From the NCBI GenBank assembly GCA_903832055.1, contig CAILAC010000016.1, forward strand, positions 558,001 through 622,000: 64,000 bases of DNA, read 5' to 3'. Each line of letters begins with the position of its first letter. Position 1 is the stretch's first letter. The notes below the pieces were generated by a model that did no database searches, had not been told where the DNA came from, and was given only the letters and a program-made list of their open reading frames with translations. A program made the translations under genes and the position numbers. This stretch comes from an uncultured Acidobacteriota bacterium. GTDB lineage: Bacteria; Acidobacteriota; Terriglobia; Terriglobales; Acidobacteriaceae. This document shows positions 1-64,000 of the stretch, piece by piece.

Positions 1-1
1 T

Positions 2-583
2 CGCCAGCTCTTGCAAGGCAAGCTGAACGCGCACTATCGCCATCGGGGAACCGGGCCCTGTTTTCTCTCCATTCAGGCAGGAGCCTTTCGCGCGGATGCC
101 GCTGAAGCGGGAGCGACGACGCTGGCGACCTTTGAGCCGCGGCTTGACGCAGCCAAGATTCGCACCAAACCCGGCGAACCCTTCCGCGCCTCGGCGCAGA
201 CGGTAGACCTTGGTTCCGCCAGCATACTGGTGTCTGTCGGCCGGGGCATCAAGGAAGAAGCGAATCTGCCCATCGTTCAGGAGCTGGCGACGGCGCTGGG
301 AGCGGAGTTGGCTGCCTCGCGGCCGATCTGTGACAGCGGCTGGCTACCGATGGAGCGGCAGGTCGGCAGTTCAGGGCAGACGGTTGCGCCGAAGGTATAC
401 CTGGCGATTGGCATCAGCGGAGCGATTCAGCACCTGGTTGGAATGAAAGGCTCACAGTGCATTGTGGCGATCAACAAGGATGAGAATGCGCCCATCTTTG
501 AGGTCGCCGACTATGGCATTGTCGGCGACCTCTTTGATGTGGTGCCGGCATTGACGGCGGCAGTTCTCAAGGCCAAGGGATAA
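2..583 (+). CDS. etfA: Electron transfer flavoprotein alpha subunit, C-terminal part (5' end outside window)
   Basis: The reading frame is open from the first base of the window, so the gene starts upstream and only about 193 C-terminal residues are seen. The segment is the FAD-binding domain of ETF alpha: a GRGI turn, then SRPICDSGWLP, the QVGSSGQTV stretch, and YLAIGISGAIQHLVGM, which in this family surrounds the FAD isoalloxazine and adenine. ETF alpha/beta carries electrons from acyl-CoA and other dehydrogenases to the quinone pool. The end (VPALTAAVLKAKG) is normal, so the gene is cut only by the window edge. It converges on the minus-strand PspA gene 18 bp away, with no obvious terminator between. 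Confidence 0.93.
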   Translation, partial: RQLLQGKLNAHYRHRGTGPCFLSIQAGAFRADAAEAGATTLATFEPRLDAAKIRTKPGEPFRASAQTVDLGSASILVSVGRGIKEEANLPIVQELATALGAELAASRPICDSGWLPMERQVGSSGQTVAPKVYLAIGISGAIQHLVGMKGSQCIVAINKDENAPIFEVADYGIVGDLFDVVPALTAAVLKAKG

Positions 584-601
584 GGCCTCGAAGTTTGAGA
601 A

Positions 602-1279
602 CTATTCCTTAGCCGGTGCCTGCAGGGCGGCGCGCTCTTTGAGCTGGCTGAGCAGCATTTCCACCTGCTCATGTTCTTCGAGGTTCTGGAAACGCTCTTC
701 AAGCGAGTCGGGGACGAGAATTTCGCCGGCTGCGGCATTTTCGGCTGAGTGCTGCCGGACCCGACTTTTCATGCGCCCCATGGCTGCTTCCTGCTCCAAT
801 CCGACGATCTTGCGGGCCTGGGTTGCCCGGCCTACGACCTTGGCACGGCGATGCTCAGCCATCAGAATCTCGCATTGGGCGCGGGTTTCATTGAGCTTTT
901 GCTCCAGCTTGCGCAGGGTCTGGCGCAGGGTGTCGGCTTCAAGCTGCTGATCTTCAGCCTGGGCGGCAAAGCCTTTGGTGAGCCGGTCAAAGCTCAGCGC
1001 CCGCTCCAGAGCTCCGCGAGCCATGTCGTCCATGCCACGGGCTACGGCGAGCTCGGCTTTGCGCTTCCACTCGGTGGCCTGAGCTTCATGCTCCGCTCTC
1101 TTTTGCTTGAGCAGGTGCTCGTCAGCAATGGCGATGGCGACCTGGGTTTTTACCTGGAGCAGTTGGTTTTCCATATCAAGGACCAGCTGCTTGAGCAGGC
1201 GCTCGGGGTCTTCGGCCTTTTCGATCAGATCGTTGAGGTTGGCTCGTAACAGGGTGCTGACTCGCTCAAGCAATGCCAT
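602..1279 (-). CDS. pspA: PspA/IM30 family phage-shock protein
   Basis: A 225-residue, almost entirely helical protein. The start MALLERVSTLLRANLNDLIE is the amphipathic membrane-binding helix typical of PspA/IM30, and long charged coiled-coil helices follow to about residue 185. The length fits the family (220-260). PspA proteins assemble on the inner leaflet of stressed cytoplasmic membranes and preserve integrity and proton-motive force. The start is backed by an AAAGGAG ribosome-binding site about 6 nt upstream. This is the last gene of a minus-strand operon with flotillin and an NfeD-like protein, a combination that in other bacteria links PspA to membrane microdomain upkeep. No PspF-type activator or PspBC is nearby; the XRE regulator at the head of the operon is the likely control gene (inference). 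Confidence 0.9.
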   Translation of the reverse strand: MALLERVSTLLRANLNDLIEKAEDPERLLKQLVLDMENQLLQVKTQVAIAIADEHLLKQKRAEHEAQATEWKRKAELAVARGMDDMARGALERALSFDRLTKGFAAQAEDQQLEADTLRQTLRKLEQKLNETRAQCEILMAEHRRAKVVGRATQARKIVGLEQEAAMGRMKSRVRQHSAENAAAGEILVPDSLEERFQNLEEHEQVEMLLSQLKERAALQAPAKE

Positions 1280-1291
1280 GGCTTGCTCCTT

Positions 1292-1717
1292 TTACTTGCT
1301 TTTTTCCTGGGTTGGGGGTTCGTCGACGGTCTTGACCAGTGGGATGCCGTTGTTGCCGCTGGGAATGTAGATGGTGGTGTGGTTAGGCGAGTTGGCCATC
1401 TGCATCTGCGCCTGAATCGCTTCGTGCTGCAGGTAGCGGTCAGTCAATGTTGCATTGATGATCTGCTGGGATTGGGCAATGCCCTCGGCATCGACGATGC
1501 GGATCTGGGCCTTCTGCTTTTCAACCTGCACGAGTTGCTCGGTCTGCTGAATCTGCAGCTCGTTGACCTGGATCTTGTTGCGTTCGTTGGCGCGGGTCTG
1601 GTAGCGGCCGTACTCGGGTGCCCCCCACAATAGAAACGCAAGGACTGCAACGCCGCTGATGGCAACAATTGTGAGGGTTCGTGCTGCGCTGGCTCGCTTG
1701 ATCGGAATGTCGTTCAT
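1292..1717 (-). CDS. Short membrane-anchored protein resembling the C-terminal tail of prohibitin/SPFH proteins
   Basis: 141 residues. One transmembrane segment lies near residues 14-32 (TLTIVAISGVAVLAFLLWG), followed by a Gln/Glu-rich helix (about 45-110) and the tail TTIYIPSGNNGIPLV. That tail is like the end of prohibitin/HflK-type SPFH proteins, but there is no SPFH beta-domain ahead of it. It sits 12 bp upstream of pspA and about 100 bp after the flotillin gene, with an AGAGAGAGAG-type ribosome-binding site before ATG 1717. It may co-assemble with the flotillin through its coiled coil; this is inference from resemblance and position. No enzymatic motif is seen. Family membership is less certain than for its neighbours. 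Confidence 0.7.
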   Translation of the reverse strand: MNDIPIKRASAARTLTIVAISGVAVLAFLLWGAPEYGRYQTRANERNKIQVNELQIQQTEQLVQVEKQKAQIRIVDAEGIAQSQQIINATLTDRYLQHEAIQAQMQMANSPNHTTIYIPSGNNGIPLVKTVDEPPTQEKSK

Positions 1718-1819
1718 CGCTCTCTCTCTTTTCAGGTTGGCGCCCTTTGAATGACTTCATGGTTTGAAGCCGGGATGGGCGCTCCCGGCCTCCTGCCTGT
1801 TCTTGCCTAAGTGCTTTTG

Positions 1820-3226
1820 CTAGTTGTCCTGCGGCTTTTCACGAATTGCCTGCACGTTGGCCATCAGGCTTTTGATGTCCATGCCGCTGAGCGCCTCAAA
1901 GATGGCCGGCACCTGTGCGGCAATCTTGGTCATGTCGCCGGTAATCTTGTTCACCCCGGCAGCGCCGTCATTGCCGGTGGAGATGACGGTGATGCGGTCA
2001 ACCTTGCTGAGCGGTTCGCTCATGGCGCGCACCACATCAGCCATGTTGGTGAGCAGCTTGTCGACGACGGCGGCCTGGTTCCAGCCCTGGTAGGCTTCGG
2101 CTTTGAGGTTCATGGCCTTGGCTTCGGCCTCGCCCTTCTGGAAGATGATGGAAGCCTCTGCCTCGCCCTGGAGGCGGATTGAAGCTCCGCGGCCCTCTGC
2201 CTCGGTGGTGAGCCTGGCCTTCTCCGCAGAAGCCAGTGTTTCGATGCGCTGGCGGTCGACTTCGGCTGGCTTGAGGACGGTTGCAATCAGCTCCTTTTCG
2301 CGGCGCAGAATTTCTGCTTCCTGCACCTTGACCTGGGCTTCCTTCTCGGTCTGCTCGATCTTGACCTGCTCTGCAATCACCTGCTGCTGCATGATGTTGG
2401 TCTGGATTTCGTAGGCCTTGTCAGCGGTGGCCTGTTGACGGCGGCTCTGCTCAGCGTACTGCGATTTCTTGATGTCCATGTCGCGCTGGGCCTCGGCTTG
2501 GCGGGCCTGAGAAGCAGCTTCGGCGATGACCCGCTCCTGATCGGCCTGGGCCTTGGCTACGGAAGACTCCCGCAAGGCAATTGCACGCTGGATGGCGGTG
2601 TCGCGCTCGGCGGTGGCGGTGGCCATATCGGCATCGCGCTTGATGCGTGCGATGTCGGGGCGGCCCATATTGGAGATGTATTCGTTCTTGTCGCGAACCT
2701 CTTTGATGGTGAACGACACGACTTCGAGGCCCATCTTGCTCATGTCGGCGGCGCAGGTGGTGCGCATGCGTTCGCCGACCATCTCCGGCTCCTTGACGAT
2801 CTGCTCGACGGTCAGCTGGCCGATGATACCGCGCAGGTGGCCCTCCATGACCAGGCGAATCAGCCCTTCGCGCTGCTGGGGGTTCTTGCTGAGGAACTGC
2901 TCGGCTGCCGTGAGAATCGACGGCTGATCGCTGCGGACCTTGATCTGCGCGACAGCCTCCACGGTGACTGCAACACCCTGGTTGGTGTACAGATCCTGCT
3001 GGGGTGCGACGTCAAAACTCATCAACTCGAGCGAGAGCTCACGACAGTTTTCGACCATGGGAAAGATCACTGTTCCGTGGCCGGTGATGACGCGCGGGCC
3101 GCGAAAGCCGTAGACAATCAGTGCTTCGTTGGGCCCGGCCTTGCGATACATCTTTGCAATCAGGCCGAGCAGGAAAATCAAAACCAGAACACTCATTCCG
3201 ACATACAACACAATCGTATTCATCAT
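1820..3226 (-). CDS. Flotillin family SPFH-domain protein
   Basis: 468 residues. An N-terminal hydrophobic segment (about 4-25, IVLYVGMSVLVLIFLLGLIA) is followed by the SPFH/Band 7 domain (about 30-200) with characteristic stretches such as VYGFRGPRVITGHGTVIFP and the loop before SFTIKEVRD. A long Ala/Glu/Gln-rich coiled coil runs from about 205 to 390, and the C-terminus contains GAAGVNKITGDM. This is the YqiK/FloT layout. Flotillins form membrane-associated oligomers that organise microdomains and often travel with an NfeD protein, as here (gene start about 105 bp after the NfeD-like gene). The start could be either of two adjacent ATGs (3226 or 3223). Confidence 0.93.
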   Translation of the reverse strand: MMNTIVLYVGMSVLVLIFLLGLIAKMYRKAGPNEALIVYGFRGPRVITGHGTVIFPMVENCRELSLELMSFDVAPQQDLYTNQGVAVTVEAVAQIKVRSDQPSILTAAEQFLSKNPQQREGLIRLVMEGHLRGIIGQLTVEQIVKEPEMVGERMRTTCAADMSKMGLEVVSFTIKEVRDKNEYISNMGRPDIARIKRDADMATATAERDTAIQRAIALRESSVAKAQADQERVIAEAASQARQAEAQRDMDIKKSQYAEQSRRQQATADKAYEIQTNIMQQQVIAEQVKIEQTEKEAQVKVQEAEILRREKELIATVLKPAEVDRQRIETLASAEKARLTTEAEGRGASIRLQGEAEASIIFQKGEAEAKAMNLKAEAYQGWNQAAVVDKLLTNMADVVRAMSEPLSKVDRITVISTGNDGAAGVNKITGDMTKIAAQVPAIFEALSGMDIKSLMANVQAIREKPQDN

Positions 3227-3330
3227 TGCGTTCCCGGTCCTTTCAACCGGGAGGGTTGGAGCTTGGGGTTCAACAGCGTTTCAAGCGAACATCAAGGCCT
3301 TGGTAGAGATAGAGTCAGTGGACGGCTTGG

Positions 3331-3954
3331 CTACGATTCCCACCGCCTGACATAAGCGATTCCCTTTTCGTAGCGGACGACGAAGACTTCTTCGCCTCGC
3401 GGAATCGGGTCACCTGCCTCGGCGCGGGCCGGTGCTGAACGTCGCGCGCCGAGTTGCTCGTAGACGATTTCGCCGGTGCCTCCGGCGTGAATGGGGGCGC
3501 TTACCTGGCCAACTGCGCCCTCAACCCTGGTTTCCTCGGCAGTCAGTTCCCGTTCATGGGGCAACAGCACTTTGGCCATGAACCAGAAGATGATTGCGCC
3601 ACCGGCCACACCGCACAGGGCAGCCAGTAAAAATACCGTGCCCGTGACGAGAGTGCCGTAACGCGTAAGCAGATAGCCTGCGGCACCAAACCAGCAGAGG
3701 AAGACCATGATCGAAAAGGCGTTCCACCAGGGCATGTTGGAGGAGCCACGGCTTCCGGCTGTTCCAGCATGCCCATGCGGCACGTGAACGCCGTGAGGCA
3801 GATGAATGTGCCAGCCGACGTGGCCCATGCCTCCAATCAGCGAGACGATGCTCAACAAAAGTCCTGTGAGGAAGCAGGCGAAGTAGAAGCCCTCCCAGAA
3901 ATTCATATCCGGCGCAACAACGAGATTTGAACCAATCAATGTCAGTGCAATCAT
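3331..3954 (-). CDS. NfeD/YqiJ-like membrane protein with C-terminal OB-fold
   Basis: 207 residues. A first membrane segment (about 18-43) is followed by a histidine-rich loop (about 46-65, HVGWHIHLPHGVHVPHGHAG), then two or three further membrane segments (about 76-132). The soluble C-terminal domain has the NfeD OB-fold pattern: GAVGQVSAPIHAGGTGEIVY, then a conserved PIPRGEEVFVVRYEKGIAYV strand pair. The architecture matches YqiJ, the partner of the YqiK flotillin. The ATG overlaps the end of the upstream regulator gene by 4 bp, so the two are translationally coupled. Its likely role is as partner of the flotillin encoded next. The seven histidines in the loop could bind metal; no direct evidence. 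Confidence 0.82.
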   Translation of the reverse strand: MIALTLIGSNLVVAPDMNFWEGFYFACFLTGLLLSIVSLIGGMGHVGWHIHLPHGVHVPHGHAGTAGSRGSSNMPWWNAFSIMVFLCWFGAAGYLLTRYGTLVTGTVFLLAALCGVAGGAIIFWFMAKVLLPHERELTAEETRVEGAVGQVSAPIHAGGTGEIVYEQLGARRSAPARAEAGDPIPRGEEVFVVRYEKGIAYVRRWES

Positions 3955-4511
3955 CGCTTTGATGCCTTTCCTTTCTTTGCCGCTCCATTCGACGTAGTCT
4001 CCGATGAGGCTTCAGTCCGCTCGGTGGCCCCTGCTTCTGACGAAATCGCAGGGCGGAGAACTTCGATGAGGCGCGGCATCAGCCCTGGGGTTTCAAGAAT
4101 TGCCTCCAGCAGCAGCAGGCATTCCCGGGACTGGTCGTGACGAGCGAGAGTCAGCAATGCGTGCTTGAGCATGGCATCGCGACGAAAGCGCTCCGCTCCG
4201 GCCACGAGCCAAAGATCAAGCTTGTCTTCCATGCCCCGGACCTCACTCTGGAGCTCAGGATGGTAGCCCTCAGGGTCATCGACGAGGTAGCCGGGATGCA
4301 CCTTGAAGAAGTTTGCGAGTATCTGGCGTGTGGTGTTGGTGAGGTGAGGCCGCGCACCGCTCTCAATTTGCGAGAGGTAGCTCTGACTCAACTTGCTTCC
4401 GGACTGCGCTTCAATTGCACGCAGAATCTCCTGCTGGCTGAGCGCGCGATCAAGGCCGCGAAGACTGCCCTCAACCTCGCGAAGATACCGAATTTTGTCG
4501 CCGAGTTTCAT
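3951..4511 (-). CDS. XRE family transcriptional regulator, first gene of the PspA/flotillin operon
   Basis: 186 residues. An N-terminal helix-turn-helix of the Cro/C1 (XRE) type covers about residues 5-75; SQSYLSQIESGARPHLTNTT is the recognition-helix region. A helical middle follows (about 85-155) and the tail is Ala/Ser/Lys-rich. The middle resembles the C-terminal parts of other bacterial XRE regulators but I recognise no ligand pocket. It is the first gene of the five-gene minus-strand operon and overlaps the NfeD-like gene by 4 bp. Two perfect or near-perfect inverted repeats lie 63-101 bp upstream of its start, so autoregulation is likely (inference). In mycobacteria the XRE-type ClgR also controls a psp operon; that is an analogy, not shown orthology. 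Confidence 0.85.
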   Translation of the reverse strand: MKLGDKIRYLREVEGSLRGLDRALSQQEILRAIEAQSGSKLSQSYLSQIESGARPHLTNTTRQILANFFKVHPGYLVDDPEGYHPELQSEVRGMEDKLDLWLVAGAERFRRDAMLKHALLTLARHDQSRECLLLLEAILETPGLMPRLIEVLRPAISSEAGATERTEASSETTSNGAAKKGKASKR

Positions 4512-4573
4512 GGCTTGAGCCGTTCCATCTTTCTCGCTGCCTCCAGGTCAATCGACTTGGCCCGAAAACAGTA

Positions 4574-4612
4574 TATTGCAATCTGCAATAAAATATATCG
4601 CAAATTGCAATA
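4574..4612 (-). promoter_or_regulatory. Tandem inverted-repeat operators upstream of the XRE/PspA operon
   Basis: Two 17-bp inverted repeats lie in tandem: TATTGCA-N3-TGCAATA (4574-4590) and TATCGCA-N3-TGCAATA (4596-4612). Their centres are 22 bp apart, about two DNA turns, so two regulator dimers would bind the same face. A TATACT -10-like hexamer on the minus strand (4570-4575) overlaps the proximal repeat, which would suit repression. The AT-rich stretch stands out from its GC-rich surroundings. The likely binder is the XRE protein encoded 63 bp downstream; binding is inferred. Confidence 0.7.
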
Positions 4613-4726
4613 TGAGACAACGAAAATCTTCACAGCACGGAAATGGCCATGCGCAGCTATGTCAGGGCTGTTTGAGAACGGAATTTACGAGGCAAAGCGG
4701 CCGACAGGTAGGACAGGTGGAGCCAG

Positions 4727-7700
4727 TTACGGCTCCACGTTGACTGTCAGATAGGCGTTGTGGCTCACCGTCACAGTGCCCACATATGCTGCTGCCGTGA
4801 TCTTGAGCGTGTGTACGCCGAGCGGCGTTCCCCTGGTCGTGCTCAAAGTGACGGAGTTGGTGCAGCCAACGCCGGCAGTGACCATTCCAGCGAGCAGCAG
4901 GGCAAGTACCAGAGCTTTGCCGGCGCGTTCACGAAGCCAACGAACTCTGCTACCGATGGGCGCGAGCAATAGCCCGATGAATGCGAGCGCGATGCCTCCG
5001 CCAGAAACAGGGCCGAGAGGTGATTCGGGCTGCTGATTGCGCCCGACATTTCCAGCAGTTGTGGTGACGGTGAGATTCGGCGTTCCGCTGCCATTGACGA
5101 TGGAGGGATTGAAATAACACTGAATTGCGCCGAGGGTAGGGGGGTTCTGTTCCTCGCACACCACTTGAATCGGCCCGCTCAGGCCACCGAGTGATTGAAC
5201 GGTAAATGGTACGGAAGCAGAATTGCCTTGAACGATATTGATGCTGCTGATGGTCGAGCTGACGGTGAAATCCTCAACCTGCAGATTAACGGAGTTTGAA
5301 ACCGCAGCCTGGTAGGTGGGGTCGCCGAAGTAGTGGGCTGTTACCACATATTGCCCGGCCGGAATGTGTGGAACAAACACAGACGCGACACTGGAGTAGC
5401 CCTGACCAACAACAATCGGAACCTGCCCACTGATCAGCGTTGAATTGGCGTAGAACAGGATATAGCCGGAAGGATGCTGCTCTGACGTCAACGGCGGAGT
5501 GTTGACGGGGGTTACGGTCGCGGTCAGTTCTACTGCTTCTCCGGGGCCGAGCAGGTTGCTTGTGGCCACTAGAGTCACGGTAACCGGGAGCAGGTTCGGC
5601 TGCAAAATCAGCGGCGCCGCGGTGGCACTCGGAAGGTATGTGGTATCCCCGGAGTAATTTGCCGTGATCGAGTGGTTCATATTGGTGGAAAGATTGACGC
5701 CACTCAAGATTGAGGTGTTGTCGGTAACCGCTACGGACCCCAGGAAAGAAACGTTCTGGTCGTAGAAGGAAACCGTCCCCGTAATTGGAAGGGTCGTTGT
5801 CGTTGTGCCTTTAGGTGCAACTGTTGCGGTCAGGGTTTCGGGGATGCCGGTGGAAATGATGCTCGGAGTTGCCGCGACCGTCGTCACGGTGGCTACTTTT
5901 TGGACGGCGAATGAGACCGCCGACGAGGTCGAACTGTTGTAGTTGAGGTCTCCAGAGTAAACACCCTGCAAGGTATGCGACCCGGATGCTGGAACTGTGA
6001 CGGACACGCTTCCGCTGGTTTTGCCGCCCAATGTCGCCAGAGTGGCAATGCCCTGGGAGATTCCATCGAGATTGACAGTAAAAGTTCCGGTGGGCGGGGA
6101 GTTGCCTGGATTCGCCGAGGCTACAACACCGGTCACGGTAATGGTGCTTCCGCTGGCAGGGGTCGATGTTGAAGGAGTGACGATCGAGGTAGTGGAGCTC
6201 GGCTGAATATTGATCGTTACAGGCTGAGAGACGGCTGCCTGGTAGACTTTGTCGCCGCTGTATTCCGCCACAATATTGTGGCCGCCTGAGGTGAACTGCC
6301 CAATTTCAGAGTAGGCGGCGGTACCTGTCGCGCTTAGCGTGACGGGCGTCCCTGTATTCCCGCTGGTGGTCTGATCATAAAACTGCACTGTTCCGGTGGG
6401 GATTGCCCCGCCAGAGCCAGAGATTACGCGTGCAGTAAGCACGATTGTCGCAGAGGGGTTGTAGGTCTGCCCCGTGATATTGGCCATCTCGACACTCACG
6501 GTCGCGGTGCCGACATCCTGAGGCGAAGCCCAGTTGTCAATGAGGGTCTGTACGTGCAAGGAACCGAGGCCAGAAACCAGGTCGTAGCCCTCATGAGCAC
6601 TAAAGCCGATCTTGCCCTGAGCGGAGCAGTCCGGAGAGCCCAGTCTGCAATCCAGTTGGGCAGAACCATCGGTTACGTCGATGAACGCCTTGTTTTGCTG
6701 GGCTTGCTCTGCTCTGTGCATCGCGTACAGGTTGGGGGCGAGATTGCCCTGAGGCCCATATCTCTGCGCAAGCCGGGCGGCAACTCCGGCAAACAATGCA
6801 GCAGAGACTGCGCTGCCTTTGCTACTGACCAGCCGGCAGCCAGCGACTGCATTTTGCCCTGAATAGCAGAAGGCAAGGCCAGGACCAAATCCACCCGAGG
6901 GTAAACTCACGTCAGGTAAAGCACGGTAACGGCTCGCTTGAGCATCCATCTCCAGAGTTGGAAGTCCCGAAGCCGATTGCCAATGGGGCATCTGGTAAAC
7001 GGCGCTGGTACCGCCGCCGGAAGCAAATTGGGCGCCTGATTGTTCGGAGGGCTGCCAGCTGGTAAGAGAAAGACCGTCGGCAGCCAGAGAGACTGCGCCC
7101 ACTGCGGTATTCCAGGGCGTCGAAGCCAGTGCATTCACGGCGTGGCCCGTTGAAACAATTGTTGAGTCACTGGAACGATGGCAGGCCGCCGCGCCACTGT
7201 CTCCGGTTGCTGCAACGATTGCGATTCCTTCAGCGGCCGCCTGCCGGTACAGGGTTTCATAGAACTCCTGGTGAGCAGGGCTCAGGGAAGCCTCACAGGA
7301 GGTGTAGCCCACACTCACGGTACGGGCGAGAGCGCGATCAATCGTTGCGGCGAGTGCCAGGTCCAATCCATCGGTGGCGTTGGTGGATTCGACAGGTACG
7401 AGAATGATGTGTGCCCCGGGTGCAGCGACGCCGGCCCAGGAGGCGGCCAGAATTGCACTGGCTTCATCTCGGCTGTTGTCGCCTGTTCGACCCGGATCAT
7501 CGCCATTCAGCTCAACCTGCAGAGTCGCTGCTGGCAGGTCAAAACTTCGGCGGAACGCGGCAAAGTCTTCTTCGCGCACATTGCTGCGTGCGGGAATTGC
7601 AATAGACTCGCCCGCTCCGTCAGCCTGCTGTTCTGCGTGCAGACCGAGTGCAAGGAGTGAATCAGCCACACCTGGACTGACTGCACCCGACTCGGTCAAT

Positions 7701-8347
7701 TTCTGCTGTACGGAGGTCTCGGCTCCGCTACCAGAGAGTACAACCGGCGAGGTGACGGCAGCCTCAGACAGCGTGCCATCGAGTGAAATCAATCCGCGGA
7801 CAAATGGCGCAATCGCACTGGGAAATACTGCCTTGCCCGTAATTTGGCAGCGGGGGAGGCTATCCCGGCTGCGGGTGCCTGCAACTGGTGCCACATGGGT
7901 CTGGAAGGCCGTTTGCACTTGCGCCACTGTTCCGGAGAACTCGACCCATCCGCGGCTTTGCGGCAGTGGTGCAACAGCAAACCCCTGGGTTTGCAGCCAT
8001 GCTGCCACGACAGCGGCATTTTTAGCGCCTGGACCGAATTGCTCAGCGAACTGAGCCGGGGTAATCCACTGATGAAATTGAACATTGCCCGGAGTCTGTT
8101 GCGCCTTTAGTAAAGACTCAAGCGCCGCCTTTTTGCTGGACTCTGGCTGCAATAACAGGAGTATGCGCTGCAACCGCACGCTGCCGCGGGAAAGCGACGC
8201 ATTGGCTTTGGCGGCTTGCTTTCCGGTATGGGCAACTGCCTGGCTAGCATCAATTTGCTGCGCACCCATGTCGAACGTGCCGGCCATGAACAGGCCAGCA
8301 AGCAGAAATGACAGATACCGTCGGCTGGAGCGAAGTCTAGGTTGCAT
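4727..8347 (-). CDS. Exported sedolisin (S53)-like protein with Ig-like repeats; catalytic residues apparently lost
   Basis: 1206 residues. Order: signal peptide (1-29), pro-kumamolisin activation domain (about 45-190), S53-like domain (about 210-610), Ig-like repeats of the acidobacterial type (about 612-1070), two hydrophobic segments (about 1100-1150) and a last beta repeat. The S53 fold is clear from GVAAPGAHIILVPV, the oxyanion-hole motif AATGDSG (D383) and the closing GYDLVSGLG. Aligning without gaps to the kumamolisin GTSAVAPLFAA motif, the nucleophile Ser is Ala513 (GSAVSAALFAG). The Glu and Asp of the ExxLD motif align with Ser297 and Ala301. It therefore looks like a pseudo-protease that may bind polysaccharide or protein at the cell surface. 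An 8-bp hairpin (4717-4738) overlaps the stop codon but has no T-run. Confidence 0.85.
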   Translation of the reverse strand: MQPRLRSSRRYLSFLLAGLFMAGTFDMGAQQIDASQAVAHTGKQAAKANASLSRGSVRLQRILLLLQPESSKKAALESLLKAQQTPGNVQFHQWITPAQFAEQFGPGAKNAAVVAAWLQTQGFAVAPLPQSRGWVEFSGTVAQVQTAFQTHVAPVAGTRSRDSLPRCQITGKAVFPSAIAPFVRGLISLDGTLSEAAVTSPVVLSGSGAETSVQQKLTESGAVSPGVADSLLALGLHAEQQADGAGESIAIPARSNVREEDFAAFRRSFDLPAATLQVELNGDDPGRTGDNSRDEASAILAASWAGVAAPGAHIILVPVESTNATDGLDLALAATIDRALARTVSVGYTSCEASLSPAHQEFYETLYRQAAAEGIAIVAATGDSGAAACHRSSDSTIVSTGHAVNALASTPWNTAVGAVSLAADGLSLTSWQPSEQSGAQFASGGGTSAVYQMPHWQSASGLPTLEMDAQASRYRALPDVSLPSGGFGPGLAFCYSGQNAVAGCRLVSSKGSAVSAALFAGVAARLAQRYGPQGNLAPNLYAMHRAEQAQQNKAFIDVTDGSAQLDCRLGSPDCSAQGKIGFSAHEGYDLVSGLGSLHVQTLIDNWASPQDVGTATVSVEMANITGQTYNPSATIVLTARVISGSGGAIPTGTVQFYDQTTSGNTGTPVTLSATGTAAYSEIGQFTSGGHNIVAEYSGDKVYQAAVSQPVTINIQPSSTTSIVTPSTSTPASGSTITVTGVVASANPGNSPPTGTFTVNLDGISQGIATLATLGGKTSGSVSVTVPASGSHTLQGVYSGDLNYNSSTSSAVSFAVQKVATVTTVAATPSIISTGIPETLTATVAPKGTTTTTLPITGTVSFYDQNVSFLGSVAVTDNTSILSGVNLSTNMNHSITANYSGDTTYLPSATAAPLILQPNLLPVTVTLVATSNLLGPGEAVELTATVTPVNTPPLTSEQHPSGYILFYANSTLISGQVPIVVGQGYSSVASVFVPHIPAGQYVVTAHYFGDPTYQAAVSNSVNLQVEDFTVSSTISSINIVQGNSASVPFTVQSLGGLSGPIQVVCEEQNPPTLGAIQCYFNPSIVNGSGTPNLTVTTTAGNVGRNQQPESPLGPVSGGGIALAFIGLLLAPIGSRVRWLRERAGKALVLALLLAGMVTAGVGCTNSVTLSTTRGTPLGVHTLKITAAAYVGTVTVSHNAYLTVNVEP

Positions 8348-8486
8348 TCTTCCCTTATTGTTGTGTTTCGAATCGATTGTATAGCCGCGCCCTCCGCATG
8401 ACCCACAGAAACTTGGGGGCTGCGCCCGGAATGTCTTTCATCGTCAACGCCAGCCCGGTCATGGCCGAGCGCCTAACGGAGCAATT

Positions 8487-9173
8487 CTAATCTGAAGCGC
8501 CATTCGATCGCGCCAGAGCGTTTCTCTGCTGCCCCTGCGCATCAAAGTTTTCCGGAGACAGCCAGTTCTCAAAAGCCTGCTTTCTTGCCGGCCATTCACT
8601 ATCCAGCATGGAGTACCAGGCCGTATCCCGATTTTGCTCTTTGATGACCATGTGCTGGCGAAAAGTGCCCTCGTAGGTAAATCCGAGCCGAATTGCAGCA
8701 CTGCGTGAAGGCAGATTGAGGGCATTGCACTTCCACTCGTAGCGGCGATAGCCGAGGTCTTCAAAAACATAGCGGGCCATCAGATACATGGCCTCGGTGG
8801 CTGCCGGCGTTCGCTGGAGCACAGGGGAAAACAGCACATTGCCTACCTCGATCACGCCGTTGGCCGCATCAATACGCATCAGACTTGCATATCCAACTGC
8901 CTGCCCGGTTGCGGCTGGCACGAGCGCAAAAAAACGGGCGCTTGTACCGAACTCCTTGGCGGCGATTGCCTCTTCGAGTTGGGCTTCATTCGAGTAGGGC
9001 CCGTCTCCGAGCCAGGTCCAGACCTCATCGTGGCCATTCACTGACCGCCAAATATCTGCGGCGTGCTTTGCAGCCGAGAGCGGTTCGAGTGTAACAGTAC
9101 GACCCGAAAGCGTCACCGCACCCGGTAGCGCCCGAGGTTTCCAATGAGTCAAATCTGATTGTGTCGGAGTCAT
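8487..9173 (-). CDS. GNAT family N-acetyltransferase (RimJ/RimL type)
   Basis: 228 residues, the usual length for the RimJ/RimL-like branch plus a short tail. It begins with the family's substrate-side strand (LSGRTVTLEPLSAAKHAADIW). The middle strand is VGYASLMRIDAANGVIEVGN. The acetyl-CoA region runs through TEAMYLMARYVFEDLGYRRYEWKCNALNLPSRSAA, which includes the N-x-x-S motif before LGFTYEGTFRQH. This subgroup resembles the proteins often annotated as acetylating small molecules or N-termini; the substrate cannot be told from sequence. It is a single gene between the sedolisin-like gene and relA on the same strand, with gaps of about 70-140 bp and no overlap. Confidence 0.85.
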   Translation of the reverse strand: MTPTQSDLTHWKPRALPGAVTLSGRTVTLEPLSAAKHAADIWRSVNGHDEVWTWLGDGPYSNEAQLEEAIAAKEFGTSARFFALVPAATGQAVGYASLMRIDAANGVIEVGNVLFSPVLQRTPAATEAMYLMARYVFEDLGYRRYEWKCNALNLPSRSAAIRLGFTYEGTFRQHMVIKEQNRDTAWYSMLDSEWPARKQAFENWLSPENFDAQGQQRNALARSNGASD

Positions 9174-9240
9174 TGGTTCAGGTTAGCAGGATGGACCTGT
9201 GCGCGCGATTGTAGCCGAATTCTGAACAGCGGAAGACAGG

Positions 9241-11658
9241 TCAGATCTTCTGGATGCGCTGCACTTCGCGCACGCCGGGCAGGCGGCGCAGCCCGAGAAC
9301 CATGCGGTTGAGGTGCCTCAGGTCTTCTGCGTCTACGACAAACTCCACGATGGCCTCGCCGTTTTCGCCATCTTTGGTTTCAACAGCGCGAATGTTGGTG
9401 TCGTCATTTGAAATGATTGCAGTCATCTCCTTGAGCATGCCCGACCGATCGTCACAGTAGACGGTAATCCTGACCGGGTAGCGCTGTGCGTGACCGGAAA
9501 TTTCCGCTGCGGTCTTGGCCCATTCGACATCGATTCGCCGGTCGCTCTCGTAGAGCAAATTCTGCACGTTAGGACAACTGCGCGCATGCACTGCGACGCC
9601 CTTGCCGCGGGTTACATAGCCAATGATCTCTTCGCCTCGAATGGGGTTACAACAACGCGCCCGGTATACCAACAGATCATTCTGGCCCTCTACCTGCAGG
9701 CTGTCTGAGCCGGTGAGATGCAGCTTTCGCACCGCGTCGGACATGACCGCCTCAGCCGTCCGTGCTTCGGTTGATTCTTCCGCTGCACCTCCGGGCAAAC
9801 CAACTCCGGGGCTCGCTCCCACGAGTCCAGGCGCCAGCTTGTTCAGGATCTGCCGCGCTGAATGTTTGCCAAACCCAATCGCTGCTGCGAGATCGGTCGC
9901 AGTGGCCAAACCGTACTCCCCCGCAACGCGAGCAATATCCGTATCATCGAGACGGCTCATGGAGACTTTGAATTTGCGCGCCTCGCGTTCGAGAAGCTTG
10001 CGGCCCACTTCGATTGCTCGCTGACGCTGGTTTTCGTTGAGCCAATGCTTGATTTTGTTGCGCGCCCGCGGGCTTTTGACGAACGTGAGCCAGTCACGGC
10101 TGGGGGTATGGCCGTTTTGGGTAACAATCTCGACGATATCGCCATTGCGAAGCTTGGTCCGCAGCGGCACCATGCGCCCATTCACTTTTGCCCCTACGCA
10201 GGTATGGCCGACCTCAGTGTGAACGGTATAGGCAAAGTCCACCGGAGTTCCGTCTGCTTGAACGATGACAACCTTACCGCGGGGCGTAAATGTGTAGACC
10301 TCGTCCGGGTAGAGGTCCATCTTGAGGCTGGAGAGAAACTCATTGGGGTCGGTCATCTCCCGTTGCCATTCGACCAACTGCCTCACCCAGGCCAACCGCT
10401 GCTCATCCTTGGCAGAAATAACCGATTCGCCGGCTTTGTACTTCCAATGCGCGGCAATGCCCTCTTCGGCAATGCGGTGCATCTCTTCGGTGCGAATCTG
10501 CACCTCAAACTGGTGGCCGCCATCACCCATCACCGTGGTGTGGAGCGACTGATAGAGGTTGGCGCGTGGGATTGCAATGAAGTCTTTGATTCTTCCTGGC
10601 ACGGGCCGCCACAGGGTGTGAATCAGCCCCAGAACTCCGTAGCAATCCGCCTTGTCCTGAGTAATAATGCGAATGGCCAACAGATCGAAGACCTGATCGA
10701 CCGAAACCTGAGACTTCTGGAGCTTCTGAAAAATAGAGTAGAGGCGCTTGATGCGCCATTCGACCCGGGCGTGGATGTTGTTTTCGCGTAATTGCTCGAC
10801 AATCGCATCTTCAACGCCGGCGAGGAATTGCTCCCCCTCGATGCGGCGAGCCTCAACGGCCTCTGCAACCTGCCCATAGCTCACCGGATCGGTATAGCGG
10901 AAGGCAAGGTCTTCGAGCTCGCCGCGCACCTTGCCCATACCCAGCCGATGGGCAAGCGGGGCATAAATGTCGAGAGTCTCGCGCGCAATGGCTTCCTGCC
11001 GGTCCGGCTTCAAGTGCTCAAGTGTGCGCATGTTGTGGAGGCGGTCAGCCAGCTTGATCAGCACCACCCGCACGTCAGAGACCATTGCCAGCAGCATCTT
11101 GCGGACATTCTCAGCCTGACGGTCTTCGCGGTTGGCAAACTGAATCTTGTCAATCTTGGTGACGCCTTCAACGATGTGCGCGACCTGTTCGCCGAAGGCG
11201 GCCGCAATCTCCTCGCTGGTAACGGGAGTATCTTCAACGGCATCATGCAGCAATCCGGCAGCAATGGCGGTTGCGTCCAGCTTCATCTCGGCCAGAACTT
11301 CGGCGACCTCGAGGGGATGAATAATATAGGGCTCGCCAGAAGCCCTCATCTGCCCATCGTGGTACTTGACGCAGAATTCCCATGCCTTGCGGATGGGTGC
11401 GATGTCTTCGGTCGGTCGATTGGCGAGAACGGTCTTGAGCATCCCCGCAAAGCGTTTGCTGATGGGACTCTCGTTTGCCGGGAGCGCAGAAACACTCAAT
11501 CCGGAGATCGGAAGGCCGGATTCGGCTGGAATCACATAACCTGGCGGAGGCTGAGTTGCTGCCTGCATATCCTCACCCACTGCATCGCTTTCCCCTTCCG
11601 CCCGGGCGGGCAAAGGGTGCGGCGTGGCTGCCTGAGGAGTACCTGAGTGGGTCGCCAT
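9241..11658 (-). CDS. relA: Bifunctional (p)ppGpp synthetase/hydrolase RelA/SpoT
   Basis: 805 residues, a long RSH-family enzyme. About 70 extra Pro/Ala-rich residues precede the catalytic part. The HD hydrolase domain (about 85-215) keeps its metal motif HD (H138-D139) with the VEDT follow-on, so hydrolase activity is expected. The synthetase domain follows with RVEWRIKRLYSIFQKLQ, NLYQSLHTTVMG and EVQIRTEEMHRIAEEGIAAH. A TGS domain (YTFTPRGKVV... VDFAYTVHTEVGH), a helical/zinc-finger part containing RCCNPIRGEEIIGYVTRG, and a C-terminal ACT domain (about 725-805) complete it. It makes and degrades the stringent-response alarmone. It is probably the only long RSH of the genome, so a bifunctional SpoT-like role is likely (inference). 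Confidence 0.96.
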   Translation of the reverse strand: MATHSGTPQAATPHPLPARAEGESDAVGEDMQAATQPPPGYVIPAESGLPISGLSVSALPANESPISKRFAGMLKTVLANRPTEDIAPIRKAWEFCVKYHDGQMRASGEPYIIHPLEVAEVLAEMKLDATAIAAGLLHDAVEDTPVTSEEIAAAFGEQVAHIVEGVTKIDKIQFANREDRQAENVRKMLLAMVSDVRVVLIKLADRLHNMRTLEHLKPDRQEAIARETLDIYAPLAHRLGMGKVRGELEDLAFRYTDPVSYGQVAEAVEARRIEGEQFLAGVEDAIVEQLRENNIHARVEWRIKRLYSIFQKLQKSQVSVDQVFDLLAIRIITQDKADCYGVLGLIHTLWRPVPGRIKDFIAIPRANLYQSLHTTVMGDGGHQFEVQIRTEEMHRIAEEGIAAHWKYKAGESVISAKDEQRLAWVRQLVEWQREMTDPNEFLSSLKMDLYPDEVYTFTPRGKVVIVQADGTPVDFAYTVHTEVGHTCVGAKVNGRMVPLRTKLRNGDIVEIVTQNGHTPSRDWLTFVKSPRARNKIKHWLNENQRQRAIEVGRKLLEREARKFKVSMSRLDDTDIARVAGEYGLATATDLAAAIGFGKHSARQILNKLAPGLVGASPGVGLPGGAAEESTEARTAEAVMSDAVRKLHLTGSDSLQVEGQNDLLVYRARCCNPIRGEEIIGYVTRGKGVAVHARSCPNVQNLLYESDRRIDVEWAKTAAEISGHAQRYPVRITVYCDDRSGMLKEMTAIISNDDTNIRAVETKDGENGEAIVEFVVDAEDLRHLNRMVLGLRRLPGVREVQRIQKI

Positions 11659-11939
11659 GCTTAATTATAGGCCCGAACTGTTGCAACGTCTTGCTGTGGG
11701 CTTGAGGAATCCCTCTTGTTGAATACGATTCCTTCCGCTCTTTCTTCAAGAGGCCTGCTCACAGTTTGGGGGACTACGCGGGCTTAAGAGTAGAGAGGAT
11801 CATTTGCGCTGCCCACGAGCTGTATCAATGCTGACCGGGGCAAATAGTCAACTCTCATCCTGTGCTTAGCATCACATACTAACTCATCTGATCGGGCGTA
11901 GAGTCTCTTGCGGATAAGAAGTCCAGAACGGAGCTGTTT

Positions 11940-12368
11940 ATGCTGAAAGAGATATTAGTTATAGCTATGGCTGGAACACTTACTTTAGGTACAGCCTTTG
12001 CGGAACAAACAAAAGATACTGTTACGATTCATGCGGGAAAGACCGCAGCCAACAATGGCCAGGAAATGTATGCGACGTATTGCGCACCCTGCCACGGCGT
12101 GGATGGCAAAGGTCATGGTCCCGCTGCAAGTGCCCTTAGACTGCTGCCGCCTGACCTGACAGTCTTGAGCAAGAATAATAACGGCAAGTTCCCGGGGTCT
12201 CACTTGATGACCGTATTGCAGTTTGGCTCGGAGATGCCCTCCCACGGCTCAGCCCAGATGCCAATCTGGGGACCAATCCTGGGGACAATGAATCGAACAA
12301 ATCCTCAGGAGAAGCAGCTCCGCATGAGCAATCTGAGCCGCTACTTGGAAACTATTCAGATTAAATAG
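11940..12368 (+). CDS. Exported monohaem cytochrome c
   Basis: 142 residues with a Sec signal peptide (about 1-22, cut near AFAEQ). The haem-binding motif CAPCH lies at residues 48-52, followed by GVDGKGHGPAASALRLLPPDL, typical of class I cytochromes c such as caa3-associated or dehydrogenase-associated ones. The likely Met ligand is in SAQMPIWGPI. It acts outside the cytoplasmic membrane as a small electron carrier. The 5' end of the gene is AT-rich compared with the neighbours. It is divergent from relA, with about 280 bp between, and stands alone; a hairpin terminator follows 38 bp after the stop. Its redox partner cannot be deduced. Confidence 0.87.
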   Translation: MLKEILVIAMAGTLTLGTAFAEQTKDTVTIHAGKTAANNGQEMYATYCAPCHGVDGKGHGPAASALRLLPPDLTVLSKNNNGKFPGSHLMTVLQFGSEMPSHGSAQMPIWGPILGTMNRTNPQEKQLRMSNLSRYLETIQIK

Positions 12369-12405
12369 GGCTCAAAGCGGCAACAGGGCAAAGGCGCGAT
12401 CATCC

Positions 12406-12459
12406 AGCCCCGACTTTCAAACAGTGGTGACCTAAGTTTGAAAGTTGGGGCTGTCTTTT
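12406..12459 (+). terminator. Rho-independent terminator after the cytochrome c gene
   Basis: A 17-bp stem with one G-U pair: AGCCCCGACTTTCAAAC at 12406-12422 pairs with 12436-12452. The loop is 13 nt and is followed by GTCTTTTG. It lies 38 bp after the cytochrome c stop codon, in the right orientation. Confidence 0.8.
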
Positions 12460-12792
12460 GTCAGAGCACCGCCATGGGAGCCCTTGAGGAAGGACTTTGG
12501 GCTTCTGTCGTTCTTAGTTATCGCCCTGTGTCTGAGTAGGTGGCTGCGTGTTTGGCTTTGCTGCCTTCAGCCGCCTTGAGCGGAGAAGAAGCGGATACTA
12601 CCCGCCCTTGCTCAACATTGCAGTTTGATTTGCGGCTTCTTCCAGATGCTCTCGGGCGGCTGGTGTGGCCTGGAAACCTGCTGTCTCCCGATCAGCGCAT
12701 TGGAATCATCCTCCGCTTGGTAGACTGGAAATGCGAGGAAGCTGCAGGCGGTTACGTTTTGGCCCACTCCTTGATCGCGACAGGAGTTCTCC
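12460..12792. other. Gene-poor interval upstream of the rRNA methyltransferase
   Basis: A frame of 95 codons runs here (12540-12827), but it resembles no family known to me and overlaps the start of the next gene, so I do not call it. The stretch presumably holds the promoter of the methyltransferase gene, for which the clear signal is a CAGGAG ribosome-binding site just before ATG 12793. Confidence 0.5.
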
Positions 12793-14376
12793 ATGACCAA
12801 ATCACGCAACTTGAAGCCGCAACCTAAATCCGCACCCAAGACCGCTCAACAACCTTCCAGCCCATTCAGGCGCAGGACAGGACAGGCTCAGCAGGATCAC
12901 CAGCCCTTGCCATCTGTACGGCCTGGTACTGCGAAGACAGACCAGTCAAAAGGCAGGCCAGCATCGGCTCGTCCGGCTCCTGGACGGCCAGCTCAGGCCA
13001 AATCTGGTGAATCCTCACCGTATCAAGCCAAGTCTGGTCCGGCCAGGCCGGTAAAGGTGGCTTCCCCGCCGAGCCGGGAGCATGGCCGTGAGCACGGACA
13101 GCCGTTGCCCCCAAGGGGATTGACGAAGGCTACACATCGGGAGCTGGGCGCTCTCATCAGCCGTCGCGCCAGCGAACGTCTGCGAAACGGCCATCTATGG
13201 GTCTACGGTACCGATATTGAGTCGATTCAGGCGGGACCGGGCGATCCGCCTGCCCTGCTGCCGGTGGCAGACAACAGAGGTATCTTGATCGGTACGGCTC
13301 TTTTCAGCCCCAGCTCTGAGATCACTCTGCGGATGGTTTCCCGTGGATTGATTACGCAATCGCAGTGGCTCACAATACTAGGCGAACGGCTTCAGGTCGC
13401 AATCCGCCGCCGAAAGTCACTCCTTAATGAGGCGACGAACGCCTGTCGGCTGGTATTTTCTGAGGCTGATGATCTTCCGGGCCTCATTGTGGACAAGTAC
13501 GCAGGCCTGGTGATCGTGCAGCTTCTGGCCAAAGGCTTGGACACGGCTGAAACGCGGTCTGTTTGTGTTGAAGTTCTCAAAGCGGAACTTGGCTCGGAGT
13601 TGGAAACAATCTGGGAACGCCCTGACCCTCGGATCCGCGAGTTGGAGGGTCTGTCGGCACCCTCGACTACGCCACTTTTCGCTGCAGATCCGGCTTCCCC
13701 GGTTTCGCGTGCCAGCTTTCTGCTCAATGGCCTCAGCTTTGAATTTGACGCCAACTCCGGGCAAAAAACCGGCGCATTCCTTGACCAGCGTGAAAACTAT
13801 GCCGCTGCAGCAGCATGGGCCAAGTCTCGTGATGTCAAGAAGGCGCTCGACGTGTGCACCTACCAGGGTGGCTTTGCGTTGCACCTGGCCCAGGTGTGCG
13901 AGCAAGTCACCGGCATTGACGCTTCGCGCGGGTCGCTGGAAGTGGCTGAGCAGAACCTCGAATCGAACCGCGCTCAACTCAAGGCCGAGGTGGACTGGGT
14001 AGAGGCGGACGCGTTTGAGTTGCTGCGCGAGTGGTCAGACTCGGACAACCAGGACCAGGCCGCCTGGGACATGATCGTCCTCGACCCGCCCGCATTTGCC
14101 AAGAGCAAGCGTGCAGTGGAGGGGGCTCTGCGCGGCTATAAGGAACTGAACCTTCGCGCAATGCGCATGCTCCGTCCGGGAGGCATCCTGATTACCTGCT
14201 CCTGCTCCCACCATGTTTCATGGAATGATCTCGAGGGGACAGTGGCGTCTGCTGCTGTTGACGTTGGCCGTCGCGTAACGCTTCTGGAGCGGCGCGGAGC
14301 GGCGCAGGACCATCCAGTTCTGATGAATCTGCCGGAGACTGAGTACCTGAAGTGCCTGGTTTGCTGCGTGGATTGA
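12793..14376 (+). CDS. rlmI: RlmI-like 23S rRNA (cytosine) methyltransferase with a basic disordered N-terminal extension
   Basis: 527 residues. The first ~115 are low-complexity, rich in Pro, Gln, Ser, Lys and Arg. Then come a PUA-like domain (about 120-200, RASERLRNGHLWVYGTDIES), the RlmI central region (FSEADDLPGLIVDKYAGLVIVQ) and a SAM-binding Rossmann domain: FLDQRENY, LDVCTYQGGFALHLA (from about 352), and the catalytic-site motif LDPPAFAKSK at 430-439. TCSCSHHVSW follows. E. coli RlmI makes m5C1962 in 23S rRNA and is about 396 residues, so the extra length is the N-terminal tail. The ATG at 12793 has a good CAGGAG site, so the tail seems to be translated. Such tails often bind RNA, which would fit. 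The gene stands alone ahead of eutB. Confidence 0.87.
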   Translation: MTKSRNLKPQPKSAPKTAQQPSSPFRRRTGQAQQDHQPLPSVRPGTAKTDQSKGRPASARPAPGRPAQAKSGESSPYQAKSGPARPVKVASPPSREHGREHGQPLPPRGLTKATHRELGALISRRASERLRNGHLWVYGTDIESIQAGPGDPPALLPVADNRGILIGTALFSPSSEITLRMVSRGLITQSQWLTILGERLQVAIRRRKSLLNEATNACRLVFSEADDLPGLIVDKYAGLVIVQLLAKGLDTAETRSVCVEVLKAELGSELETIWERPDPRIRELEGLSAPSTTPLFAADPASPVSRASFLLNGLSFEFDANSGQKTGAFLDQRENYAAAAAWAKSRDVKKALDVCTYQGGFALHLAQVCEQVTGIDASRGSLEVAEQNLESNRAQLKAEVDWVEADAFELLREWSDSDNQDQAAWDMIVLDPPAFAKSKRAVEGALRGYKELNLRAMRMLRPGGILITCSCSHHVSWNDLEGTVASAAVDVGRRVTLLERRGAAQDHPVLMNLPETEYLKCLVCCVD

Positions 14377-14470
14377 TTAGTTCCGTATCGGTTTCCGATG
14401 GGGAGAATGGCATTTCTCGGCTGCGACTATCTTTCGCGTTCCTTGCTCAGAATGTCCTAAGCTAGGAATC

Positions 14471-15889
14471 ATGGACTTTGGCCACACAATTCGCGGCATC
14501 CGCCACACTTTTCCGCATCTAGCTGGCTTGATGGCCAGCGCGACGCCATTCCGCAGCGGTGACGCGCTTGCCGGTATCGCCGCCAAATCAGCGGAGGAAC
14601 GGGTCGCAGCCCAGTACGTGCTCGCCGACCTCCCGCTCAAGGTGTTCTTGAACGATCTCCTCATCCCCTATGAAACGGATGAAGTTACTCGGCTCATTGT
14701 CGACACGCACGACTCTGATTCATTCGCGCCAATTGCTTCACTTACGGTGGGGGAGTTTCGCGATTGGCTGCTCTCAGACAGCGCTACATCTGACCGGCTT
14801 GTCGCACTTGCGCCGGGGCTTACACCAGAGATGGTTGCCGCCGTCAGCAAGGTTATGCGTATTCAGGACCTGATCAAGGTTGCTTCGCGTATCCGGGTCG
14901 TCACACGGTTCCGGACCACGGTCGGCTTGCCTGGGCGTCTTTCAACACGACTGCAACCCAATCACCCCACGGATGACGCCGCTGGAATTGCCGCATCCTT
15001 GCTTGACGGGTTGCTGCTGGGATCAGGAGACGCTGTCATTGGGATCAATCCGGTGAGCGATAGCCCGGCGACTGTCACGCGCCTGCTGCGGATGATTGAG
15101 GCGGTCCGAGAGCGCTACGGAATTCCCGCCCAGAGCTGTGTACTGGCTCACATTACCACGCAGTTGGCCGCGATCGAGCAAGGGGCGCCTCTCGATCTGC
15201 TCTTCCAGTCGATTGCTGGCTCAGAAGCTGCAAACTCGAGTTTTGGCGTGAATCTCGGCCTCTTAAAGGAAGGCCATGAGGCAGCACAGACTCTCAATCG
15301 TGGTGGAACCTGCGCAGACGGAACCATGGGGAAGAACTTGATGTATTTTGAGACGGGCCAGGGGTCTGCACTCTCTGCGAATGCACACCGCGGGGTGAAT
15401 GGTGCAAAGATTGACCAACAGACTCTTGAGGCCCGTGCCTATGCTGTCGCGCGCCATTTTTCTCCGATGCTGGTCAATACAGTGGTTGGATTCATTGGCC
15501 CGGAGTATCTGTATGATGGCAAACAAATTACACGGGCAGCACTGGAAGACCATTTTTGCGGCAAGCTCCTCGGCCTACCCATGGGCTGCGACATCTGTTA
15601 CACCAATCATGCTGAGGCTGACCAGGATGATATGGACTCAATACTCACACTTCTCGGTGCAGCCGGAGTGAACTACATCATGGGCGTTCCCGGCGCAGAT
15701 GACATCATGCTCAACTATCAGAGCACCAGCTTCCACGATGCCCTCTATATTCGCAGTTTGCTTAGGCTGCAGCCTGCACCCGAATTTGAGGCATGGATGC
15801 GTTGCGATGGTATTGCCCGACTTCGCAGTGACGCTGCCAAGGGGATCGATGCACTTGATAGCTTGGTTGAGAGGCGGTTGCCAGGATGA
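14471..15889 (+). CDS. eutB: Ethanolamine ammonia-lyase large subunit
   Basis: 472 residues, close to the usual 450-470. The N-terminal MDFGHTIRGIRHTFPHLAGLMASATPFRSGDALAGIAA and the internal DGLLLGSGDAVIGINPVSD, MYFETGQGSALSANAH and GLPMGCDICYTNHAEADQDD are all EutB signatures. With EutC it uses adenosylcobalamin to split ethanolamine into acetaldehyde and ammonia. The stop overlaps the eutC start (ATGA), so the subunits are translationally coupled. No microcompartment shell genes, EutA reactivase, permease or aldehyde dehydrogenase gene lies alongside, so the enzyme is probably cytosolic and supplies nitrogen (inference). Confidence 0.96.
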   Translation: MDFGHTIRGIRHTFPHLAGLMASATPFRSGDALAGIAAKSAEERVAAQYVLADLPLKVFLNDLLIPYETDEVTRLIVDTHDSDSFAPIASLTVGEFRDWLLSDSATSDRLVALAPGLTPEMVAAVSKVMRIQDLIKVASRIRVVTRFRTTVGLPGRLSTRLQPNHPTDDAAGIAASLLDGLLLGSGDAVIGINPVSDSPATVTRLLRMIEAVRERYGIPAQSCVLAHITTQLAAIEQGAPLDLLFQSIAGSEAANSSFGVNLGLLKEGHEAAQTLNRGGTCADGTMGKNLMYFETGQGSALSANAHRGVNGAKIDQQTLEARAYAVARHFSPMLVNTVVGFIGPEYLYDGKQITRAALEDHFCGKLLGLPMGCDICYTNHAEADQDDMDSILTLLGAAGVNYIMGVPGADDIMLNYQSTSFHDALYIRSLLRLQPAPEFEAWMRCDGIARLRSDAAKGIDALDSLVERRLPG

Positions 15890-16749
15890 CTTTGTACCCT
15901 GACCAGGGCGACTTGGAGGTTGAATCACCCAGCATAGCTTTACCAGAGCCTGCCGGACTGGCCTCGCGACTTCGAGCACTTACCCCTGCGCGTGTGGGTC
16001 TGAGCCGGGCCGGGGAAAGCATTGCGACTCAAGAACTGCTCGACTTTCAACTGGCGCACGCACTGGCGCGTGACGCTGTCCATGCAGCTCTGCAACCAGC
16101 GAGCTTGATTTCAAACTTGCTCGACCTGGCAGGTCAGGGTGCTGTTCCGGAGTTCGGCACGCCATTGTTGTTGCATTCCGCGGCACGAGACCGAACCACG
16201 TATCTGCAACGCCCGGATCTGGGCCGCCTTCTTGCGCTAGAGAGTCGCGAACGATTGAAGCAACTTCGGAGAGACTCTTCGTTTGACCTCGCCCTGATCA
16301 TCGTGGACGGCCTGGCCGCACTCGCCGTAGAGCGCCACACGGTTCCACTACTCAAAGCTCTGCTGCCCGCCCTCAGCCAGTCGTCACCGCCGCTTCGAAT
16401 GGCCCCGCTGTGTGTCGTGGAGCAGGGACGGGTGGCCATTGGCGACGAGATCGCCCACGAACTTGCAGCTTCCCTGGTTGTTGTTCTCATCGGCGAGCGG
16501 CCTGGGCTTAGTTCTCCAGACTCACTCGGAGCCTACATTACCTGGCGCCCTCGCCCTGGACAAACTACAGATGCGGCGCGCAATTGCATTTCAAATATTC
16601 GTCTCGGGGGCCTGGCCTACGATGAGGCAGCATCCCGTCTGCTCTACTACATTCAGGAGGGCACCCGAAGACAATTGACCGGGGTAGGGCTGAAGGATCC
16701 GGATGCTCTGCAGCTTTCAATCGACAGGGAAATGCGCCTGGAAAGTTGA
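15886..16749 (+). CDS. eutC: Ethanolamine ammonia-lyase small subunit
   Basis: 287 residues. Family landmarks are LTPARVGLSRAGESIATQELLDFQLAHALARDAVH near residues 30-66, DLALIIVDGLAALAVERH, and the cobalamin-site region AHELAASLVVVLIGERPGLSSPDSLGAYITWRPRPG. The C-terminus (DEAASRLLYYIQEGTRRQLTGVGLKD) is intact. It is the partner of EutB in the B12-dependent lyase and overlaps it by 4 bp. No third gene follows on the same strand, so the operon is just eutBC. Confidence 0.96.
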   Translation: MTLYPDQGDLEVESPSIALPEPAGLASRLRALTPARVGLSRAGESIATQELLDFQLAHALARDAVHAALQPASLISNLLDLAGQGAVPEFGTPLLLHSAARDRTTYLQRPDLGRLLALESRERLKQLRRDSSFDLALIIVDGLAALAVERHTVPLLKALLPALSQSSPPLRMAPLCVVEQGRVAIGDEIAHELAASLVVVLIGERPGLSSPDSLGAYITWRPRPGQTTDAARNCISNIRLGGLAYDEAASRLLYYIQEGTRRQLTGVGLKDPDALQLSIDREMRLES

Positions 16750-16831
16750 TGCCTTTCGACAGGACAGAGTTCATTTCGTCGAAGTTGCAGGCATGCCAAC
16801 GGAAGACCCCGGCGATAGATATCGTCTGGAT

Positions 16832-18055
16832 TTACTTCGGTTGTTCAGCGGGGGCCCCTGGAGCGTCGGCAGCTGGCCGCGCATTGCCCTCAGCAATCCG
16901 GCGATGTAGATCATCATCCCGCTTCTTGTTGAGGGAACTAGCCTTGGCAAACTCTGCTTTGGCCTCTTCCTTTTTGCCGATTGATTGATAGAGCTTTGCC
17001 AGCCTGAAATGCGCCGTCACATTTTCCGGGTCGACGGCAATGGCCTTGTTCAATTCTCGACTCGCGCCTTCGTTATCGCCCGTTTCCATATATACAATTC
17101 CCAGGTCGAGGGGAATCAAAGGTTCTCTGGACTTGAAGCGTGCCGCATTTTCGAGCATTTGACGAGCCAGATCATACTGACTCTGCTGTAAATAGGTGTC
17201 GCCCAGATATACCATCGCCTGATTGTTGCTGGGGTCATTGGAAAGCTCTTGTTTGAACTCCACGATGGCTTCGTCGTACCTCTTCTGCGTCCAGTAGAGA
17301 TAGCCCAGGCCAAAATGCACATTGGGTTCCCTGGGATTGGCCTGGACTGCCGCGCGAAACTGCTGGACCGCTCCGGCATTGTCGCCTTTTTCGTCCAGCG
17401 CCTCGCCGGCGATCATATCTGCCTCAGCCGAGTCAGGATTGATGAGGAGAATCTGCTTGTAGACATCAAGGGTTGGTTCAATCTGTTTGGTCCACAGGTA
17501 GCAGTGCGCGAGAGTCAGGAGCAGAGTCAGATTCTGCTTGTCAGTGGCTGCCGCATCTTTCAGGAAAGGGATTGCTGTGGCATATTCGTGCGCGCCGTAG
17601 TGCGCCATCGCCGCCAGGATCGTCAACCGCTGGTGCTCTGCTAAACCAGTGTGTTCCTTCAGTGCTGATTCAAAAGCTTTGGCTGCTTCTTTAAATTTCT
17701 CTGACTTGAAGAGTGCAAGGCCAAGATTCAATTTGAGCTGAGGAATTGCAGGGTTCAGCGCCTCGGCTTTTTGGTAAAACTTGATAGCCTCAGAATAATT
17801 CTGTTGGCGCGCCTCGAGAAACCCAATATGTGCATACGCCTGGGCATTGCCGGGCTGGGTCTTGACCACGAGCTTCCACTGCGCCTCGGCCTCTGTGATC
17901 TTTCCCTGCTGCTCAAATACCAGGGCAGCTCGTACATTGACCGGCACTTTAGCCGAAGCGGCCGCTGGCGGCTTTGGCTGCTGCGATAAAGCTAACTGAG
18001 CACCTAGAAGCACGAGAACGCAGACGAATGATACGGATTTCACAACCGCCCCCAA
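16832..18055 (-). CDS. Exported TPR-repeat protein
   Basis: 407 residues with a signal peptide (about 1-25, ending near LALSQQ), then about ten tetratricopeptide repeats from residue 45 to 385. Examples are QAYAHIGFLEARQQNYSEAIKFYQKAEALNP and VHFGLGYLYWTQKRYDEAIVEFKQEL. TPRs form a protein-binding solenoid; no catalytic domain is present. It would sit in the periplasm. It lies downstream of the TonB-dependent receptor on the same strand but behind a strong terminator, so it likely has its own promoter. In Acidobacteriota, large TonB-dependent receptors often have TPR genes beside them; the functional link here is not proven. The first codon used is TTG 18055; GTG 18043 is an alternative. Confidence 0.85.
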   Translation of the reverse strand: MGAVVKSVSFVCVLVLLGAQLALSQQPKPPAAASAKVPVNVRAALVFEQQGKITEAEAQWKLVVKTQPGNAQAYAHIGFLEARQQNYSEAIKFYQKAEALNPAIPQLKLNLGLALFKSEKFKEAAKAFESALKEHTGLAEHQRLTILAAMAHYGAHEYATAIPFLKDAAATDKQNLTLLLTLAHCYLWTKQIEPTLDVYKQILLINPDSAEADMIAGEALDEKGDNAGAVQQFRAAVQANPREPNVHFGLGYLYWTQKRYDEAIVEFKQELSNDPSNNQAMVYLGDTYLQQSQYDLARQMLENAARFKSREPLIPLDLGIVYMETGDNEGASRELNKAIAVDPENVTAHFRLAKLYQSIGKKEEAKAEFAKASSLNKKRDDDLHRRIAEGNARPAADAPGAPAEQPK

Positions 18056-18133
18056 ATCAACTCACACTTCAAGAATAGCTTTCTGTGCTGGTTCAAACAA
18101 ATTCGCATCGGTTGGGTAGACCGGGTAGCGGGC

Positions 18134-18171
18134 AAAGAAAAGGGCGCGGCAGGTTTTAGCCTGCCGCGCCC
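18134..18171 (-). terminator. Rho-independent terminator of the TonB-dependent receptor gene
   Basis: A perfect 12-bp GC stem, GGGCGCGGCAGG at 18142-18153 pairing with 18160-18171, has a 6-nt loop. On the minus strand it is followed by TTTTCTTT (18134-18141). It lies 15 bp past the receptor stop codon. Confidence 0.92.
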
Positions 18172-18185
18172 CGGTTGAGGTGGAA

Positions 18186-21100
18186 TTAGAATACGAACTT
18201 GCCACCCAGCTCAAGTACACGAGGATCCCAGGTCGAAGTGGCTTCGCCGAAGCGGTTGCCATTCATCGTGGTTCCGATGCCGTTGAACTCAGTATGGTTG
18301 AAGGTATTGAAGGACTCTGCACGGAACTCGAAGTGGGCCCGCTCGCCGAAGGCGAAGGACTTGTACAGTGAGGTCGTGAAGTTGACGCGGCCAGGACCAA
18401 CAATGGCATCCTTACGGGCGCTACCGAAGCCCTGGTTCGCTCCGCCGTTGTAGGCGGGCGTCGGGGCCTGGAAGATGCTCGTGTCAAACCAGTTGTTGAC
18501 CTTCTTGGAGTACTTCATTTTGCCGGTGATGTCGGGACGAACGGTGTAGCCGCCGCCCAGACCAACTGTATCGTAGCTGATGGACTGCCCGATAACCGCT
18601 GGTGTACCCGCCTCGAAGATCGCCGTTCCCGCAAGCTCCCATCCGCCCAATACCGAGTGGACCAAGCCAGTGCTCTTGGAGAAGATCGGCATCTTGTAGA
18701 TGTAGTTGGCATTGAGGATGTGGCGACGATCAAGAGCGCCGGAACCGCGGTCATACTTCAGGTTCCAGGGGTTGCTTACGCCGTTCAGATCATACGAGGT
18801 CAAATCGATTTCGTGCGACCAGGTGTAGTCGAGTTCGCCCGAAATGCCCCAGCGATTCTGGATGCGAAGGCCAGTCTGGAAGCCGTTGTACTCGCCATTG
18901 GTGGTGTTTTCCTGTTGGGTAATTCCACCAAAGCCCTGGAAAGTGCGGTAGAGGTTACCGTTTGCCAGGTTGGAGTAGGGGCAGCCATTCTCGGTTGCGC
19001 AAGCAGCCTTGTCAGCAGGGCTGTTGTTGTTGCCGTCGCCAGCGTTGCCGCGTGTCTGAAGGTCGGTCGACAGCGGATAAGTATTGATGTTGCGCTGAAT
19101 GTTCTGGTGCCATGCCAGGTTTCCAACGTACTGGATAACCCAGATGACCGACGGAGAGAGTTCGTGCTGGATACCGAGGCTGAACTGAGCCACGGCTGGA
19201 GCCTTGTAGGTCTTGGCCAGACTGGTGATGCCCGACGCGAAGAACGGAGTTGCGGCGGTAAGGCCGGTAACCGTGCTGGTGTGGGGATCGCTGACGTAGA
19301 CATTGCCTGCCGAAGGATTGAAAGCGTACGGCGGGTTGGTGGCTGCGTTGTAGATGTCGTTCCCTTGCAGACGCTCGAAGAAGGTTCCGAAGCCGCCACG
19401 GAGAACAGTCTTGCCGTTTCCGAAGAGGTCATCCGAGAAGCCAATACGAGGCTGATAGGTAGCGTAGTCGTTGGTTACGAGGCCTACTGGGTATCCGTTC
19501 TGTCCAGCAGATCCGATTCCGTTCAGGTAGAACGGCTCGGCGGAACCCTTGGGTGTATAGAAGCCGGGGCCGGTCGAATCCAAGGAGCCATCTGCGTTCC
19601 AGATAGGAGCCTGGGAAGGCAGGTAGAGGCCTGGATCGAAGTTGGCAACAGCATTCGCCCGCTCAAAGGCGTGCGGCAGGGCATCGTAGCGGATACCATA
19701 CTGCAAGCTCAGGCGCGGTGTTACGTGCCAGTTATCCATTGCGTAGATTGAGGTGGTCTGGTTGACATAGTGACGGATCGGTGCCGACTGGAACTCCGAG
19801 TAGCCGCCTGCGATGCCGAGCATGAAGTCAACGAATGCATCGCCGGACTGGTTGCCGATGCCGTAAGCGCCCTGCGCATCGCCAAAGAGAGCCTGGTTCT
19901 TGGTATAGCGGTTATACCCGAGACCAAACTTCATGGCGTGCTTGCCCTTGGTGTAGCTGACGTCGATCTTTGGATCGTAGTCTTCAGCAGCGTTGTGCCA
20001 GGGAGCCGAACCGGTATCCTCTGAAACGTAGTAAGGTCCGCCCCAATTGAAGCCAGGGAGACGTCCGGTACCCTTGTTGTTGAAGTACTTGTTGACATTC
20101 CATCCAGCGGGGTTCATCGCGTTGCTGCTGTTGGTGATGTCAATGATGTTTCCGTCATAGAGCATCGATGCTTCCACCAGCAGGTTAGGCGTGATTTCAC
20201 CAGAGAGACGCAGCGCGGCGCTGTTGGCCGGGTTGCTCAGTGTGCTGGTGATGGTGTTGTAGGAGGCCCAGAGCCAGCCCAGGAATGGAAGCGGATTGCC
20301 CTGAGACACGTTGTCGTGAATGTAGTGGGCCATCAACTGCCACTTGTCATTGAACTTGTGATCAACACGGCCGAGGTCCTCGCGGACGTTGATGGCCGAG
20401 CTTGCCGCCGAGAGCACCTGACCATTGCTGGTCGTTGCCTTGGGGATCACGTTGGTGTTGAGGTACAGGATCGCGTTTGCATCCAGCAATCCGGCAGGGA
20501 TCTGGTTATCGACGAAGTTGCCACCCGGTACGAGACCGAACTGCGCAACCTTTGCAGCCCAGTTCGGATCCTTGAGGTTAGGAACCTTGATCGTGTTGCC
20601 GCTCGCGAATGCGGGAGCAACGTAGTTGACAGGCGAACCAGCCGTGGGACGATCCGCGTTGGGAATCGTGTTCACGATGTTCGGTGACGAACCCTGAATG
20701 ATTTTGCGCCATTCTTCATTCCAGAAGAAGAAGGTCTTCTGCTTGGAAGTGTTGTAGACGTGAGGAATGAAGAGCGGTCCACCGAGGTTGCCGCCGTAGA
20801 TGTTCTGACGGAGTTTGCTGACAGGGCTCTTGGAGCCGAGGAAGCCGTTGTTGAAGAAGTAGTTTGCGTCGAACGCATCGTTACGGGCGAATTCAAAGAG
20901 TTCGCCGTGGAACTTCTGCGTGCCGGACTTGAGGGCCAGCGAGATGGTGGCACCGGAAGAGATACCGTAGTCCGGAGGATAGTTGGATGCGAGCACTTCA
21001 AACTGTGCAACCGCGTCCTGTGAGGGCATGACGTCCATGCCGCCCGCGCCGCCGCGGTCATCCGCTTCGCCGCCGTCGATAAGCCAGATGTTGTGGCTCT

Positions 21101-21665
21101 GACGAAGTCCGTTGACGCTGATCGTGAAGTTGGCAGCGACCGACGTGGGAGTGTTGTTGTCAGGCAGGGCAGAGCTGACGCCCAATCCGAGTGCAGCCAG
21201 CGCCGCAAAGTTGCGGTTTTCGGTTGCGATTTCGTTGACCTGCTCGCCACTGATCAGTGAGCTGACCGTGTTCGAGTCCGTCTGCACCTGAAGCGCATCA
21301 GCCGTGACTGATACTTCGACAGTCTCAGCGCCGATGGTGAGCTTCACGTCCGTCGACAAAGTCTGCGAGACATTCAGCGACAGTCCGTTGGTGGTGGTTG
21401 ACTGGAAGCCCTTTGCCGTTGTCTTCAGGCTGTAGTTGCCGACATTCAGGCCCGGGAATACGAAGCCGCCCGTGGCGCTGCTGGTGCCGTTATAGACGTA
21501 GCCGGTTTCTGTTTGCGTCAGCACAAGCTTTGCGCCTGGGACTGCTGCTCCGGTCTGGTCTGTGACTGTACCGATGATCTCGGAATTCTGCTGCGCTATT
21601 GCTGCAACGCATGCGAATAACAGGAACATCGGCACGATGAGAAATTTAAATCTCGTGAGTCTCAT
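18186..21665 (-). CDS. Oar-like TonB-dependent receptor with carboxypeptidase-regulatory domain
   Basis: 1159 residues from ATG 21665. This start is chosen over the frame's upstream limit (21767) because an AAGGAAGG ribosome-binding site lies just before it and a clean signal peptide follows (FLIVPMFLLFACVAAIAQQ). An Ig-like CarboxypepD_reg domain comes next (about 25-110, EIIGTVTDQTGAAVPGAKLVLTQTETGYVY). Then come a plug domain (about 115-240, including FTISVNGLRQSHNIWLIDGG) and a large beta-barrel ending in FRAESFNTFNHTEFNG and a C-terminal aromatic (LGGKFVF). This acidobacterial outer-membrane family is thought to take up large or complex substrates, often glycans or peptides; the ligand cannot be told. 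No substrate-specific enzymes are adjacent. Confidence 0.93.
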   Translation of the reverse strand: MRLTRFKFLIVPMFLLFACVAAIAQQNSEIIGTVTDQTGAAVPGAKLVLTQTETGYVYNGTSSATGGFVFPGLNVGNYSLKTTAKGFQSTTTNGLSLNVSQTLSTDVKLTIGAETVEVSVTADALQVQTDSNTVSSLISGEQVNEIATENRNFAALAALGLGVSSALPDNNTPTSVAANFTISVNGLRQSHNIWLIDGGEADDRGGAGGMDVMPSQDAVAQFEVLASNYPPDYGISSGATISLALKSGTQKFHGELFEFARNDAFDANYFFNNGFLGSKSPVSKLRQNIYGGNLGGPLFIPHVYNTSKQKTFFFWNEEWRKIIQGSSPNIVNTIPNADRPTAGSPVNYVAPAFASGNTIKVPNLKDPNWAAKVAQFGLVPGGNFVDNQIPAGLLDANAILYLNTNVIPKATTSNGQVLSAASSAINVREDLGRVDHKFNDKWQLMAHYIHDNVSQGNPLPFLGWLWASYNTITSTLSNPANSAALRLSGEITPNLLVEASMLYDGNIIDITNSSNAMNPAGWNVNKYFNNKGTGRLPGFNWGGPYYVSEDTGSAPWHNAAEDYDPKIDVSYTKGKHAMKFGLGYNRYTKNQALFGDAQGAYGIGNQSGDAFVDFMLGIAGGYSEFQSAPIRHYVNQTTSIYAMDNWHVTPRLSLQYGIRYDALPHAFERANAVANFDPGLYLPSQAPIWNADGSLDSTGPGFYTPKGSAEPFYLNGIGSAGQNGYPVGLVTNDYATYQPRIGFSDDLFGNGKTVLRGGFGTFFERLQGNDIYNAATNPPYAFNPSAGNVYVSDPHTSTVTGLTAATPFFASGITSLAKTYKAPAVAQFSLGIQHELSPSVIWVIQYVGNLAWHQNIQRNINTYPLSTDLQTRGNAGDGNNNSPADKAACATENGCPYSNLANGNLYRTFQGFGGITQQENTTNGEYNGFQTGLRIQNRWGISGELDYTWSHEIDLTSYDLNGVSNPWNLKYDRGSGALDRRHILNANYIYKMPIFSKSTGLVHSVLGGWELAGTAIFEAGTPAVIGQSISYDTVGLGGGYTVRPDITGKMKYSKKVNNWFDTSIFQAPTPAYNGGANQGFGSARKDAIVGPGRVNFTTSLYKSFAFGERAHFEFRAESFNTFNHTEFNGIGTTMNGNRFGEATSTWDPRVLELGGKFVF

Positions 21666-22811
21666 GTGACCTTCCTTTTCAAATTGGTTCTGTTTCGTTT
21701 GGTTATTGCGTGTTATGTGCTTCGACCGTATTTCTGGAATGAAGCCGTTATGAATGCTGATGCACATGTTTCGGTCGAAAGCTGAGCCTTTTGATAGCGC
21801 CCTTTACACCCATTAAAAGCATCCCCTGATCCGGCCTTGAATACCAATCCGTGCGGGGCATCGACTGCTGATTGCAACTCCGGTTGTTGATTCCGGTCCT
21901 AAAAAGCTCCGTTTGACAGTTTCCGCCTAGGTGAAGCGATTTACTTGAGTGCGCAAAAAACTGGACGCACTATCGCCTAAGCATTCAAGCCCTGCGACGC
22001 GCCCCTTGTCAAGGGTAAAATTTGCGCTGACCCCAGTTCACTACCTCCGACTCAGCAACTGTTTGAGTGCGCGGGATTTAGCCATCCCATGCAATTTTGT
22101 TGAACCAGGCTGGTGCTTCCCAGTCGGCTTGATGAGTGGTTCGCTCCATTTGCACGGCCCTTGCCATCCCGGTTATGCGTTTGACTTCGGGTGCAATGAA
22201 ACGCCGACCCTCGGTTAATCGTTTAAGCAGAGGCTCCAAGCTGCTGCACGTAGCGCGCCGTATGGCATTAAATGCCGCCAGCACAGCGTTTGTCAAGACG
22301 CCTCCTAACCTCTAATTCTGTGCGGTTCGAAGCGCACAAATGTAACTGTTTTCTCGCTGAATCGCCTTCCAGATCGCGACTTGGCTCCAATCCCGGCGTT
22401 TGGCGAGGAACTTGCAGAAAATCTCTGAAGTCGAACAGGCCGCTACGCCAACTGCCACCCTGAGGCAACTGGCAATGATGCCGGCAGAAAATGCAAACGA
22501 TTACAAAAATTTGTTTGATTCCGAATAGCAAATGAAGTGCTATTGGAAATTGCGACATGGAGACAAAAATCAATGTTGATCCTCTCATATAGATACGGTT
22601 CTCTTACGGTTCTCGACGAGCGGCTTCAGATCGGTCTCAGGGCAGAGGAACTTCGACGTGCGCTTATTTTGGCTGGGCTGACGTAGTCCATATAAGTGGG
22701 GCGCGCCAGGTTGGGCCGAGTAAACATGGCCGCGAGAAAAAGTCCCCCTCAGCAGGCACCAATTGGGATATAACTGACGTGTTTTGTGATTGAACCTATT
22801 TGAGGAGGCCT
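21666..22811. other. 1.1-kb region without a supportable gene
   Basis: This stretch separates the receptor gene (minus) from the peroxidase cluster (plus) and must hold both promoters. Several short frames exist on both strands (60-106 codons), but none carries a recognisable domain or a convincing ribosome-binding site. It is more AT-rich than its surroundings and may include decayed sequence. I see no terminal inverted repeats or transposase motif that would support a mobile element. Confidence 0.5.
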
Positions 22812-23408
22812 ATGAGCAACATCAATGGCAAAGTCTATGCCATGAACGCCATTACGCCGATGAAGCCGTGGAAGACCTGGATACTCAGGCTGATTTTTTT
22901 TGTACTTGGGCACGTGAAATCGCTTCAGCAGGACTTGATCAATCTGTCATTCATCGAATTTGCCCGGTGGGTGGTCGTGCCGCGTGGCGGTTTTCCTCAA
23001 CTTGGCAATGGGCAGGAACCGGAAAAACTCACCTACGACTACCTGCTCTTCTTCAGCAACTTCAACGGCACGTGGAACCAATATATTGATGCGTTTTCCG
23101 CTGTCCTTTTCAAGGGACTTGACCTGATCTGGAAGTGGAGCGAAAAATTTCCCGGCTCGGTGCCCGTGACTATTTTCAAGGAATATATCGGACGGGTGCA
23201 GTTCGATACGGACTACTACTTCACCGCATATCCTCACGCGACCGCAAATGACCTCAAAGCTGCCCATTCCGTTCAGGCTTCCTTCGACGATCTGCGATCG
23301 CGGGCGGCAAATCTGAGTGGACCGGAATTTGCCGATGCCTACTTGAATTTTGTGCTGCAAGTGCAGCCTTATCTGGGCGAAACCGGGGAAGCGCCGGTGG
23401 TCTTTTAA
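22812..23408 (+). CDS. Unrecognised protein encoded with DyP peroxidase; paralogue of the next gene
   Basis: 198 residues from ATG 22812, preceded by a GAGGAGG site. It opens with NGKVYAMNAITPM, then a hydrophobic stretch (about 25-38, WILRLIFFVLGHV) that could be a membrane-associated helix, then FIEFARWVVVPRG, YLLFFSNFNGTWNQYID and LDLIWKWSEKFPGS. The same pattern recurs in the next protein: GKVYGLTILSPI, HLARLVVMDDVVF, YLIFESNCDAGPDGSID, LDAIWSHCVGYPGA. The two are therefore homologous and probably arose by duplication. I do not recognise a named family with certainty. The 11-bp gap to the next gene, and that gene's overlap with the peroxidase, suggest one transcript and a joint function. 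Confidence 0.75.
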   Translation: MSNINGKVYAMNAITPMKPWKTWILRLIFFVLGHVKSLQQDLINLSFIEFARWVVVPRGGFPQLGNGQEPEKLTYDYLLFFSNFNGTWNQYIDAFSAVLFKGLDLIWKWSEKFPGSVPVTIFKEYIGRVQFDTDYYFTAYPHATANDLKAAHSVQASFDDLRSRAANLSGPEFADAYLNFVLQVQPYLGETGEAPVVF

Positions 23409-23419
23409 GGAAACGAGCG

Positions 23420-24064
23420 ATGCCAAACAACAGTGGAAAAGTGTATGGGCTGACGATTTTATCGCCCATCATCAATGATGACCGGGCAACACCGTCGCAC
23501 GATTTGCAGATTCGCAGCTACCTTGCGGGCCTGTCAACGGGGCAGGATAGCCCATTTGCACTGGCACCGGGTACGCATCTGGCCCGCCTGGTCGTGATGG
23601 ACGACGTGGTTTTCGTGGGCGCGCCGGCGGTCGAGGAGCATCTCAATTCGAAATACCTGATCTTTGAATCGAATTGCGACGCTGGCCCGGATGGCAGCAT
23701 TGACGGCTACCTCAATGGGCTGGCGGAGCATGCAGCGGAGCATCTGGATGCGATTTGGAGCCATTGCGTCGGGTATCCAGGCGCGGCTGACCGCGCGGCC
23801 TTTATCCGCTATATGAAAGCCTGCCAGTTGGAAACGACCTTCTTCTTTGCCGCGATCAACGACAAGTCTGTGCCTGAGACACTGCGCGCGCTGCAGACGC
23901 AAAGAGCAGTTGCAGACTTCATCGAAAGCCATCAGGGCGTTGAGCCGGAGAAACTGCGAGCGGAGTTCCTGAAATTGGTGTCTGCTCTGGATGCAGCCCC
24001 TCTGCCAACGGTGGCGTCTGCGATTGTAAGCCGTGATATCAAGATAGGTGGCCGCAATGAGTAA
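23420..24064 (+). CDS. Unrecognised protein encoded with DyP peroxidase; second paralogue
   Basis: 214 residues. It shares its layout with the preceding protein: GKVYGLTILSPI near the start, a core strand HLARLVVMDDVVFVGAPA, YLIFESNCDAGPDGSIDGYL, then LDAIWSHCVGYPGA and a helical C-terminal half. It lacks the hydrophobic helix of its paralogue. It looks cytosolic: no signal peptide or membrane span. The strand-rich core might be ferredoxin-like, as in DyP and chlorite-dismutase relatives, but that is a guess. An AAGGAAACGAGCG stretch precedes the ATG. Its end overlaps the peroxidase start by 8 bp, so co-translation with the enzyme is likely. It may assist haem loading, regulation or membrane recruitment of the peroxidase; none of this is shown. 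Confidence 0.75.
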   Translation: MPNNSGKVYGLTILSPIINDDRATPSHDLQIRSYLAGLSTGQDSPFALAPGTHLARLVVMDDVVFVGAPAVEEHLNSKYLIFESNCDAGPDGSIDGYLNGLAEHAAEHLDAIWSHCVGYPGAADRAAFIRYMKACQLETTFFFAAINDKSVPETLRALQTQRAVADFIESHQGVEPEKLRAEFLKLVSALDAAPLPTVASAIVSRDIKIGGRNE

Positions 24065-25442
24065 GCTGAACGAAACAGACATCCAGGGCTTTGTGCTGCG
24101 CGGTTACAATCTGCCATTTGGCCGCTACATCTTCATCCACTTCAAAAACCCTGACCGTGCGGTCGTGCTGATCAGCAAGCTTCTACCCATGATTACGACC
24201 GGGCAACGATGGGATAACGGCAAGCCGCCGAGCACCGTGAACATCGCGTTTACCCATCGAGGTTTGGCGGCGTTGGCACTGCCAGATGCCACACTTTTGA
24301 GCTTTCCGGTCGAGTTTCAACAGGGAATGAAGAAGCGTGCGGAGATTCTGGGGGACACTGGTCGGAACGCACCGGAGCGCTGGGATGCGGTCTGGCATGG
24401 GGACGAAGTGCACGCCTGGCTTGGGATCAATGGGCTGACGGCCGAGGCGCTCGAGACATGCTGCTCCCAGGTGCGCGCGCTCTTTGCGGAGACAGGCGGC
24501 GCGATAGAGCTGGCGGCGCAGGATGCCGTCTCCAATATGGTCAACGGGCAGCAGACCGGCAAAGAGCACTTTGGCTATACCGATGGATTTGGGAATCCGG
24601 ATTATCTCGGCATCGAGCGAAATTCGCAACCCGGCCATGGCAAGCAATTGCCCGATGGCAGTTGGGCACCCCTGGCAACCGGGGAGTTACTGCTTGGCTA
24701 CGCAGATGAGGCGGGGGAACTTCCCATTGCGCCGATTCCGCATATCCTCGCCAGCAACGGAACCTTCATGGTCTACCGGAAATTGCACCAGAACGTTGCA
24801 ACCTTCCGCAAATTTCTTGATGAGCAGTCCGCCAACTACGGCGGAGGCCGCGAGAAGTTAGCAGCCAAGCTCATTGGGCGATGGCGCGATGGAACGCCGC
24901 TTGAACTGGCACCTGATGCCCCTGACCAATCCATCGTGAAAGACCCTACCCGCAACACCAACTTCACGTATGGGGCAGATGGGGCAGGAACACGCTGTCC
25001 GATTGGCGCGCACATGCGACGTGCGCATCCGCGCGATGCGTTTGGCTTCAACGGTAAGCTGATTGACCGTAGACGCATCACGCGACGTGGGCAAACCTAC
25101 GGACGCTTTGTGCCGGAAGGCGAGTCGGCCTCCGATGCTGAAGACCGCGGCGTAGTTTTCATGGTGCTCAACGCCAACATTTCGCGGCAATTTGAGTTTG
25201 TACAGCAGCAGTGGATTGAGTATGGCAACGACGCAAAGCAGGGAAACGATAAAGATCCCCTGATTGGCAATCACGGTGGCCATGGAAAATTCGTCGTGCA
25301 GGGAGATCGCAGCGCAAGCAATCCGCCGTTGATCTGCGGGCATCTTCCCAACTTTGTCGAACTCCGCGGCGGCGATTATTTCTTCATTCCCAGCATTACG
25401 GCACTGGGGATGATTGCGATGAAACTAGTAGATCCCCGATAA
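24057..25442 (+). CDS. DyP-type haem peroxidase
   Basis: 461 residues from ATG 24057. Diagnostic motifs are GYTDG (173-177, with distal Asp176), TRCPIGAHMRRAHPRD with the proximal haem His at 319 (His324 is also present), and RRRITRRGQTYG with the distal Arg. There is no Tat or Sec signal, so it is probably cytosolic or loaded into a shell. The length is at the long end of the family. DyP enzymes use hydrogen peroxide to oxidise dyes, phenolics and other substrates. The gene overlaps the preceding small-protein gene by 8 bp and ends the three-gene cassette. No encapsulin gene is nearby. Confidence 0.93.
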   Translation: MSKLNETDIQGFVLRGYNLPFGRYIFIHFKNPDRAVVLISKLLPMITTGQRWDNGKPPSTVNIAFTHRGLAALALPDATLLSFPVEFQQGMKKRAEILGDTGRNAPERWDAVWHGDEVHAWLGINGLTAEALETCCSQVRALFAETGGAIELAAQDAVSNMVNGQQTGKEHFGYTDGFGNPDYLGIERNSQPGHGKQLPDGSWAPLATGELLLGYADEAGELPIAPIPHILASNGTFMVYRKLHQNVATFRKFLDEQSANYGGGREKLAAKLIGRWRDGTPLELAPDAPDQSIVKDPTRNTNFTYGADGAGTRCPIGAHMRRAHPRDAFGFNGKLIDRRRITRRGQTYGRFVPEGESASDAEDRGVVFMVLNANISRQFEFVQQQWIEYGNDAKQGNDKDPLIGNHGGHGKFVVQGDRSASNPPLICGHLPNFVELRGGDYFFIPSITALGMIAMKLVDPR

Positions 25443-25700
25443 AGAACGAGCAGCCAGGGTTTGGACCCATCGGTCGGCTTTAACGATGAGGTCCGAACCG
25501 TAGAGGACAGTCTTGTCGGGCCTTGCGCTCACCCAAACGATATTGAATCTCACTTCGGCGGGCATTCCCGGGTAGGCACCACTCCGGGTTCCGAGTTTCA
25601 TGGCACCTTCTGCCTGCGACCAGATCGTGGCTCCTAGGCGCTGCTGCCCTGGAAATGCCGATCGAGTTAATGAAGAGAACCCGCTCGGAATTGAAGGCGC
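25425..25700 (-). pseudogene. Relic of a GH31 alpha-glycosidase C-terminal (DUF5110-like) region
   Basis: On the minus strand the translation reads ATIWSQAEGAMKLGTRSGAYPGM, then FNIVWV, then KTVLYGSDLIVKA. This resembles the C-terminal beta domain of GH31 glucosidases and xylosidases, whose pattern is roughly L-x-I-G-x-R-x-G-S-F-P-G-M followed by R-x-F-x-I-V-x-V. The catalytic TIM barrel is missing: upstream sequence on this strand carries nothing further of the family, and the frame soon runs into the DUF1003-like gene. The fragment overlaps the last 18 bp of the peroxidase gene. It is probably the stump of a deleted gene. Confidence 0.5.
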
Positions 25701-25748
25701 AAATACGAGTACTCTGGAACCGACCGATTGAATGAGATGAGGCCAGGC

Positions 25749-26201
25749 ATGACAAAAGAAAACCACCTGACGCACAGAGTAGAGATGGCTACGGAGACAA
25801 AGGAGGCGGAATCTCCAAAAGCTCACGCCTCTGGGCTGAACCGGCTGGCGCTCTGGATTACCCAGAAGGTCGGAACGCCTATATTTTTTCTGGGCATTTT
25901 CACCTGGACACTCATCTGGTTGCTGTGGAACATGTTTGCCCCCAGATTTTTGCGCTTCGATCCATTCCCTGGATTTGTGTTGTGGCTCTTCATTTCAAAC
26001 ATGGTTCAGCTCTTCCTGATGCCGCTGATCATGATCGGTCAGAATTTGCAGGGAAGAGGGGCGGAGGAGCGCGCGAAAAACGACTACAAGATCAATCTGA
26101 AAGCGGAAAAGGAAATCAAGCAGATCCAGACTCAACTGGCGATGATTCTTGAGCGCCTTGACGCAAAAGAGACCGGGACAAGCGAGCAAATCGCCCCATA
26201 G
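25749..26201 (+). CDS. DUF1003-like membrane protein
   Basis: About 150 residues. Two membrane segments lie near residues 39-58 (GTPIFFLGIFTWTLIWLLWN) and 72-93 (GFVLWLFISNMVQLFLMPLIMI). They flank the short conserved FDPFPGF, and are followed by GQNLQGRGAEERAKNDYKIN and a charged coiled coil (about 110-140). This is the DUF1003 plan, a small inner-membrane family of unknown function. The start is uncertain: ATG 25749 is used, while ATG 25737 and ATG 25785 are in frame. The gene lies upstream of the sigma-factor operon on the same strand, with about 170 bp between, so co-transcription is possible but not evident. Confidence 0.75.
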   Translation: MTKENHLTHRVEMATETKEAESPKAHASGLNRLALWITQKVGTPIFFLGIFTWTLIWLLWNMFAPRFLRFDPFPGFVLWLFISNMVQLFLMPLIMIGQNLQGRGAEERAKNDYKINLKAEKEIKQIQTQLAMILERLDAKETGTSEQIAP

Positions 26202-26372
26202 AGTGCTCGGCGAGAGCGGGGAATCTCCCAATTGCCGTGTTCACTGGATTGAAATGAGACAGATTGGGTATATTCAACTCGTCACTGAGCCTCACAATAA
26301 AGAACCCTATCAATTTCAATCCTGGACGTGTTGGGACAACTGTGGGGTAGACTTGGGACATTCACTTTGCCT

Positions 26373-27080
26373 ATGATTGCCAATCGCCTAGCTCGAATCT
26401 GTGCATACTCGGGGCAAGCCCCGGAGTGGGAGGCGCTGGTTCGTCTGATGACACCTGGCGTATCAATCGCGGCAAGACGGGTGGCTTTGCTCTGGGGCGA
26501 AACTGACCCCGGAGTTGTGAGCGAAATTGTCCAGGAAGTCTTCCTGAAGCTGTGCGAGAACGACAGGCGGGTTCTGCGGGAATTCGAAGACCGGGGAAGT
26601 GACTCTTTTGTAAAGCTGATGCGTGTGATTACCGTGTCAGTCTGCACTGACTATTTCCGGCGTTCGCGTGCCGAGAAGCGTGGCGGCAGCAAACACTCGG
26701 AGCCGATCGCACCTCATTTTCATGCGGAGCAATTGCCTGATAACCGTTCCGTTACCGCTATCGAACGCTCAACCCTGACAGCTCAACTTGACGCAATGCT
26801 GCTGCGATTTCCGCGCGAAGTCAGTCCGAGAGACAGAACTCTTTTTTGGCTCTATTACCGCTCTGGCATGACTGCAGAATCCATCGCTGCCATCCCATCA
26901 ATAGGCCTGAGCTCTAAAGGAGTGGAGAGTGCTCTGCTGCGCATTACACGTCTTTTACGCAGGGCCATTTCAGGCGAAAAGACTCCTCAAGCTGAATTAG
27001 CAAAGAAAAATGGGGTTCCAGGTCAAAAAACAAAAGGCTTTTCCGTCGTGGTTGCGATAGACAGTATGAAGCAAAGATGA
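26373..27080 (+). CDS. ECF-like RNA polymerase sigma factor
   Basis: About 235 residues from ATG 26373 (a GTG at 26328 is also in frame). The sigma-2 region is recognisable in WEALVRLMTPGVSIAARRVALL, then DPGVVSEIVQEVFLKLCEND (the region 2 helix contacting core and the -10) and the region 2.4-like FVKLMRVITVSVCTDYFRR. The sigma-4 region follows (LDAMLLRFPREVSPRDRTLFWLYYRSGMTAESIAAI... GVESALLRITRLLRRAI), with a helix-turn-helix. A 45-residue basic tail continues after it, longer than in most ECF factors. Its stop overlaps the start of the CHAT-protein gene (ATGA). That next gene carries an anti-sigma-type zinc motif, so this looks like a sigma/anti-sigma pair. Confidence 0.83.
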   Translation: MIANRLARICAYSGQAPEWEALVRLMTPGVSIAARRVALLWGETDPGVVSEIVQEVFLKLCENDRRVLREFEDRGSDSFVKLMRVITVSVCTDYFRRSRAEKRGGSKHSEPIAPHFHAEQLPDNRSVTAIERSTLTAQLDAMLLRFPREVSPRDRTLFWLYYRSGMTAESIAAIPSIGLSSKGVESALLRITRLLRRAISGEKTPQAELAKKNGVPGQKTKGFSVVVAIDSMKQR

Positions 27081-30000
27081 AAAACCCACAGAACCCCAAC
27101 ACGACATTACCGACCGACGCAGAAATGATCCAGATTCTGGAGACATTGGCGCTTGCCTCTGAAGGGTCAGAGAATACCGTCACTGATATCAGTTCAGAGA
27201 GCGATCGGACGGCATTTGCCTTGCCGGATTCCCCGCAAGCCGACGATGGACAATGCCCGGCTCTCGACAGCATCTTGTGTGTTGCCAGCGGCGCGGCCGA
27301 AAAGATCGATGCCCAGCACATCCTCTCGCATGTGTGTGCCTGTGACAAATGTGCCAAATTCCTGGCGCAGGGCCTGCACATCATGAACGGCGATCCAAGC
27401 CCGGAAGAAACCGCAGCGGTTGCAGAATTGGCCGCGGCAAAGAGTGACTGGCAAAGAACACTTGCGCGGCAGTTGGCCTCAACTCCCAGTCAACGCAAAC
27501 GCCGCTTTTTCGAGCCGGTGTTCAACCGCAGCTGGGGATTGGCAGCTGCGGGGATTGCTGTCTTCCTGGCGATTGGAACCGTTCTGTTCTGGCAGTTAAG
27601 GATGAATACTCCGGATCGCCAACTCGCAATGGCCTACTCTCAATCACGCAACCTTGAATTGCGGATTCCTGAAGCTCGATATGCGGGATTTGCAGCGAAT
27701 GGTCATACCCGCGGAGGTTTGACCGAAGAGGAATCTGCACCACTACTCGAGGCGCGCGCTCGTCTGGCCCGCGAACTGGAGCGAGCACCACTGAACCCCC
27801 ACTGGCAACAACTGCAGGCCCGCGCCGATGTGCTGGAAGAGCACTATGACTCCGCGGTGGACCTGCTGGACCGACTACTCGCCGCCGGTCCCGTTACTTC
27901 AGGGCTGTTGACGGATGCAGCAAGTGCTTATTATCAGCGGGGGCTGGTCTCTGGCAATGAATCGGACCGGTCAACCGCCCTGGATTATTTGCGACGTGCC
28001 GACCAACTGGCGCCAACTGACCCCGTAGTCCTCTTCAACGAGGCAATTGTGATGGAAGACCGGGGCCAGGTGATGAATGCCGTGGAGGTTTGGAACCGCT
28101 ACCTGATCGTAGAACGAGACGCTCAGTGGGCGAATGAGGGCAGACGCAAGCTGGCAGCCCTGGAGCAGACACTCAACCGGCTCAAATTTCATGCTATCCG
28201 CATCCCGCAAATCCTCGCATCGCCTGCGGAAATGGATCGGCTGGCTCGCAATGAGGCCGACCTCTTCGCACTGGACGAAGAGTTGACTTCGGTTGAGCTG
28301 GACAAACTTCTGCTGACAGCTTTTCCTATACCAACGAATCAACAGCACGAATCAGCCGCCCGTGGTTCCCCCTGTGATCCCGCCTGCCAGTCTGCTCGTA
28401 CATTACTTAAAGCGCTCTCAAATTCATTAGAAATACATCATCACGATTCCTGGCTAGCTGACCTGCTCTCTGCCGATCTCAATTCCCTTCCTGCGCCGGT
28501 TGCACTGACATACACGCGAGCCGTACAGTCGCTTGCCAAGGCAACTCGCGAGGACCAGACCGGCTTTGCGGCGGATGGCTTCAAACTTGCCACAAGTTCA
28601 CTGGAGCTCTTTCATGAGCTCGGCAAGACTGCTCGATTTTCTCCTGCACTGCGCCCCGCCGTACGAGCAGGGGAAGCACGAGCCACCGTCGAAGTCATGT
28701 TTGCCAAGCAAAGAATCGTCGATTACGGCGGATGCAGGGACTGGGCAAAAAAAATCAGGTCTGCACAAATCTGGCGCTGGACGGAGCGAGAGTATCCCTG
28801 GATTTACGCAGTGGCAATGCTGACGAACAAGGTGTGCGACGACACGCCAGCGACAAGATTAGCTCGCCTCAAGCTGGGATTGAAAGCATTGAGTTTGGCG
28901 GAAGCTGACAACTACCAGTTGCTTGTGTTGCGCACTCAGTTGAGATTCGCCGATGATGCCCTGCTGATTGGCAACGATGAAGAGGCAGAGCGACTGGCGA
29001 TCGCGACCCTGCGTCAGCTCTACTCCTCAAATGCGCCCCTGGTCCGCATCATCAATACTCAAACTGAATTGCAGTACGTGGAGGAAGAAACCCCCAGGGC
29101 ATACACAACCGAGACTTGTCTGCGCGAACTGCTGGCCTGGTTGGCCCTGACACCGGATAACGCCAGAAGCGGTCAGATGAGGATGGCTCTGGCCCGGTCT
29201 GAACTGCGTATTGGAGAGATGAAGTCAGCGGAAGACCAAATGCGTTTGGCGCAACAGGAGGGCCAGGCTTCAGCCGAAGGGCAGTCTCACAGAGCGGACT
29301 TTTTTGAACAGGAATTTCTTCTTGCCAGCACCATGCTGGAGCGAGCGGATCTGACGAGAGCCAGCTTCTATCTCGATCAGGCGTCGAAATCGCTCGGCAA
29401 CTATTCTGATATTTGGGGCCTCCGCACATACACGTCAGTCCTGGGCCAGCTTGACCTGATGCGTAATGACCTGGATCGGGCCGCCACGGCGCTGGAGGCT
29501 CAGATTCGCCGCAGTGAAGGAATCGCCACGAGTCAAGGTGATCCGACGACCTCGGCGGAGAACGCACTCCAGGATCACGATTTATATGCCGAGTTGGCTG
29601 CAACCTGGCTGGCGCAGCATCGTCCGCCAGAAAATGTCCTCGCGCTATGGGAGCGCTTTCGTCTTCGTTCGCACGGAATACCGATTACTGCTTGCCGCGG
29701 GTTGGCGCTGGACTGTGAAGAGCCTCAAGTCAAAGCCGCGGAGCACCTGATCGATGGAAACGTGCTGATAGGACAGATCGTACTCATTGACCGGGTCTTA
29801 ACTTACAAGATGGATGAGACCGGCGTGTCATGGAGTGAGAAAAAAGTGCCACGACGCGAGGTTCTTGACGCCGCACAGAACCTCGGGCGAGCTGTCAGTT
29901 CCCCGATAACTTCGGCTGCGACTGCTGATCGACTCAGCGCCCATCTCTCTGACTCCCTGTTGCCACACTTGCCTGCGAATTTAGGCCTTTCTAACTCTTT

Positions 30001-30805
30001 ATTGCTGGAACCGGATCCTATGCTGCAAAACCTTCCCTGGCCTGTCCTATCTACCGCCGGAGGGCCTCTGGGGATTCAGTATCCGTTGTCCGAAGTGCGC
30101 TCCATACTGCTTCCCTCGCCAAAAACTGAAACTCATATCTATGATTCCAGGAATGACTCGATTTCTTACTCTGGAAGTCATGCCCTGGTTGTCGGCGCGT
30201 CGGTGGCTGGGGAAGGAGAGCTGCCACTTCCTGAAGTGCTTAATGAGGCTCAGCATGTCAATCAACTGCTGCACTCTTCGGGGGCGCTTCTTGGCTCCAA
30301 AGCTACCGCAGCGAGCGTTGCTAAAGCCCTGGGTACAGCGACGATATTTCACTTTGCAGGTCACGCTCTTCAAGGCACACAAGGCACCGAACTGCTCCTG
30401 GCCCCTGCTTCGCCCCACGACGAAATGCCCTGGATTGATGAAGCATTATTGCGTCAGAATCCACCCCGCCAGTGCCGCCTGGCTGTCTTGTCGGCATGTG
30501 CTACCGGGAATCGGCAGGCTTCCGGTCGTAACCCCTTGCAAAACATGGTAGACACACTCAGCTTCCTCGGAGTTCCGCAGGTAGTCGCAACACGCTGGCA
30601 GATTGATTCTGAAGCTGCGGTTCCTTTTGTCGACTCGTTTTATAGAAACATCGCCCAAGGAACCACAGTTGCTATGGCTCTAACTTCTGCGCGTAGATTA
30701 CAGTTCTCTCAATCTCACTTCAACCATCCGTATTACTGGGGCGCATATTACGCTACAGGTTCGGAAATTAGCCAGCCAAGGAGAGAACCGCATGTCCGCC
30801 GCTAA
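27077..30805 (+). CDS. Zinc-finger/TM/TPR protein with C-terminal CHAT (caspase-like) protease domain
   Basis: 1242 residues. A cytosolic N-terminus has a zinc-binding anti-sigma-like motif, H85-x3-C89-x2-C92, preceded by CPALDSILCVASG as in ZAS-type anti-sigma factors. One membrane span lies at about 153-174 (WGLAAAGIAVFLAIGTVLFW). TPR-like repeats follow at about 220-365 and more loosely to about 900. The CHAT domain takes up about the last 250 residues, with the catalytic dyad His1096 in HFAGHA and Cys1141 in LSACATG and the usual GVPQVVATRW and YYWGAYYATG. CHAT domains are clan CD cysteine proteases. With the membrane span, the CHAT part would face the periplasm if the zinc finger is inside, unless the hydrophobic stretch is not a true span. 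It overlaps the sigma-factor gene by 4 bp and the next gene by 14 bp. Confidence 0.88.
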   Translation: MKNPQNPNTTLPTDAEMIQILETLALASEGSENTVTDISSESDRTAFALPDSPQADDGQCPALDSILCVASGAAEKIDAQHILSHVCACDKCAKFLAQGLHIMNGDPSPEETAAVAELAAAKSDWQRTLARQLASTPSQRKRRFFEPVFNRSWGLAAAGIAVFLAIGTVLFWQLRMNTPDRQLAMAYSQSRNLELRIPEARYAGFAANGHTRGGLTEEESAPLLEARARLARELERAPLNPHWQQLQARADVLEEHYDSAVDLLDRLLAAGPVTSGLLTDAASAYYQRGLVSGNESDRSTALDYLRRADQLAPTDPVVLFNEAIVMEDRGQVMNAVEVWNRYLIVERDAQWANEGRRKLAALEQTLNRLKFHAIRIPQILASPAEMDRLARNEADLFALDEELTSVELDKLLLTAFPIPTNQQHESAARGSPCDPACQSARTLLKALSNSLEIHHHDSWLADLLSADLNSLPAPVALTYTRAVQSLAKATREDQTGFAADGFKLATSSLELFHELGKTARFSPALRPAVRAGEARATVEVMFAKQRIVDYGGCRDWAKKIRSAQIWRWTEREYPWIYAVAMLTNKVCDDTPATRLARLKLGLKALSLAEADNYQLLVLRTQLRFADDALLIGNDEEAERLAIATLRQLYSSNAPLVRIINTQTELQYVEEETPRAYTTETCLRELLAWLALTPDNARSGQMRMALARSELRIGEMKSAEDQMRLAQQEGQASAEGQSHRADFFEQEFLLASTMLERADLTRASFYLDQASKSLGNYSDIWGLRTYTSVLGQLDLMRNDLDRAATALEAQIRRSEGIATSQGDPTTSAENALQDHDLYAELAATWLAQHRPPENVLALWERFRLRSHGIPITACRGLALDCEEPQVKAAEHLIDGNVLIGQIVLIDRVLTYKMDETGVSWSEKKVPRREVLDAAQNLGRAVSSPITSAATADRLSAHLSDSLLPHLPANLGLSNSLLLEPDPMLQNLPWPVLSTAGGPLGIQYPLSEVRSILLPSPKTETHIYDSRNDSISYSGSHALVVGASVAGEGELPLPEVLNEAQHVNQLLHSSGALLGSKATAASVAKALGTATIFHFAGHALQGTQGTELLLAPASPHDEMPWIDEALLRQNPPRQCRLAVLSACATGNRQASGRNPLQNMVDTLSFLGVPQVVATRWQIDSEAAVPFVDSFYRNIAQGTTVAMALTSARRLQFSQSHFNHPYYWGAYYATGSEISQPRREPHVRR

Positions 30806-31607
30806 AGCTGTTAACACGGGCAAGAACAAGGCCACGAAGCGCAAACCCAACTCACCCTCCTCCAACTCTCAACTCGACATACTTTTTGGTGGCCCACTGT
30901 TGTTTGTTCCAGAAGTCCGCGAAGGGATCATCACAGGGGTTGAGGTCTTTTCGCCGAACAACGGTCACCCCGTCGGGGCTGTGTTTCTTCCCGGCACTTT
31001 TTTCACAGACGCCGAGTTGAACGATCCCCAGTGTCAGCGCTGGCCCGACGCAAGTAGCTTTTCACTTCTGGACCCACATAGTTATTCGATTGAGGTTTCC
31101 CAGCAGATTCCGGGCTCCAGCAAAGCAGCGAACGCGGTATTCAAGGCTTCGGATATCCCAGGCGGCAATCACAAAATCGCTCCTGGCCGCAGGGTGAGCA
31201 ACGACTGGGAGGTTTCGGTCTCCATCAAAGGCCAGCTTTCGGCCTGGGGATCGCTTCGGCTCTCAAGGGTTACCGATGATCTGTACCATGGCGCAGACGT
31301 TCCCACTTCTCCAAGCACCGCCGCCATGCACCGCCTTTCTTACTTAGGCGTTACAAGCGTTGAGTTTTACGGTGCGCCCAAAGCTCCGCGAGAGTACCTG
31401 CGGACAAATAGCTCCAAAGGGGGGACACTTATCGTCATGGGCGAGGTTCCCTATCAGCCGACACTGCTTCATGAGCGGAAGGCTATCGACGCACTTGCGA
31501 AACTCGCTGGGCTTGATTTGCATCTCGTTGCTACCGATCCTACCCCGCATAAGACACGTTTGATGATGCACCTTTCAGACTGCGGGCACTCCATCATCGT
31601 TATTTAG
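30792..31607 (+). CDS. Unrecognised third protein of the sigma/CHAT operon
   Basis: 271 residues. I recognise no family. The first ~30 residues are Lys/Ser/Asn-rich and look disordered. Residues about 30-75 are beta-strand-like (LLFVPEVREGIITGVEVF, GAVFLPGTFF). The middle has HSYSIEVSQQI and a Gly-rich loop (DIPGGNHKIAPGRR). The C-terminal quarter contains LIVMGEVPYQPTLLHERKAIDALAKL, perhaps an alpha/beta element. There is no signal peptide or membrane span. The gene starts inside the end of the CHAT gene (14-bp overlap) with an AAGGAG site 8 nt before ATG, so it is clearly co-expressed. It may be the protease's substrate, target or adaptor; this is inference from position only. Confidence 0.72.
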   Translation: MSAAKAVNTGKNKATKRKPNSPSSNSQLDILFGGPLLFVPEVREGIITGVEVFSPNNGHPVGAVFLPGTFFTDAELNDPQCQRWPDASSFSLLDPHSYSIEVSQQIPGSSKAANAVFKASDIPGGNHKIAPGRRVSNDWEVSVSIKGQLSAWGSLRLSRVTDDLYHGADVPTSPSTAAMHRLSYLGVTSVEFYGAPKAPREYLRTNSSKGGTLIVMGEVPYQPTLLHERKAIDALAKLAGLDLHLVATDPTPHKTRLMMHLSDCGHSIIVI

Positions 31608-31778
31608 CAGGAAGGGTCAAAGCGCAACTTGCACGTCAGACTCCCTCGGGAATCCGACTTTGAATATCTGGGCGGACAATCTGCAGGTACTTGTCCGCCA
31701 GATTGACTGTGACCGCTACCGGCGAGGTGTCTGCAGCAGGCGGTGTCCATCATTGAAAACCAGGGGCAAACTCCGGTC

Positions 31779-32294
31779 TCAGCAATTCAGTTGGACCGCG
31801 CTGCAGCCCGGCTTGATTGGCTTCCACTGCACCAGAAAGCGCGTAACCGCCCCAGGGTCCAGACGCCTCATCGCCTCGAACTCCCCCATCTTCTGGCTGT
31901 ACAGGATCTTGCCGTGCTCGTTCAGCACTGCCAGGGCTGGCACGCCCTTATGCAGCGGAATCTGGTAGCGGGCCGCAATCGGCAGATTCTCGTCCATTCG
32001 TCCAACATTGATATGCACCACAACATAGTTGGCTTCAAGAATCGGCAGATTTGCAGGGTCATGGAAGTAGATATCCAATACCTGACAATCGCCGCACCAG
32101 TTGCCCCCAAAATCCAGAATGATCCGTTTGTGGGTTGCGCTTGCATTTTTCAGCGCGTTTGACAGGTCGCTCGTCGCCTGTTCGGGGGCCGGATAAATTT
32201 CGCGTTCAGACGCTCCAGCGATGCCAATCAACAGAAGTATCGCGAATGACACCAACAGGTAAGGACGCAGGCGAAAGCTTGAAAAAGGACGCAT
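31779..32294 (-). CDS. Exported thioredoxin-like protein
   Basis: 171 residues from ATG 32294. An earlier in-frame start (32432) is unlikely because it would put 46 odd residues before a clean signal peptide (PYLLVSFAILLLIGIAGASE). The thioredoxin fold is shown by ILDFGGNWCGDCQVLD, with the redox pair C67/C70. The motif is WCGDC rather than WCGPC, which suggests a tuned redox potential or a reductase-like role. A conserved cis-Pro follows in HKGVPALAVLNEHGKILYSQ. It would act in the periplasm, but no DsbD-like partner gene is nearby. The 3' end is Cys-containing and unusual (KPGCSAVQLNC). It is divergent from the next gene. Confidence 0.83.
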   Translation of the reverse strand: MRPFSSFRLRPYLLVSFAILLLIGIAGASEREIYPAPEQATSDLSNALKNASATHKRIILDFGGNWCGDCQVLDIYFHDPANLPILEANYVVVHINVGRMDENLPIAARYQIPLHKGVPALAVLNEHGKILYSQKMGEFEAMRRLDPGAVTRFLVQWKPIKPGCSAVQLNC

Positions 32295-32398
32295 GGGGAA
32301 GTAAACCTCAGCTTTAGTTTGTAGCCCGAATACAAATGAGATGCAAGTCACACGCAGAAGTGTGGAAAAAACTTCGCAACAGGGACTAATCTGAGTAG

Positions 32399-32839
32399 GT
32401 GGCAGACAACGTTCGCAATCGACTTGAGACATCGAGCTTCCCAGACCTGGAAGCGATGATGGAGGCTTATGCGGCCGCCGCTGTCGAGGTGGCGCAGGAG
32501 AACTTCCGCCAGAGGCTCGACTACAACGCTGAATCTATGGTCGCTTTTGAAGCCGTCCTCTCTGAATTGGCTGAAAAACGCGAGTTGGACTACGACTACG
32601 AGGTCAAACTCTGGGGCAGCTATCTGGGCGAGGTTCTGCGCCGTCGCTATGCGGGTACCTGGGAGATGACGCAATACCCCGGCGGGGTGGCTGCGGTTCC
32701 AGCCGTTGAGGTACGCGGCTCCCGCCTCTTTCCCCTGATGAAAGTCTACCGCCGCATCACCATGGGTGATGCAGAAAGCATCGCCGCATTCTTCAATATG
32801 GTCACCGAACGCCTGGGCAAGCCCGCCCAGGTAAACTAG
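32399..32839 (+). CDS. Hypothetical protein, DUF3806-like
   Basis: 146 residues starting at GTG 32399. A helical N-terminal half (FPDLEAMMEAYAAAAVEVAQENFRQ) is followed by LWGSYLGEVLRRRYAGTWEM and VRGSRLFPLMKVYRRITMGD. That pattern of a YLGEV-x-x-x-x-x-G-x-W helix plus a later strand resembles small DUF3806-type proteins of unknown function, but the match is from memory and weak. It has no signal peptide or membrane span. It is followed by tatA about 130 bp later and is not clearly in an operon. Confidence 0.65.
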   Translation: MADNVRNRLETSSFPDLEAMMEAYAAAAVEVAQENFRQRLDYNAESMVAFEAVLSELAEKRELDYDYEVKLWGSYLGEVLRRRYAGTWEMTQYPGGVAAVPAVEVRGSRLFPLMKVYRRITMGDAESIAAFFNMVTERLGKPAQVN

Positions 32840-32970
32840 CCTCAATCCAAAACCCTTACAGATGCGTTCCCAGCACGTAGACAGTCGAGCACCTCAGTGC
32901 CAGCGGTTTCCGCTCTGTGCGACAATAACTTTTGAAGGACTCTCGGGAACGAGAGGCGGAGGAACGTATC

Positions 32971-33201
32971 ATGGGTGAACTTTTTCAGCCGACTCACTTG
33001 CTGGTCATTGGATTGATCGTGTTTGTTCTCTTTGGCGCAAAGCGCCTGCCGGAACTGGGCAAAGGTCTCGGCGAGGGACTCAAGGGCTTCAAGGACGGCA
33101 TCAAGAGCGCCAGTGAGCCAACGGCTCCAGCAGCTCCAATTGCACAGCAACAGAGTGCAGCACCCGTTCAGCCAAAGCCCGAGGCCGTCGAGCAGAAGTA
33201 A
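32971..33201 (+). CDS. tatA: Twin-arginine translocase subunit TatA/TatE family
   Basis: 76 residues from ATG 32971, with a GGAGGAACG site upstream (a further-upstream in-frame start is less likely). A single short membrane helix (about 9-22, HLLVIGLIVFVLFGAKRLPELG) leads into the amphipathic helix KGLGEGLKGFKDGIK, then a Pro/Ala/Gln-rich tail. This is the TatA layout. TatA oligomers form the protein-conducting element for folded Tat substrates. No tatB or tatC is nearby, as in many Acidobacteriota. Confidence 0.93.
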   Translation: MGELFQPTHLLVIGLIVFVLFGAKRLPELGKGLGEGLKGFKDGIKSASEPTAPAAPIAQQQSAAPVQPKPEAVEQK

Positions 33202-33243
33202 TTCTGTTCAGGACTGCTCGTGAATTCAACCTGCGCAGATGCG

Positions 33244-34164
33244 CTAAAGGCTAAGCAGGACCACTGAGGCCAGAGCCACAGCCATTCCCAGGGTTTGCCT
33301 GCGGCTGGGCCGCTCGCGGAGGATCACTGCAGCCAGCAATATGGTGAATCCAGGGTAAAGCGAAGAAACCATGGCCGCCACATCCAGACGCCCGGTGTGT
33401 GCGGCCAGCGTATAGCCCAGGTTTCCGATCGTATCCAAGCCGCCAGCGATAATCCCCAAACGCCAGAAGCCGGACCATACCGGCTCAGTCAGAGCATTGC
33501 CTGATTTGCCCCTGGATTGCCCGTCGGACAAGTCGCGGCGCGGCCAGGCGAAAGCCAGAATTGCGCCCATCCCCAGAACCCCGCCGATACGCGCCGAGGT
33601 CAACGCCCAAAGCACGCCTCCGGTAGCTGCCAGCTTCAGCAGAATCAGCTGAAGACCAAAGCCAACCCCGGAGATTGCCCCCAGCCCCAGCGCCACAGGC
33701 GGCGTGGAGTGACCAGGCGAATACGCGATAAGCAAAATGGCCAGTAGCCCGAGGAGCAGACCTCCTGCAGCGACTGGCGATGGAAATCCCTCACTCCACA
33801 GAGCGAACAACACTGGCACCAGCGCCGTGAGCAGGCCGGTAAGCGCCGCCGTCAGGCCCATCGCTCCCATTGCCAGTGCCCGGTAAAAGAGCGCTAAGGC
33901 CAGCGACCCCTCAAGGCCGCCAAATGCTCCTTCGATAAACTCTACAGAATGCGGAAACGGTGCGTGCCCCAGCCAACACATCATCATCAGCACAATGAGC
34001 GTGACAACGTGCCCAGAGGCCACAAGCAAGAGTGCCGGTGAACGGCGCGCCCCCAGGCCGCCTGCAAAATCAGAGCCGCCCCAGGTCGAGGCGGCTACTA
34101 ATCCCAATCCGACAGAATTAAAAGACACAAGTGAACCAGCCAGCGCGACAGCTGCCAGAACCAC
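33244..34164 (-). CDS. EamA/DMT-superfamily transporter
   Basis: 306 residues with about ten membrane segments in two EamA halves. The first half opens LGLVAASTWGGSDFAGGLGARRSP, a signature start for the family. The second begins near ALGLGAISGVGFGLQLILLKLAAT and ends with AAHTGRLDVAAMVSSLYPGFTILLAAVILRERPSRRQTLGMAVALASV, the usual conserved finish. It probably exports a small metabolite such as an amino acid or its derivative; the substrate cannot be read from sequence. GTG 34164 is used as start, only 2 bp after the stop codon of the upstream VWFA gene, so the two may be co-transcribed. Confidence 0.87.
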   Translation of the reverse strand: MVLAAVALAGSLVSFNSVGLGLVAASTWGGSDFAGGLGARRSPALLLVASGHVVTLIVLMMMCWLGHAPFPHSVEFIEGAFGGLEGSLALALFYRALAMGAMGLTAALTGLLTALVPVLFALWSEGFPSPVAAGGLLLGLLAILLIAYSPGHSTPPVALGLGAISGVGFGLQLILLKLAATGGVLWALTSARIGGVLGMGAILAFAWPRRDLSDGQSRGKSGNALTEPVWSGFWRLGIIAGGLDTIGNLGYTLAAHTGRLDVAAMVSSLYPGFTILLAAVILRERPSRRQTLGMAVALASVVLLSL

Positions 34165-34166
34165 GC

Positions 34167-35513
34167 CTAGCGAACGTCCTGCGCCGTCGGATAGTAGCCC
34201 GGCTTGGAAGTGACTTCGACGTTGGGCCTGTCTACGCGAACCTCGATTGCACGATACTTTCCGTCGATTGCCGGTTGATGGCTGATGTAGCCCAGTGTGT
34301 ACTGGGTGCGGGCTTCCTCGGCAATGTGGGCATAGCTTTTTTCAATGCCGTTCACGCTTCGCTCTGCTTCCAGTGTGCCGCCGGTCGCCTGGGCGTATCG
34401 GATCAGGATGTTGTCGTTCATCTGGAAGGGCAGGTGGAAGCGGCTCAGATACCCCTCTCCCCAGCGCGCCGAATCGCCGACCAGCGTCGCGTACACGGCA
34501 ATCTTGTTGGTCTGGAGATACTTGATGACCTCCTTGGCGCTCGCCTTGCTGCCGTATTCCTTACCGTCCGAGATAACGTAAACGATGCGGCGACGGCCCG
34601 GCGGGCGCTTGGAGAGTTCAACAGCAGCGCGCAGAATCGCGTCGTTCAGCGTGTGAATCTCCTTCTGAATGTTCATGACTGGTCCGCCTGCGCTGCGCCC
34701 CTGCTGCAGGTTGGGGTCAACGCAAGAGCCGTTGCTCGTGATGCTGCAACCCGCCAGCGGGCCAGAGTTCACCGGCACGCCTTCATCGCGGCCGGTCGCC
34801 TTGTTCAGCGCCAGCACGGCCGTCAGCAAATGGCTCTGGGCACCCGTAAACCCGGTCAGTTCCTTGGCCCCGTTGTTATAGCTGAAAACAGCTACATCGT
34901 CATACGGCGTCAGCGACCCCTGAATGGCTCCAAGCGAATTGTTCACCTTTGCCATCACATCGGCCGTCAGGCTCTGATCAATGACATACGCCACCGAAAG
35001 CGGATAAGGGTCAACAGTGAATAGCCGCAGTTGTTGCCGCTGATTGTTTTCATACACCCTGAAGTCGCGAAACGTCAGGCCTGCAACCAGTTGTCCCTTG
35101 GAGTCCTTCACCGTTACCGGCACTTCAACGAAGTTCGTGTAGGTCCTGAAAACAGTAACTCCCGCTTCAACGCCCTTGCCTGGCTCAGGCAACTCGGGCG
35201 GCGTAGTCTGCACTTCATCTGGACCGGCTGCTGAAGGAGCACGCGAAGAAGGTGCTGCTCCGTCGCCCCCGGAGTTTTGTGTTCCTGAAGACGATGTCTG
35301 GGGCGTCTTGGGTGAGCTCTGTGATGAGTCGGTACCCAGACCGGGCGTCACCTGGTCTTTCATATCCGACATCGGGCGCGGTGCCTGCGGCGTCGGAGCA
35401 TCTGGTACCGCCTGCGCATGCATGCTCACCGATGTCAGCGCCATGCCAAAAGCCAGCGCCAGTGGTGCGCCTATAAAATGCCGATATGTCTTGCCCATCT
35501 TGGCAGAATTCAC
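34167..35513 (-). CDS. Exported VWFA-related acidobacterial protein (first of a divergent pair)
   Basis: 448 residues. A signal peptide (about 15-35, GAPLALAFGMALTSVSMHAQA) is followed by a Pro/Ser/Gly-rich linker to about residue 105. Then comes the family's opening TVFRTYTNFVEVPVTVKDSKGQLVAGLTFRDFRVYENNQRQ. The vWA domain (about 160-420) has DQSLT where the MIDAS normally reads DxSxS; the Asp and Ser are kept and the last position is Thr. The end AIEVRVDRPNVEVTSKPGYYPT is the usual family finish. The family (TIGR03436 type) is abundant in Acidobacteriota, of unknown role, probably extracytoplasmic ligand binding. It runs away from its paralogue at 35644. Confidence 0.86.
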   Translation of the reverse strand: MNSAKMGKTYRHFIGAPLALAFGMALTSVSMHAQAVPDAPTPQAPRPMSDMKDQVTPGLGTDSSQSSPKTPQTSSSGTQNSGGDGAAPSSRAPSAAGPDEVQTTPPELPEPGKGVEAGVTVFRTYTNFVEVPVTVKDSKGQLVAGLTFRDFRVYENNQRQQLRLFTVDPYPLSVAYVIDQSLTADVMAKVNNSLGAIQGSLTPYDDVAVFSYNNGAKELTGFTGAQSHLLTAVLALNKATGRDEGVPVNSGPLAGCSITSNGSCVDPNLQQGRSAGGPVMNIQKEIHTLNDAILRAAVELSKRPPGRRRIVYVISDGKEYGSKASAKEVIKYLQTNKIAVYATLVGDSARWGEGYLSRFHLPFQMNDNILIRYAQATGGTLEAERSVNGIEKSYAHIAEEARTQYTLGYISHQPAIDGKYRAIEVRVDRPNVEVTSKPGYYPTAQDVR

Positions 35514-35643
35514 TTAGATTCCTTTGTCGCGGTCCCGCCGCGGTTCACAACTTGAAATCCCTGTTGCATTGGTCAGATTATCAGACGCAGCAACAAGCCG
35601 CTGGTCTCATCAGCTTCCCGTATGCTTCCCAGAGGTGCCTTTC

Positions 35644-36780
35644 ATGCGTCCAACTGCTATGCAAATGTTCCATCGAGTTTGGCCAAACCTGCCCGCCCGG
35701 ATTTTCCTCGCCATTCTCGTCGCGCTGACTCTGCTCGCCTCTGCGACCGCGCCACTCCATGCACAACTGGCACCGTCGCCTGATGCTGCGCCTATCAGTA
35801 ACGCCCCACCGCCTAAGCCTGAATCCGACGATGAACCCCTGACCACCCTCAAAGTCGATGTCAACCTGGTCAGCCTCTACTTCACCGTCAAAGACAAGTC
35901 TGGCATGCTCATTCCTCATCTCTCAAAGGATGACTGCTCCGTTGCTGAGGACAAGGAACTGCAGAAGCTCAAAAACTTTCAGGCCGAAGCCAATCAGCCG
36001 CTCACCCTTGGCATTCTCCTCGATACCTCAGGCAGCCAGCAGGAGGTCTTGCCCCTTGAGCAGGATTTCGGCAGCCAGTTCCTCTCCCGCGTCCTCAAAA
36101 GCAAAGATGAAGCCTTCCTGATCAGCTTTGACGTGGACGTAGACATGCTGCAGGACTATACAAACAGCCCTCGTCAGCTTGAACGAGCCATGCGCAAGGC
36201 AGAGATCAACACCGCCGGCGGCAATGGCGCTGCCGGTATTCCAGGTGCCGGCACTGGACCAGTTCCCATCCACGGCGACCCCAAGGGCACCCTGCTCTAC
36301 GACGCCGTTTACCTCGCCTCCAACGAAAAGCTCAGCAAAGAGACTGGCCGCAAGGCCATCATCATCCTCTCTGACGGTCAGGATCAGGGTAGCCGCGTCA
36401 AGATCGCCGCAGCAATTGAAGCCGCGCAAAAGGCAAATGTCATCATCTACGGAATTCTCATTGCAGACCGTGGCGCCTACGGAGGGTTCTCGTTTGGGTA
36501 CAGCGGCGACTATGCGATGAAGAAGATGGCCGAAGAGACTGGTGGAAGACTCATCGATGTCGGCAACAATGGAAAGAAACTTGAAGCGGCATTCCGCCAG
36601 ATCGAGGATGAACTTCGCACCCAGTACGTGGCCTCGTACACGCCCACCAATGACAAGGCTGACGGCACCTACCGCAAGATTGCCGTAAGCTGCAAAGCCA
36701 GCTCTGGCGCAGGTCCAGCCGAAGAATTAAAAGTACAGGTTCGCAAAGGCTACTACGCACTTCCACCAGACGACAAATAG
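35644..36780 (+). CDS. Exported VWFA-related acidobacterial protein (second of a divergent pair)
   Basis: 378 residues from ATG 35644, chosen over the upstream in-frame start (35524) because an AGAGGTG site lies just before it and a clean signal peptide follows (FLAILVALTLLASATAPLHAQ). The body starts LKVDVNLVSLYFTVKDKSGMLIPHLSKDDCSVAEDK, then the vWA domain with a perfect MIDAS, DTSGS. Later motifs are KAIIILSDGQDQGSRV and LRTQYVASYTPTN. It ends KVQVRKGYYALP, like its neighbour. It shares family and order of elements with the protein at 34167-35513, but the two are clearly diverged. About 130 bp separates the two starts. Confidence 0.87.
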   Translation: MRPTAMQMFHRVWPNLPARIFLAILVALTLLASATAPLHAQLAPSPDAAPISNAPPPKPESDDEPLTTLKVDVNLVSLYFTVKDKSGMLIPHLSKDDCSVAEDKELQKLKNFQAEANQPLTLGILLDTSGSQQEVLPLEQDFGSQFLSRVLKSKDEAFLISFDVDVDMLQDYTNSPRQLERAMRKAEINTAGGNGAAGIPGAGTGPVPIHGDPKGTLLYDAVYLASNEKLSKETGRKAIIILSDGQDQGSRVKIAAAIEAAQKANVIIYGILIADRGAYGGFSFGYSGDYAMKKMAEETGGRLIDVGNNGKKLEAAFRQIEDELRTQYVASYTPTNDKADGTYRKIAVSCKASSGAGPAEELKVQVRKGYYALPPDDK

Positions 36781-36953
36781 AATTCCCTCAAACGTCGCAA
36801 AATCAGACAGTACCGCGCTGGTGAAAACCAGCGTGTCGGTTGCACGTAATCTGGTGCGTCGTCATGAAAGCCCTTAGTATCGGCCCATGTCACAGAAGCT
36901 TTAGCGGCTGCGGCAAATAAGTGTGCATCCCATCAGCGCGCAAGGAACATGCA

Positions 36954-37205
36954 ATGAACTCCAACACCCCAGACGTTGAATCATTTGAAATAAGCCCACG
37001 CTTCCGCCAGTCGATTGAAGAGCGGATTGTCCGCCTCGAGCGCGATGCCCAAGCCGATGAGCTCGCCTTGGCCTTCCTGGTCCACGAAGATCACATTCGC
37101 CGCCATCGCCGCCTGGTCGTTGTCCAGCGTACTGAGGCGCTGCGTATGCGGCTCTTTCTTGATCGCTCCCGTTCACGGCTGCCCCGGCCCATGATTTCGC
37201 TCTGA
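36954..37205 (+). CDS. Small hypothetical protein
   Basis: 83 residues from ATG 36954, with an AAGGAAC stretch 7 nt before it. It is charged and largely helical (SPRFRQSIEERIVRLERDAQADELALAFLVHEDHIRRHRRLVVVQRTEALRMRLFL), with an Arg-rich C-terminus. No motif, signal peptide or known family was recognised. Codon choice looks like that of neighbouring genes, which supports coding, but the reverse strand is also open. It lies between the VWFA gene and the chemoreceptor gene, not clearly in an operon. Confidence 0.45.
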   Translation: MNSNTPDVESFEISPRFRQSIEERIVRLERDAQADELALAFLVHEDHIRRHRRLVVVQRTEALRMRLFLDRSRSRLPRPMISL

Positions 37206-37548
37206 TTGCCCTCTTTGCCCCCCATGGTGAGCGCAAGGCTCGCTTATAGCTGCAGACCCGCTGCACTCAGATTCCGCATATGCAGTTTTTCGCCTGCCAT
37301 CCCTCCGACGAGTCACTCTTCTACCCCAAAATGGGGCCCGCCCTGCCCTGTTCCAACAGCCTCTCCAGCCGATTTCTTCCTTATTACCGGACGACACGAT
37401 CCGCTGGAGTTTTTGGCTGATCGGTCGATAGCCACAATCAGTACTAGACGAGCCGCCCCGCGCCTAATTCCATGTCAGGCAAGGAGCGGCACCCGTGGCC
37501 ATGACGATGGCTTCCGAGTTGTGGCGCAATGCCAGAGGAGTATTTTTG
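37206..37548. other. Gene-free interval before the chemoreceptor gene
   Basis: Short frames exist on both strands, but none looks coding. The stretch presumably carries the promoter of the chemoreceptor gene. The one clear signal is the GAGGAG site at 37535-37540, eight bases before ATG 37549. Confidence 0.5.
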
Positions 37549-39201
37549 ATGAAGCTGTTAAACCACTTGCGCTTTAGCGCGAAGCTGAACCTGATGACTG
37601 GTGTCGCCGTTGTAGGTCTCGTCGTCTTCGCTCTGCTCACTTACCTTACCTTGCGCGCCGTGCGCATCAATTCACCGCTTTACGAGGATATTGCGCTGGC
37701 TTATCAGTTGGCAGGCGATTGCTATGACCCGCCCGCCAGCCTGGTCGCGGCCCTGCCGCCCGCTATCGCTGCCGAAGATGCAACCACACCGGAGGAAACC
37801 CGCAAATACGTCGATCTGCTCAAACAGGATCATCAGGCCTTTCTCACCAGCCAGAAGCACTACAGCGACGTGCTACCCGACGGAGAAATTCGCAGGGTAA
37901 TTCGCGACTCTACCTTCCCCCCCGGCGAAGCGTGGTTTGGCATCGCTGAATCGGAGTACATTCCACTCCTCCTCGCAGGAGATCACGATGGTGCCCGCAA
38001 GCTCCGCATCGCAAAGATGAATCCTCTCTTTGTCCAGCACAAGGCTGGCAATGACAAGCTCGCCGAACTCACATCAAGCTGGATTCCCAACCAGGAAAAA
38101 AGTGCCGCCATCCTCATTCAAGCGCGCCGGTTGGAACTTGGGTTGCTCTTCGTAAGCATCGTAGTCTTCGTCAGCGGTATGGGCGTCGCCATCTCACGCA
38201 GCATCGTAGTCCCCGTCAAGAACGCGGTAGCCGTACTCAATTCCATGGCAAATGGAGACCTTTCAAAATCATTCGACGTTGATTCCCAGGATGAAATGCA
38301 GGAGGTCGCGGTAGCCCTGAATCAGACCATTGCTTCCTTTCAGAGAGTACTTTGTGCCATTCATCAGGCCGCAGAGCGCACCGCGGCGGCCAGCACGGAG
38401 ATGGCCTCAACCGCTCAGGAGACGGCGCAACGCTCCCGCCATCAATCCCATGAGACGCATCAGGTGGCCTCCGCCATGGTGCAGATGACCGCGGCCATCG
38501 CTGAGGTCTCGTCCGCTGCCAACAATGCCGCTAACTCCGGATCGGCCACTGAATCTGCCGCAGACCAGGGCCACCGCGTCGTCGAGGAGACAATGCAGAT
38601 GATTCAGCGGGCCGCGGAGACAACCTCCCTCGCCGCACGCCAGATTGAGGCCCTCGGCCAGAGTTCAGAGCAGATCGGCCGCATCGTTGGCGTCATCGAC
38701 GAAATCGCCGGTCAGACAAACCTCCTTGCTCTCAATGCCGCTATTGAGGCAGCCCGGGCCGGCGAGCAGGGCCGAGGATTCGCTGTCGTCGCTGGAGAGG
38801 TCCGCCGTTTGGCTGAGCGAACCACGGCCGCAACCAAGGAAATCGCAACAATGATTCAGACCGTGCAACGTGAGACTTCAGAAGCCGTCAAATCCATGGA
38901 ACATGGCAGAGCCGATGTCGAGGCTGGCCTCTTGCGGGCACAGCAATGCGGCAGTGCCCTGGATGAGATCGTGCAGTTGGCCCGTCAAGCCGGCTCAATG
39001 GTTCTGCAGATTGCTTCCTCAACCAGGGAGCAAACTTCGGTCGCCGAACAGGTCACCAAAAGCATGCACTCGATTTCAGACTTTAACCAGCACGCCACAA
39101 ACGCCGGTGAAGAATCAGTGATCGCCTGCAACGATCTGGCTCGGCTGGCCACGGAACTCGAACACCACCTGCAAAGCTTTTCCATAGGATCAGCCTGCTA
39201 G
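37549..39201 (+). CDS. Methyl-accepting chemotaxis protein
   Basis: 550 residues from ATG 37549, preceded by GAGGAG (an upstream in-frame ATG at 37495 lacks such a site). First membrane span about 12-34 ([19 protein letters not shown]), a periplasmic helical sensor region (about 35-190, four-helix-bundle-like), second span near 200-222 ([21 protein letters not shown]), then a HAMP domain ([25 protein letters not shown]). The signalling coiled coil carries the conserved hairpin tip [47 protein letters not shown], in near-identical form. No che genes lie nearby, so it must work with a distant array. Confidence 0.94.
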
Positions 39202-39221
39202 TTACACTGTCACAGCAATCA

Positions 39222-39256
39222 AATGGCCGTATTCCGGATCAAGGAATACGGCCATT
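39222..39256. terminator. Bidirectional hairpin terminator between chemoreceptor and SDR genes
   Basis: A perfect 14-bp stem (AATGGCCGTATTCC, 39222-39235, with 39243-39256) has a 7-nt loop. It is followed on the plus strand by GTTGTTT. It lies 20 bp after each of the two convergent stop codons, so it could serve both. Confidence 0.8.
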
Positions 39257-39276
39257 GTTGTTTCAAAAACTCAAGG

Positions 39277-40014
39277 TTACCAGGGCAATTCCTTGCCCAT
39301 ATGGAGGAACCGTCCGCTCGGCCCATCTGACCCCAGTAGCGCCAGCTCAACACTTGTCTTCGCTCCGTCAGGAATCTCCATCGGCGCCGCACTCGTACCC
39401 ATCTCCGTCTTTACCCAGCCGGGATGTGCCGAATTGACCTTAATCGCCGTGCCTTTCAACTCGTGAGCCAGATGAATCGTAAAAGCATTCAGAGCCGACT
39501 TCGATGCGTCATACGCAAATACCTTGCTCGCATAGATCGGGCTCTTGGGATCAGCATGAAGCGACAAAGAACCTAGGATGCTGGATAAATTCACGATGCG
39601 CCCGGCCTGGCTCTTCTTCAGCAACGGCAGCAGTTCCCGTGTCAGTCCGACCACAGCAAAGAAATTGGTATCGAATACCGCAAATAGATCCGCATCAGTG
39701 ATTTGACTCGTGATGTTTCTCAAGCCATCTGCCGTTGTCATCCCCGCATTGTTGATCAGAATATCCAGCACGCCAAATCTCTGCTCAAGATAAGCGGCTG
39801 CTGCTACCCGGTCAGCCGACTTGGTCACATCCAACTGAATCCCGTGGGCGTCAATTCCGGCTGCCTTCAACTTTGCGGCGGCTTCCTCCGCAGCGCCCAA
39901 CGTGCGGGCTCCAAGCACAACCGTCACTCCTTTTTCACCCAACTGCTTTGCCGTTTCAAAACCAATTCCGCGATTTGCCCCTGTAATCAAGGCAACCTTT
40001 GTCTGCTCCGCCAT
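39277..40014 (-). CDS. SDR family NAD(P)-dependent oxidoreductase
   Basis: 245 residues, the usual classical SDR length. The nucleotide-binding motif TGANRGIG lies at about 14-21, LINNAGMT in the middle, the catalytic Ser in VNLSSILGSLS, and Tyr/Lys in FAYDASKSALNAF. After it comes VNSAHPGWVKTEMG. Its nearest relatives seem to be carbonyl-reductase-type SDRs, but the substrate is not clear. It is a single gene converging on the chemoreceptor gene across a hairpin terminator. Confidence 0.9.
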   Translation of the reverse strand: MAEQTKVALITGANRGIGFETAKQLGEKGVTVVLGARTLGAAEEAAAKLKAAGIDAHGIQLDVTKSADRVAAAAYLEQRFGVLDILINNAGMTTADGLRNITSQITDADLFAVFDTNFFAVVGLTRELLPLLKKSQAGRIVNLSSILGSLSLHADPKSPIYASKVFAYDASKSALNAFTIHLAHELKGTAIKVNSAHPGWVKTEMGTSAAPMEIPDGAKTSVELALLGSDGPSGRFLHMGKELPW

Positions 40015-40110
40015 CGTATGGCCTCCTGTCAGCAGTAGATGAACTGTGCATGGCGAAAGGATTCAGCTTATGACTCATTCGGCTTGAATTCGATTTTGAA
40101 GTTGGGATTT

Positions 40111-40186
40111 TGGAGCACCGGGCGGGAATTGAACCCGCGAATACTGGTTTTGCAGACCAGCGCGTTAGCCACTTCGCCACCGGTGC
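40111..40186 (-). tRNA. tRNA-Cys (anticodon GCA)
   Basis: On the minus strand a full cloverleaf can be folded: acceptor GCACCGG with CCGGTGC, D-arm GCG...CGC, anticodon arm CTGGT-CTGCAAA-ACCAG (anticodon GCA, complement at 40151-40153), T-arm GCGGG-TTCAATT-CCCGC. The discriminator is U73, as expected for tRNA-Cys, and CCA is encoded (40111-40113). Confidence 0.96.
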
Positions 40187-40468
40187 CCATCTTGCAGAAA
40201 ATCGCAGACCGCGACTGCTGCACCCTTCAATTCAAGCTCAAACTAAAAACCCACCACGCGGAATTTGCGGGTGGGCGTTTGAGGGTCAACTCGAAGTTCT
40301 CGAATCTAAATCTCAATATCCTCCCCGGCGCAGCAACAGCAACAGCCGCTTGGGACTTGCCGGATTGAATGGAGAATCGTCATCGAAATCGAACCCTTCC
40401 GAGTCAGTCATTCCTGACCGCCCGATTGAAAGTAGACTAGAATCAAACGCCCGCAGTGTCAAGCGGGC

Positions 40469-41443
40469 ATGGGGGTGAGAGCCTTGCCAGTGAATCTCGA
40501 TTACTTCGTTCTCGACGTATTTACCGACCGTCAACTGACCGGTAATCCGCTGGCGGTCGTGCTCAATCCCGGGTTCCTGACGACGGAAGACATGCAGGCG
40601 ATCGCGCGGGAGACAAATCTTTCTGAAACGACATTTGTCGAGCGGCGGGACCCAATTGTTGAACTCACGGAAGGCGTCCGCGTCCGAATTTTCACCACCC
40701 AGGAAGAACTCGGCTTTGCCGGCCACCCCACCCTTGGGACCGCGAGCCTGCTCCGTACCATTGCTCCGGAGTGCATTGTCAACGGAACGGTAACGCTCGC
40801 CCTCAATGTGGGTCCCGTGCCCATCCGTTTCACACCGCTCCCTCCGGACGCTCCGCTGTGGCCGCTTCAGGGTGAAATGACGCAGCCTGATCCAGAATTC
40901 GGTGAAATTCTCTCCCCGGTCGATGTTGCGTCCCTGACCGGCTTGTCTCTGGCCGACTTCGACCCCGTTCGCCCTATCCAGATCGTTTCGACGGGCACAG
41001 CTTTTGCCATCGTTCCGCTGCGTTCAGCTCATGCCCTTTCTGGTCTTAAAGTGCAACAAGACGAGGCGAGGGCTTATCTCAGAGCTCGCGGAGCGCGTTG
41101 GTTCTATGTCCTTGGCCCGACCGGCGCAGCTCATTCCAGCAGTTCCCCACAACCAGGCTGGCGGGCACGCATGCAGTTCGAAGGCGGCGAAGACCCCGCC
41201 ACCGGCTCCGCGGCAGGTTGCGCCATCAGTTTCCTCGTCCGTCACGGGGCAGTCGCACCCAATGAAACCATCCACCTCCGCCAGGGTGTCGAGATTCAGA
41301 GACCAAGTAACCTCTTCCTGACCGCAGCCTTCCAGGAGCATCCAGAGAATCTCTTTTTTGACCCCTCGCGGTCCCGCGTGACCCAGGTGCGAGTCGGAGG
41401 AAGCACCGTTCTCGTGGCAAAAGGTCAGCTTTTCCTGCCGTGA
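40469..41443 (+). CDS. PhzF family isomerase
   Basis: 324 residues. The start YFVLDVFTDRQLTGNPLAVV and the Glu of NLSETTFV (E53), the acid/base residue in PhzF, are intact. So are GFAGHPTLGTA and the second-lobe EDPATGSAAGCAI. The protein is a two-lobed diaminopimelate-epimerase fold; most genomic members are not in phenazine pathways and their substrates are unknown. The start is uncertain. ATG 40469 abuts a 6-bp hairpin (40449-40468), while a GGGGTGAG site lies after it, so TTG 40484 or GTG 40490 may be the real start. It is a single gene. Confidence 0.9.
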   Translation: MGVRALPVNLDYFVLDVFTDRQLTGNPLAVVLNPGFLTTEDMQAIARETNLSETTFVERRDPIVELTEGVRVRIFTTQEELGFAGHPTLGTASLLRTIAPECIVNGTVTLALNVGPVPIRFTPLPPDAPLWPLQGEMTQPDPEFGEILSPVDVASLTGLSLADFDPVRPIQIVSTGTAFAIVPLRSAHALSGLKVQQDEARAYLRARGARWFYVLGPTGAAHSSSSPQPGWRARMQFEGGEDPATGSAAGCAISFLVRHGAVAPNETIHLRQGVEIQRPSNLFLTAAFQEHPENLFFDPSRSRVTQVRVGGSTVLVAKGQLFLP

Positions 41444-42057
41444 TGCACACGCTTTCAACAGGTATTCCTCGTGCCAACTTGCTGCGAACATGAGACGTAA
41501 CGGACTATCGTCAAAATGCTGAAAATTTACAGCGTTGTTTTCGCCTTATCTTCTCCGTTGCGCCATCCACCTTTGGCCCGTAGTCTCAAAAAGCGTTGCA
41601 GGAGTTGAGCCGGAACAGTGGCTGGACTAGTTTTAGGAAACCGACATAATCGCAAGAGAGCAGATGGAAACTGTCTCATCCGGTAGCCCGTAGGCCGGTC
41701 CATATCGAGATTCGAAGTACTCGCAATTTCACTCATTTCTTGTTCCCCCCTCGGAGCGCGAGTGAAGTCAAGTGCATCGCGATGGGAATTTACCGGTGAG
41801 TCTCCGAGACTTCCGTTTTTGTTTGCTCAATGTAGATCTACCCGGGCCAGCTTTGCAGGCTATGTTACGGCGACAATGCGCTCTGCGCGTTGGCAGGAAA
41901 GTTCTGCGCTCAACCGTGATCGAGTTGGCACGGCTGTACTCGTATTCCCGAAGACCAAACCCGCTTCAGCCAGTGAATGCTGCTGCGTCCAACGAGGCCG
42001 CTTCAAGCGGCCCAATGATGTATTGAATTGCACTTTTCAAGGAGCTCACCTTACCCT
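41444..42057. other. 614-bp interval without a supportable gene
   Basis: Frames of up to 164 codons cross this stretch, but none carries a recognisable domain or a good ribosome-binding site, and one overlaps the receiver gene. The interval should contain the promoter of the receiver gene; an AAGGAG at 42039-42044 is the only clear signal and is probably that gene's ribosome-binding site. Confidence 0.5.
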
Positions 42058-42474
42058 ATGCGACCAAAGAAATCCATCCTCTGCGTTGACGACAATGAAC
42101 AAACCCTATCCGTCCGGAAGTTCCTCCTTGAAACACGTGGGTACCGCGTTTTCACAGCGGTCAGCGGACAGGAGGCCATCGACATTTTTTGCTCCACGCA
42201 TATTGACCTGGTGCTCACCGACCTGGGACTCCCGCAGATGGATGGGAATGCACTGATCGCCCGCCTCAAGGAAATCTCCTCAGAAGTACCGATGATCCTC
42301 ACCAGCAATATCGTCCGTGCCGGTGAACGCAGTCACTGCGCCGACGCATTTCTTGCCAAAGGAGCCTGCAATCCAGCCGAATTGATCGAACGCATTCGCG
42401 TCATGAGCGCACGCAAACGGGGACCGCGCAAGGCAGTACCCGTAAATCCCGTCCCAATTCAGCTGACCGCCTGA
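42058..42474 (+). CDS. Stand-alone response-regulator receiver protein
   Basis: 138 residues from ATG 42058. It contains one receiver domain: the acidic pair in SILCVDDNEQT, the phospho-acceptor Asp in LVLTDLGLPQMDG, the Thr/Ser position in PMILTSNI and the conserved Lys in FLAKGACNPAELIERI. There is no output domain, only a basic tail (SARKRGPRKAVPVN). Such single-domain regulators work by protein contact. AAGGAG lies 13 bases before ATG, a rather long spacing. No histidine kinase is nearby. marC starts 76 bp downstream on the same strand, perhaps co-transcribed. Confidence 0.88.
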   Translation: MRPKKSILCVDDNEQTLSVRKFLLETRGYRVFTAVSGQEAIDIFCSTHIDLVLTDLGLPQMDGNALIARLKEISSEVPMILTSNIVRAGERSHCADAFLAKGACNPAELIERIRVMSARKRGPRKAVPVNPVPIQLTA

Positions 42475-42550
42475 TCGTTCCGTTCACGTCGCTGTACAAC
42501 CCCAATTCAACCGCTACAAAGTGACCATCGAGTATCTGCAAGGAAGGCCT

Positions 42551-43231
42551 ATGGGCTTTGACATTATTTACAACCACGTAACCCTGGTTCTGGAAGCGGC
42601 TGTACTGGTTCTTGCTGCGCTCTTCCCCATTGTGAATCCGATTGGCAGCGCGGCTGTTTTTCTTTCCATGGTCCAGAACCTTGACATGGAGTTGCAGCAC
42701 AAGCTCGTCAATCGCATCACTGTTTACAGCTTCTTCCTGCTCTTTGTATCGATGCTTTGCGGTGGAAAGATACTCTCCTTCTTTGGCATTTCACTCTACT
42801 CCGTGCAGATCGGGGGCGGCATCATTGTCGCAGCCAACGGCTGGCAACTGCTCACCAAAGACGCCATGAAGGAGAACGCCGCAACGCCCAATCCTGAAGA
42901 AGTCCTCAATCAGGCCTTCTATCCCTACACGCTCCCCATCACTGTCGGTCCCGGTTCAATCTCAGTGGCTGTGGCCCTGGGCGCACATCTGCCCACGCAG
43001 TTGCACGTAGCGTCTTTTGTGTCTCCTGACATTCTCGCCGCGTCCATTCTTGGCGTTACAGTCTTGTGCATTACGGTCTACGTCAGCTACCGCTGGGCCC
43101 GCGCCGCTGCCGTGCTGCTGGGCAAATCAGGCACCACGGTGCTCATGCGCCTGTCGTCCTTCATCTCATTCTGTATTGGAGTTCAAATCCTCGCCAGCGG
43201 CATCCGAAGCTACATCCAGACGCTGCACTAG
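42551..43231 (+). CDS. MarC/YchE family integral membrane protein
   Basis: 226 residues from ATG 42551, with AAGGAAGG just before it. About six membrane segments can be seen. The first contains the family motif LFPIVNPIGSAAVFLSM, a later one FYPYTLPITVGPGSISVAVALG, which is the repeated MarC P-x-x-x-G-P-G-x-x pattern. Although named after the mar locus, the family's function is not settled and it is not a proven drug pump. It is convergent with the MBL-hydrolase gene: the two stop codons share the palindrome CTAG, so the genes overlap by 4 bp. Confidence 0.9.
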   Translation: MGFDIIYNHVTLVLEAAVLVLAALFPIVNPIGSAAVFLSMVQNLDMELQHKLVNRITVYSFFLLFVSMLCGGKILSFFGISLYSVQIGGGIIVAANGWQLLTKDAMKENAATPNPEEVLNQAFYPYTLPITVGPGSISVAVALGAHLPTQLHVASFVSPDILAASILGVTVLCITVYVSYRWARAAAVLLGKSGTTVLMRLSSFISFCIGVQILASGIRSYIQTLH

Positions 43232-44145
43232 AAAGCATTCGACGCGAGATTCTGCATAGGCCGCAGCACCGGCTTGCCCCGCTCGTTCAATTCCATCGTG
43301 CCAAACGGCGTCCGGTGATCGTGTGTGAAAAGTACCAGCCATCGCTCAGGAATCGCCCTGGCATAAAATCTTTTCCGCTCCTCGATGACCCGCAACGGAT
43401 CCAGATCATAGCCCATACCCCACGTCAGATCCACATGAGCGCTGGTTGGAATCAGGTCAGAGATATAGCAGGCCGTTTGTCCACCTGAGGTAAGATTCAC
43501 GGCCATCATCTGCGCCGTATGCCCCGGATACAGATCGACAGAGATGCCCGGCAATATCTCCTGCGGTCCATCGAGCAAAGTCATCTGCCCGCTTGCAATC
43601 AGCGGCTCATAGTTCGCCGCCATGTAACTCACGCCGTCACGCTCCAGTTGCAGCTTTCCATGCTCAACTTCGCCGCGATGGGCATAGTAGCGAGCATTTG
43701 GAAACGTCGGCACCACCGAGCCATCCGCAAGCTGAGTCGTATTCCAGCCGCAGTGGTCAAAGTGCAGATGAGAATTGATTACCACATCCACGTCTTCCAG
43801 CGGAATACCCGCCGCCGCAAAAGCAGCCGGTAAAAGCGCCTTGGCTTCGAAAATCTCCCGCGCCTTGGGCGTCAGTTTGTTTCCGATACCCGTCTCGATA
43901 ACCACCGTGTGCTTTCCATCACGAACGACTACAGTGTTGGTGCCAATCACAATGCGATTCATCGCGTCTGCCGGAGCACGCTTCTCCCAAAGCGGCTTTG
44001 GAATCACTCCAAACATGGCGCCGCCATCCAGATAGAAGCTGCCATCGGTAAGCACCGTCAGGTCAAAATCCCCCACCGTTGCGCGACCGCGAATCAGCCC
44101 CGCCTCATCCGCCACTTCTGCCTGCAATGGCGTCCCATCGCTCAT
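43228..44145 (-). CDS. MBL-fold metallo-hydrolase
   Basis: 305 residues. The metal-binding motif HLHFDH is in VVINSHLHFDHCGWN, then NARYYAHRGEVEH, then DLYPGHTAQMMAV (third-His region), and a final FTHDHRTPFG. The layout fits the AttM/quorum-quenching-like or general Zn hydrolase branch of the superfamily; the substrate is not clear. It has no signal peptide, so it is cytosolic. The start ATG 44145 overlaps the stop of the upstream S9 peptidase gene by 4 bp, which suggests co-translation. At its 3' end it overlaps marC on the other strand by 4 bp (shared CTAG). Confidence 0.87.
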   Translation of the reverse strand: MSDGTPLQAEVADEAGLIRGRATVGDFDLTVLTDGSFYLDGGAMFGVIPKPLWEKRAPADAMNRIVIGTNTVVVRDGKHTVVIETGIGNKLTPKAREIFEAKALLPAAFAAAGIPLEDVDVVINSHLHFDHCGWNTTQLADGSVVPTFPNARYYAHRGEVEHGKLQLERDGVSYMAANYEPLIASGQMTLLDGPQEILPGISVDLYPGHTAQMMAVNLTSGGQTACYISDLIPTSAHVDLTWGMGYDLDPLRVIEERKRFYARAIPERWLVLFTHDHRTPFGTMELNERGKPVLRPMQNLASNAF

Positions 44146-46415
44146 TTCGCTGCGCCTCCCGCATCAACCGGCGGCTTCAAGTACATCTCAAACTGACCCA
44201 GAATGCGGTTGAACAAGTGCGGTCGTACCTCTGTCCCAGCAATCGAATGAGTCTTGCGGGGGTAAATCTGCAGATCGTACGGAATGTTGTTCACGATTAG
44301 CTGCTGCACAAACTGAACGGTGTTCTGCATGTGCACGTTGTCGTCTCCCGTCCCATGCACCAGCAGCAAATGCCCCTTCAGCTTTGCCGCGGAGTTCACC
44401 ACAGATAGATCCTTGTAACCCGAGAGAAAGTCCGCCGGCTCGCTCATGTAGCGCTCAGTGTAAATGGAGTCATAGTTGTGCCAATCCACGACAGGAGCGA
44501 CAGACACACCGGCGCGGAACCGATCTGAATGGGTCATGGCATACAAGGTAAATGTTCCGCCCCAGCTCCAGCCCCACCAGCCCTGCCGCTTCCTGTCGAG
44601 TTGCGGATACTTGGTCAGTGCGGCATCTGCCATCGCCAGCTGATCTTCAAATTGCACTGGGCCAAAGTTATGGTAAGCGGCCTGCTGGAACGACCTTCCC
44701 CGACGACCCGTGCCGCGATTGTCCGTGTGCAGAACGGCAAACCCGTGCTGAGCCAGCACCTGATCAAAGAGAAAAGAATCACCGCCCCAGGCATGCCGCA
44801 CTGTCATCGGTCCCGGGCCACCGTAAGGATTCAAGATGAGCGGTACGCTTCCCGCATCTGACTTCCCCTCGGGCAGCAGAAGGGTTGCGTAGAGAGTCGT
44901 TCCATCCGATGCTTTCGTCTCCAGTTCCTCCGGCGCGCGCAAGTGGTAAGCCTCCATCGCCCGTGTTGACCAGAAAAGATTGCAGGCGTTTTCAACACGG
45001 CACAAGCTCACGGTTGGTGGAGTGAGGCGTGTCGAAAACTGGTCTACAAACGATCCACCGGTCGGAGCAAAGTTCCCAGTGTGGCTGCCCGGCGCAGAAG
45101 TCAAAGCCTTGCGCTCTCCCTCGAAACCAACCTGCCATATCTGTTGCTCAAGCGCATTGCCTTCATTCGAAGAGTAGTAGACCATTCGCCTGGCCTGGTC
45201 CACCCCCAGCACTGCATCCACATCAAACTCACCCTTGGTGAGTTGCCGCGCAAGTTTCAGCTGGTTCGCTGTCGGATTCGCCGCATCGTAACTGTACAAA
45301 TACAGGTGAGTATGACCATCAGCCCAACTGGTCAGGATAACTTGACCATTGGCCACCGACACATCGTACTTGTCGTCAAAGAACTGGTCGTCCTTTTGCT
45401 CCAGCACCAGCTTGCTCTGCCCGTTCGCCGCATCAGCAAAATACAGGTTCAAATGCTTGTGGTCGCGCGTGAGCGTCTCTATCCATACTGTTTTTCGATC
45501 TACCCAGCCAAAGCGCGGAATATAGTCATCCCCAGGCTTGAATCCGGCTTCAGGCGGCAGCTTCATCCAGGTTGTTTTGCCACCACTCGTTCCAGCGACT
45601 CCCACCCGCACCTCAGGGTTGGGGTCACCCGGCTGAGGATAGCGCTGCTGGTCTACCGTCGGATGCACCGGAACCCAATCCGTAATCGGATACTCCGGAA
45701 CATGAGTCTCATCCATCTGCAAAAATGCAAGCTTCGACGAATCAGGCGACCAGAAGTAGTTGCTGCGCACGTTCAGCTCTTCTTCATAGACCCAGTCCAC
45801 CTCACCGTTCATCACCGTTGGACTGTTCGTAGGCGCAGCTGCGTAGGTGGGTGTGCCAACTTCCCTCAGGTGGATTACCACCAACCCATGCTCCTTGATG
45901 AAAGACAACAGCTTGCCGTCCGGCGAGAATTTAGGGTCGTCTCCTGAGCCCACCCCACTGAATCCGATGGCCAGTCCCGTCCCCGTGCGCAGGTCATAAA
46001 TCCATAGCCGCCCGTTGGTATCAAAAAGCAGATGCGTCGAATCCGGAGCCCACAGGTAGCTCGCCTGCCCGTAGCGTGCACGGTGATCGCGATCCTTCTC
46101 GTTGCCGGTGTCATTTGAGAGCGCAGCCAGCTTCGCCCGGCTCACCAGGATGTGCGGCTTCCCACTGGCCGGATCAAGATCCACCAATTCCCCGCCATCC
46201 ATGTACGTCAGGTGTTCACCATCAGGAGACCAGGTCAGCCCCTGCGGCGCATTGCCCGTGATCGACCCATGGGCATAGATATCCTCGACACTCAGGGTCT
46301 TTCCCGCCTGGGCAACACTGCCCATTGGCTGTTCCTGGGCTCGTAAACAGGGAATGGCTGTGACAGCCCAGAAAACAAGTACCAGACTTCCAGTGGTCAA
46401 TGAACAACGATTCAA
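44142..46415 (-). CDS. Exported S9 family (DPP-IV-like) serine peptidase
   Basis: 757 residues from TTG 46415, which follows an AGAGG site and gives a normal signal peptide (TTGSLVLVFWAVTAIPCLRA). The longer frame (to 46568) adds 51 residues of no apparent sense. The N-terminal beta-propeller (DPPIV_N, about 60-510) has SPDGEHLTYMDGG and WVYEEELNVRSNYFWSPDSS, the Glu-Glu motif that binds the substrate N-terminus in DPP-IV. The alpha/beta hydrolase part has the nucleophile in GWSWGG (Ser617), Asp in HGTGDDNVH, and His in YPRKTHSIAG. It is likely a dipeptidyl-peptidase releasing dipeptides in the periplasm or outside. It overlaps the MBL gene. Confidence 0.92.
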   Translation of the reverse strand: MNRCSLTTGSLVLVFWAVTAIPCLRAQEQPMGSVAQAGKTLSVEDIYAHGSITGNAPQGLTWSPDGEHLTYMDGGELVDLDPASGKPHILVSRAKLAALSNDTGNEKDRDHRARYGQASYLWAPDSTHLLFDTNGRLWIYDLRTGTGLAIGFSGVGSGDDPKFSPDGKLLSFIKEHGLVVIHLREVGTPTYAAAPTNSPTVMNGEVDWVYEEELNVRSNYFWSPDSSKLAFLQMDETHVPEYPITDWVPVHPTVDQQRYPQPGDPNPEVRVGVAGTSGGKTTWMKLPPEAGFKPGDDYIPRFGWVDRKTVWIETLTRDHKHLNLYFADAANGQSKLVLEQKDDQFFDDKYDVSVANGQVILTSWADGHTHLYLYSYDAANPTANQLKLARQLTKGEFDVDAVLGVDQARRMVYYSSNEGNALEQQIWQVGFEGERKALTSAPGSHTGNFAPTGGSFVDQFSTRLTPPTVSLCRVENACNLFWSTRAMEAYHLRAPEELETKASDGTTLYATLLLPEGKSDAGSVPLILNPYGGPGPMTVRHAWGGDSFLFDQVLAQHGFAVLHTDNRGTGRRGRSFQQAAYHNFGPVQFEDQLAMADAALTKYPQLDRKRQGWWGWSWGGTFTLYAMTHSDRFRAGVSVAPVVDWHNYDSIYTERYMSEPADFLSGYKDLSVVNSAAKLKGHLLLVHGTGDDNVHMQNTVQFVQQLIVNNIPYDLQIYPRKTHSIAGTEVRPHLFNRILGQFEMYLKPPVDAGGAAK

Positions 46416-46586
46416 GACATGGCCTCTTCTGAAGACACGCTGACGCCAGCCAATATCGCACAGTCTGTGAGCGAGTCTACGTGGGCAGTGTATCGCAGCG
46501 CCCTTGCTCCGCAGCAAGAGCGGCAAACGATACAGTTTCAGTGGGAAAACATCGCACCCATTCACCAAAACCGTTCGGAAGCGAGT

Positions 46587-48251
46587 TCAATGCCCACCGC
46601 CGCCTCGTCCACCCTTGACCTTGCCCATCAGAAAGACAAACGGAACCATCAGCCCCATCGCGACGGCAAAGCAAAGCACAACATCAAGATATGAGAGCAT
46701 CGTCGCGTGCAAAATCAGCTGACGCATCACCGGTCCCTGGGCCATCGCTCTGCCCTGCGTCAGCGAATAAGCCATCCCGCCTTTGTCATGCAGATACCGC
46801 GCCATGATCGCCGCTTCATTTTGCAGTGAAGCTGAATTAGGCGTCAGGTGGTCAACAAGGCGATGCTGGTGATATTGGGCGCGCCGCGCCAGCACCGTCA
46901 CCAAGAACGCAGTTCCGACGCTACCCCCGATATTGCGCGCCAGGTTGGTCAATCCGCTGATGTCGTTACTCTTGTCCTGCGGCATTCCTGCATACGAGAT
47001 GGTGCTGATCGGCACAAACAGAAACGCCAGCCCTGAGGCCTGAAACACTCGAAGCAGGACGATATAGCCATAGTTCACATCAAGGTACAGGTTGTGCATG
47101 CAAAACAGCGCAACCGAAGACGACAAGAAGCCGTAACCGACCAAAATCCGCGCATCCACCTTGGCAATCAAAAATCCCACCAGGGGCATCAGCAACATAA
47201 TGCCGAGACCTCCCGGCGAAATGACCATCCCAGCCTGCTCCGCCGTATACCCCAGCATCGATTGCACAAACTGCGGAATCAGCACCGTCGATCCAAACAG
47301 GCAGAATCCAAGCACAAACATCAGCAGGAATGAAACCGCGAAGTTACGCTTCTTGAACAGCGTCAGATCCAAAATCGGCTTATGCCCCGCCCGGATCTGC
47401 CGAACCTCCCAGAAAATGAGCGCCGTCAAGGACGAAACACACAACACGATAAAGGTTGTGATGAGCCGTGAGCCAAACCAATCCTCTTCCTGCCCCTTGT
47501 CCAGTACAAATTCCAGCGACCCAAAGCCGATCGCAAGCAGCGCGAAACCAAGGAAGTCAAGATTGAGCCCCTTCTTCTGCATCTCCTTCACTTGCTGCAC
47601 AATATGTGGCGGATCTTCGACGATACGGTTGGTGAGGTAAAGCGAAATGATCGCTACCGGCACATTGATATAGAAAATCCAGCGCCAGTCAAAATTGTCA
47701 GTAATATAGCCACCCAGCGTAGGACCGATTGCAGGCGCGCACACCACCGCGATGCCGTAGATAGCAAATGCCTTGCCGCGATCCTTTGGCTCAAAAGTAT
47801 CCGCCAGAATTGCCTGTTCGCTTGGAGCAAGTCCTCCGCCGCCCGCGCCCTGCAGGATGCGGAAGAAGATCAGCAGCGGCAGCGAGGGCGCCAGCCCGCA
47901 CAGAGCCGAGCTCAACCCAAACAGCAGCACGCAGATCATGTAAAAGCGCTTCCGCCCCATGAACGTCGTCAGATAAGCCGACATCGGCAGGATGACGGCG
48001 TTCGCCACCAGGTAGCTTGTCAGCACCCATGTAGCTTCATCTGCCGAGGCTCCCAGCCCTCCGGCAATATGAGGCAATGCCACGTTTGCGATGGAAGTGT
48101 CCAGCACCTCCATGAAGGTGGCAAGGGTGACCGTCAGAGCCACCGCCCAGCGGTTCGCACGCGGCTTCCACACCGTCGTTGGAGCATGGGACGGCGTTCT
48201 GAGCGAGGATGAAGTCACCGAAAGCGGAGAAGTCTGTGATGCGGCATTCAT
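46587..48251 (-). CDS. DHA2-type (EmrB/QacA) MFS efflux transporter
   Basis: About 554 residues with 14 predicted membrane segments. The family motif C is in the fifth segment region (APAIGPTLGGYITDNFDWRWIFYINVPV, nearly identical to EmrB). The N-terminus has TLATFMEVLDTSIANVALPHIAGGLGAS, and SEQAILADTFEPKDRGKAFAI is the conserved loop. It is a proton-driven exporter for hydrophobic toxic compounds. GTG 48260 is in frame with ATG 48251, which I prefer. No EmrA-like adaptor or TetR regulator is next to it. The C-terminus is Gly/Lys-rich. Confidence 0.93.
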   Translation of the reverse strand: MNAASQTSPLSVTSSSLRTPSHAPTTVWKPRANRWAVALTVTLATFMEVLDTSIANVALPHIAGGLGASADEATWVLTSYLVANAVILPMSAYLTTFMGRKRFYMICVLLFGLSSALCGLAPSLPLLIFFRILQGAGGGGLAPSEQAILADTFEPKDRGKAFAIYGIAVVCAPAIGPTLGGYITDNFDWRWIFYINVPVAIISLYLTNRIVEDPPHIVQQVKEMQKKGLNLDFLGFALLAIGFGSLEFVLDKGQEEDWFGSRLITTFIVLCVSSLTALIFWEVRQIRAGHKPILDLTLFKKRNFAVSFLLMFVLGFCLFGSTVLIPQFVQSMLGYTAEQAGMVISPGGLGIMLLMPLVGFLIAKVDARILVGYGFLSSSVALFCMHNLYLDVNYGYIVLLRVFQASGLAFLFVPISTISYAGMPQDKSNDISGLTNLARNIGGSVGTAFLVTVLARRAQYHQHRLVDHLTPNSASLQNEAAIMARYLHDKGGMAYSLTQGRAMAQGPVMRQLILHATMLSYLDVVLCFAVAMGLMVPFVFLMGKVKGGRGGGGH

Positions 48252-48374
48252 GGAGGTCACAGTATAGAGACTGGCATCCCCCGTGGCGATTCAGAAAATC
48301 CCCCGCCGTGCGCCTGATGAAAGCTTTTGCTACACTTTGTGACACTGCCCGTCGCAATCCTGGAGACGGCGTTG

Positions 48375-49190
48375 ATGGAGAAGATGGAGAAACTCGCGAA
48401 CGAAACGAAACAACTGGCACGCTTGCAGACGGTGGAGCTCGAACGGACACGGCTGACAGCCGCTCTGAAGGCGCTCCCAGGAGAACTGGCAGCAGCGGAT
48501 TCGCAGTTGAAAGCAGCCCAGAAACGCGTGTCCGATACTGACGCCGGCTTGAAGCGCGAAGAGTTGCTACGCGCCTCCCTCGAGCTTGAGATTGCTGGCC
48601 TCCGGAGCAAAGCCGCCCGCCATCGAGACCAGCTCAACTCCGCCAAAAACGCCGCACAGGCCACCGCACTGGAACACGAAATCTCCTTCGCAGAGACAGA
48701 GATCAGCCGCCTCGAAGACCGCGAACTCACCAGTATGGAAGACACCGAGCGGCTCGAGATAGAACGCTCCAAAGCCATTGAACTCGCCGCAAAACTCACC
48801 GAGACGACCGGGTTGATTCGGGCGCGCATCGGCGAACAGGACCTCGAGTTCCGCGAACAACTCGCCGCCTACAAGATTGAGCGCGAAAGCCTCCGCGCAG
48901 AACTTGCATCGTGGGAAGACGGCTCGAAATTGGCCCACTTTGACCGCATCGCGTCGATGCGCGGCACCGGCCTCGCCCGGGCCGACGGCCAGCAGTGTTC
49001 AGGCTGCCGCATGGGCATCCGCCCCCAGGTCTGGAATCAGTTACGAGACGGCGCAGTCCTGCCCTGCGAATCCTGTAGTCGAATCCTCTACTACGATCCA
49101 GCGATGGCACCCGCACCCACAAAATCGCCCTTGCCGATCCAAAGCGATCTCGGCGGCAACAGCATCAAGCGCAAGCAAGCAGGAGCCTGA
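48375..49190 (+). CDS. C4-type zinc-ribbon protein with long coiled coil
   Basis: 271 residues from ATG 48375. A long coiled-coil hairpin fills about residues 1-190 (charged heptads such as TVELERTRLTAALKALPGELAAADSQ). A C-terminal zinc ribbon follows: CSGCRMGIRPQVWNQL, then LPCESCSRILYY, giving four Cys ligands. The family (zf-RING_7/CT398-like) is common in bacteria; a link to flagellar or secretion assembly has been proposed for the chlamydial member, but the general role is not known. Upstream the start has GGAGACGGCG. The nucleotidase gene begins 3 bp after its stop, so they form one operon. Confidence 0.87.
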   Translation: MEKMEKLANETKQLARLQTVELERTRLTAALKALPGELAAADSQLKAAQKRVSDTDAGLKREELLRASLELEIAGLRSKAARHRDQLNSAKNAAQATALEHEISFAETEISRLEDRELTSMEDTERLEIERSKAIELAAKLTETTGLIRARIGEQDLEFREQLAAYKIERESLRAELASWEDGSKLAHFDRIASMRGTGLARADGQQCSGCRMGIRPQVWNQLRDGAVLPCESCSRILYYDPAMAPAPTKSPLPIQSDLGGNSIKRKQAGA

Positions 49191-49193
49191 ACC

Positions 49194-49724
49194 GTGCAAC
49201 GCATCTGCGTCGATATGGATGAGGTAATGGCCGATACCCTCGGCGAACACCTGCGCCGCTACAACGAAGCTTTTGACGAAAAGATCGCCACCGACGACCT
49301 CTGGGGCAAGGGCCTCTGGGACATTGTTTCCCAGGAGCGCCTGCCCCACCTGCGCGCCATTCTCGATGCCGAAGACTTCTTTGAAGACCTGCCGCTCATG
49401 CCTGACGCTGCTGAGGTTCTGCGCAAGCTCTCCTCCCGCTTCGAGGTCTTCATTGCAACCCAGGCCATGTCCGTGCCAAACTCCTTCGGCCCCAAATACC
49501 GCTGGTTGCAGAGGCATTTCCCCTTCCTGCCGCCCTCTCACTACGTCTTCTGTGGAGACAAGAGCATCCTCCGCGCCGACTTCCTTATCGACGACATGCC
49601 CAGAAACCTGTTGCGCTTTTCAGGCACAGGCATCCTGTACTCGGCGCCGCATAACTTAGCGAGTGAGGGTTTTGTGCGTGTCGCCAACTGGCAGGAAGTG
49701 GCGGCGTTTTTCGCCGACAAATAG
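49194..49724 (+). CDS. 5'(3')-deoxyribonucleotidase, HAD superfamily (NT5C type)
   Basis: 176 residues from GTG 49194. The HAD nucleophile motif is VDMDEVMAD (Asp7, Asp9), followed by a helical cap. Motif II is FIATQAMSVPNS, and the later SILRADFLIDDMPRNLLRF is the family's Lys/Asp-Asp end. It matches NT5C-like enzymes that dephosphorylate deoxynucleoside monophosphates, a pool-balancing role. It is cytosolic. It begins 3 bp after the zinc-ribbon gene, so is translationally coupled to it; I know no functional link between the two. Confidence 0.87.
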   Translation: MQRICVDMDEVMADTLGEHLRRYNEAFDEKIATDDLWGKGLWDIVSQERLPHLRAILDAEDFFEDLPLMPDAAEVLRKLSSRFEVFIATQAMSVPNSFGPKYRWLQRHFPFLPPSHYVFCGDKSILRADFLIDDMPRNLLRFSGTGILYSAPHNLASEGFVRVANWQEVAAFFADK

Positions 49725-49774
49725 CCGGGAAAGACGCCGCCACGCGTGGGTGAAATCAGGATGTGTGCCAGTCG

Positions 49775-50521
49775 CTACTTGCCCACTGGGCGGGTTGCAG
49801 CGACCAGGTTTCTGGCGGGCATGGAGGGACCAAGTGGCCGCAATTGCATCGCAGGCTGCGCAACCGGAGGCTGATGCATTGTCACAATGAGCGCCACCGC
49901 CGAAGACTTGCCCACACACAGGTACGCATGTGGAGTACTCGCATCGAAATACACCGCATCGCCGGTTTCCATCTGCGAAACCTGGTCGCCGTGCCGAATC
50001 TCAAGTTCGCCCTGCAGCACATACAAGAACTCAAAGCCGGCATGAACATGCGGACGTATATCCTGACCCTTCTTGAGGGGGACGAACTCGGCAAAGTACG
50101 GGTCCATCAGACGATCCGGAACCTGATATCCAAGGCTTTCAAAGAAATAGGTGGGATCCTCCACACCGGTCTGCGGCAACCGTACCCGCTCCTTGCGACG
50201 GTGAACCCGGAAGAGTGACTGCGGCTCAGGGTCAAAGAAGTAGGTAAGATCCTTTGAAAACACCATCGCAATCCGAGCAAGGTTGCGCAGTGTCGGCACC
50301 ACTCGACCCGTCTCCAACTGAGAAAGGAAGCTGGCTGACAGGCCCGTATGGCGGCCAAGTTCCACCAGCCCCATCGATTTCTTCAGGCGCAAGCGCTTGA
50401 TGCGTTCTCCAATGCGCTTCTCCGAGATAAAAATCTCTGCGGTTTCAGTATCAATCTGGGCTGGCTGTGCGATCGATCCAACCGCCAGGCTGTCAATGCG
50501 AACTGCTGCTGCTTCACTCAT
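49775..50521 (-). CDS. XRE family regulator with C-terminal cupin domain
   Basis: 248 residues. The helix-turn-helix is at about 35-95 (RIKRLRLKKSMGLVELGRHTGLSASFLSQLETGRVVPTLRNLARIA). A linker follows, then a cupin beta-barrel at about 150-225 (DIRPHVHAGFEFLYVLQGELEIRHGDQVSQMETGDAVYFDASTPHAY) with the usual HxH and later His metal or ligand residues. This type (PuuR/SutR-like) senses a small molecule in the cupin and usually represses nearby catabolic genes. The divergent gene starting at 50662 is a TIGR01777 epimerase, so the 140 bp between may hold its operator. I saw no clear inverted repeat there. Confidence 0.87.
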   Translation of the reverse strand: MSEAAAVRIDSLAVGSIAQPAQIDTETAEIFISEKRIGERIKRLRLKKSMGLVELGRHTGLSASFLSQLETGRVVPTLRNLARIAMVFSKDLTYFFDPEPQSLFRVHRRKERVRLPQTGVEDPTYFFESLGYQVPDRLMDPYFAEFVPLKKGQDIRPHVHAGFEFLYVLQGELEIRHGDQVSQMETGDAVYFDASTPHAYLCVGKSSAVALIVTMHQPPVAQPAMQLRPLGPSMPARNLVAATRPVGK

Positions 50522-50661
50522 GGCGTATTCTTTGTCTCCAACCTATTGATGCTGATACTACGAGTTTTGTTGCTAAAATCAAAAAACTTTCTTGCGACAC
50601 CAAATCAAATCCGTAGAAACTTCATCCAAGCGTATGGTTGAAGTACTTCCAGGAAGGTGCC

Positions 50662-51612
50662 GTGGATTCCCAAACCGATAAAAAAAGTTCGCAAAGCGCA
50701 GAAAATACCATCCTGCTGAGCGGGGCATCCGGAATGCTGGGCACTTCGCTGGCTCAGGCCTTGCGCCAGCAGGGAGCCACCGTTTGCCGCCTGGTGCGTC
50801 GACCAACTCAGGCATCCGACGAACTCACATGGAATCCCGATGCCTCCATCGGCATCATTGACCAGGACAGTCTTGATGCCATACAACCGACCGCCGCCGT
50901 CCATCTCTCCGGAGCCAACGTCGCCAGTCACCGCTGGACCGCTGCCTACAAGCAGCAAATGCGCGATAGCCGCGTCAGAACCACCCAGGTCCTCGCCGAA
51001 TCCCTCGCCCGCATGAAACAGCCGCCCAGAGTACTCGTAATTGCCTCCGCCGTCGGATTCTACGGCGACCGCGGCGATACGATTCTCGATGAAACGTCAA
51101 ACCCCGGTGAAGGCTTCTTTCCCGAACTATGCACCGCCTGGGAAGCCGCCAGTCGCCTGGCAGAAGACGCCGGCATCCGCGTCGTTCACCTGCGCTTGGG
51201 CATGGTCATCGGCCGCAATGCCGGCGCGATGGCCCGACTGGCGCCCCTGTTCCGGCTGGGATTAGGTGGCCGTCTCGGCAACGGTCGTCAGTGGATGAGT
51301 TGGATAAGCGAATCCGATGCTTTGCGCACCATCCTCTTTGCCCTGAGCAACGACACCCTGTCTGGGCCCGTCAATGCCGTGGCTCCCGAACCGGTAACCA
51401 ACACCACCTTCACCCGCCAACTCGGCCGCGCCGTCCACCGGCCAGCAATCCTTCCCGCACCCGCCTTTGCGCTGCGACTTGCTTTCGGTGAAATGGCCGA
51501 TGAAGCGCTCCTTGCCAGCACCCGTGCCGTTCCGGTGAGACTCCTAGATGCAGGTTTCGTCTTTGAGCACCCGAACATTACGCAAGCCTTCGCCGCCGCC
51601 CTGGCCCCGTAA
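50662..51612 (+). CDS. TIGR01777 family NAD-dependent epimerase-like protein
   Basis: 316 residues from GTG 50662, preceded by AGGAAGG. The Rossmann motif ILLSGASGMLGTSLAQALRQQG is at the start, VHLSGANVASHRWT and VIASAVGFYGDRGD follow, and MSWISESDALRTILFAL plus GPVNAVAPEPVTNTTFTRQLG are the family's C-terminal hallmarks. The group (YfcH and related) is an atypical SDR of unknown substrate; a role in lipid, cell-division or carotenoid-side pathways has been discussed but none is general. It may share an operator region with the divergent cupin regulator. Confidence 0.9.
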   Translation: MDSQTDKKSSQSAENTILLSGASGMLGTSLAQALRQQGATVCRLVRRPTQASDELTWNPDASIGIIDQDSLDAIQPTAAVHLSGANVASHRWTAAYKQQMRDSRVRTTQVLAESLARMKQPPRVLVIASAVGFYGDRGDTILDETSNPGEGFFPELCTAWEAASRLAEDAGIRVVHLRLGMVIGRNAGAMARLAPLFRLGLGGRLGNGRQWMSWISESDALRTILFALSNDTLSGPVNAVAPEPVTNTTFTRQLGRAVHRPAILPAPAFALRLAFGEMADEALLASTRAVPVRLLDAGFVFEHPNITQAFAAALAP

Positions 51613-51670
51613 TGCGCTCAACCAAAGACTTCAGCAACTTTCGCAGTCCGCTTCGATAGACTGTTTTGGG

Positions 51671-52789
51671 ATGACATTCGCCTTAAAGACAAATTCGGCA
51701 GCACCCGGCGTTGTTGCCTTGCTCGTTCTAGCAGGCGCACTTGCGCTCTCCGGCTGCGGAACCCCCGGAGCGCCCCAGCCTCCCTCGCTCGACCTTCCAG
51801 AAAAAGTCACTGATCTTACCGCCGTCCGCGCCGGCCAGATTGTCACTCTGCACTGGACCACCCCCAGAAAGAACACAGACCATCTGCTGATTCAAAAGCA
51901 GATCCAAGCTACAATTTGCCGGCGCGAAGATTCGATGACCTGCCAGCCTGTCGGCAAGATTCAGCTCGATCCCGGTTCCGAAGGTTCATACCGCGACAAC
52001 CTTACAGAAACCCTCGTCTCCGGCCAACCTCACCCTTCAACCTATTTTGTTGAACTTGGAAATAAATCCGGGCACTCGGCTGGCCCATCAAATCCCGCGA
52101 CGATTCTCCTCGGAGCAGCTCCACCTCCAATCGAGAGCCTGACCGCCGAGGTTCGCGCAAATGGCGTAGCCCTCCACTGGCAGGCAGGCCAGTCCACAGC
52201 AGTCCGGCTCCACCGCCGCCTGATTTCAGCCACAACCGAAAAAAAATCAAAAGCAAGTCTCACCAGTGCCCCGGCCGAATCCCCTTCGCTCGACCTGTTC
52301 GTTGACCCTGCCTCAACCGTTCCAATCCAGGAAGGACTGGCCGGCGCACTCGACGCCACCGTCCACTTTGGCCAGACCTACGAATACACCGCACAACGCG
52401 TACAACGTCTTACCGTAGATGCCGGGCAGCTTGAGTTGGCCAGCGAGCTCTCAAGCCCAGTCCGTATCGACGTCATCGATACCTTTCCCCCCGCCGTTCC
52501 CCAGGAGCTGGCAGCAGTCCTGGTCACCGAAGACAAGACGATCGACCTCTCCTGGCAGCCCGTTTCAGATGATGACCTGGCCGGCTACATCGTCTATCGG
52601 ACGGCAGGCACCGAGGGTGAACCATCCTGGCAGCGCATCTCCGGCCCCAAACCAGTCACAGGCCCCGCCTTCCGCGATGTAACCGTCGAGGTGGGTCATA
52701 GCTATCGCTACGCCGTCAGCGCCATCGACCAGACCGGTCATGAGAGCGAGCGCTCCTCGCCGGCCCAGGAATCCGTTCCCAATCCTTGA
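51671..52789 (+). CDS. Lipoprotein with fibronectin type III domains
   Basis: 372 residues from ATG 51671. The lipoprotein signal peptide ends LALSGC (Cys29), with Gly-Thr-Pro after it. Three fibronectin-III-like beta-sandwich units follow (about 45-145, 150-255, 270-372). The last is clearest: LVTEDKTIDLSWQPVSDDDLAGYIVYRTAGTEG... SYRYAVSAIDQTGHESERSSP. Fn3 domains serve as spacers or protein contacts; no enzyme domain is seen. It would be anchored to the outer or inner membrane. The upstream frame (to 51548) lies inside the epimerase gene and is not needed. Confidence 0.83.
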   Translation: MTFALKTNSAAPGVVALLVLAGALALSGCGTPGAPQPPSLDLPEKVTDLTAVRAGQIVTLHWTTPRKNTDHLLIQKQIQATICRREDSMTCQPVGKIQLDPGSEGSYRDNLTETLVSGQPHPSTYFVELGNKSGHSAGPSNPATILLGAAPPPIESLTAEVRANGVALHWQAGQSTAVRLHRRLISATTEKKSKASLTSAPAESPSLDLFVDPASTVPIQEGLAGALDATVHFGQTYEYTAQRVQRLTVDAGQLELASELSSPVRIDVIDTFPPAVPQELAAVLVTEDKTIDLSWQPVSDDDLAGYIVYRTAGTEGEPSWQRISGPKPVTGPAFRDVTVEVGHSYRYAVSAIDQTGHESERSSPAQESVPNP

Positions 52790-52986
52790 TCAACTCAATC
52801 AGAACGAGCGATTTCGAGGTTTGAATGCGATATTGATCCGGCCAAAGTCTCAGTCGAATGCTCATTCCCGGTCTGGGCCCACACAGCAACTCCGTTCACT
52901 GTCAGCACGACTTGGTTTTGATTGGCGGCGCTGTCACCATTTGGCCCTTTGAGACATCCAAAAGAGGCGTACACTAGGCGGCATAG

Positions 52987-53003
52987 GGTCAGATTTTGAC
53001 CCG
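52987..53003. promoter_or_regulatory. 17-bp inverted repeat upstream of transaldolase gene
   Basis: GGGTCA (52987-52992) and TGACCC (52998-53003) form a 6-bp perfect inverted repeat around a 5-bp AT-rich spacer. It lies 53 bp before the transaldolase start, where an operator could act. No regulator is linked to it, so its role is unproven. Confidence 0.3.
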
Positions 53004-53055
53004 AGAGATCGTGCTGGCCTGCTGGCCTAAATTCTTCATCCCACCGGAGGTTCGA

Positions 53056-54051
53056 GTGTCAAAGAGCTTGTTGGAACAGTTGCGCGCAATGACCGTGGTC
53101 GTGGCCGACACGGGCGATATCGAGGCGATGGAGAAGTTTCGCCCTCAGGATGCCACCACCAACCCGTCGCTGATCACTGCCGCAGCGCAGATGCCACAAT
53201 ACCAATCCATCGTGGACGGCGTTCTCCTCGAAGCCCGCAAAGAGCTCGGCAGCTCCGCCGACGAACAGGCCGTCGCCAACCTCGCCTTCCGCCGCCTGGC
53301 AATTGCTTTCGGCAAGAAGATCCTGGAAATCGTCCCCGGCCGCGTCTCCACTGAAGTTGATGCCCGCCTCTCCTTCAACACTGAGGCCACCATCGCCCAG
53401 GCCCGCGAAATCATCAAGGAGTACGACAGCGCCGGCATCGGCCGCGATCGCGTTTTGATCAAGATCGCCTCAACCTGGGAAGGCATCAAAGCCGCAGAAA
53501 CCCTCGAAAAAGAGGGCATCCACTGCAACCTGACCCTGCTCTTCGGTCTCCATCAGGCCATCGCCTGCGCTGAGGCCGGCGTCACGCTCATCTCGCCCTT
53601 CGTCGGCCGCATCCTCGACTGGTACAAGAAAGACACCGGCCTCAACTACGAGGGCACCGAGGACCCCGGCGTCAAGTCCGTCACCACGGTCTTCAACTAC
53701 TACAAGCGATTCGGCTACAAGACCGTCGTGATGGGCGCCAGCTTCCGCAACATCGGCGAAATCAAAGAGCTCGCCGGCTCCGATCTGCTCACCATCTCCC
53801 CGCAACTGCTCGGTGAACTCGAAGCCGCCACCGGCGACCTGCCCCGCAAGCTCGACCCTGTAGCTGCCAAGGCGATGGACATCCAGAAAATCGAAGTAGA
53901 CCACGAGACTTTCGTCAAGATGCACGCAGCCGACCGCATGGCCACCGACAAGCTCGCCGAGGGCATCAAAGGCTTCAGCGAAGCCCTCGAAAAACTCGAA
54001 ACCCTCCTCGCCAAACGCCTCACAGAACTCGAAGCAGTCGCCGTCAACTAA
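53056..54051 (+). CDS. tal: Transaldolase
   Basis: 331 residues from GTG 53056. This start is chosen because GGAGG lies 5 bases upstream; the longer frame (52996) has no such site. The family start [39 protein letters not shown] and the Schiff-base Lys136 in [12 protein letters not shown] are present, with [19 protein letters not shown] and [13 protein letters not shown]. The length matches class I TalB (about 317). It moves a dihydroxyacetone unit between sugar phosphates in the non-oxidative pentose phosphate pathway. A hairpin terminator follows 27 bp after the stop. It is a single gene. Confidence 0.96.
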
Positions 54052-54078
54052 CTCCGGCAGCATCTCCAGCACAGCAAC

Positions 54079-54111
54079 GGGCAGCCCAATCATGGGTTGC
54101 CCTTTCTGTTT
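54079..54111 (+). terminator. Rho-independent terminator after transaldolase
   Basis: GGGCAGCCCA (54079-54088) pairs with TGGGTTGCCC (54093-54102), one G-U pair and a 4-nt loop, followed by TTTCTGTTTTG. It lies 27 bp after the tal stop codon. Confidence 0.85.
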
Positions 54112-54333
54112 TGTGCCTCCATCACAAGACTGTTCAATGGCACTCCGCCACCCACTCTGCCAACAAAAATACCCTCCCCTCTTGCACTCACGCGTCTTTC
54201 CGTTGAATAGTGTGTCAACACCATGTAAATCTGCTGCGGCGGGTTTTCAGTAGGCACTTCGATACACGCCGCAACACCATTCCAGATTTTGAACAGAGTG
54301 CAGCCCACTCTGAACAAGCTTCAGGAGGCGTGT

Positions 54334-54882
54334 ATGCAAGCCGAATCTCATCCCCTCGAGCCCTTCTTCCAGCAGATGGTCCGCAACAGCTACGCCGGAA
54401 AGCTGGGCATTCACGACGTCGAAATCACCCGCTACGTCGCCAAATTGCTCTGTGAATTCTCAGAATCTGAAAAACTGTACAAGCTGCGCGATGATGAAGG
54501 TCGCCCCATGCACGCCCTCGAAGAGATGATCCGCGCAGCCGACCCCATCCACGGCACCGCCACCTCCTTTGATGCCGAGCGCGCAGTCCGCAAGCACATC
54601 GGAGACTATGCCCTCTTCGTTTCCGGCATGTATCCCGAGTCGCTCGAAGCAACTGCCCTCTGGCGTCGCCGCCACGGCCAGCAGAGTTTTGAAGAACTCG
54701 TCTCCGCCGGAAAAGAAAGTTACTACATCGTCAGCCAGTTCGACCTCGAAGAATATGCCGAAGAAGCACCCATGTTCCGTCGCCTCTCCGACTGGTTTGA
54801 CCGCTGCATCTACGGCCTGCGCCTGGTCCGCGATGAACTCTCCCACGGCAAGCCCGGCTTCCTGCCCGCCCGTGTGAACTAG
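54334..54882 (+). CDS. Conserved-looking hypothetical protein
   Basis: 182 residues from ATG 54334, with AGGAGG 5 bases before it. It is helical and charged: EPFFQQMVRNSYAGKLGIHDVEITRYVAKLLCEFS, then DAERAVRKHIGDYALFVSGMYPES, then FEELVSAGKESYYIVSQFDLEEYAEE. No signal peptide, membrane span or named domain is recognised. I believe similar proteins occur in other Acidobacteriota but cannot confirm it here. It is a single gene between transaldolase and a VOC protein on the other strand. Confidence 0.75.
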   Translation: MQAESHPLEPFFQQMVRNSYAGKLGIHDVEITRYVAKLLCEFSESEKLYKLRDDEGRPMHALEEMIRAADPIHGTATSFDAERAVRKHIGDYALFVSGMYPESLEATALWRRRHGQQSFEELVSAGKESYYIVSQFDLEEYAEEAPMFRRLSDWFDRCIYGLRLVRDELSHGKPGFLPARVN

Positions 54883-54938
54883 CCATTATCTCGGTGCCCT
54901 ACCCTTTCCGCGCACCGGCGGAAAGGGTGGAACGCCAA

Positions 54939-55292
54939 CTACTCCGACCAAACCGCCAGCACGTTTCCCGCACCATCATCAAAGTGAAACCGCCGCCCAC
55001 CCGGGAACTCGAACGTAGGCATAGCAATCCGTCCCCCGGCTGCCACCACCGCCTGCTCCGTAGCCGCCAGATCTGAGGAATAAAGAATCACCAGAGGCCC
55101 AGGCCCTCCGGCCTCCCCCGTAGTGAAGCCCCCATCAATCCCGGCGCTCGCCGCAGAAAAGCTCATATACTCCGGCCCCCAGTCCTCAAAGCTCCACCCA
55201 AACACGCTTGAATAGAACCGCTTGGTTCGCTCAATATCTGTCGAGACAAACTCGATGTAGTTGATTGTGTGATGTTTCCCTGCACGACTCAC
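54939..55292 (-). CDS. VOC (glyoxalase/bleomycin resistance) family protein
   Basis: 117 residues from GTG 55292, preceded by GGGAG; a longer frame (to 55340) seems not to be used. One vicinal-oxygen-chelate module pair is seen: INYIEFVSTDIERTKRFYSSVFGWSFEDWGPEYMSF and PLVILYSSDLAATEQAVVAAGGRIAMPTFEFPGGRRFHFDDGAGNVLAVW. The His of HHTINYIEF and the Glu/His positions fit metal binding. Such small VOC proteins act as lyases, dioxygenases or binding proteins; the substrate is unknown. It is a single gene. Confidence 0.82.
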   Translation of the reverse strand: MSRAGKHHTINYIEFVSTDIERTKRFYSSVFGWSFEDWGPEYMSFSAASAGIDGGFTTGEAGGPGPLVILYSSDLAATEQAVVAAGGRIAMPTFEFPGGRRFHFDDGAGNVLAVWSE

Positions 55293-55518
55293 GGCATTTC
55301 TCCCAGGTGCTGTCCTGCATTCAAACGAGTGAAGGTTCAACTTGTCCAGTCCCTAGTCCAGTCCCTTGTCCAGCATCGTCCAGACCACAGGCTCGCGAGG
55401 TACGAGGTGAAAAGAACACACTCTTGTTTTTGTGCGTAAAGTCGCCCTCAGCAAGACCCTCAATTGCCATTCCAGAAAGCTGAAGCACTCAAGCCAAAAG
55501 CAGCTTCGTCGTGAGAAG

Positions 55519-56925
55519 ATGATTCCGCTTTCAATTCATCAACTTGCACCCCGGATTTTTCCGGTTCACCTGCAAAAGGCAAATCAAATGCCCAGAAGGA
55601 CAGCTGCCTTTCCAGCCCAAACCATCACCGGCGAACATGCGGCGAGCCTGGTCAGGTCGGGAATGTGGCTCGACTACGGCGTGGGACTCTGCCAGCCCGA
55701 CATCTTTGATAAGGCCCTCGCGGCACGCAAAGATGAGCTGAAGAACGTAAAAATCCGTTCCACCCTGTCCATGCGACCCCGCGCAGTCGTCGAAGATGAC
55801 CCCGAAGGCGATCACTTCTTTATGTTCAGCTGGCACTTCTCTGGTTATGACAGAAAGAGGCACGACGCAGGCCGCTGCAACTATTTGCCGCTCAATCTCG
55901 GCGAAGTGCCCGACTACTACCGCCGCTTCCTCGAACCAGTTGACATCGTCATTCTCAAAACCTGCCCCATCGACGAGAACGGCTGCTTCAACTTCAGTGC
56001 CGCCAACGCCTGGCACCGCGCCGTCGTGGAACGCGCCCGGCTCGTCATCGTTGAGGTCAGCCAGAGCCTACCCTATGTTTACGGCGACGAAAACGGCGTG
56101 CACATCAGCGAAGTCGACTTCATCATCGATGGCGACAATCAGCCCGCACCAGAACTGCCGAATCCGCAGCCGTCTGAAATCGACCGCGCCGTTGCCCGCC
56201 ACATCACCGCAGAGATCGACGATGGTGCCTGCCTCCAAATCGGAATCGGCGGCATGCCAAACGCAGTCTGTACCCTGCTGCTTGAGAGCGGCATTGCCGA
56301 TCTGAGCGTCCACACAGAAATGCTCACCGACGGCATCGTTGATCTCTATAAAGCAGGCCGTATCACCGGCGCCCGCAAAACACTCGACCCTGGCAAAATC
56401 GTCTACACCTTTGCGCTTGGTTCACAGGGACTGTATGACGCGGCCCATCGCAACCCTGACTTCCACTGCTATCAGGTGGATTACACAAATTCGCCCCACA
56501 TCATCATGAGAAATGACCGCGTCATCTCGATCAACAACACCACCCAGATCGACCTCCAGGGTCAGGCTGCCTCTGAATCCGACGGCCATCGACACATCAG
56601 CGGCACCGGTGGCCAGCTCCAGTTCGTGCGTGGTGCCTATGCCTCCAAAGGGGGCAAGTCGTTCATCTGTCTTGCATCCACCTACTGCAAGCGCGGCGAA
56701 CCCCGCAGCCGCATCGTCCTCGACCTTACCCCCGGCAACATCGTTACCACGCCCCGGTCAGACGTCATGTATGTGGTCACTGAATATGGCCTGGTCAACC
56801 TCAAAGGAAAATCAGTTGCAGAGCGCGCGCTCGCGCTCATTTCGATAGCTCATCCAGACTTCCGCGAGCAACTGGCCCGCGAAGCACATGAAAATCGCCT
56901 GATTCCCCGCGGCGTCTCGTTCTAG
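55519..56925 (+). CDS. Acetyl-CoA hydrolase/CoA-transferase family protein
   Basis: 468 residues from ATG 55519 (ATG 55588 is also possible). The N-terminal domain has ITGEHAASLVRSGMWLDYGVGLCQPDIFDKALAAR. The C-terminal domain has DGACLQIGIGGMPNAVCTLLLE, then SVHTEMLTDGIVDLYKAG, where the Glu is the catalytic residue that forms the glutamyl-CoA intermediate, then VSINNTTQIDLQGQAASES and GGQLQFVRGAYASKGG. The family includes 4-hydroxybutyrate and butyryl-CoA:acetate transferases and succinyl-CoA:acetate enzymes. The acyl preference cannot be read. No acyl-CoA pathway genes lie next to it. Confidence 0.9.
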   Translation: MIPLSIHQLAPRIFPVHLQKANQMPRRTAAFPAQTITGEHAASLVRSGMWLDYGVGLCQPDIFDKALAARKDELKNVKIRSTLSMRPRAVVEDDPEGDHFFMFSWHFSGYDRKRHDAGRCNYLPLNLGEVPDYYRRFLEPVDIVILKTCPIDENGCFNFSAANAWHRAVVERARLVIVEVSQSLPYVYGDENGVHISEVDFIIDGDNQPAPELPNPQPSEIDRAVARHITAEIDDGACLQIGIGGMPNAVCTLLLESGIADLSVHTEMLTDGIVDLYKAGRITGARKTLDPGKIVYTFALGSQGLYDAAHRNPDFHCYQVDYTNSPHIIMRNDRVISINNTTQIDLQGQAASESDGHRHISGTGGQLQFVRGAYASKGGKSFICLASTYCKRGEPRSRIVLDLTPGNIVTTPRSDVMYVVTEYGLVNLKGKSVAERALALISIAHPDFREQLAREAHENRLIPRGVSF

Positions 56926-56961
56926 CGCTCTCAATTTACTTCCATCTTTCTGAGGTTCATG

Positions 56962-57552
56962 ATGATTCGAATCAGCTCGCCAAGCCTGCTTTCCGCCTTC
57001 GCGTTTCTTCTGCTCTTCACCACCAGCTCGGCCTTTGCGCAGACTCCCGACTGGCGCACCACTGTGCAGCAGGAACTCCCTCTCCTCGGCCATCGCAACT
57101 GGATTGTCATCGTCGACTCTGCCTATCCGCTGCAAAGCTCGCCCGGCGTCGAAACCCTGGAAACCGGCGCCACTCAGGACGAAGTCGTCCGCACCGTGCT
57201 CAAGAGTCTCGCCACGTCCACGCACGTCGCGCCCGACATCTTCATGGATGCCGAACTCGCCTACGTCCCCGAACAAAAAGCCCCCGGAGTCACCGTCTAC
57301 CGCAAGAGCCTTCCCGAACTGCTCGGCAAACTCCCCGTCCAATCCCTACCCCACGAAGAGCTGATCAAAATGCTCGGCGAATCCGGCAAGACCTTCCACG
57401 TCCTGATTCTAAAAACCACCATGACCATCCCCTACACTTCAGTCTTCCTGCGCCTCGGCTGCAAGTACTGGGATGCCGCCTCCGAGCAAGAGCTGCGCAA
57501 GGCCATGAAACAGAGCGCAGCCCCGCATCCCACGTCAGCCAAAACCAAATAA
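56962..57552 (+). CDS. Exported RbsD/FucU-fold protein
   Basis: 196 residues from ATG 56962 (a directly preceding ATG at 56959 is in frame). A signal peptide (about 1-27, ending SSAFAQ) is unusual for this fold. Family landmarks are LLGHRNWIVIVDSAYPLQ, where RbsD/FucU mutarotases have a GH-x-D-x-x-x-x-D turn, and LILKTTMTIPYTSVFLRLGCKYW, like their C-terminal L-x-T-G-E-x-x-P-Y-x-N end. The TGE is not kept (TTMTIPYTS). Cytosolic RbsD and FucU turn over sugar anomers. This protein would be periplasmic; an enzyme or sugar-binding role is possible but unproven. It follows the CoA-transferase gene by 36 bp. Confidence 0.7.
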   Translation: MIRISSPSLLSAFAFLLLFTTSSAFAQTPDWRTTVQQELPLLGHRNWIVIVDSAYPLQSSPGVETLETGATQDEVVRTVLKSLATSTHVAPDIFMDAELAYVPEQKAPGVTVYRKSLPELLGKLPVQSLPHEELIKMLGESGKTFHVLILKTTMTIPYTSVFLRLGCKYWDAASEQELRKAMKQSAAPHPTSAKTK

Positions 57553-57584
57553 CGTCGCAAATCAGGTGCTGTTATAAACACAAA

Positions 57585-57611
57585 GGCCCTCCTTTCATCG
57601 AAAGGAGGGCC
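57585..57611 (-). terminator. Terminator of the hslVU operon
   Basis: A perfect 11-bp stem, GGCCCTCCTTT (57585-57595) with 57601-57611, and a 5-nt loop. On the minus strand it is followed by a TTTGTGTTT run. It lies 18 bp after the hslU stop codon. Confidence 0.88.
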
Positions 57612-57628
57612 ATGAATCGAAAGCTGAG

Positions 57629-59134
57629 CTACAAGATATACCGGCTCAAATCCTGATCCTTCACAATCGAAGCCACCATGTGCTTCACATACTCCGGCGT
57701 AATCAAAAAGACCTTCTCAATGCCCGTCTGCGTCTCGCGCTCCAGATACGGTAGCGGTGAAGTCGATTCTTCCTTGATCACTTTCGCCAGAGCATCCGCC
57801 TGCTCAGAGTCCTTCGCCACCCGCGCCAGGTCCGGCGCCAGGAAGCTGATTTCCTCCAGCACCCGCTCCATGATCGTATGCAGCCGCCGCGCGCCAATAT
57901 TCTCCGTCGTCTCGTTCACCTTGAAGGCAAACGCCGCCATCTCCCGCAGCGACTCCGGCATAAACTCCAGCCGCACGCCTTCCGTCTCCAGCAGCGCAAT
58001 ACACTGCTTGGTCAGCGAAGCCTTCGGCTCAGTCAATATCCGCAAAAAGTCCTCAACCGTCAGCGACTGCAGCTCTACCCGAATCGGGAACCGTCCTTGC
58101 AGCTCCGGAATCAGATCCGACGGCTTTGAAACATGAAAAGCCCCTGCCGCAATAAACAGAATGAAGTCAGTCCGCACCATGCCGTAGCGCGTATTCACCG
58201 TCGTGCCTTCCACAATCGGCAAAATATCCCGCTGTACGCCCTCGCGGCTCACATCCGGCCCATGTCCGCCCTCGCGCCCGGCAATCTTGTCAATCTCGTC
58301 CAGGAAGATAATCCCGCTCGTCTCTACCCGCTCCACAGCCGCGCGTGTCACCTGATCCATATCGATCAGGCGGCTCTCTTCCTCGCTCACCAGGTACTCA
58401 AAGGCGTCTGAAACCTTCATCTTGCGCTTCTTGGTCTGCCCGCCAAAGATATTCGGCAGCAGGTCCTTGAGGCTCATGTCCATGTCTTCCATGTTCTGGC
58501 TGCTGATGAACCCCACCTGCGGCTGGTTGCGCTCCCGCGTATCCAGCTCCACCGTCCGGTCATCCAGCTTGCCTTCACGGAACTGCTGCCGCAGCTTCTC
58601 GCGCGTCCTCTGGTAACTGTCCGCGCCCGGCAGCGTCAATTGGCCCTCCGGCGCAGGCTGCATCGCCTCAGGAGGAGGAGGCAGTAGCAGATCCAGCAGC
58701 CGCTCCTCGGCATTCATCTCCGCCTTGTCTTCAACCTCTTCCAGCCGCTCCTCGCGCACCATGTCGATCGAAATCTCAACCAGGTCGCGAATCATCGACT
58801 CCACATCCCGCCCAACATATCCGACTTCGGTAAACTTCGAGGCCTCAACCTTCAGAAATGGCGAATCCGTCAGCTTGGCCAGCCGCCGCGCAATCTCCGT
58901 CTTGCCCACGCCCGTCGGCCCAATCATGATGATGTTCTTCGGCATGATGTCGTCGGCCAGATCGGCTGGCAGCTTCTGCCGGCGCGTGCGGTTGCGCAGC
59001 GCAATGGCTACAGCCCGCTTGGCGGCCTTCTGGCCAACCACGTGCTTGTCCAACTCGGCAACAATCTCGCGCGGAGTCAACTCCTCCAGCGCGACATCCT
59101 GATCTTCGGCAGTTCCTGGGAGATATATGGCCAT
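57629..59134 (-). CDS. hslU: ATP-dependent protease ATPase subunit HslU
   Basis: 501 residues, somewhat longer than the usual 440-450. Walker A GPTGVGKT is at 72-79, the pore loop/I-domain start is [24 protein letters not shown], and Walker B is [11 protein letters not shown]. The end DLSRYIL is the C-terminal tail that docks into HslV. The added length is mostly in the I-domain (Pro/Leu-rich stretch [16 protein letters not shown]). HslU unfolds substrates and feeds them to the HslV peptidase. It starts 41 bp after the hslV stop on the same strand: an hslVU operon closed by a terminator. Confidence 0.97.
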
Positions 59135-59175
59135 AAGGGGTAAAACAGGCAGGCGGTTTCTTAAATTAGAAGACC

Positions 59176-59847
59176 CTAAGCCTGCGGCTCCTTCGCAATT
59201 TCAATCTTGGGCTCGGCCTTCGGCTCCGCAAAAAGCTCTTCAATCATGATGTGATCATTGGTGTAAATGCAGATCTCGCCGGCAATCTTCATTGACTTCG
59301 TCGCAATTTCCCGCGCGCTCAGCGTCGTATTTTCGAGCAGCGCACGCGCCGCCGCCGTGGCATAGCTGCCGCCCGAGCCAATCGCAGCAATCGCCTCATC
59401 CGGATCGATCACATCCCCCGACCCTGAAATCAGCAGCGTCTGCCCCACGTCGGCTACCACCAGCAGAGCCTCAAGGTTGCGCAGCATCTTGTCCGTGCGC
59501 CAATCTGTCGCCAGCTCCACTGCCGCCCGGTTCAGGTTTCCGCTGAACTGCTCCAGCTTCGCCTCAAACCGCTTGAAGAGCGCAAATGCATCCGCCGTAG
59601 ACCCCGCAAACCCCGCCAGAATCCGGTCCTGATACAGCCGCCGGATCTTCTTTGCAGAATGTTTCAGCACGTGGTCGCCCAGCGTCACCTGCCCGTCCGC
59701 CGCCATCACCACATGCCCATCCCGGCGCACGCAAATAACGGTCGTCGAACGAATCCGCCCCGCCCGTGAAGCAGTCGGAGTCAGCTCGATGGTTTCTTCA
59801 GAATTCTTGCCGGAAAAGTCTTCAGTGTTTGAGGTCGTTGCAGCCAA
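59176..59847 (-). CDS. hslV: ATP-dependent protease proteolytic subunit HslV, with N-terminal leader
   Basis: The core is normal: catalytic [55 protein letters not shown], and [21 protein letters not shown]. Mature HslV enzymes begin at the first Thr of the TT pair. Here that Thr is preceded by 34 residues if translation starts at TTG 59847 (AGAAGGA lies 7-8 bases upstream), or 52 from the upper limit of the frame (59901). The leader is Thr/Glu/Ser-rich and would have to be cut off to free Thr1, as in other Ntn hydrolases with propeptides. The peptidase acts with HslU, encoded next. I am sure of the family and less sure of the start. Confidence 0.93.
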
Positions 59848-60234
59848 GAAAAGTTCCTTCTTGCAGCGTCTTTTCAGCCAACGCACAGCAGCCTTGAGCA
59901 AAAGACACGCAACCTCAAGTATACCGCAGAGTCATCGTGCTGCAGCTTACCGGCTGGCTGCCCGCAGCCTCTCCAACTGGTGCGTGTGATGTCGTAAACG
60001 CCCGGCCACAAAGGTCAAAGTCCCAGGCACCGTCTGCCACCCTCCCCTCCTCCAAGTGCCGCACCACCATTGTTCTGAGCCAGAGATTCACCGGATGGCC
60101 CTCTTGATTCTCCAACTTCAATCAATCGTCACCTCACTCAATCCACAGCCTGAAATCGATGCGCTCTGGGTTATCCTCGGGATGGGGGAATGGGATTCTG
60201 GGCAGCCGACATTGCGCCGCCCTGACCAATCATC
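59848..60234. other. Intergenic stretch upstream of hslV
   Basis: It holds the hslVU promoter on the minus strand and the start region of the next plus-strand gene. A minus-strand frame of 68 codons is open but has no recognised domain; one stretch in another frame faintly recalls the end of DinB-type proteins, too weak to call. Nothing else is supported. Confidence 0.45.
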
Positions 60235-60699
60235 ATGCAATTAACCCTTCGCGAATGGCAGATTGTTGCGGTCGCAGCCAGCGCAGCCCTGGCCGCCGGG
60301 GGAGCGCTTTGGTGGTTTCGCCGCCATCGCCCCACGCCCGACGAAATCGAGAAGGATCGCCGCGCCCTCCTTATCAGTTATGGCCGCATCGTCGATGGCT
60401 ACCTTCTCGACGGCTTCGACATCACCTCAGAAGAAGACCCCTCCATCACTCGCCACATGCTCCTCTACACCTATGAAATCTCCGGCGTCCGCTACGAGTG
60501 CTCGCAGGACATCACAGCCCTCGCCAACCTCTTCGACCCCGCCAAAATCAAGCTCGGCATGCCTTGCTCCATCCGCTACCAGCCCGGCAGCCCGGAAAAC
60601 AGCATGCTCATCTCTGAGCGCTGGAGCGGACTCCGCGAGGGCGTATCCGTCCAATGGTCCGGGCCCCACGAGAGTCAGACTTCCTTCCGCTTCAACTAG
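60235..60699 (+). CDS. Hypothetical membrane-anchored protein
   Basis: 154 residues. One N-terminal membrane span (about 9-26, IVAVAASAALAAGGALWWF) is followed by basic RRHRP and a soluble beta-rich domain (GRIVDGYLLDGF, LLYTYEISGVRYECSQDIT, GMPCSIRYQPGSPENSMLISE). This resembles DUF3592-like small membrane proteins, which have a similar strand pattern and the C-x-I-x-Y-x-P-x-x-P-x-x-S end. Function unknown. It precedes the CDF exporter gene by 50 bp on the same strand. Confidence 0.72.
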   Translation: MQLTLREWQIVAVAASAALAAGGALWWFRRHRPTPDEIEKDRRALLISYGRIVDGYLLDGFDITSEEDPSITRHMLLYTYEISGVRYECSQDITALANLFDPAKIKLGMPCSIRYQPGSPENSMLISERWSGLREGVSVQWSGPHESQTSFRFN

Positions 60700-60749
60700 C
60701 CTGCGCTCCAAAACTTCCACCCACCTCCATTCACAGATAGACTTGTTCC

Positions 60750-61715
60750 ATGCATGTCCACGCCAACCCGGCAGGCTCCGCCCGCACCAAGCGGATTTTG
60801 TGGTTTTCCATGCTCGCGACTCTGGTTTACGTCGCTCTTACTTTAGTTGCCGGCATTCGGGCCCACTCTCTGGCGCTGCTCTCAGAGGCCGGTCACAACG
60901 CCTCTGACTTCCTGGCTCTCGCGCTCTCCTTCGTCGCCGTCTACTTCCAGACCCGGCCGGCAGATCACCGCAAAACCTTTGGCTACCAGCGCGCCGGCGT
61001 CCTAGCCGCCTTCCTCAATGCCGCCACCCTCATTCTCATCTCACTCTGGATCGGCGTTGAGGCCATCCATCGCCTCAGCGATCCCGTCGCCGTCCATCCC
61101 CACATCATGATGAGCGTTGCCGCCGCCGGTGTCGTCATGAACGGCGTCATCGCCGCCCTCCTCTGGACCGTCGCACGCGACGTCAACATGCGCTCCGCCT
61201 TCATCCACATGGCGGGCGACACGCTCTCGACAGCCGCCGTCATCGCCGGCGGCTTCGCCATCCAGCTCACCGGCCAGAACTGGATCGACCCCGTCCTCTC
61301 CATCCTCATCGCCGCCATGATCCTCTGGAGTTCCATCGACATCGTCCGCGAAACCCTCAACATCCTCCTCGAAGGAACCCCACGCGGCCTTACCCTCACT
61401 CAGATTCGTCATGAAATGCAGTCCGTCGAAGGCGTCCTCAACGTCCACGACCTCCACGTCTGGAGCCTCGGCTCCCAATCCCATGCCCTCGCCTGCCACA
61501 TCACCATCGCCGACATTCCCCCCTCCGAGAGCAACTGCATCCTGCTTAAAATCAACGCCCTGGTCAAACACAACTTCCACATCCACCACACCACTATCCA
61601 GTTCGAACACCTCGGGTGCTGCGAAGAACTCGAGGGCTGCGTCGTCCCCATCAGCGAACTCGCCGCCGAATCCAGTCACGACCACCACCACCATGGCCAC
61701 AGCCACGCCCACTAA
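60750..61715 (+). CDS. Cation diffusion facilitator (CDF) family metal exporter
   Basis: 321 residues with six membrane segments. The two metal-site HxxxD motifs are present: H49/D53 in segment 2 (SEAGHNASDFLALALS) and H153/D157 in segment 5 (FIHMAGDTLSTAAV). The cytoplasmic C-terminal domain (about 205-295, VEGVLNVHDLHVWSLGSQSHALACHIT) is the usual dimerising ferredoxin-like fold. A His-rich tail (SSHDHHHHGHSHAH) could gather metal. The H-x-x-x-D pair favours Zn, Cd or Co over Mn, where the pair is often D-D. It exports divalent metals in exchange for protons. No metal-sensor gene is adjacent. Confidence 0.94.
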   Translation: MHVHANPAGSARTKRILWFSMLATLVYVALTLVAGIRAHSLALLSEAGHNASDFLALALSFVAVYFQTRPADHRKTFGYQRAGVLAAFLNAATLILISLWIGVEAIHRLSDPVAVHPHIMMSVAAAGVVMNGVIAALLWTVARDVNMRSAFIHMAGDTLSTAAVIAGGFAIQLTGQNWIDPVLSILIAAMILWSSIDIVRETLNILLEGTPRGLTLTQIRHEMQSVEGVLNVHDLHVWSLGSQSHALACHITIADIPPSESNCILLKINALVKHNFHIHHTTIQFEHLGCCEELEGCVVPISELAAESSHDHHHHGHSHAH

Positions 61716-61842
61716 GCCCAACGCGAACATTTAAGCCTTTGCTTTTTGGTTGTCATTCCGAAGGGAATCTGCTTCACCTACCCGCGCTTCACCGCCGCCC
61801 CCATGCTAATCTGACCTCCAGCCCCCTCGGAGGAACCCACCC

Positions 61843-63951
61843 GTGCATCGGAATCTCGCTCTCGCCGCAGTCTTTCTCGTAGCAATTTCTGCCTCGCACC
61901 TCAGCGCCCAATCCACAGCGCCCGCCTCCTTTTCCGGCGAATATACCGACTCCGCAGAGCCCGACACGCCCCTCAGCTTCTACGAAAAAGACGGCAAGCT
62001 GGTAATGGAGAGCGAGCGACTCGTTCCCACCGAGCTCACCGAAAAGTCGCCTGCCGAGTTTGCCGTCGCCGACGACAAAACCACCTACCGCTTTTCCAGC
62101 CAGGGCGGCTCGCGCATTCTTACCATCGCCTATCCCGGCGAAGACGATACCGTCCTCGCGCGCACCGGCGACCCGGTCCACCACGTCTTCCACAATTACG
62201 CCCGTCGCGAAGAGATGATCCCCATGCGTGACGGTGTCAAACTCCACGTCGTCATCCTCACCCCCACCGACATCCCCGGCCCCCTGCCCATCCTCATCCA
62301 GCGCACCCCCTACGGCGTCGATGGCACCACCGAGGCCAGCATCTTTCGCGGCCGTCCAGAACTCGCCCGCGCCGGTTACATCTATGTCGGGGCCGACATT
62401 CGTGGCCGCTACAAATCAGAGGGCCAGTTCGTCATGATGCGCCCTCTCGCGGACCACAGCGATCCAAAGGCGATTGACGAGAGCACCGACGCATACGACT
62501 CCATAGCCTGGCTCCTCAAAAACGTGCCCAACAACAACGGCCGCGTCGGCGCCGTCGGCACCAGCTATCCCGGCTTCCTCACTATGATGGTCGGAATCAA
62601 CCCCCACCCGGCCGTCAAAGCCATCAGCCCCCAGGCACCCATGATCGATACCTGGCTCGGCGACGACTTCTTCCACAACGGAGCCTTCCGCCAGACCTAC
62701 GGCTACGACTACGCCATGGGCCTTGAAGTCAGCAACGAATCCACCGACGTCAGCTACGGCAAAGACTCCGCCGGCAAGCCCCGCGACGGCTATGACTACT
62801 TCCTTGAGCGCGGTTCGTTCGCCGAAGACGTAAAGCAATCCGGCGTGAACAAGGAACTCCCCACCTGGAAGGCCTTCCTCGATCACCCGTCCTACGACAG
62901 CTTCTGGAAGTCCCGTGGCGTCGCCCGCAGTCTCACCGCCGTCACCGTCCCCACCCTCACCGTCGGCGGCTACTACGACCAGGAAGACATGTACGGCCCG
63001 CAATCCGAATACGCCTCACTCGAACCCCACGACAGCCAGCATCAGAACTTCCTAGTCCTCGGCCCCTGGCGGCACGGCTCATGGTCGTCCTCCTCACGCC
63101 ACCTCGGCGCGCTCCAGTACGGCGAATTCATCGGCAAAGAATTTCGCGCCCAGATCGAAGCACGCTTCTTCGCGAAGTACCTCAAAGACGAGCCCGGATT
63201 CGAACTCGAAGACACCGCAAGCTTCCAGACCGGCTCGAACACGTGGCACCGCTACGCCCACTTCCCACCCGCCGAGGCAAAGATGACCGCCTTCGAGCTT
63301 TGCGGCGACCATAGCATCGCCCCCGGCAAGGAATGCGCACCCGGAAAAGTCAGCTACACTTCCGACCCCGCCAACCCCATCCCCTTCCGCCCCCGTCCCA
63401 TTCAACCCACCTACGGCGAGGGCTCCCAGTGGTTCAACTGGATGCTCGCCGACCAGCGCTTCGTAACCACCCGCAAAGACGTGGCTCTTTGGAAGCTCCC
63501 AACTCTCGACCATGACCTGACCGTCACCGGTGAAGTCATGGCCGACATCTTCGCTTCCACTACCGGCTCGGATGGCGACTTCGTCGCCAAGCTCATCGAC
63601 CAATACCCCGACGACGATCCCGATCCAGCCATGCGCGGCTACCAGTTAATGACCAACATGGAGATCTTCCGCGGCCGCTACCGCAGCGGCTTCGACGAAC
63701 CCACCGCCCTCAAACCCGGCCAGATCAACGAATTCCACTGGAGCCTCCACGCCGTCGACCACGTCTTCAAAAAAGGCCACACCCTGCTCGTCCAGATCCA
63801 AAGCACCTGGTTCCCGCTCTACGACCGCAATCCGCAGACCTTTGTGCCCAACATCATGACGGCCAAGCCGAAGGCTTACAAACCCGCCACCATCACAATC
63901 CACACCGACAGCCAGCACCCGTCGCAGGTCACGTTGCCGGTGATTCCGTGA
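61843..63951 (+). CDS. Exported CocE/NonD family (X-Pro dipeptidyl-peptidase S15-like) hydrolase
   Basis: 702 residues from GTG 61843, with GGAGG upstream. A signal peptide (about 1-22) is followed by a ~100-residue N-terminal beta region, then the S15 alpha/beta domain. REEMIPMRDGVKLHVVI and LIQRTPYGVDG are its start, the nucleophile is Ser241 in GTSYPGF, and LSLTVPTLTVGGYYDQED-like ALTAVTVPTLTVGGYYDQED carries the Asp. NFLVLGPWRHGSW carries the His. The C-terminal jelly roll starts near PTLDHDLTVTGEVMADIF. Enzymes here cleave esters or amide bonds such as X-Pro peptides, glutaryl-amides or cocaine; the substrate is unknown. It overlaps the next gene by 4 bp. Confidence 0.92.
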   Translation: MHRNLALAAVFLVAISASHLSAQSTAPASFSGEYTDSAEPDTPLSFYEKDGKLVMESERLVPTELTEKSPAEFAVADDKTTYRFSSQGGSRILTIAYPGEDDTVLARTGDPVHHVFHNYARREEMIPMRDGVKLHVVILTPTDIPGPLPILIQRTPYGVDGTTEASIFRGRPELARAGYIYVGADIRGRYKSEGQFVMMRPLADHSDPKAIDESTDAYDSIAWLLKNVPNNNGRVGAVGTSYPGFLTMMVGINPHPAVKAISPQAPMIDTWLGDDFFHNGAFRQTYGYDYAMGLEVSNESTDVSYGKDSAGKPRDGYDYFLERGSFAEDVKQSGVNKELPTWKAFLDHPSYDSFWKSRGVARSLTAVTVPTLTVGGYYDQEDMYGPQSEYASLEPHDSQHQNFLVLGPWRHGSWSSSSRHLGALQYGEFIGKEFRAQIEARFFAKYLKDEPGFELEDTASFQTGSNTWHRYAHFPPAEAKMTAFELCGDHSIAPGKECAPGKVSYTSDPANPIPFRPRPIQPTYGEGSQWFNWMLADQRFVTTRKDVALWKLPTLDHDLTVTGEVMADIFASTTGSDGDFVAKLIDQYPDDDPDPAMRGYQLMTNMEIFRGRYRSGFDEPTALKPGQINEFHWSLHAVDHVFKKGHTLLVQIQSTWFPLYDRNPQTFVPNIMTAKPKAYKPATITIHTDSQHPSQVTLPVIP

Positions 63952-64000
63952 AGTTTTTCAAACTACTGTTGTGTGCGCTCTTTGTCGTCGTGCAAGTGCC
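63948..64000 (+). CDS. Start of an exported protein (3' end outside window)
   Basis: GTG 63948 overlaps the CocE-like stop codon (GTGA). The 17 residues visible, MKFFKLLLCALFVVVQV, look like the start of a signal peptide. The family cannot be told. Coupled translation with the hydrolase suggests a shared operon. Confidence 0.6.
   Translation, partial: MKFFKLLLCALFVVVQV

Follow-up and report, generated by a model that had tools for sequence, protein, structure and literature searches.

An ECF sigma factor gene, a gene encoding a fusion of a zinc-motif domain, a transmembrane span, a TPR region and a CHAT domain, and a third gene constitute a recurrent system, and the fusion is probably a transmembrane zinc anti-sigma factor of the DdvA kind, with an outer CHAT domain that takes part in initiating the release of the sigma factor by proteolysis. 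The window, i.e. the whole 64-kb stretch of DNA that was analysed, carries all three genes on the forward strand: the sigma gene at 26373-27080 (ATG at 26373, stop codon ending at 27080; 235 aa), the fusion gene at 27077-30805 (1242 aa) and the third gene, a conserved partner that co-occurs with the fusion, at 30792-31607 (271 aa). The sigma and fusion genes overlap by 4 bp and the fusion and third genes by 14 bp, confirming the three overlapping genes that were reported in the first-pass annotation. Read directly, AAGGAG at 30778-30783 on the forward strand ends 8 bases before the ATG of the third gene and is its likely ribosome-binding site. Identical gene order recurs in relatives, so the trio is not a product of chance.

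The sigma protein scores 44.7 bits with TIGR02937 (sigma70-ECF), whose cut-off is 42.9, and by Pfam alone it falls under the cut-off (Sigma70_ECF, 19.5 vs 21.1 bits). A sigma gene lies directly upstream of the fusion gene, on the same strand, in all 24 family loci examined (20 full-length and four split copies), with gaps of -98 to +234 bp; the expectation that the sigma gene would stay next to the CHAT gene is therefore borne out. Of the 18 CHAT loci from across the phylum, all but L104 include a sigma-like gene, which in most of them is directly upstream. Meanwhile, control CHAT loci without the N-terminal module were searched with a sigma profile, which found a sigma gene in 3 of 23 (L066, L067 and L121), a count that may be low because the profile was trained on sigmas of this system and L125 and L126 end at contig ends. 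L067 is a separate sigma/TPR-CHAT gene pair in the window's genome, without zinc motif or N-terminal transmembrane span. A general sigma search of the same genome also placed a sigma gene approximately 5 kb from its fourth CHAT gene.

The zinc motif and CHAT dyad pointed out in the first-pass annotation are both present in the fusion and are kept in relatives. The zinc-finger-like core covers residues 60-92 (27254-27352, + strand), and its C60, H85, C89 and C92 are invariant as C, H, C and C in 24/24 rows of alignment A2, giving the HxxxCxxC with upstream Cys that is a feature of the ZAS type. The homologous domain of L102 passes the cut-off of zf-HC2 (PF13490; 22.6 vs 22.2 bits); L005, L060 and the window's fusion, which has no zf-HC2 match in Pfam at E<=1, do not. 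The domain is doubled in tandem in 12 of 41 CHAT proteins. The zinc column of the window's motif is empty in 16 of the 54 aligned rows, some of them split CHAT halves or truncated proteins, and several one-piece proteins (L108, L111, L112, L117, L119 and L120) have no zinc motif in that column. Zinc is therefore not universal, which counts against the DdvA-like model.

A single hydrophobic span near residues 153-172 (27533-27592, + strand; Kyte-Doolittle 2.14) is predicted from hydropathy to be the one transmembrane helix between the N-terminal domain and TPR-CHAT, preceded by five K/R within 15 residues and followed by two. A span of at least 1.3 within the first 260 residues is found in 40 of 41 CHAT proteins, and K/R are more numerous before than after it in 28 of the 41, equal in eight and fewer in five, the opposite bias of these five being a further point against the DdvA-like model. 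Where the protein is split (L102, L103, L106, L110 and L114), a hydrophobic span is present in each of the two halves, zinc and CHAT alike, suggesting that CHAT stays membrane-anchored when separated. The recurrence of the span, including both halves of split loci, argues against a reading in which it is no true anchor and the whole fusion, CHAT included, is cytoplasmic beside the sigma factor and a cytoplasmic third protein, as does the description of the best structural match as transmembrane. Such a layout would suit the third proteins that have no export signal, namely those from the window's clade and from the majority of loci beyond the family, and the L067 pair indicates that cytosolic sigma-CHAT pairs may exist, but it is considered very improbable.

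The juxtamembrane motif, recognised from alignment rows, occupies residues 184-214 (27626-27718, + strand; R191, R196 and R212). Its R....R is kept in 50 of 54 rows, and all three arginines are invariant in alignment A4, which holds 34 of the 54 aligned rows with the more divergent ones excluded. The juxtamembrane profile from A5 (33 of those 34 rows, L104 dropped) had no match in the PDB, the 8rot (DdvA) sequence included; profile A4 gave TPR chains alone among the PDB matches listed, and L109 alone as query gave no match. The idea that the motif is a simple exposed cut site is weakened, since the segment is confidently modelled (pLDDT 83-90), unlike an exposed, floppy cleavage loop, and this too counts against the DdvA-like model.

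A helical-repeat, TPR-like region extends over about residues 220-885 (27734-29731, + strand), as judged from the AlphaFold model and weak Pfam TPR matches, all under the cut-off. The CHAT domain lies at residues 954-1229 (29936-30763, + strand; PF12770, E 6e-37, 128 bits vs a curated cut-off of 24), and the model of residues 175-1232 (mean pLDDT 85.4) consists of long helical repeats and then an alpha/beta CHAT domain. Foldseek ranked 8rw5 (E 5e-17) and 8rot (E 1e-16) first and second for the TPR-CHAT model, both titled in the PDB as transmembrane anti-sigma factor DdvA, with TM-scores of 0.56-0.58 by query and 0.66 by target. VIA aligned the model with DdvA at Z 24.1 over 862 residues (rmsd 5.6), and the 8rot sequence was also picked up by profile searches, at E 2e-21 and, when the N-terminal profile was used, at E 3e-12. 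VIA Z does not separate DdvA from separases and Craspase proteins, and what singles it out is not the fold by itself but the Foldseek order and the full-length coverage. DdvS/DdvA is the Myxococcus xanthus pair reportedly described by Bernal-Bernal et al. in NAR 2018 and Sci Adv 2024.

The DdvA match lends support to the putative anti-sigma identity of the fusion and revises three points of the first-pass annotation. Type III-E Craspase, named there as the precedent, was rejected as main model and closest relative because Foldseek ranked DdvA first. The predicted placement of CHAT across the membrane from the zinc domain, which was said to need reconciling, is the layout expected from DdvA and no contradiction. 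Furthermore, a CHAT-bearing anti-sigma factor is already known, so the fusion of the two cannot be claimed as the novelty. The abortive response proposed there, and the proposed cleavage of the fusion or the third protein by CHAT, draw no support from the results.

The catalytic dyad of the fusion is intact, with H1096 (codon 30362-30364, + strand) and C1141 (codon 30497-30499, + strand) kept as H and C in 43/43 CHAT rows. Such conservation across very divergent loci is more than a scaffold needs, and makes it rather improbable that CHAT is a sensor or scaffold without protease activity while other site-1 and site-2 proteases release the sigma factor, although general site-2 proteases are present in the genome and the CHAT active site of DdvA is said, in the DdvA paper, to be incomplete.

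In the preferred DdvA-like model, a single-pass anti-sigma factor would hold the ECF sigma factor at the inner membrane, with the cytoplasmic N-terminal zinc domain binding the sigma factor and a single transmembrane helix connecting it to TPR-CHAT, which would lie outside the cytoplasm and has the separase/Craspase/DdvA fold. TPR-CHAT, perhaps together with the third protein, would sense an outside signal, and CHAT, once activated or exposed, would cut the outer part of its own protein or of a dimer partner; DdvA is reportedly a dimer with facing active sites. An intramembrane M50 protease would then finish the release, and M50 proteases are encoded in the window's genome (best E 3e-63, 472-residue frame). 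The gene order, zinc motif, transmembrane span, juxtamembrane motif, intact His/Cys dyad and DdvA fold match come from computation, to which the model adds putative sigma binding, topology, protease activity, self-cleavage, an M50 step and whatever part the third protein may play.

The third gene adjoins the fusion gene, and its profile finds matches in 18 of the 150 genomes of the family, each of which is one of the 19 that carry the fusion; in one further genome the fusion is fragmented and the third gene is missing. Two tandem copies are present in G010, G029 and G106:C17, and resembling loci are found across the phylum. An export-type N-terminus is seen in 16 of 37 third-protein copies. 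The window's clade has no export signal in 7/7 copies, the window's own included, and most third proteins from loci outside the family also lack one; the window's third protein is therefore not obviously in the CHAT compartment, another point against the DdvA-like model. The protein has no match in Pfam (E<=1), NCBIfam (E<=0.1) or PADLOC (E<=0.01), and its profile has none among PDB chains, Csx30 entries included, at E<=10. Its AlphaFold model (pLDDT 81.6) resembles nothing in the PDB at Foldseek E<=0.001 or VIA Z>=2, which does not prove a new fold.

A Craspase-like use of the third protein, in which CHAT cuts it and it, cut or uncut, controls the sigma factor or is itself the effector, is unlikely. 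Its almost perfect co-occurrence with the adjoining fusion, sometimes in tandem, would fit, as would the export-type N-termini, which would place it on the CHAT side, and in Craspase it is a separate sigma inhibitor, Csx30, that CHAT cuts (PMC10028731). However, the anti-sigma part is already supplied by the zinc domain, the third protein has neither a sequence match to Csx30 entries or other PDB chains nor a structural match, and the window-clade copies would not meet an outside CHAT.

Within the family, profile-profile comparison of third proteins related the tat group to L050/L053 (97.6%), L052 (88.8%) and the lipo group (77.8%), and the lipo group to L049 (93%); the window's clade reached 27% with the tat group. 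Across the phylum, the sole link was that of the P1 group to L119 and L120, and with few groups joined the homology of third proteins outside the family is not established. In a leave-cluster-out ranking the third gene came top at 8 of the 16 loci, significantly in just L107 (E 1e-5) and L109 (E 1e-3). What suggests a single superfamily is the position of the genes and an N-terminal strand pattern that, by visual inspection, they have in common.

More tentatively, the trio may be a widespread three-part signalling system of the phylum, in which a membrane anti-sigma factor has a caspase-like site-1 protease built in and a dedicated partner, the third protein, whose fold has not been seen before. 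This partner, which many clades export, could set the protease as its ligand, inhibitor or substrate, and the arginine motif just outside the membrane could be a latch coupling CHAT to sigma release. Craspase and DdvA are known CHAT links between proteolysis and sigma factors; if the reading is true, this link is a common signalling design in one bacterial phylum, with a testable third component that is a concrete candidate for signal input. The split forms, zinc-less forms and near-exclusive third gene offer natural variation for studying caspase-like sigma release.

Several known systems share parts of this arrangement. RseA/DegS/RseP-type ECF sigma release likewise has a single-pass anti-sigma factor, with an M50 protease in the genome, whereas the window's putative anti-sigma factor has a protease-like domain built in. 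The zf-HC2/ZAS anti-sigma factors have a C...HxxxCxxC domain adjoining an ECF sigma gene, but the window's domain escapes the Pfam zf-HC2 model, frequently occurs twice in proteins of the family and comes joined to TPR-CHAT. Separase, with VIA Z up to 26.9, combines helical repeats with a clan-CD protease domain but is eukaryotic and soluble, without sigma factor or transmembrane span. Type III-E Craspase (Csx29 TPR-CHAT, Csx30 and CASP-sigma) shares the TPR-CHAT fold (Foldseek E about 1e-9) and the link of CHAT to an ECF sigma factor; in Craspase, anti-sigma and protease are separate proteins and target RNA activates via Cas7-11 (PMC10028731), whereas here both would be parts of one membrane protein, and no array was seen in the window. 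The Craspase paper alone was found in the literature on CHAT domains and anti-sigma factors, of which coverage was partial, so absence means little.

DdvS/DdvA offers the best full-length fold match, pairing an ECF sigma factor with a transmembrane anti-sigma factor that bears an outer TPR-CHAT domain. According to the 2015 paper, inactivating DdvA leaves DdvS active, and the external signal was not known at that time (PMC4374960); a further report describes an island of CBASS and type III-B CRISPR-Cas as being under the control of DdvS (PMC12288465). In the window, no CBASS or CRISPR protein was seen among the 16 of 52 ORFs scanned, the trio has no PADLOC match, and no CRISPR-like array turned up in a simple scan, in agreement with the first-pass annotation. 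The few PADLOC matches among these ORFs, e.g. that of a methyltransferase at 12793 to mad2, seem to reflect general domains. As far as can be tested, the window's system goes beyond DdvA in its zinc motif, often in tandem, its split versions, its juxtamembrane arginine motif and its conserved, co-occurring third gene, and it is this third partner that looks new relative to the studied myxobacterial pair.

The overlapping three-gene operon proposed in the first-pass annotation is borne out: a sigma gene (26373-27080, above the TIGR02937 cut-off), a gene for a 1242-aa zinc-motif/TM/TPR/CHAT fusion (27077-30805, CHAT domain E 6e-37) and a third gene (30792-31607) overlap by 4 bp (sigma/fusion) and 14 bp (fusion/third gene). 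The fusion contains a zinc motif, a hydrophobic span and an H1096/C1141 His/Cys dyad, all as that annotation described, and domain-family searches with the 271-aa third protein gave no match. Upstream, a pair of small genes that begin alike (GKVYxM/GKVYGL...) precedes a DyP-type peroxidase-like gene (TIGR01413; 22800-25442 together), after which a DUF1003 gene (25749-26201) lies directly before the sigma gene; these genes possibly form a separate operon. Ethanolamine ammonia-lyase genes EutB and EutC are located at 14471-16746.

A fusion search of 150 Acidobacteriaceae genomes gave matches in 88, mostly to the CHAT end alone, and 19 of these carry the N-terminal module with CHAT; a further genome (G137) holds fragments of the fusion. 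The sigma gene adjoins the fusion on the same strand in 20/20 full-length copies and adjoins the zinc half in 4/4 split copies, where zinc and CHAT halves are separate genes, with gaps of -98 to +234 bp; for comparison, the window's genome has 25 sigma70-ECF matches over cut-off in 4.57 Mb. The adjacency counts include L005, from an uncultured Acidobacteria MAG, and leave out L054 and L063, cut by contig ends, and the fragmentary L069. At another locus, L070, a sigma gene accompanies a frame that encodes the zinc part only. The ligands of the zinc motif do not vary in 24/24 family rows and the dyad is intact in 43/43 CHAT rows; HxxxCxxC occurs twice in 12 of 41 CHAT proteins, once in 15 and not in 14. 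An R....R motif follows the hydrophobic span in 50/54 rows, the exceptions being L061 (K replaces the first R), L118, L064_5938 and L063 (row truncated), and R191, R196 and R212 are invariant over a 34-row juxtamembrane alignment (A4).

The window's genome contains other sigma/CHAT genes. L067 (G000:C16:193000-206000) is a second sigma/TPR-CHAT pair (sigma 3681-4343, CHAT 4340-7261, 4 bp overlap) lacking the zinc motif and N-terminal TM, with a relative in G144 (L121). In L066 (G000:C13:400000-412000) a CHAT gene (4609-7404) with an N-terminal hydrophobic span lies ~0.9 kb downstream of a sigma gene (3041-3664), with a 312-aa frame in between.

The window's third protein alone matched 6/150 family genomes, once each and always beside the fusion. 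A 22-row profile matched 18/150, all within the 19 fusion genomes (18/20 if G137 is counted as a carrier), although this recovery is partly circular since most of these genomes contributed to the profile; G010 and G042, outside its training rows, were recovered beside CHAT, and the 131 remaining genomes, none of which matched, are a fair test. Fisher's test (18/19 versus 0/131) gives 2e-22, a descriptive value because related genomes are not independent draws. The sole fusion genome without a match, G119, has an opposite-strand clostripain-family gene (PF03415). Such a gene directly follows CHAT on the opposite strand in L057 (9282-10931) and L116 (8240-9577), the two loci with a family-type fusion but no third gene. 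Tandem third genes occur in L056 (8925-9725 and 9784-10452, a Tat-like start in the first only), G106:C17 and G010:C77. A papain-like C39 gene (L106, 5892-6476) and a gene whose DUF4347 match falls slightly under cut-off (L053, 9652-10749), each after the third gene, are possible effectors.

Across Acidobacteriota, N-terminal profile matches occur in 377/396 genomes, but the weak ones are TPR only and this is no count of systems. Twenty loci were picked from the stronger matches among those listed, and 18 contain a CHAT gene (not L113 or L115). A sigma-like gene is present in 17/18 (not L104) and a third-like gene, downstream, on the same strand and 246-366 aa long, in 16/18; no third-like gene was found in L116, where the clostripain gene takes its place, or L118. 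Fifteen of the 16 start <=210 bp from the CHAT gene or overlap it, and that of L117 follows an intervening frame. Zinc and CHAT halves are separate genes in L102, L103, L106, L110 and L114, each with a hydrophobic span, and predicted membrane anchoring is thus retained even where the zinc domain and CHAT are encoded apart.

A DdvA-like anti-sigma factor, after the transmembrane protein of Myxococcus xanthus, fits the window system best: the zinc domain would lie inside and the TPR-CHAT part outside the membrane, and stepwise proteolysis would release sigma. Of 41 proteins, 28 have a charge bias around the hydrophobic span that favours this orientation (8 neutral, 5 opposite). The location of the third protein is the remaining oddity of the DdvA-like model: N-termini are Tat-, Sec- or lipoprotein-like in 16/37 copies listed, L054 also has a Sec-like start, and such starts are absent from 7/7 window-clade copies and most non-family copies. 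Either its side of the membrane differs from clade to clade, or the protein works inside in part of them and outside in the rest. The window copy has no Tat signal, which relatives do have, and a TatA/B/E-family gene (PF02416, 32932-33201) lies nearby, 1.3 kb past the third gene.

Structure searches with the third-protein model (pLDDT 81.6) gave no match. For the fusion model (residues 175-1232, pLDDT 85.4), DdvA structures 8rw5 and 8rot are the top two Foldseek hits, above separases and the Craspase TPR-CHAT proteins of type III-E CRISPR. VIA Z scores of ~23-27 leave the three groups tied, DdvA (24.1) having the greatest aligned length, 862 residues spanning model residues 1 to 1054. The fusion sequence profile also finds the 8rot chain, with H and C aligned at the dyad positions. 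PMC4374960 describes DdvS as an ECF sigma factor of M. xanthus that is active once DdvA is inactivated, and gives the DdvA/DdvS signal as not known at that time. Craspase is the other precedent for a CHAT/sigma link. A 2024 DdvA paper reportedly assigns the TPR-CHAT region to the periplasm, describes its CHAT active site as incomplete and suggests autoproteolysis in trans, ahead of RseP. If that account is right, the central hypothesis of the first-pass annotation, CHAT cleavage freeing the sigma factor, has already been published for a relative. The sigma/fusion/third-gene system is real and conserved, and it is of a known kind by way of DdvA; what is new is the layout centred on the third gene.
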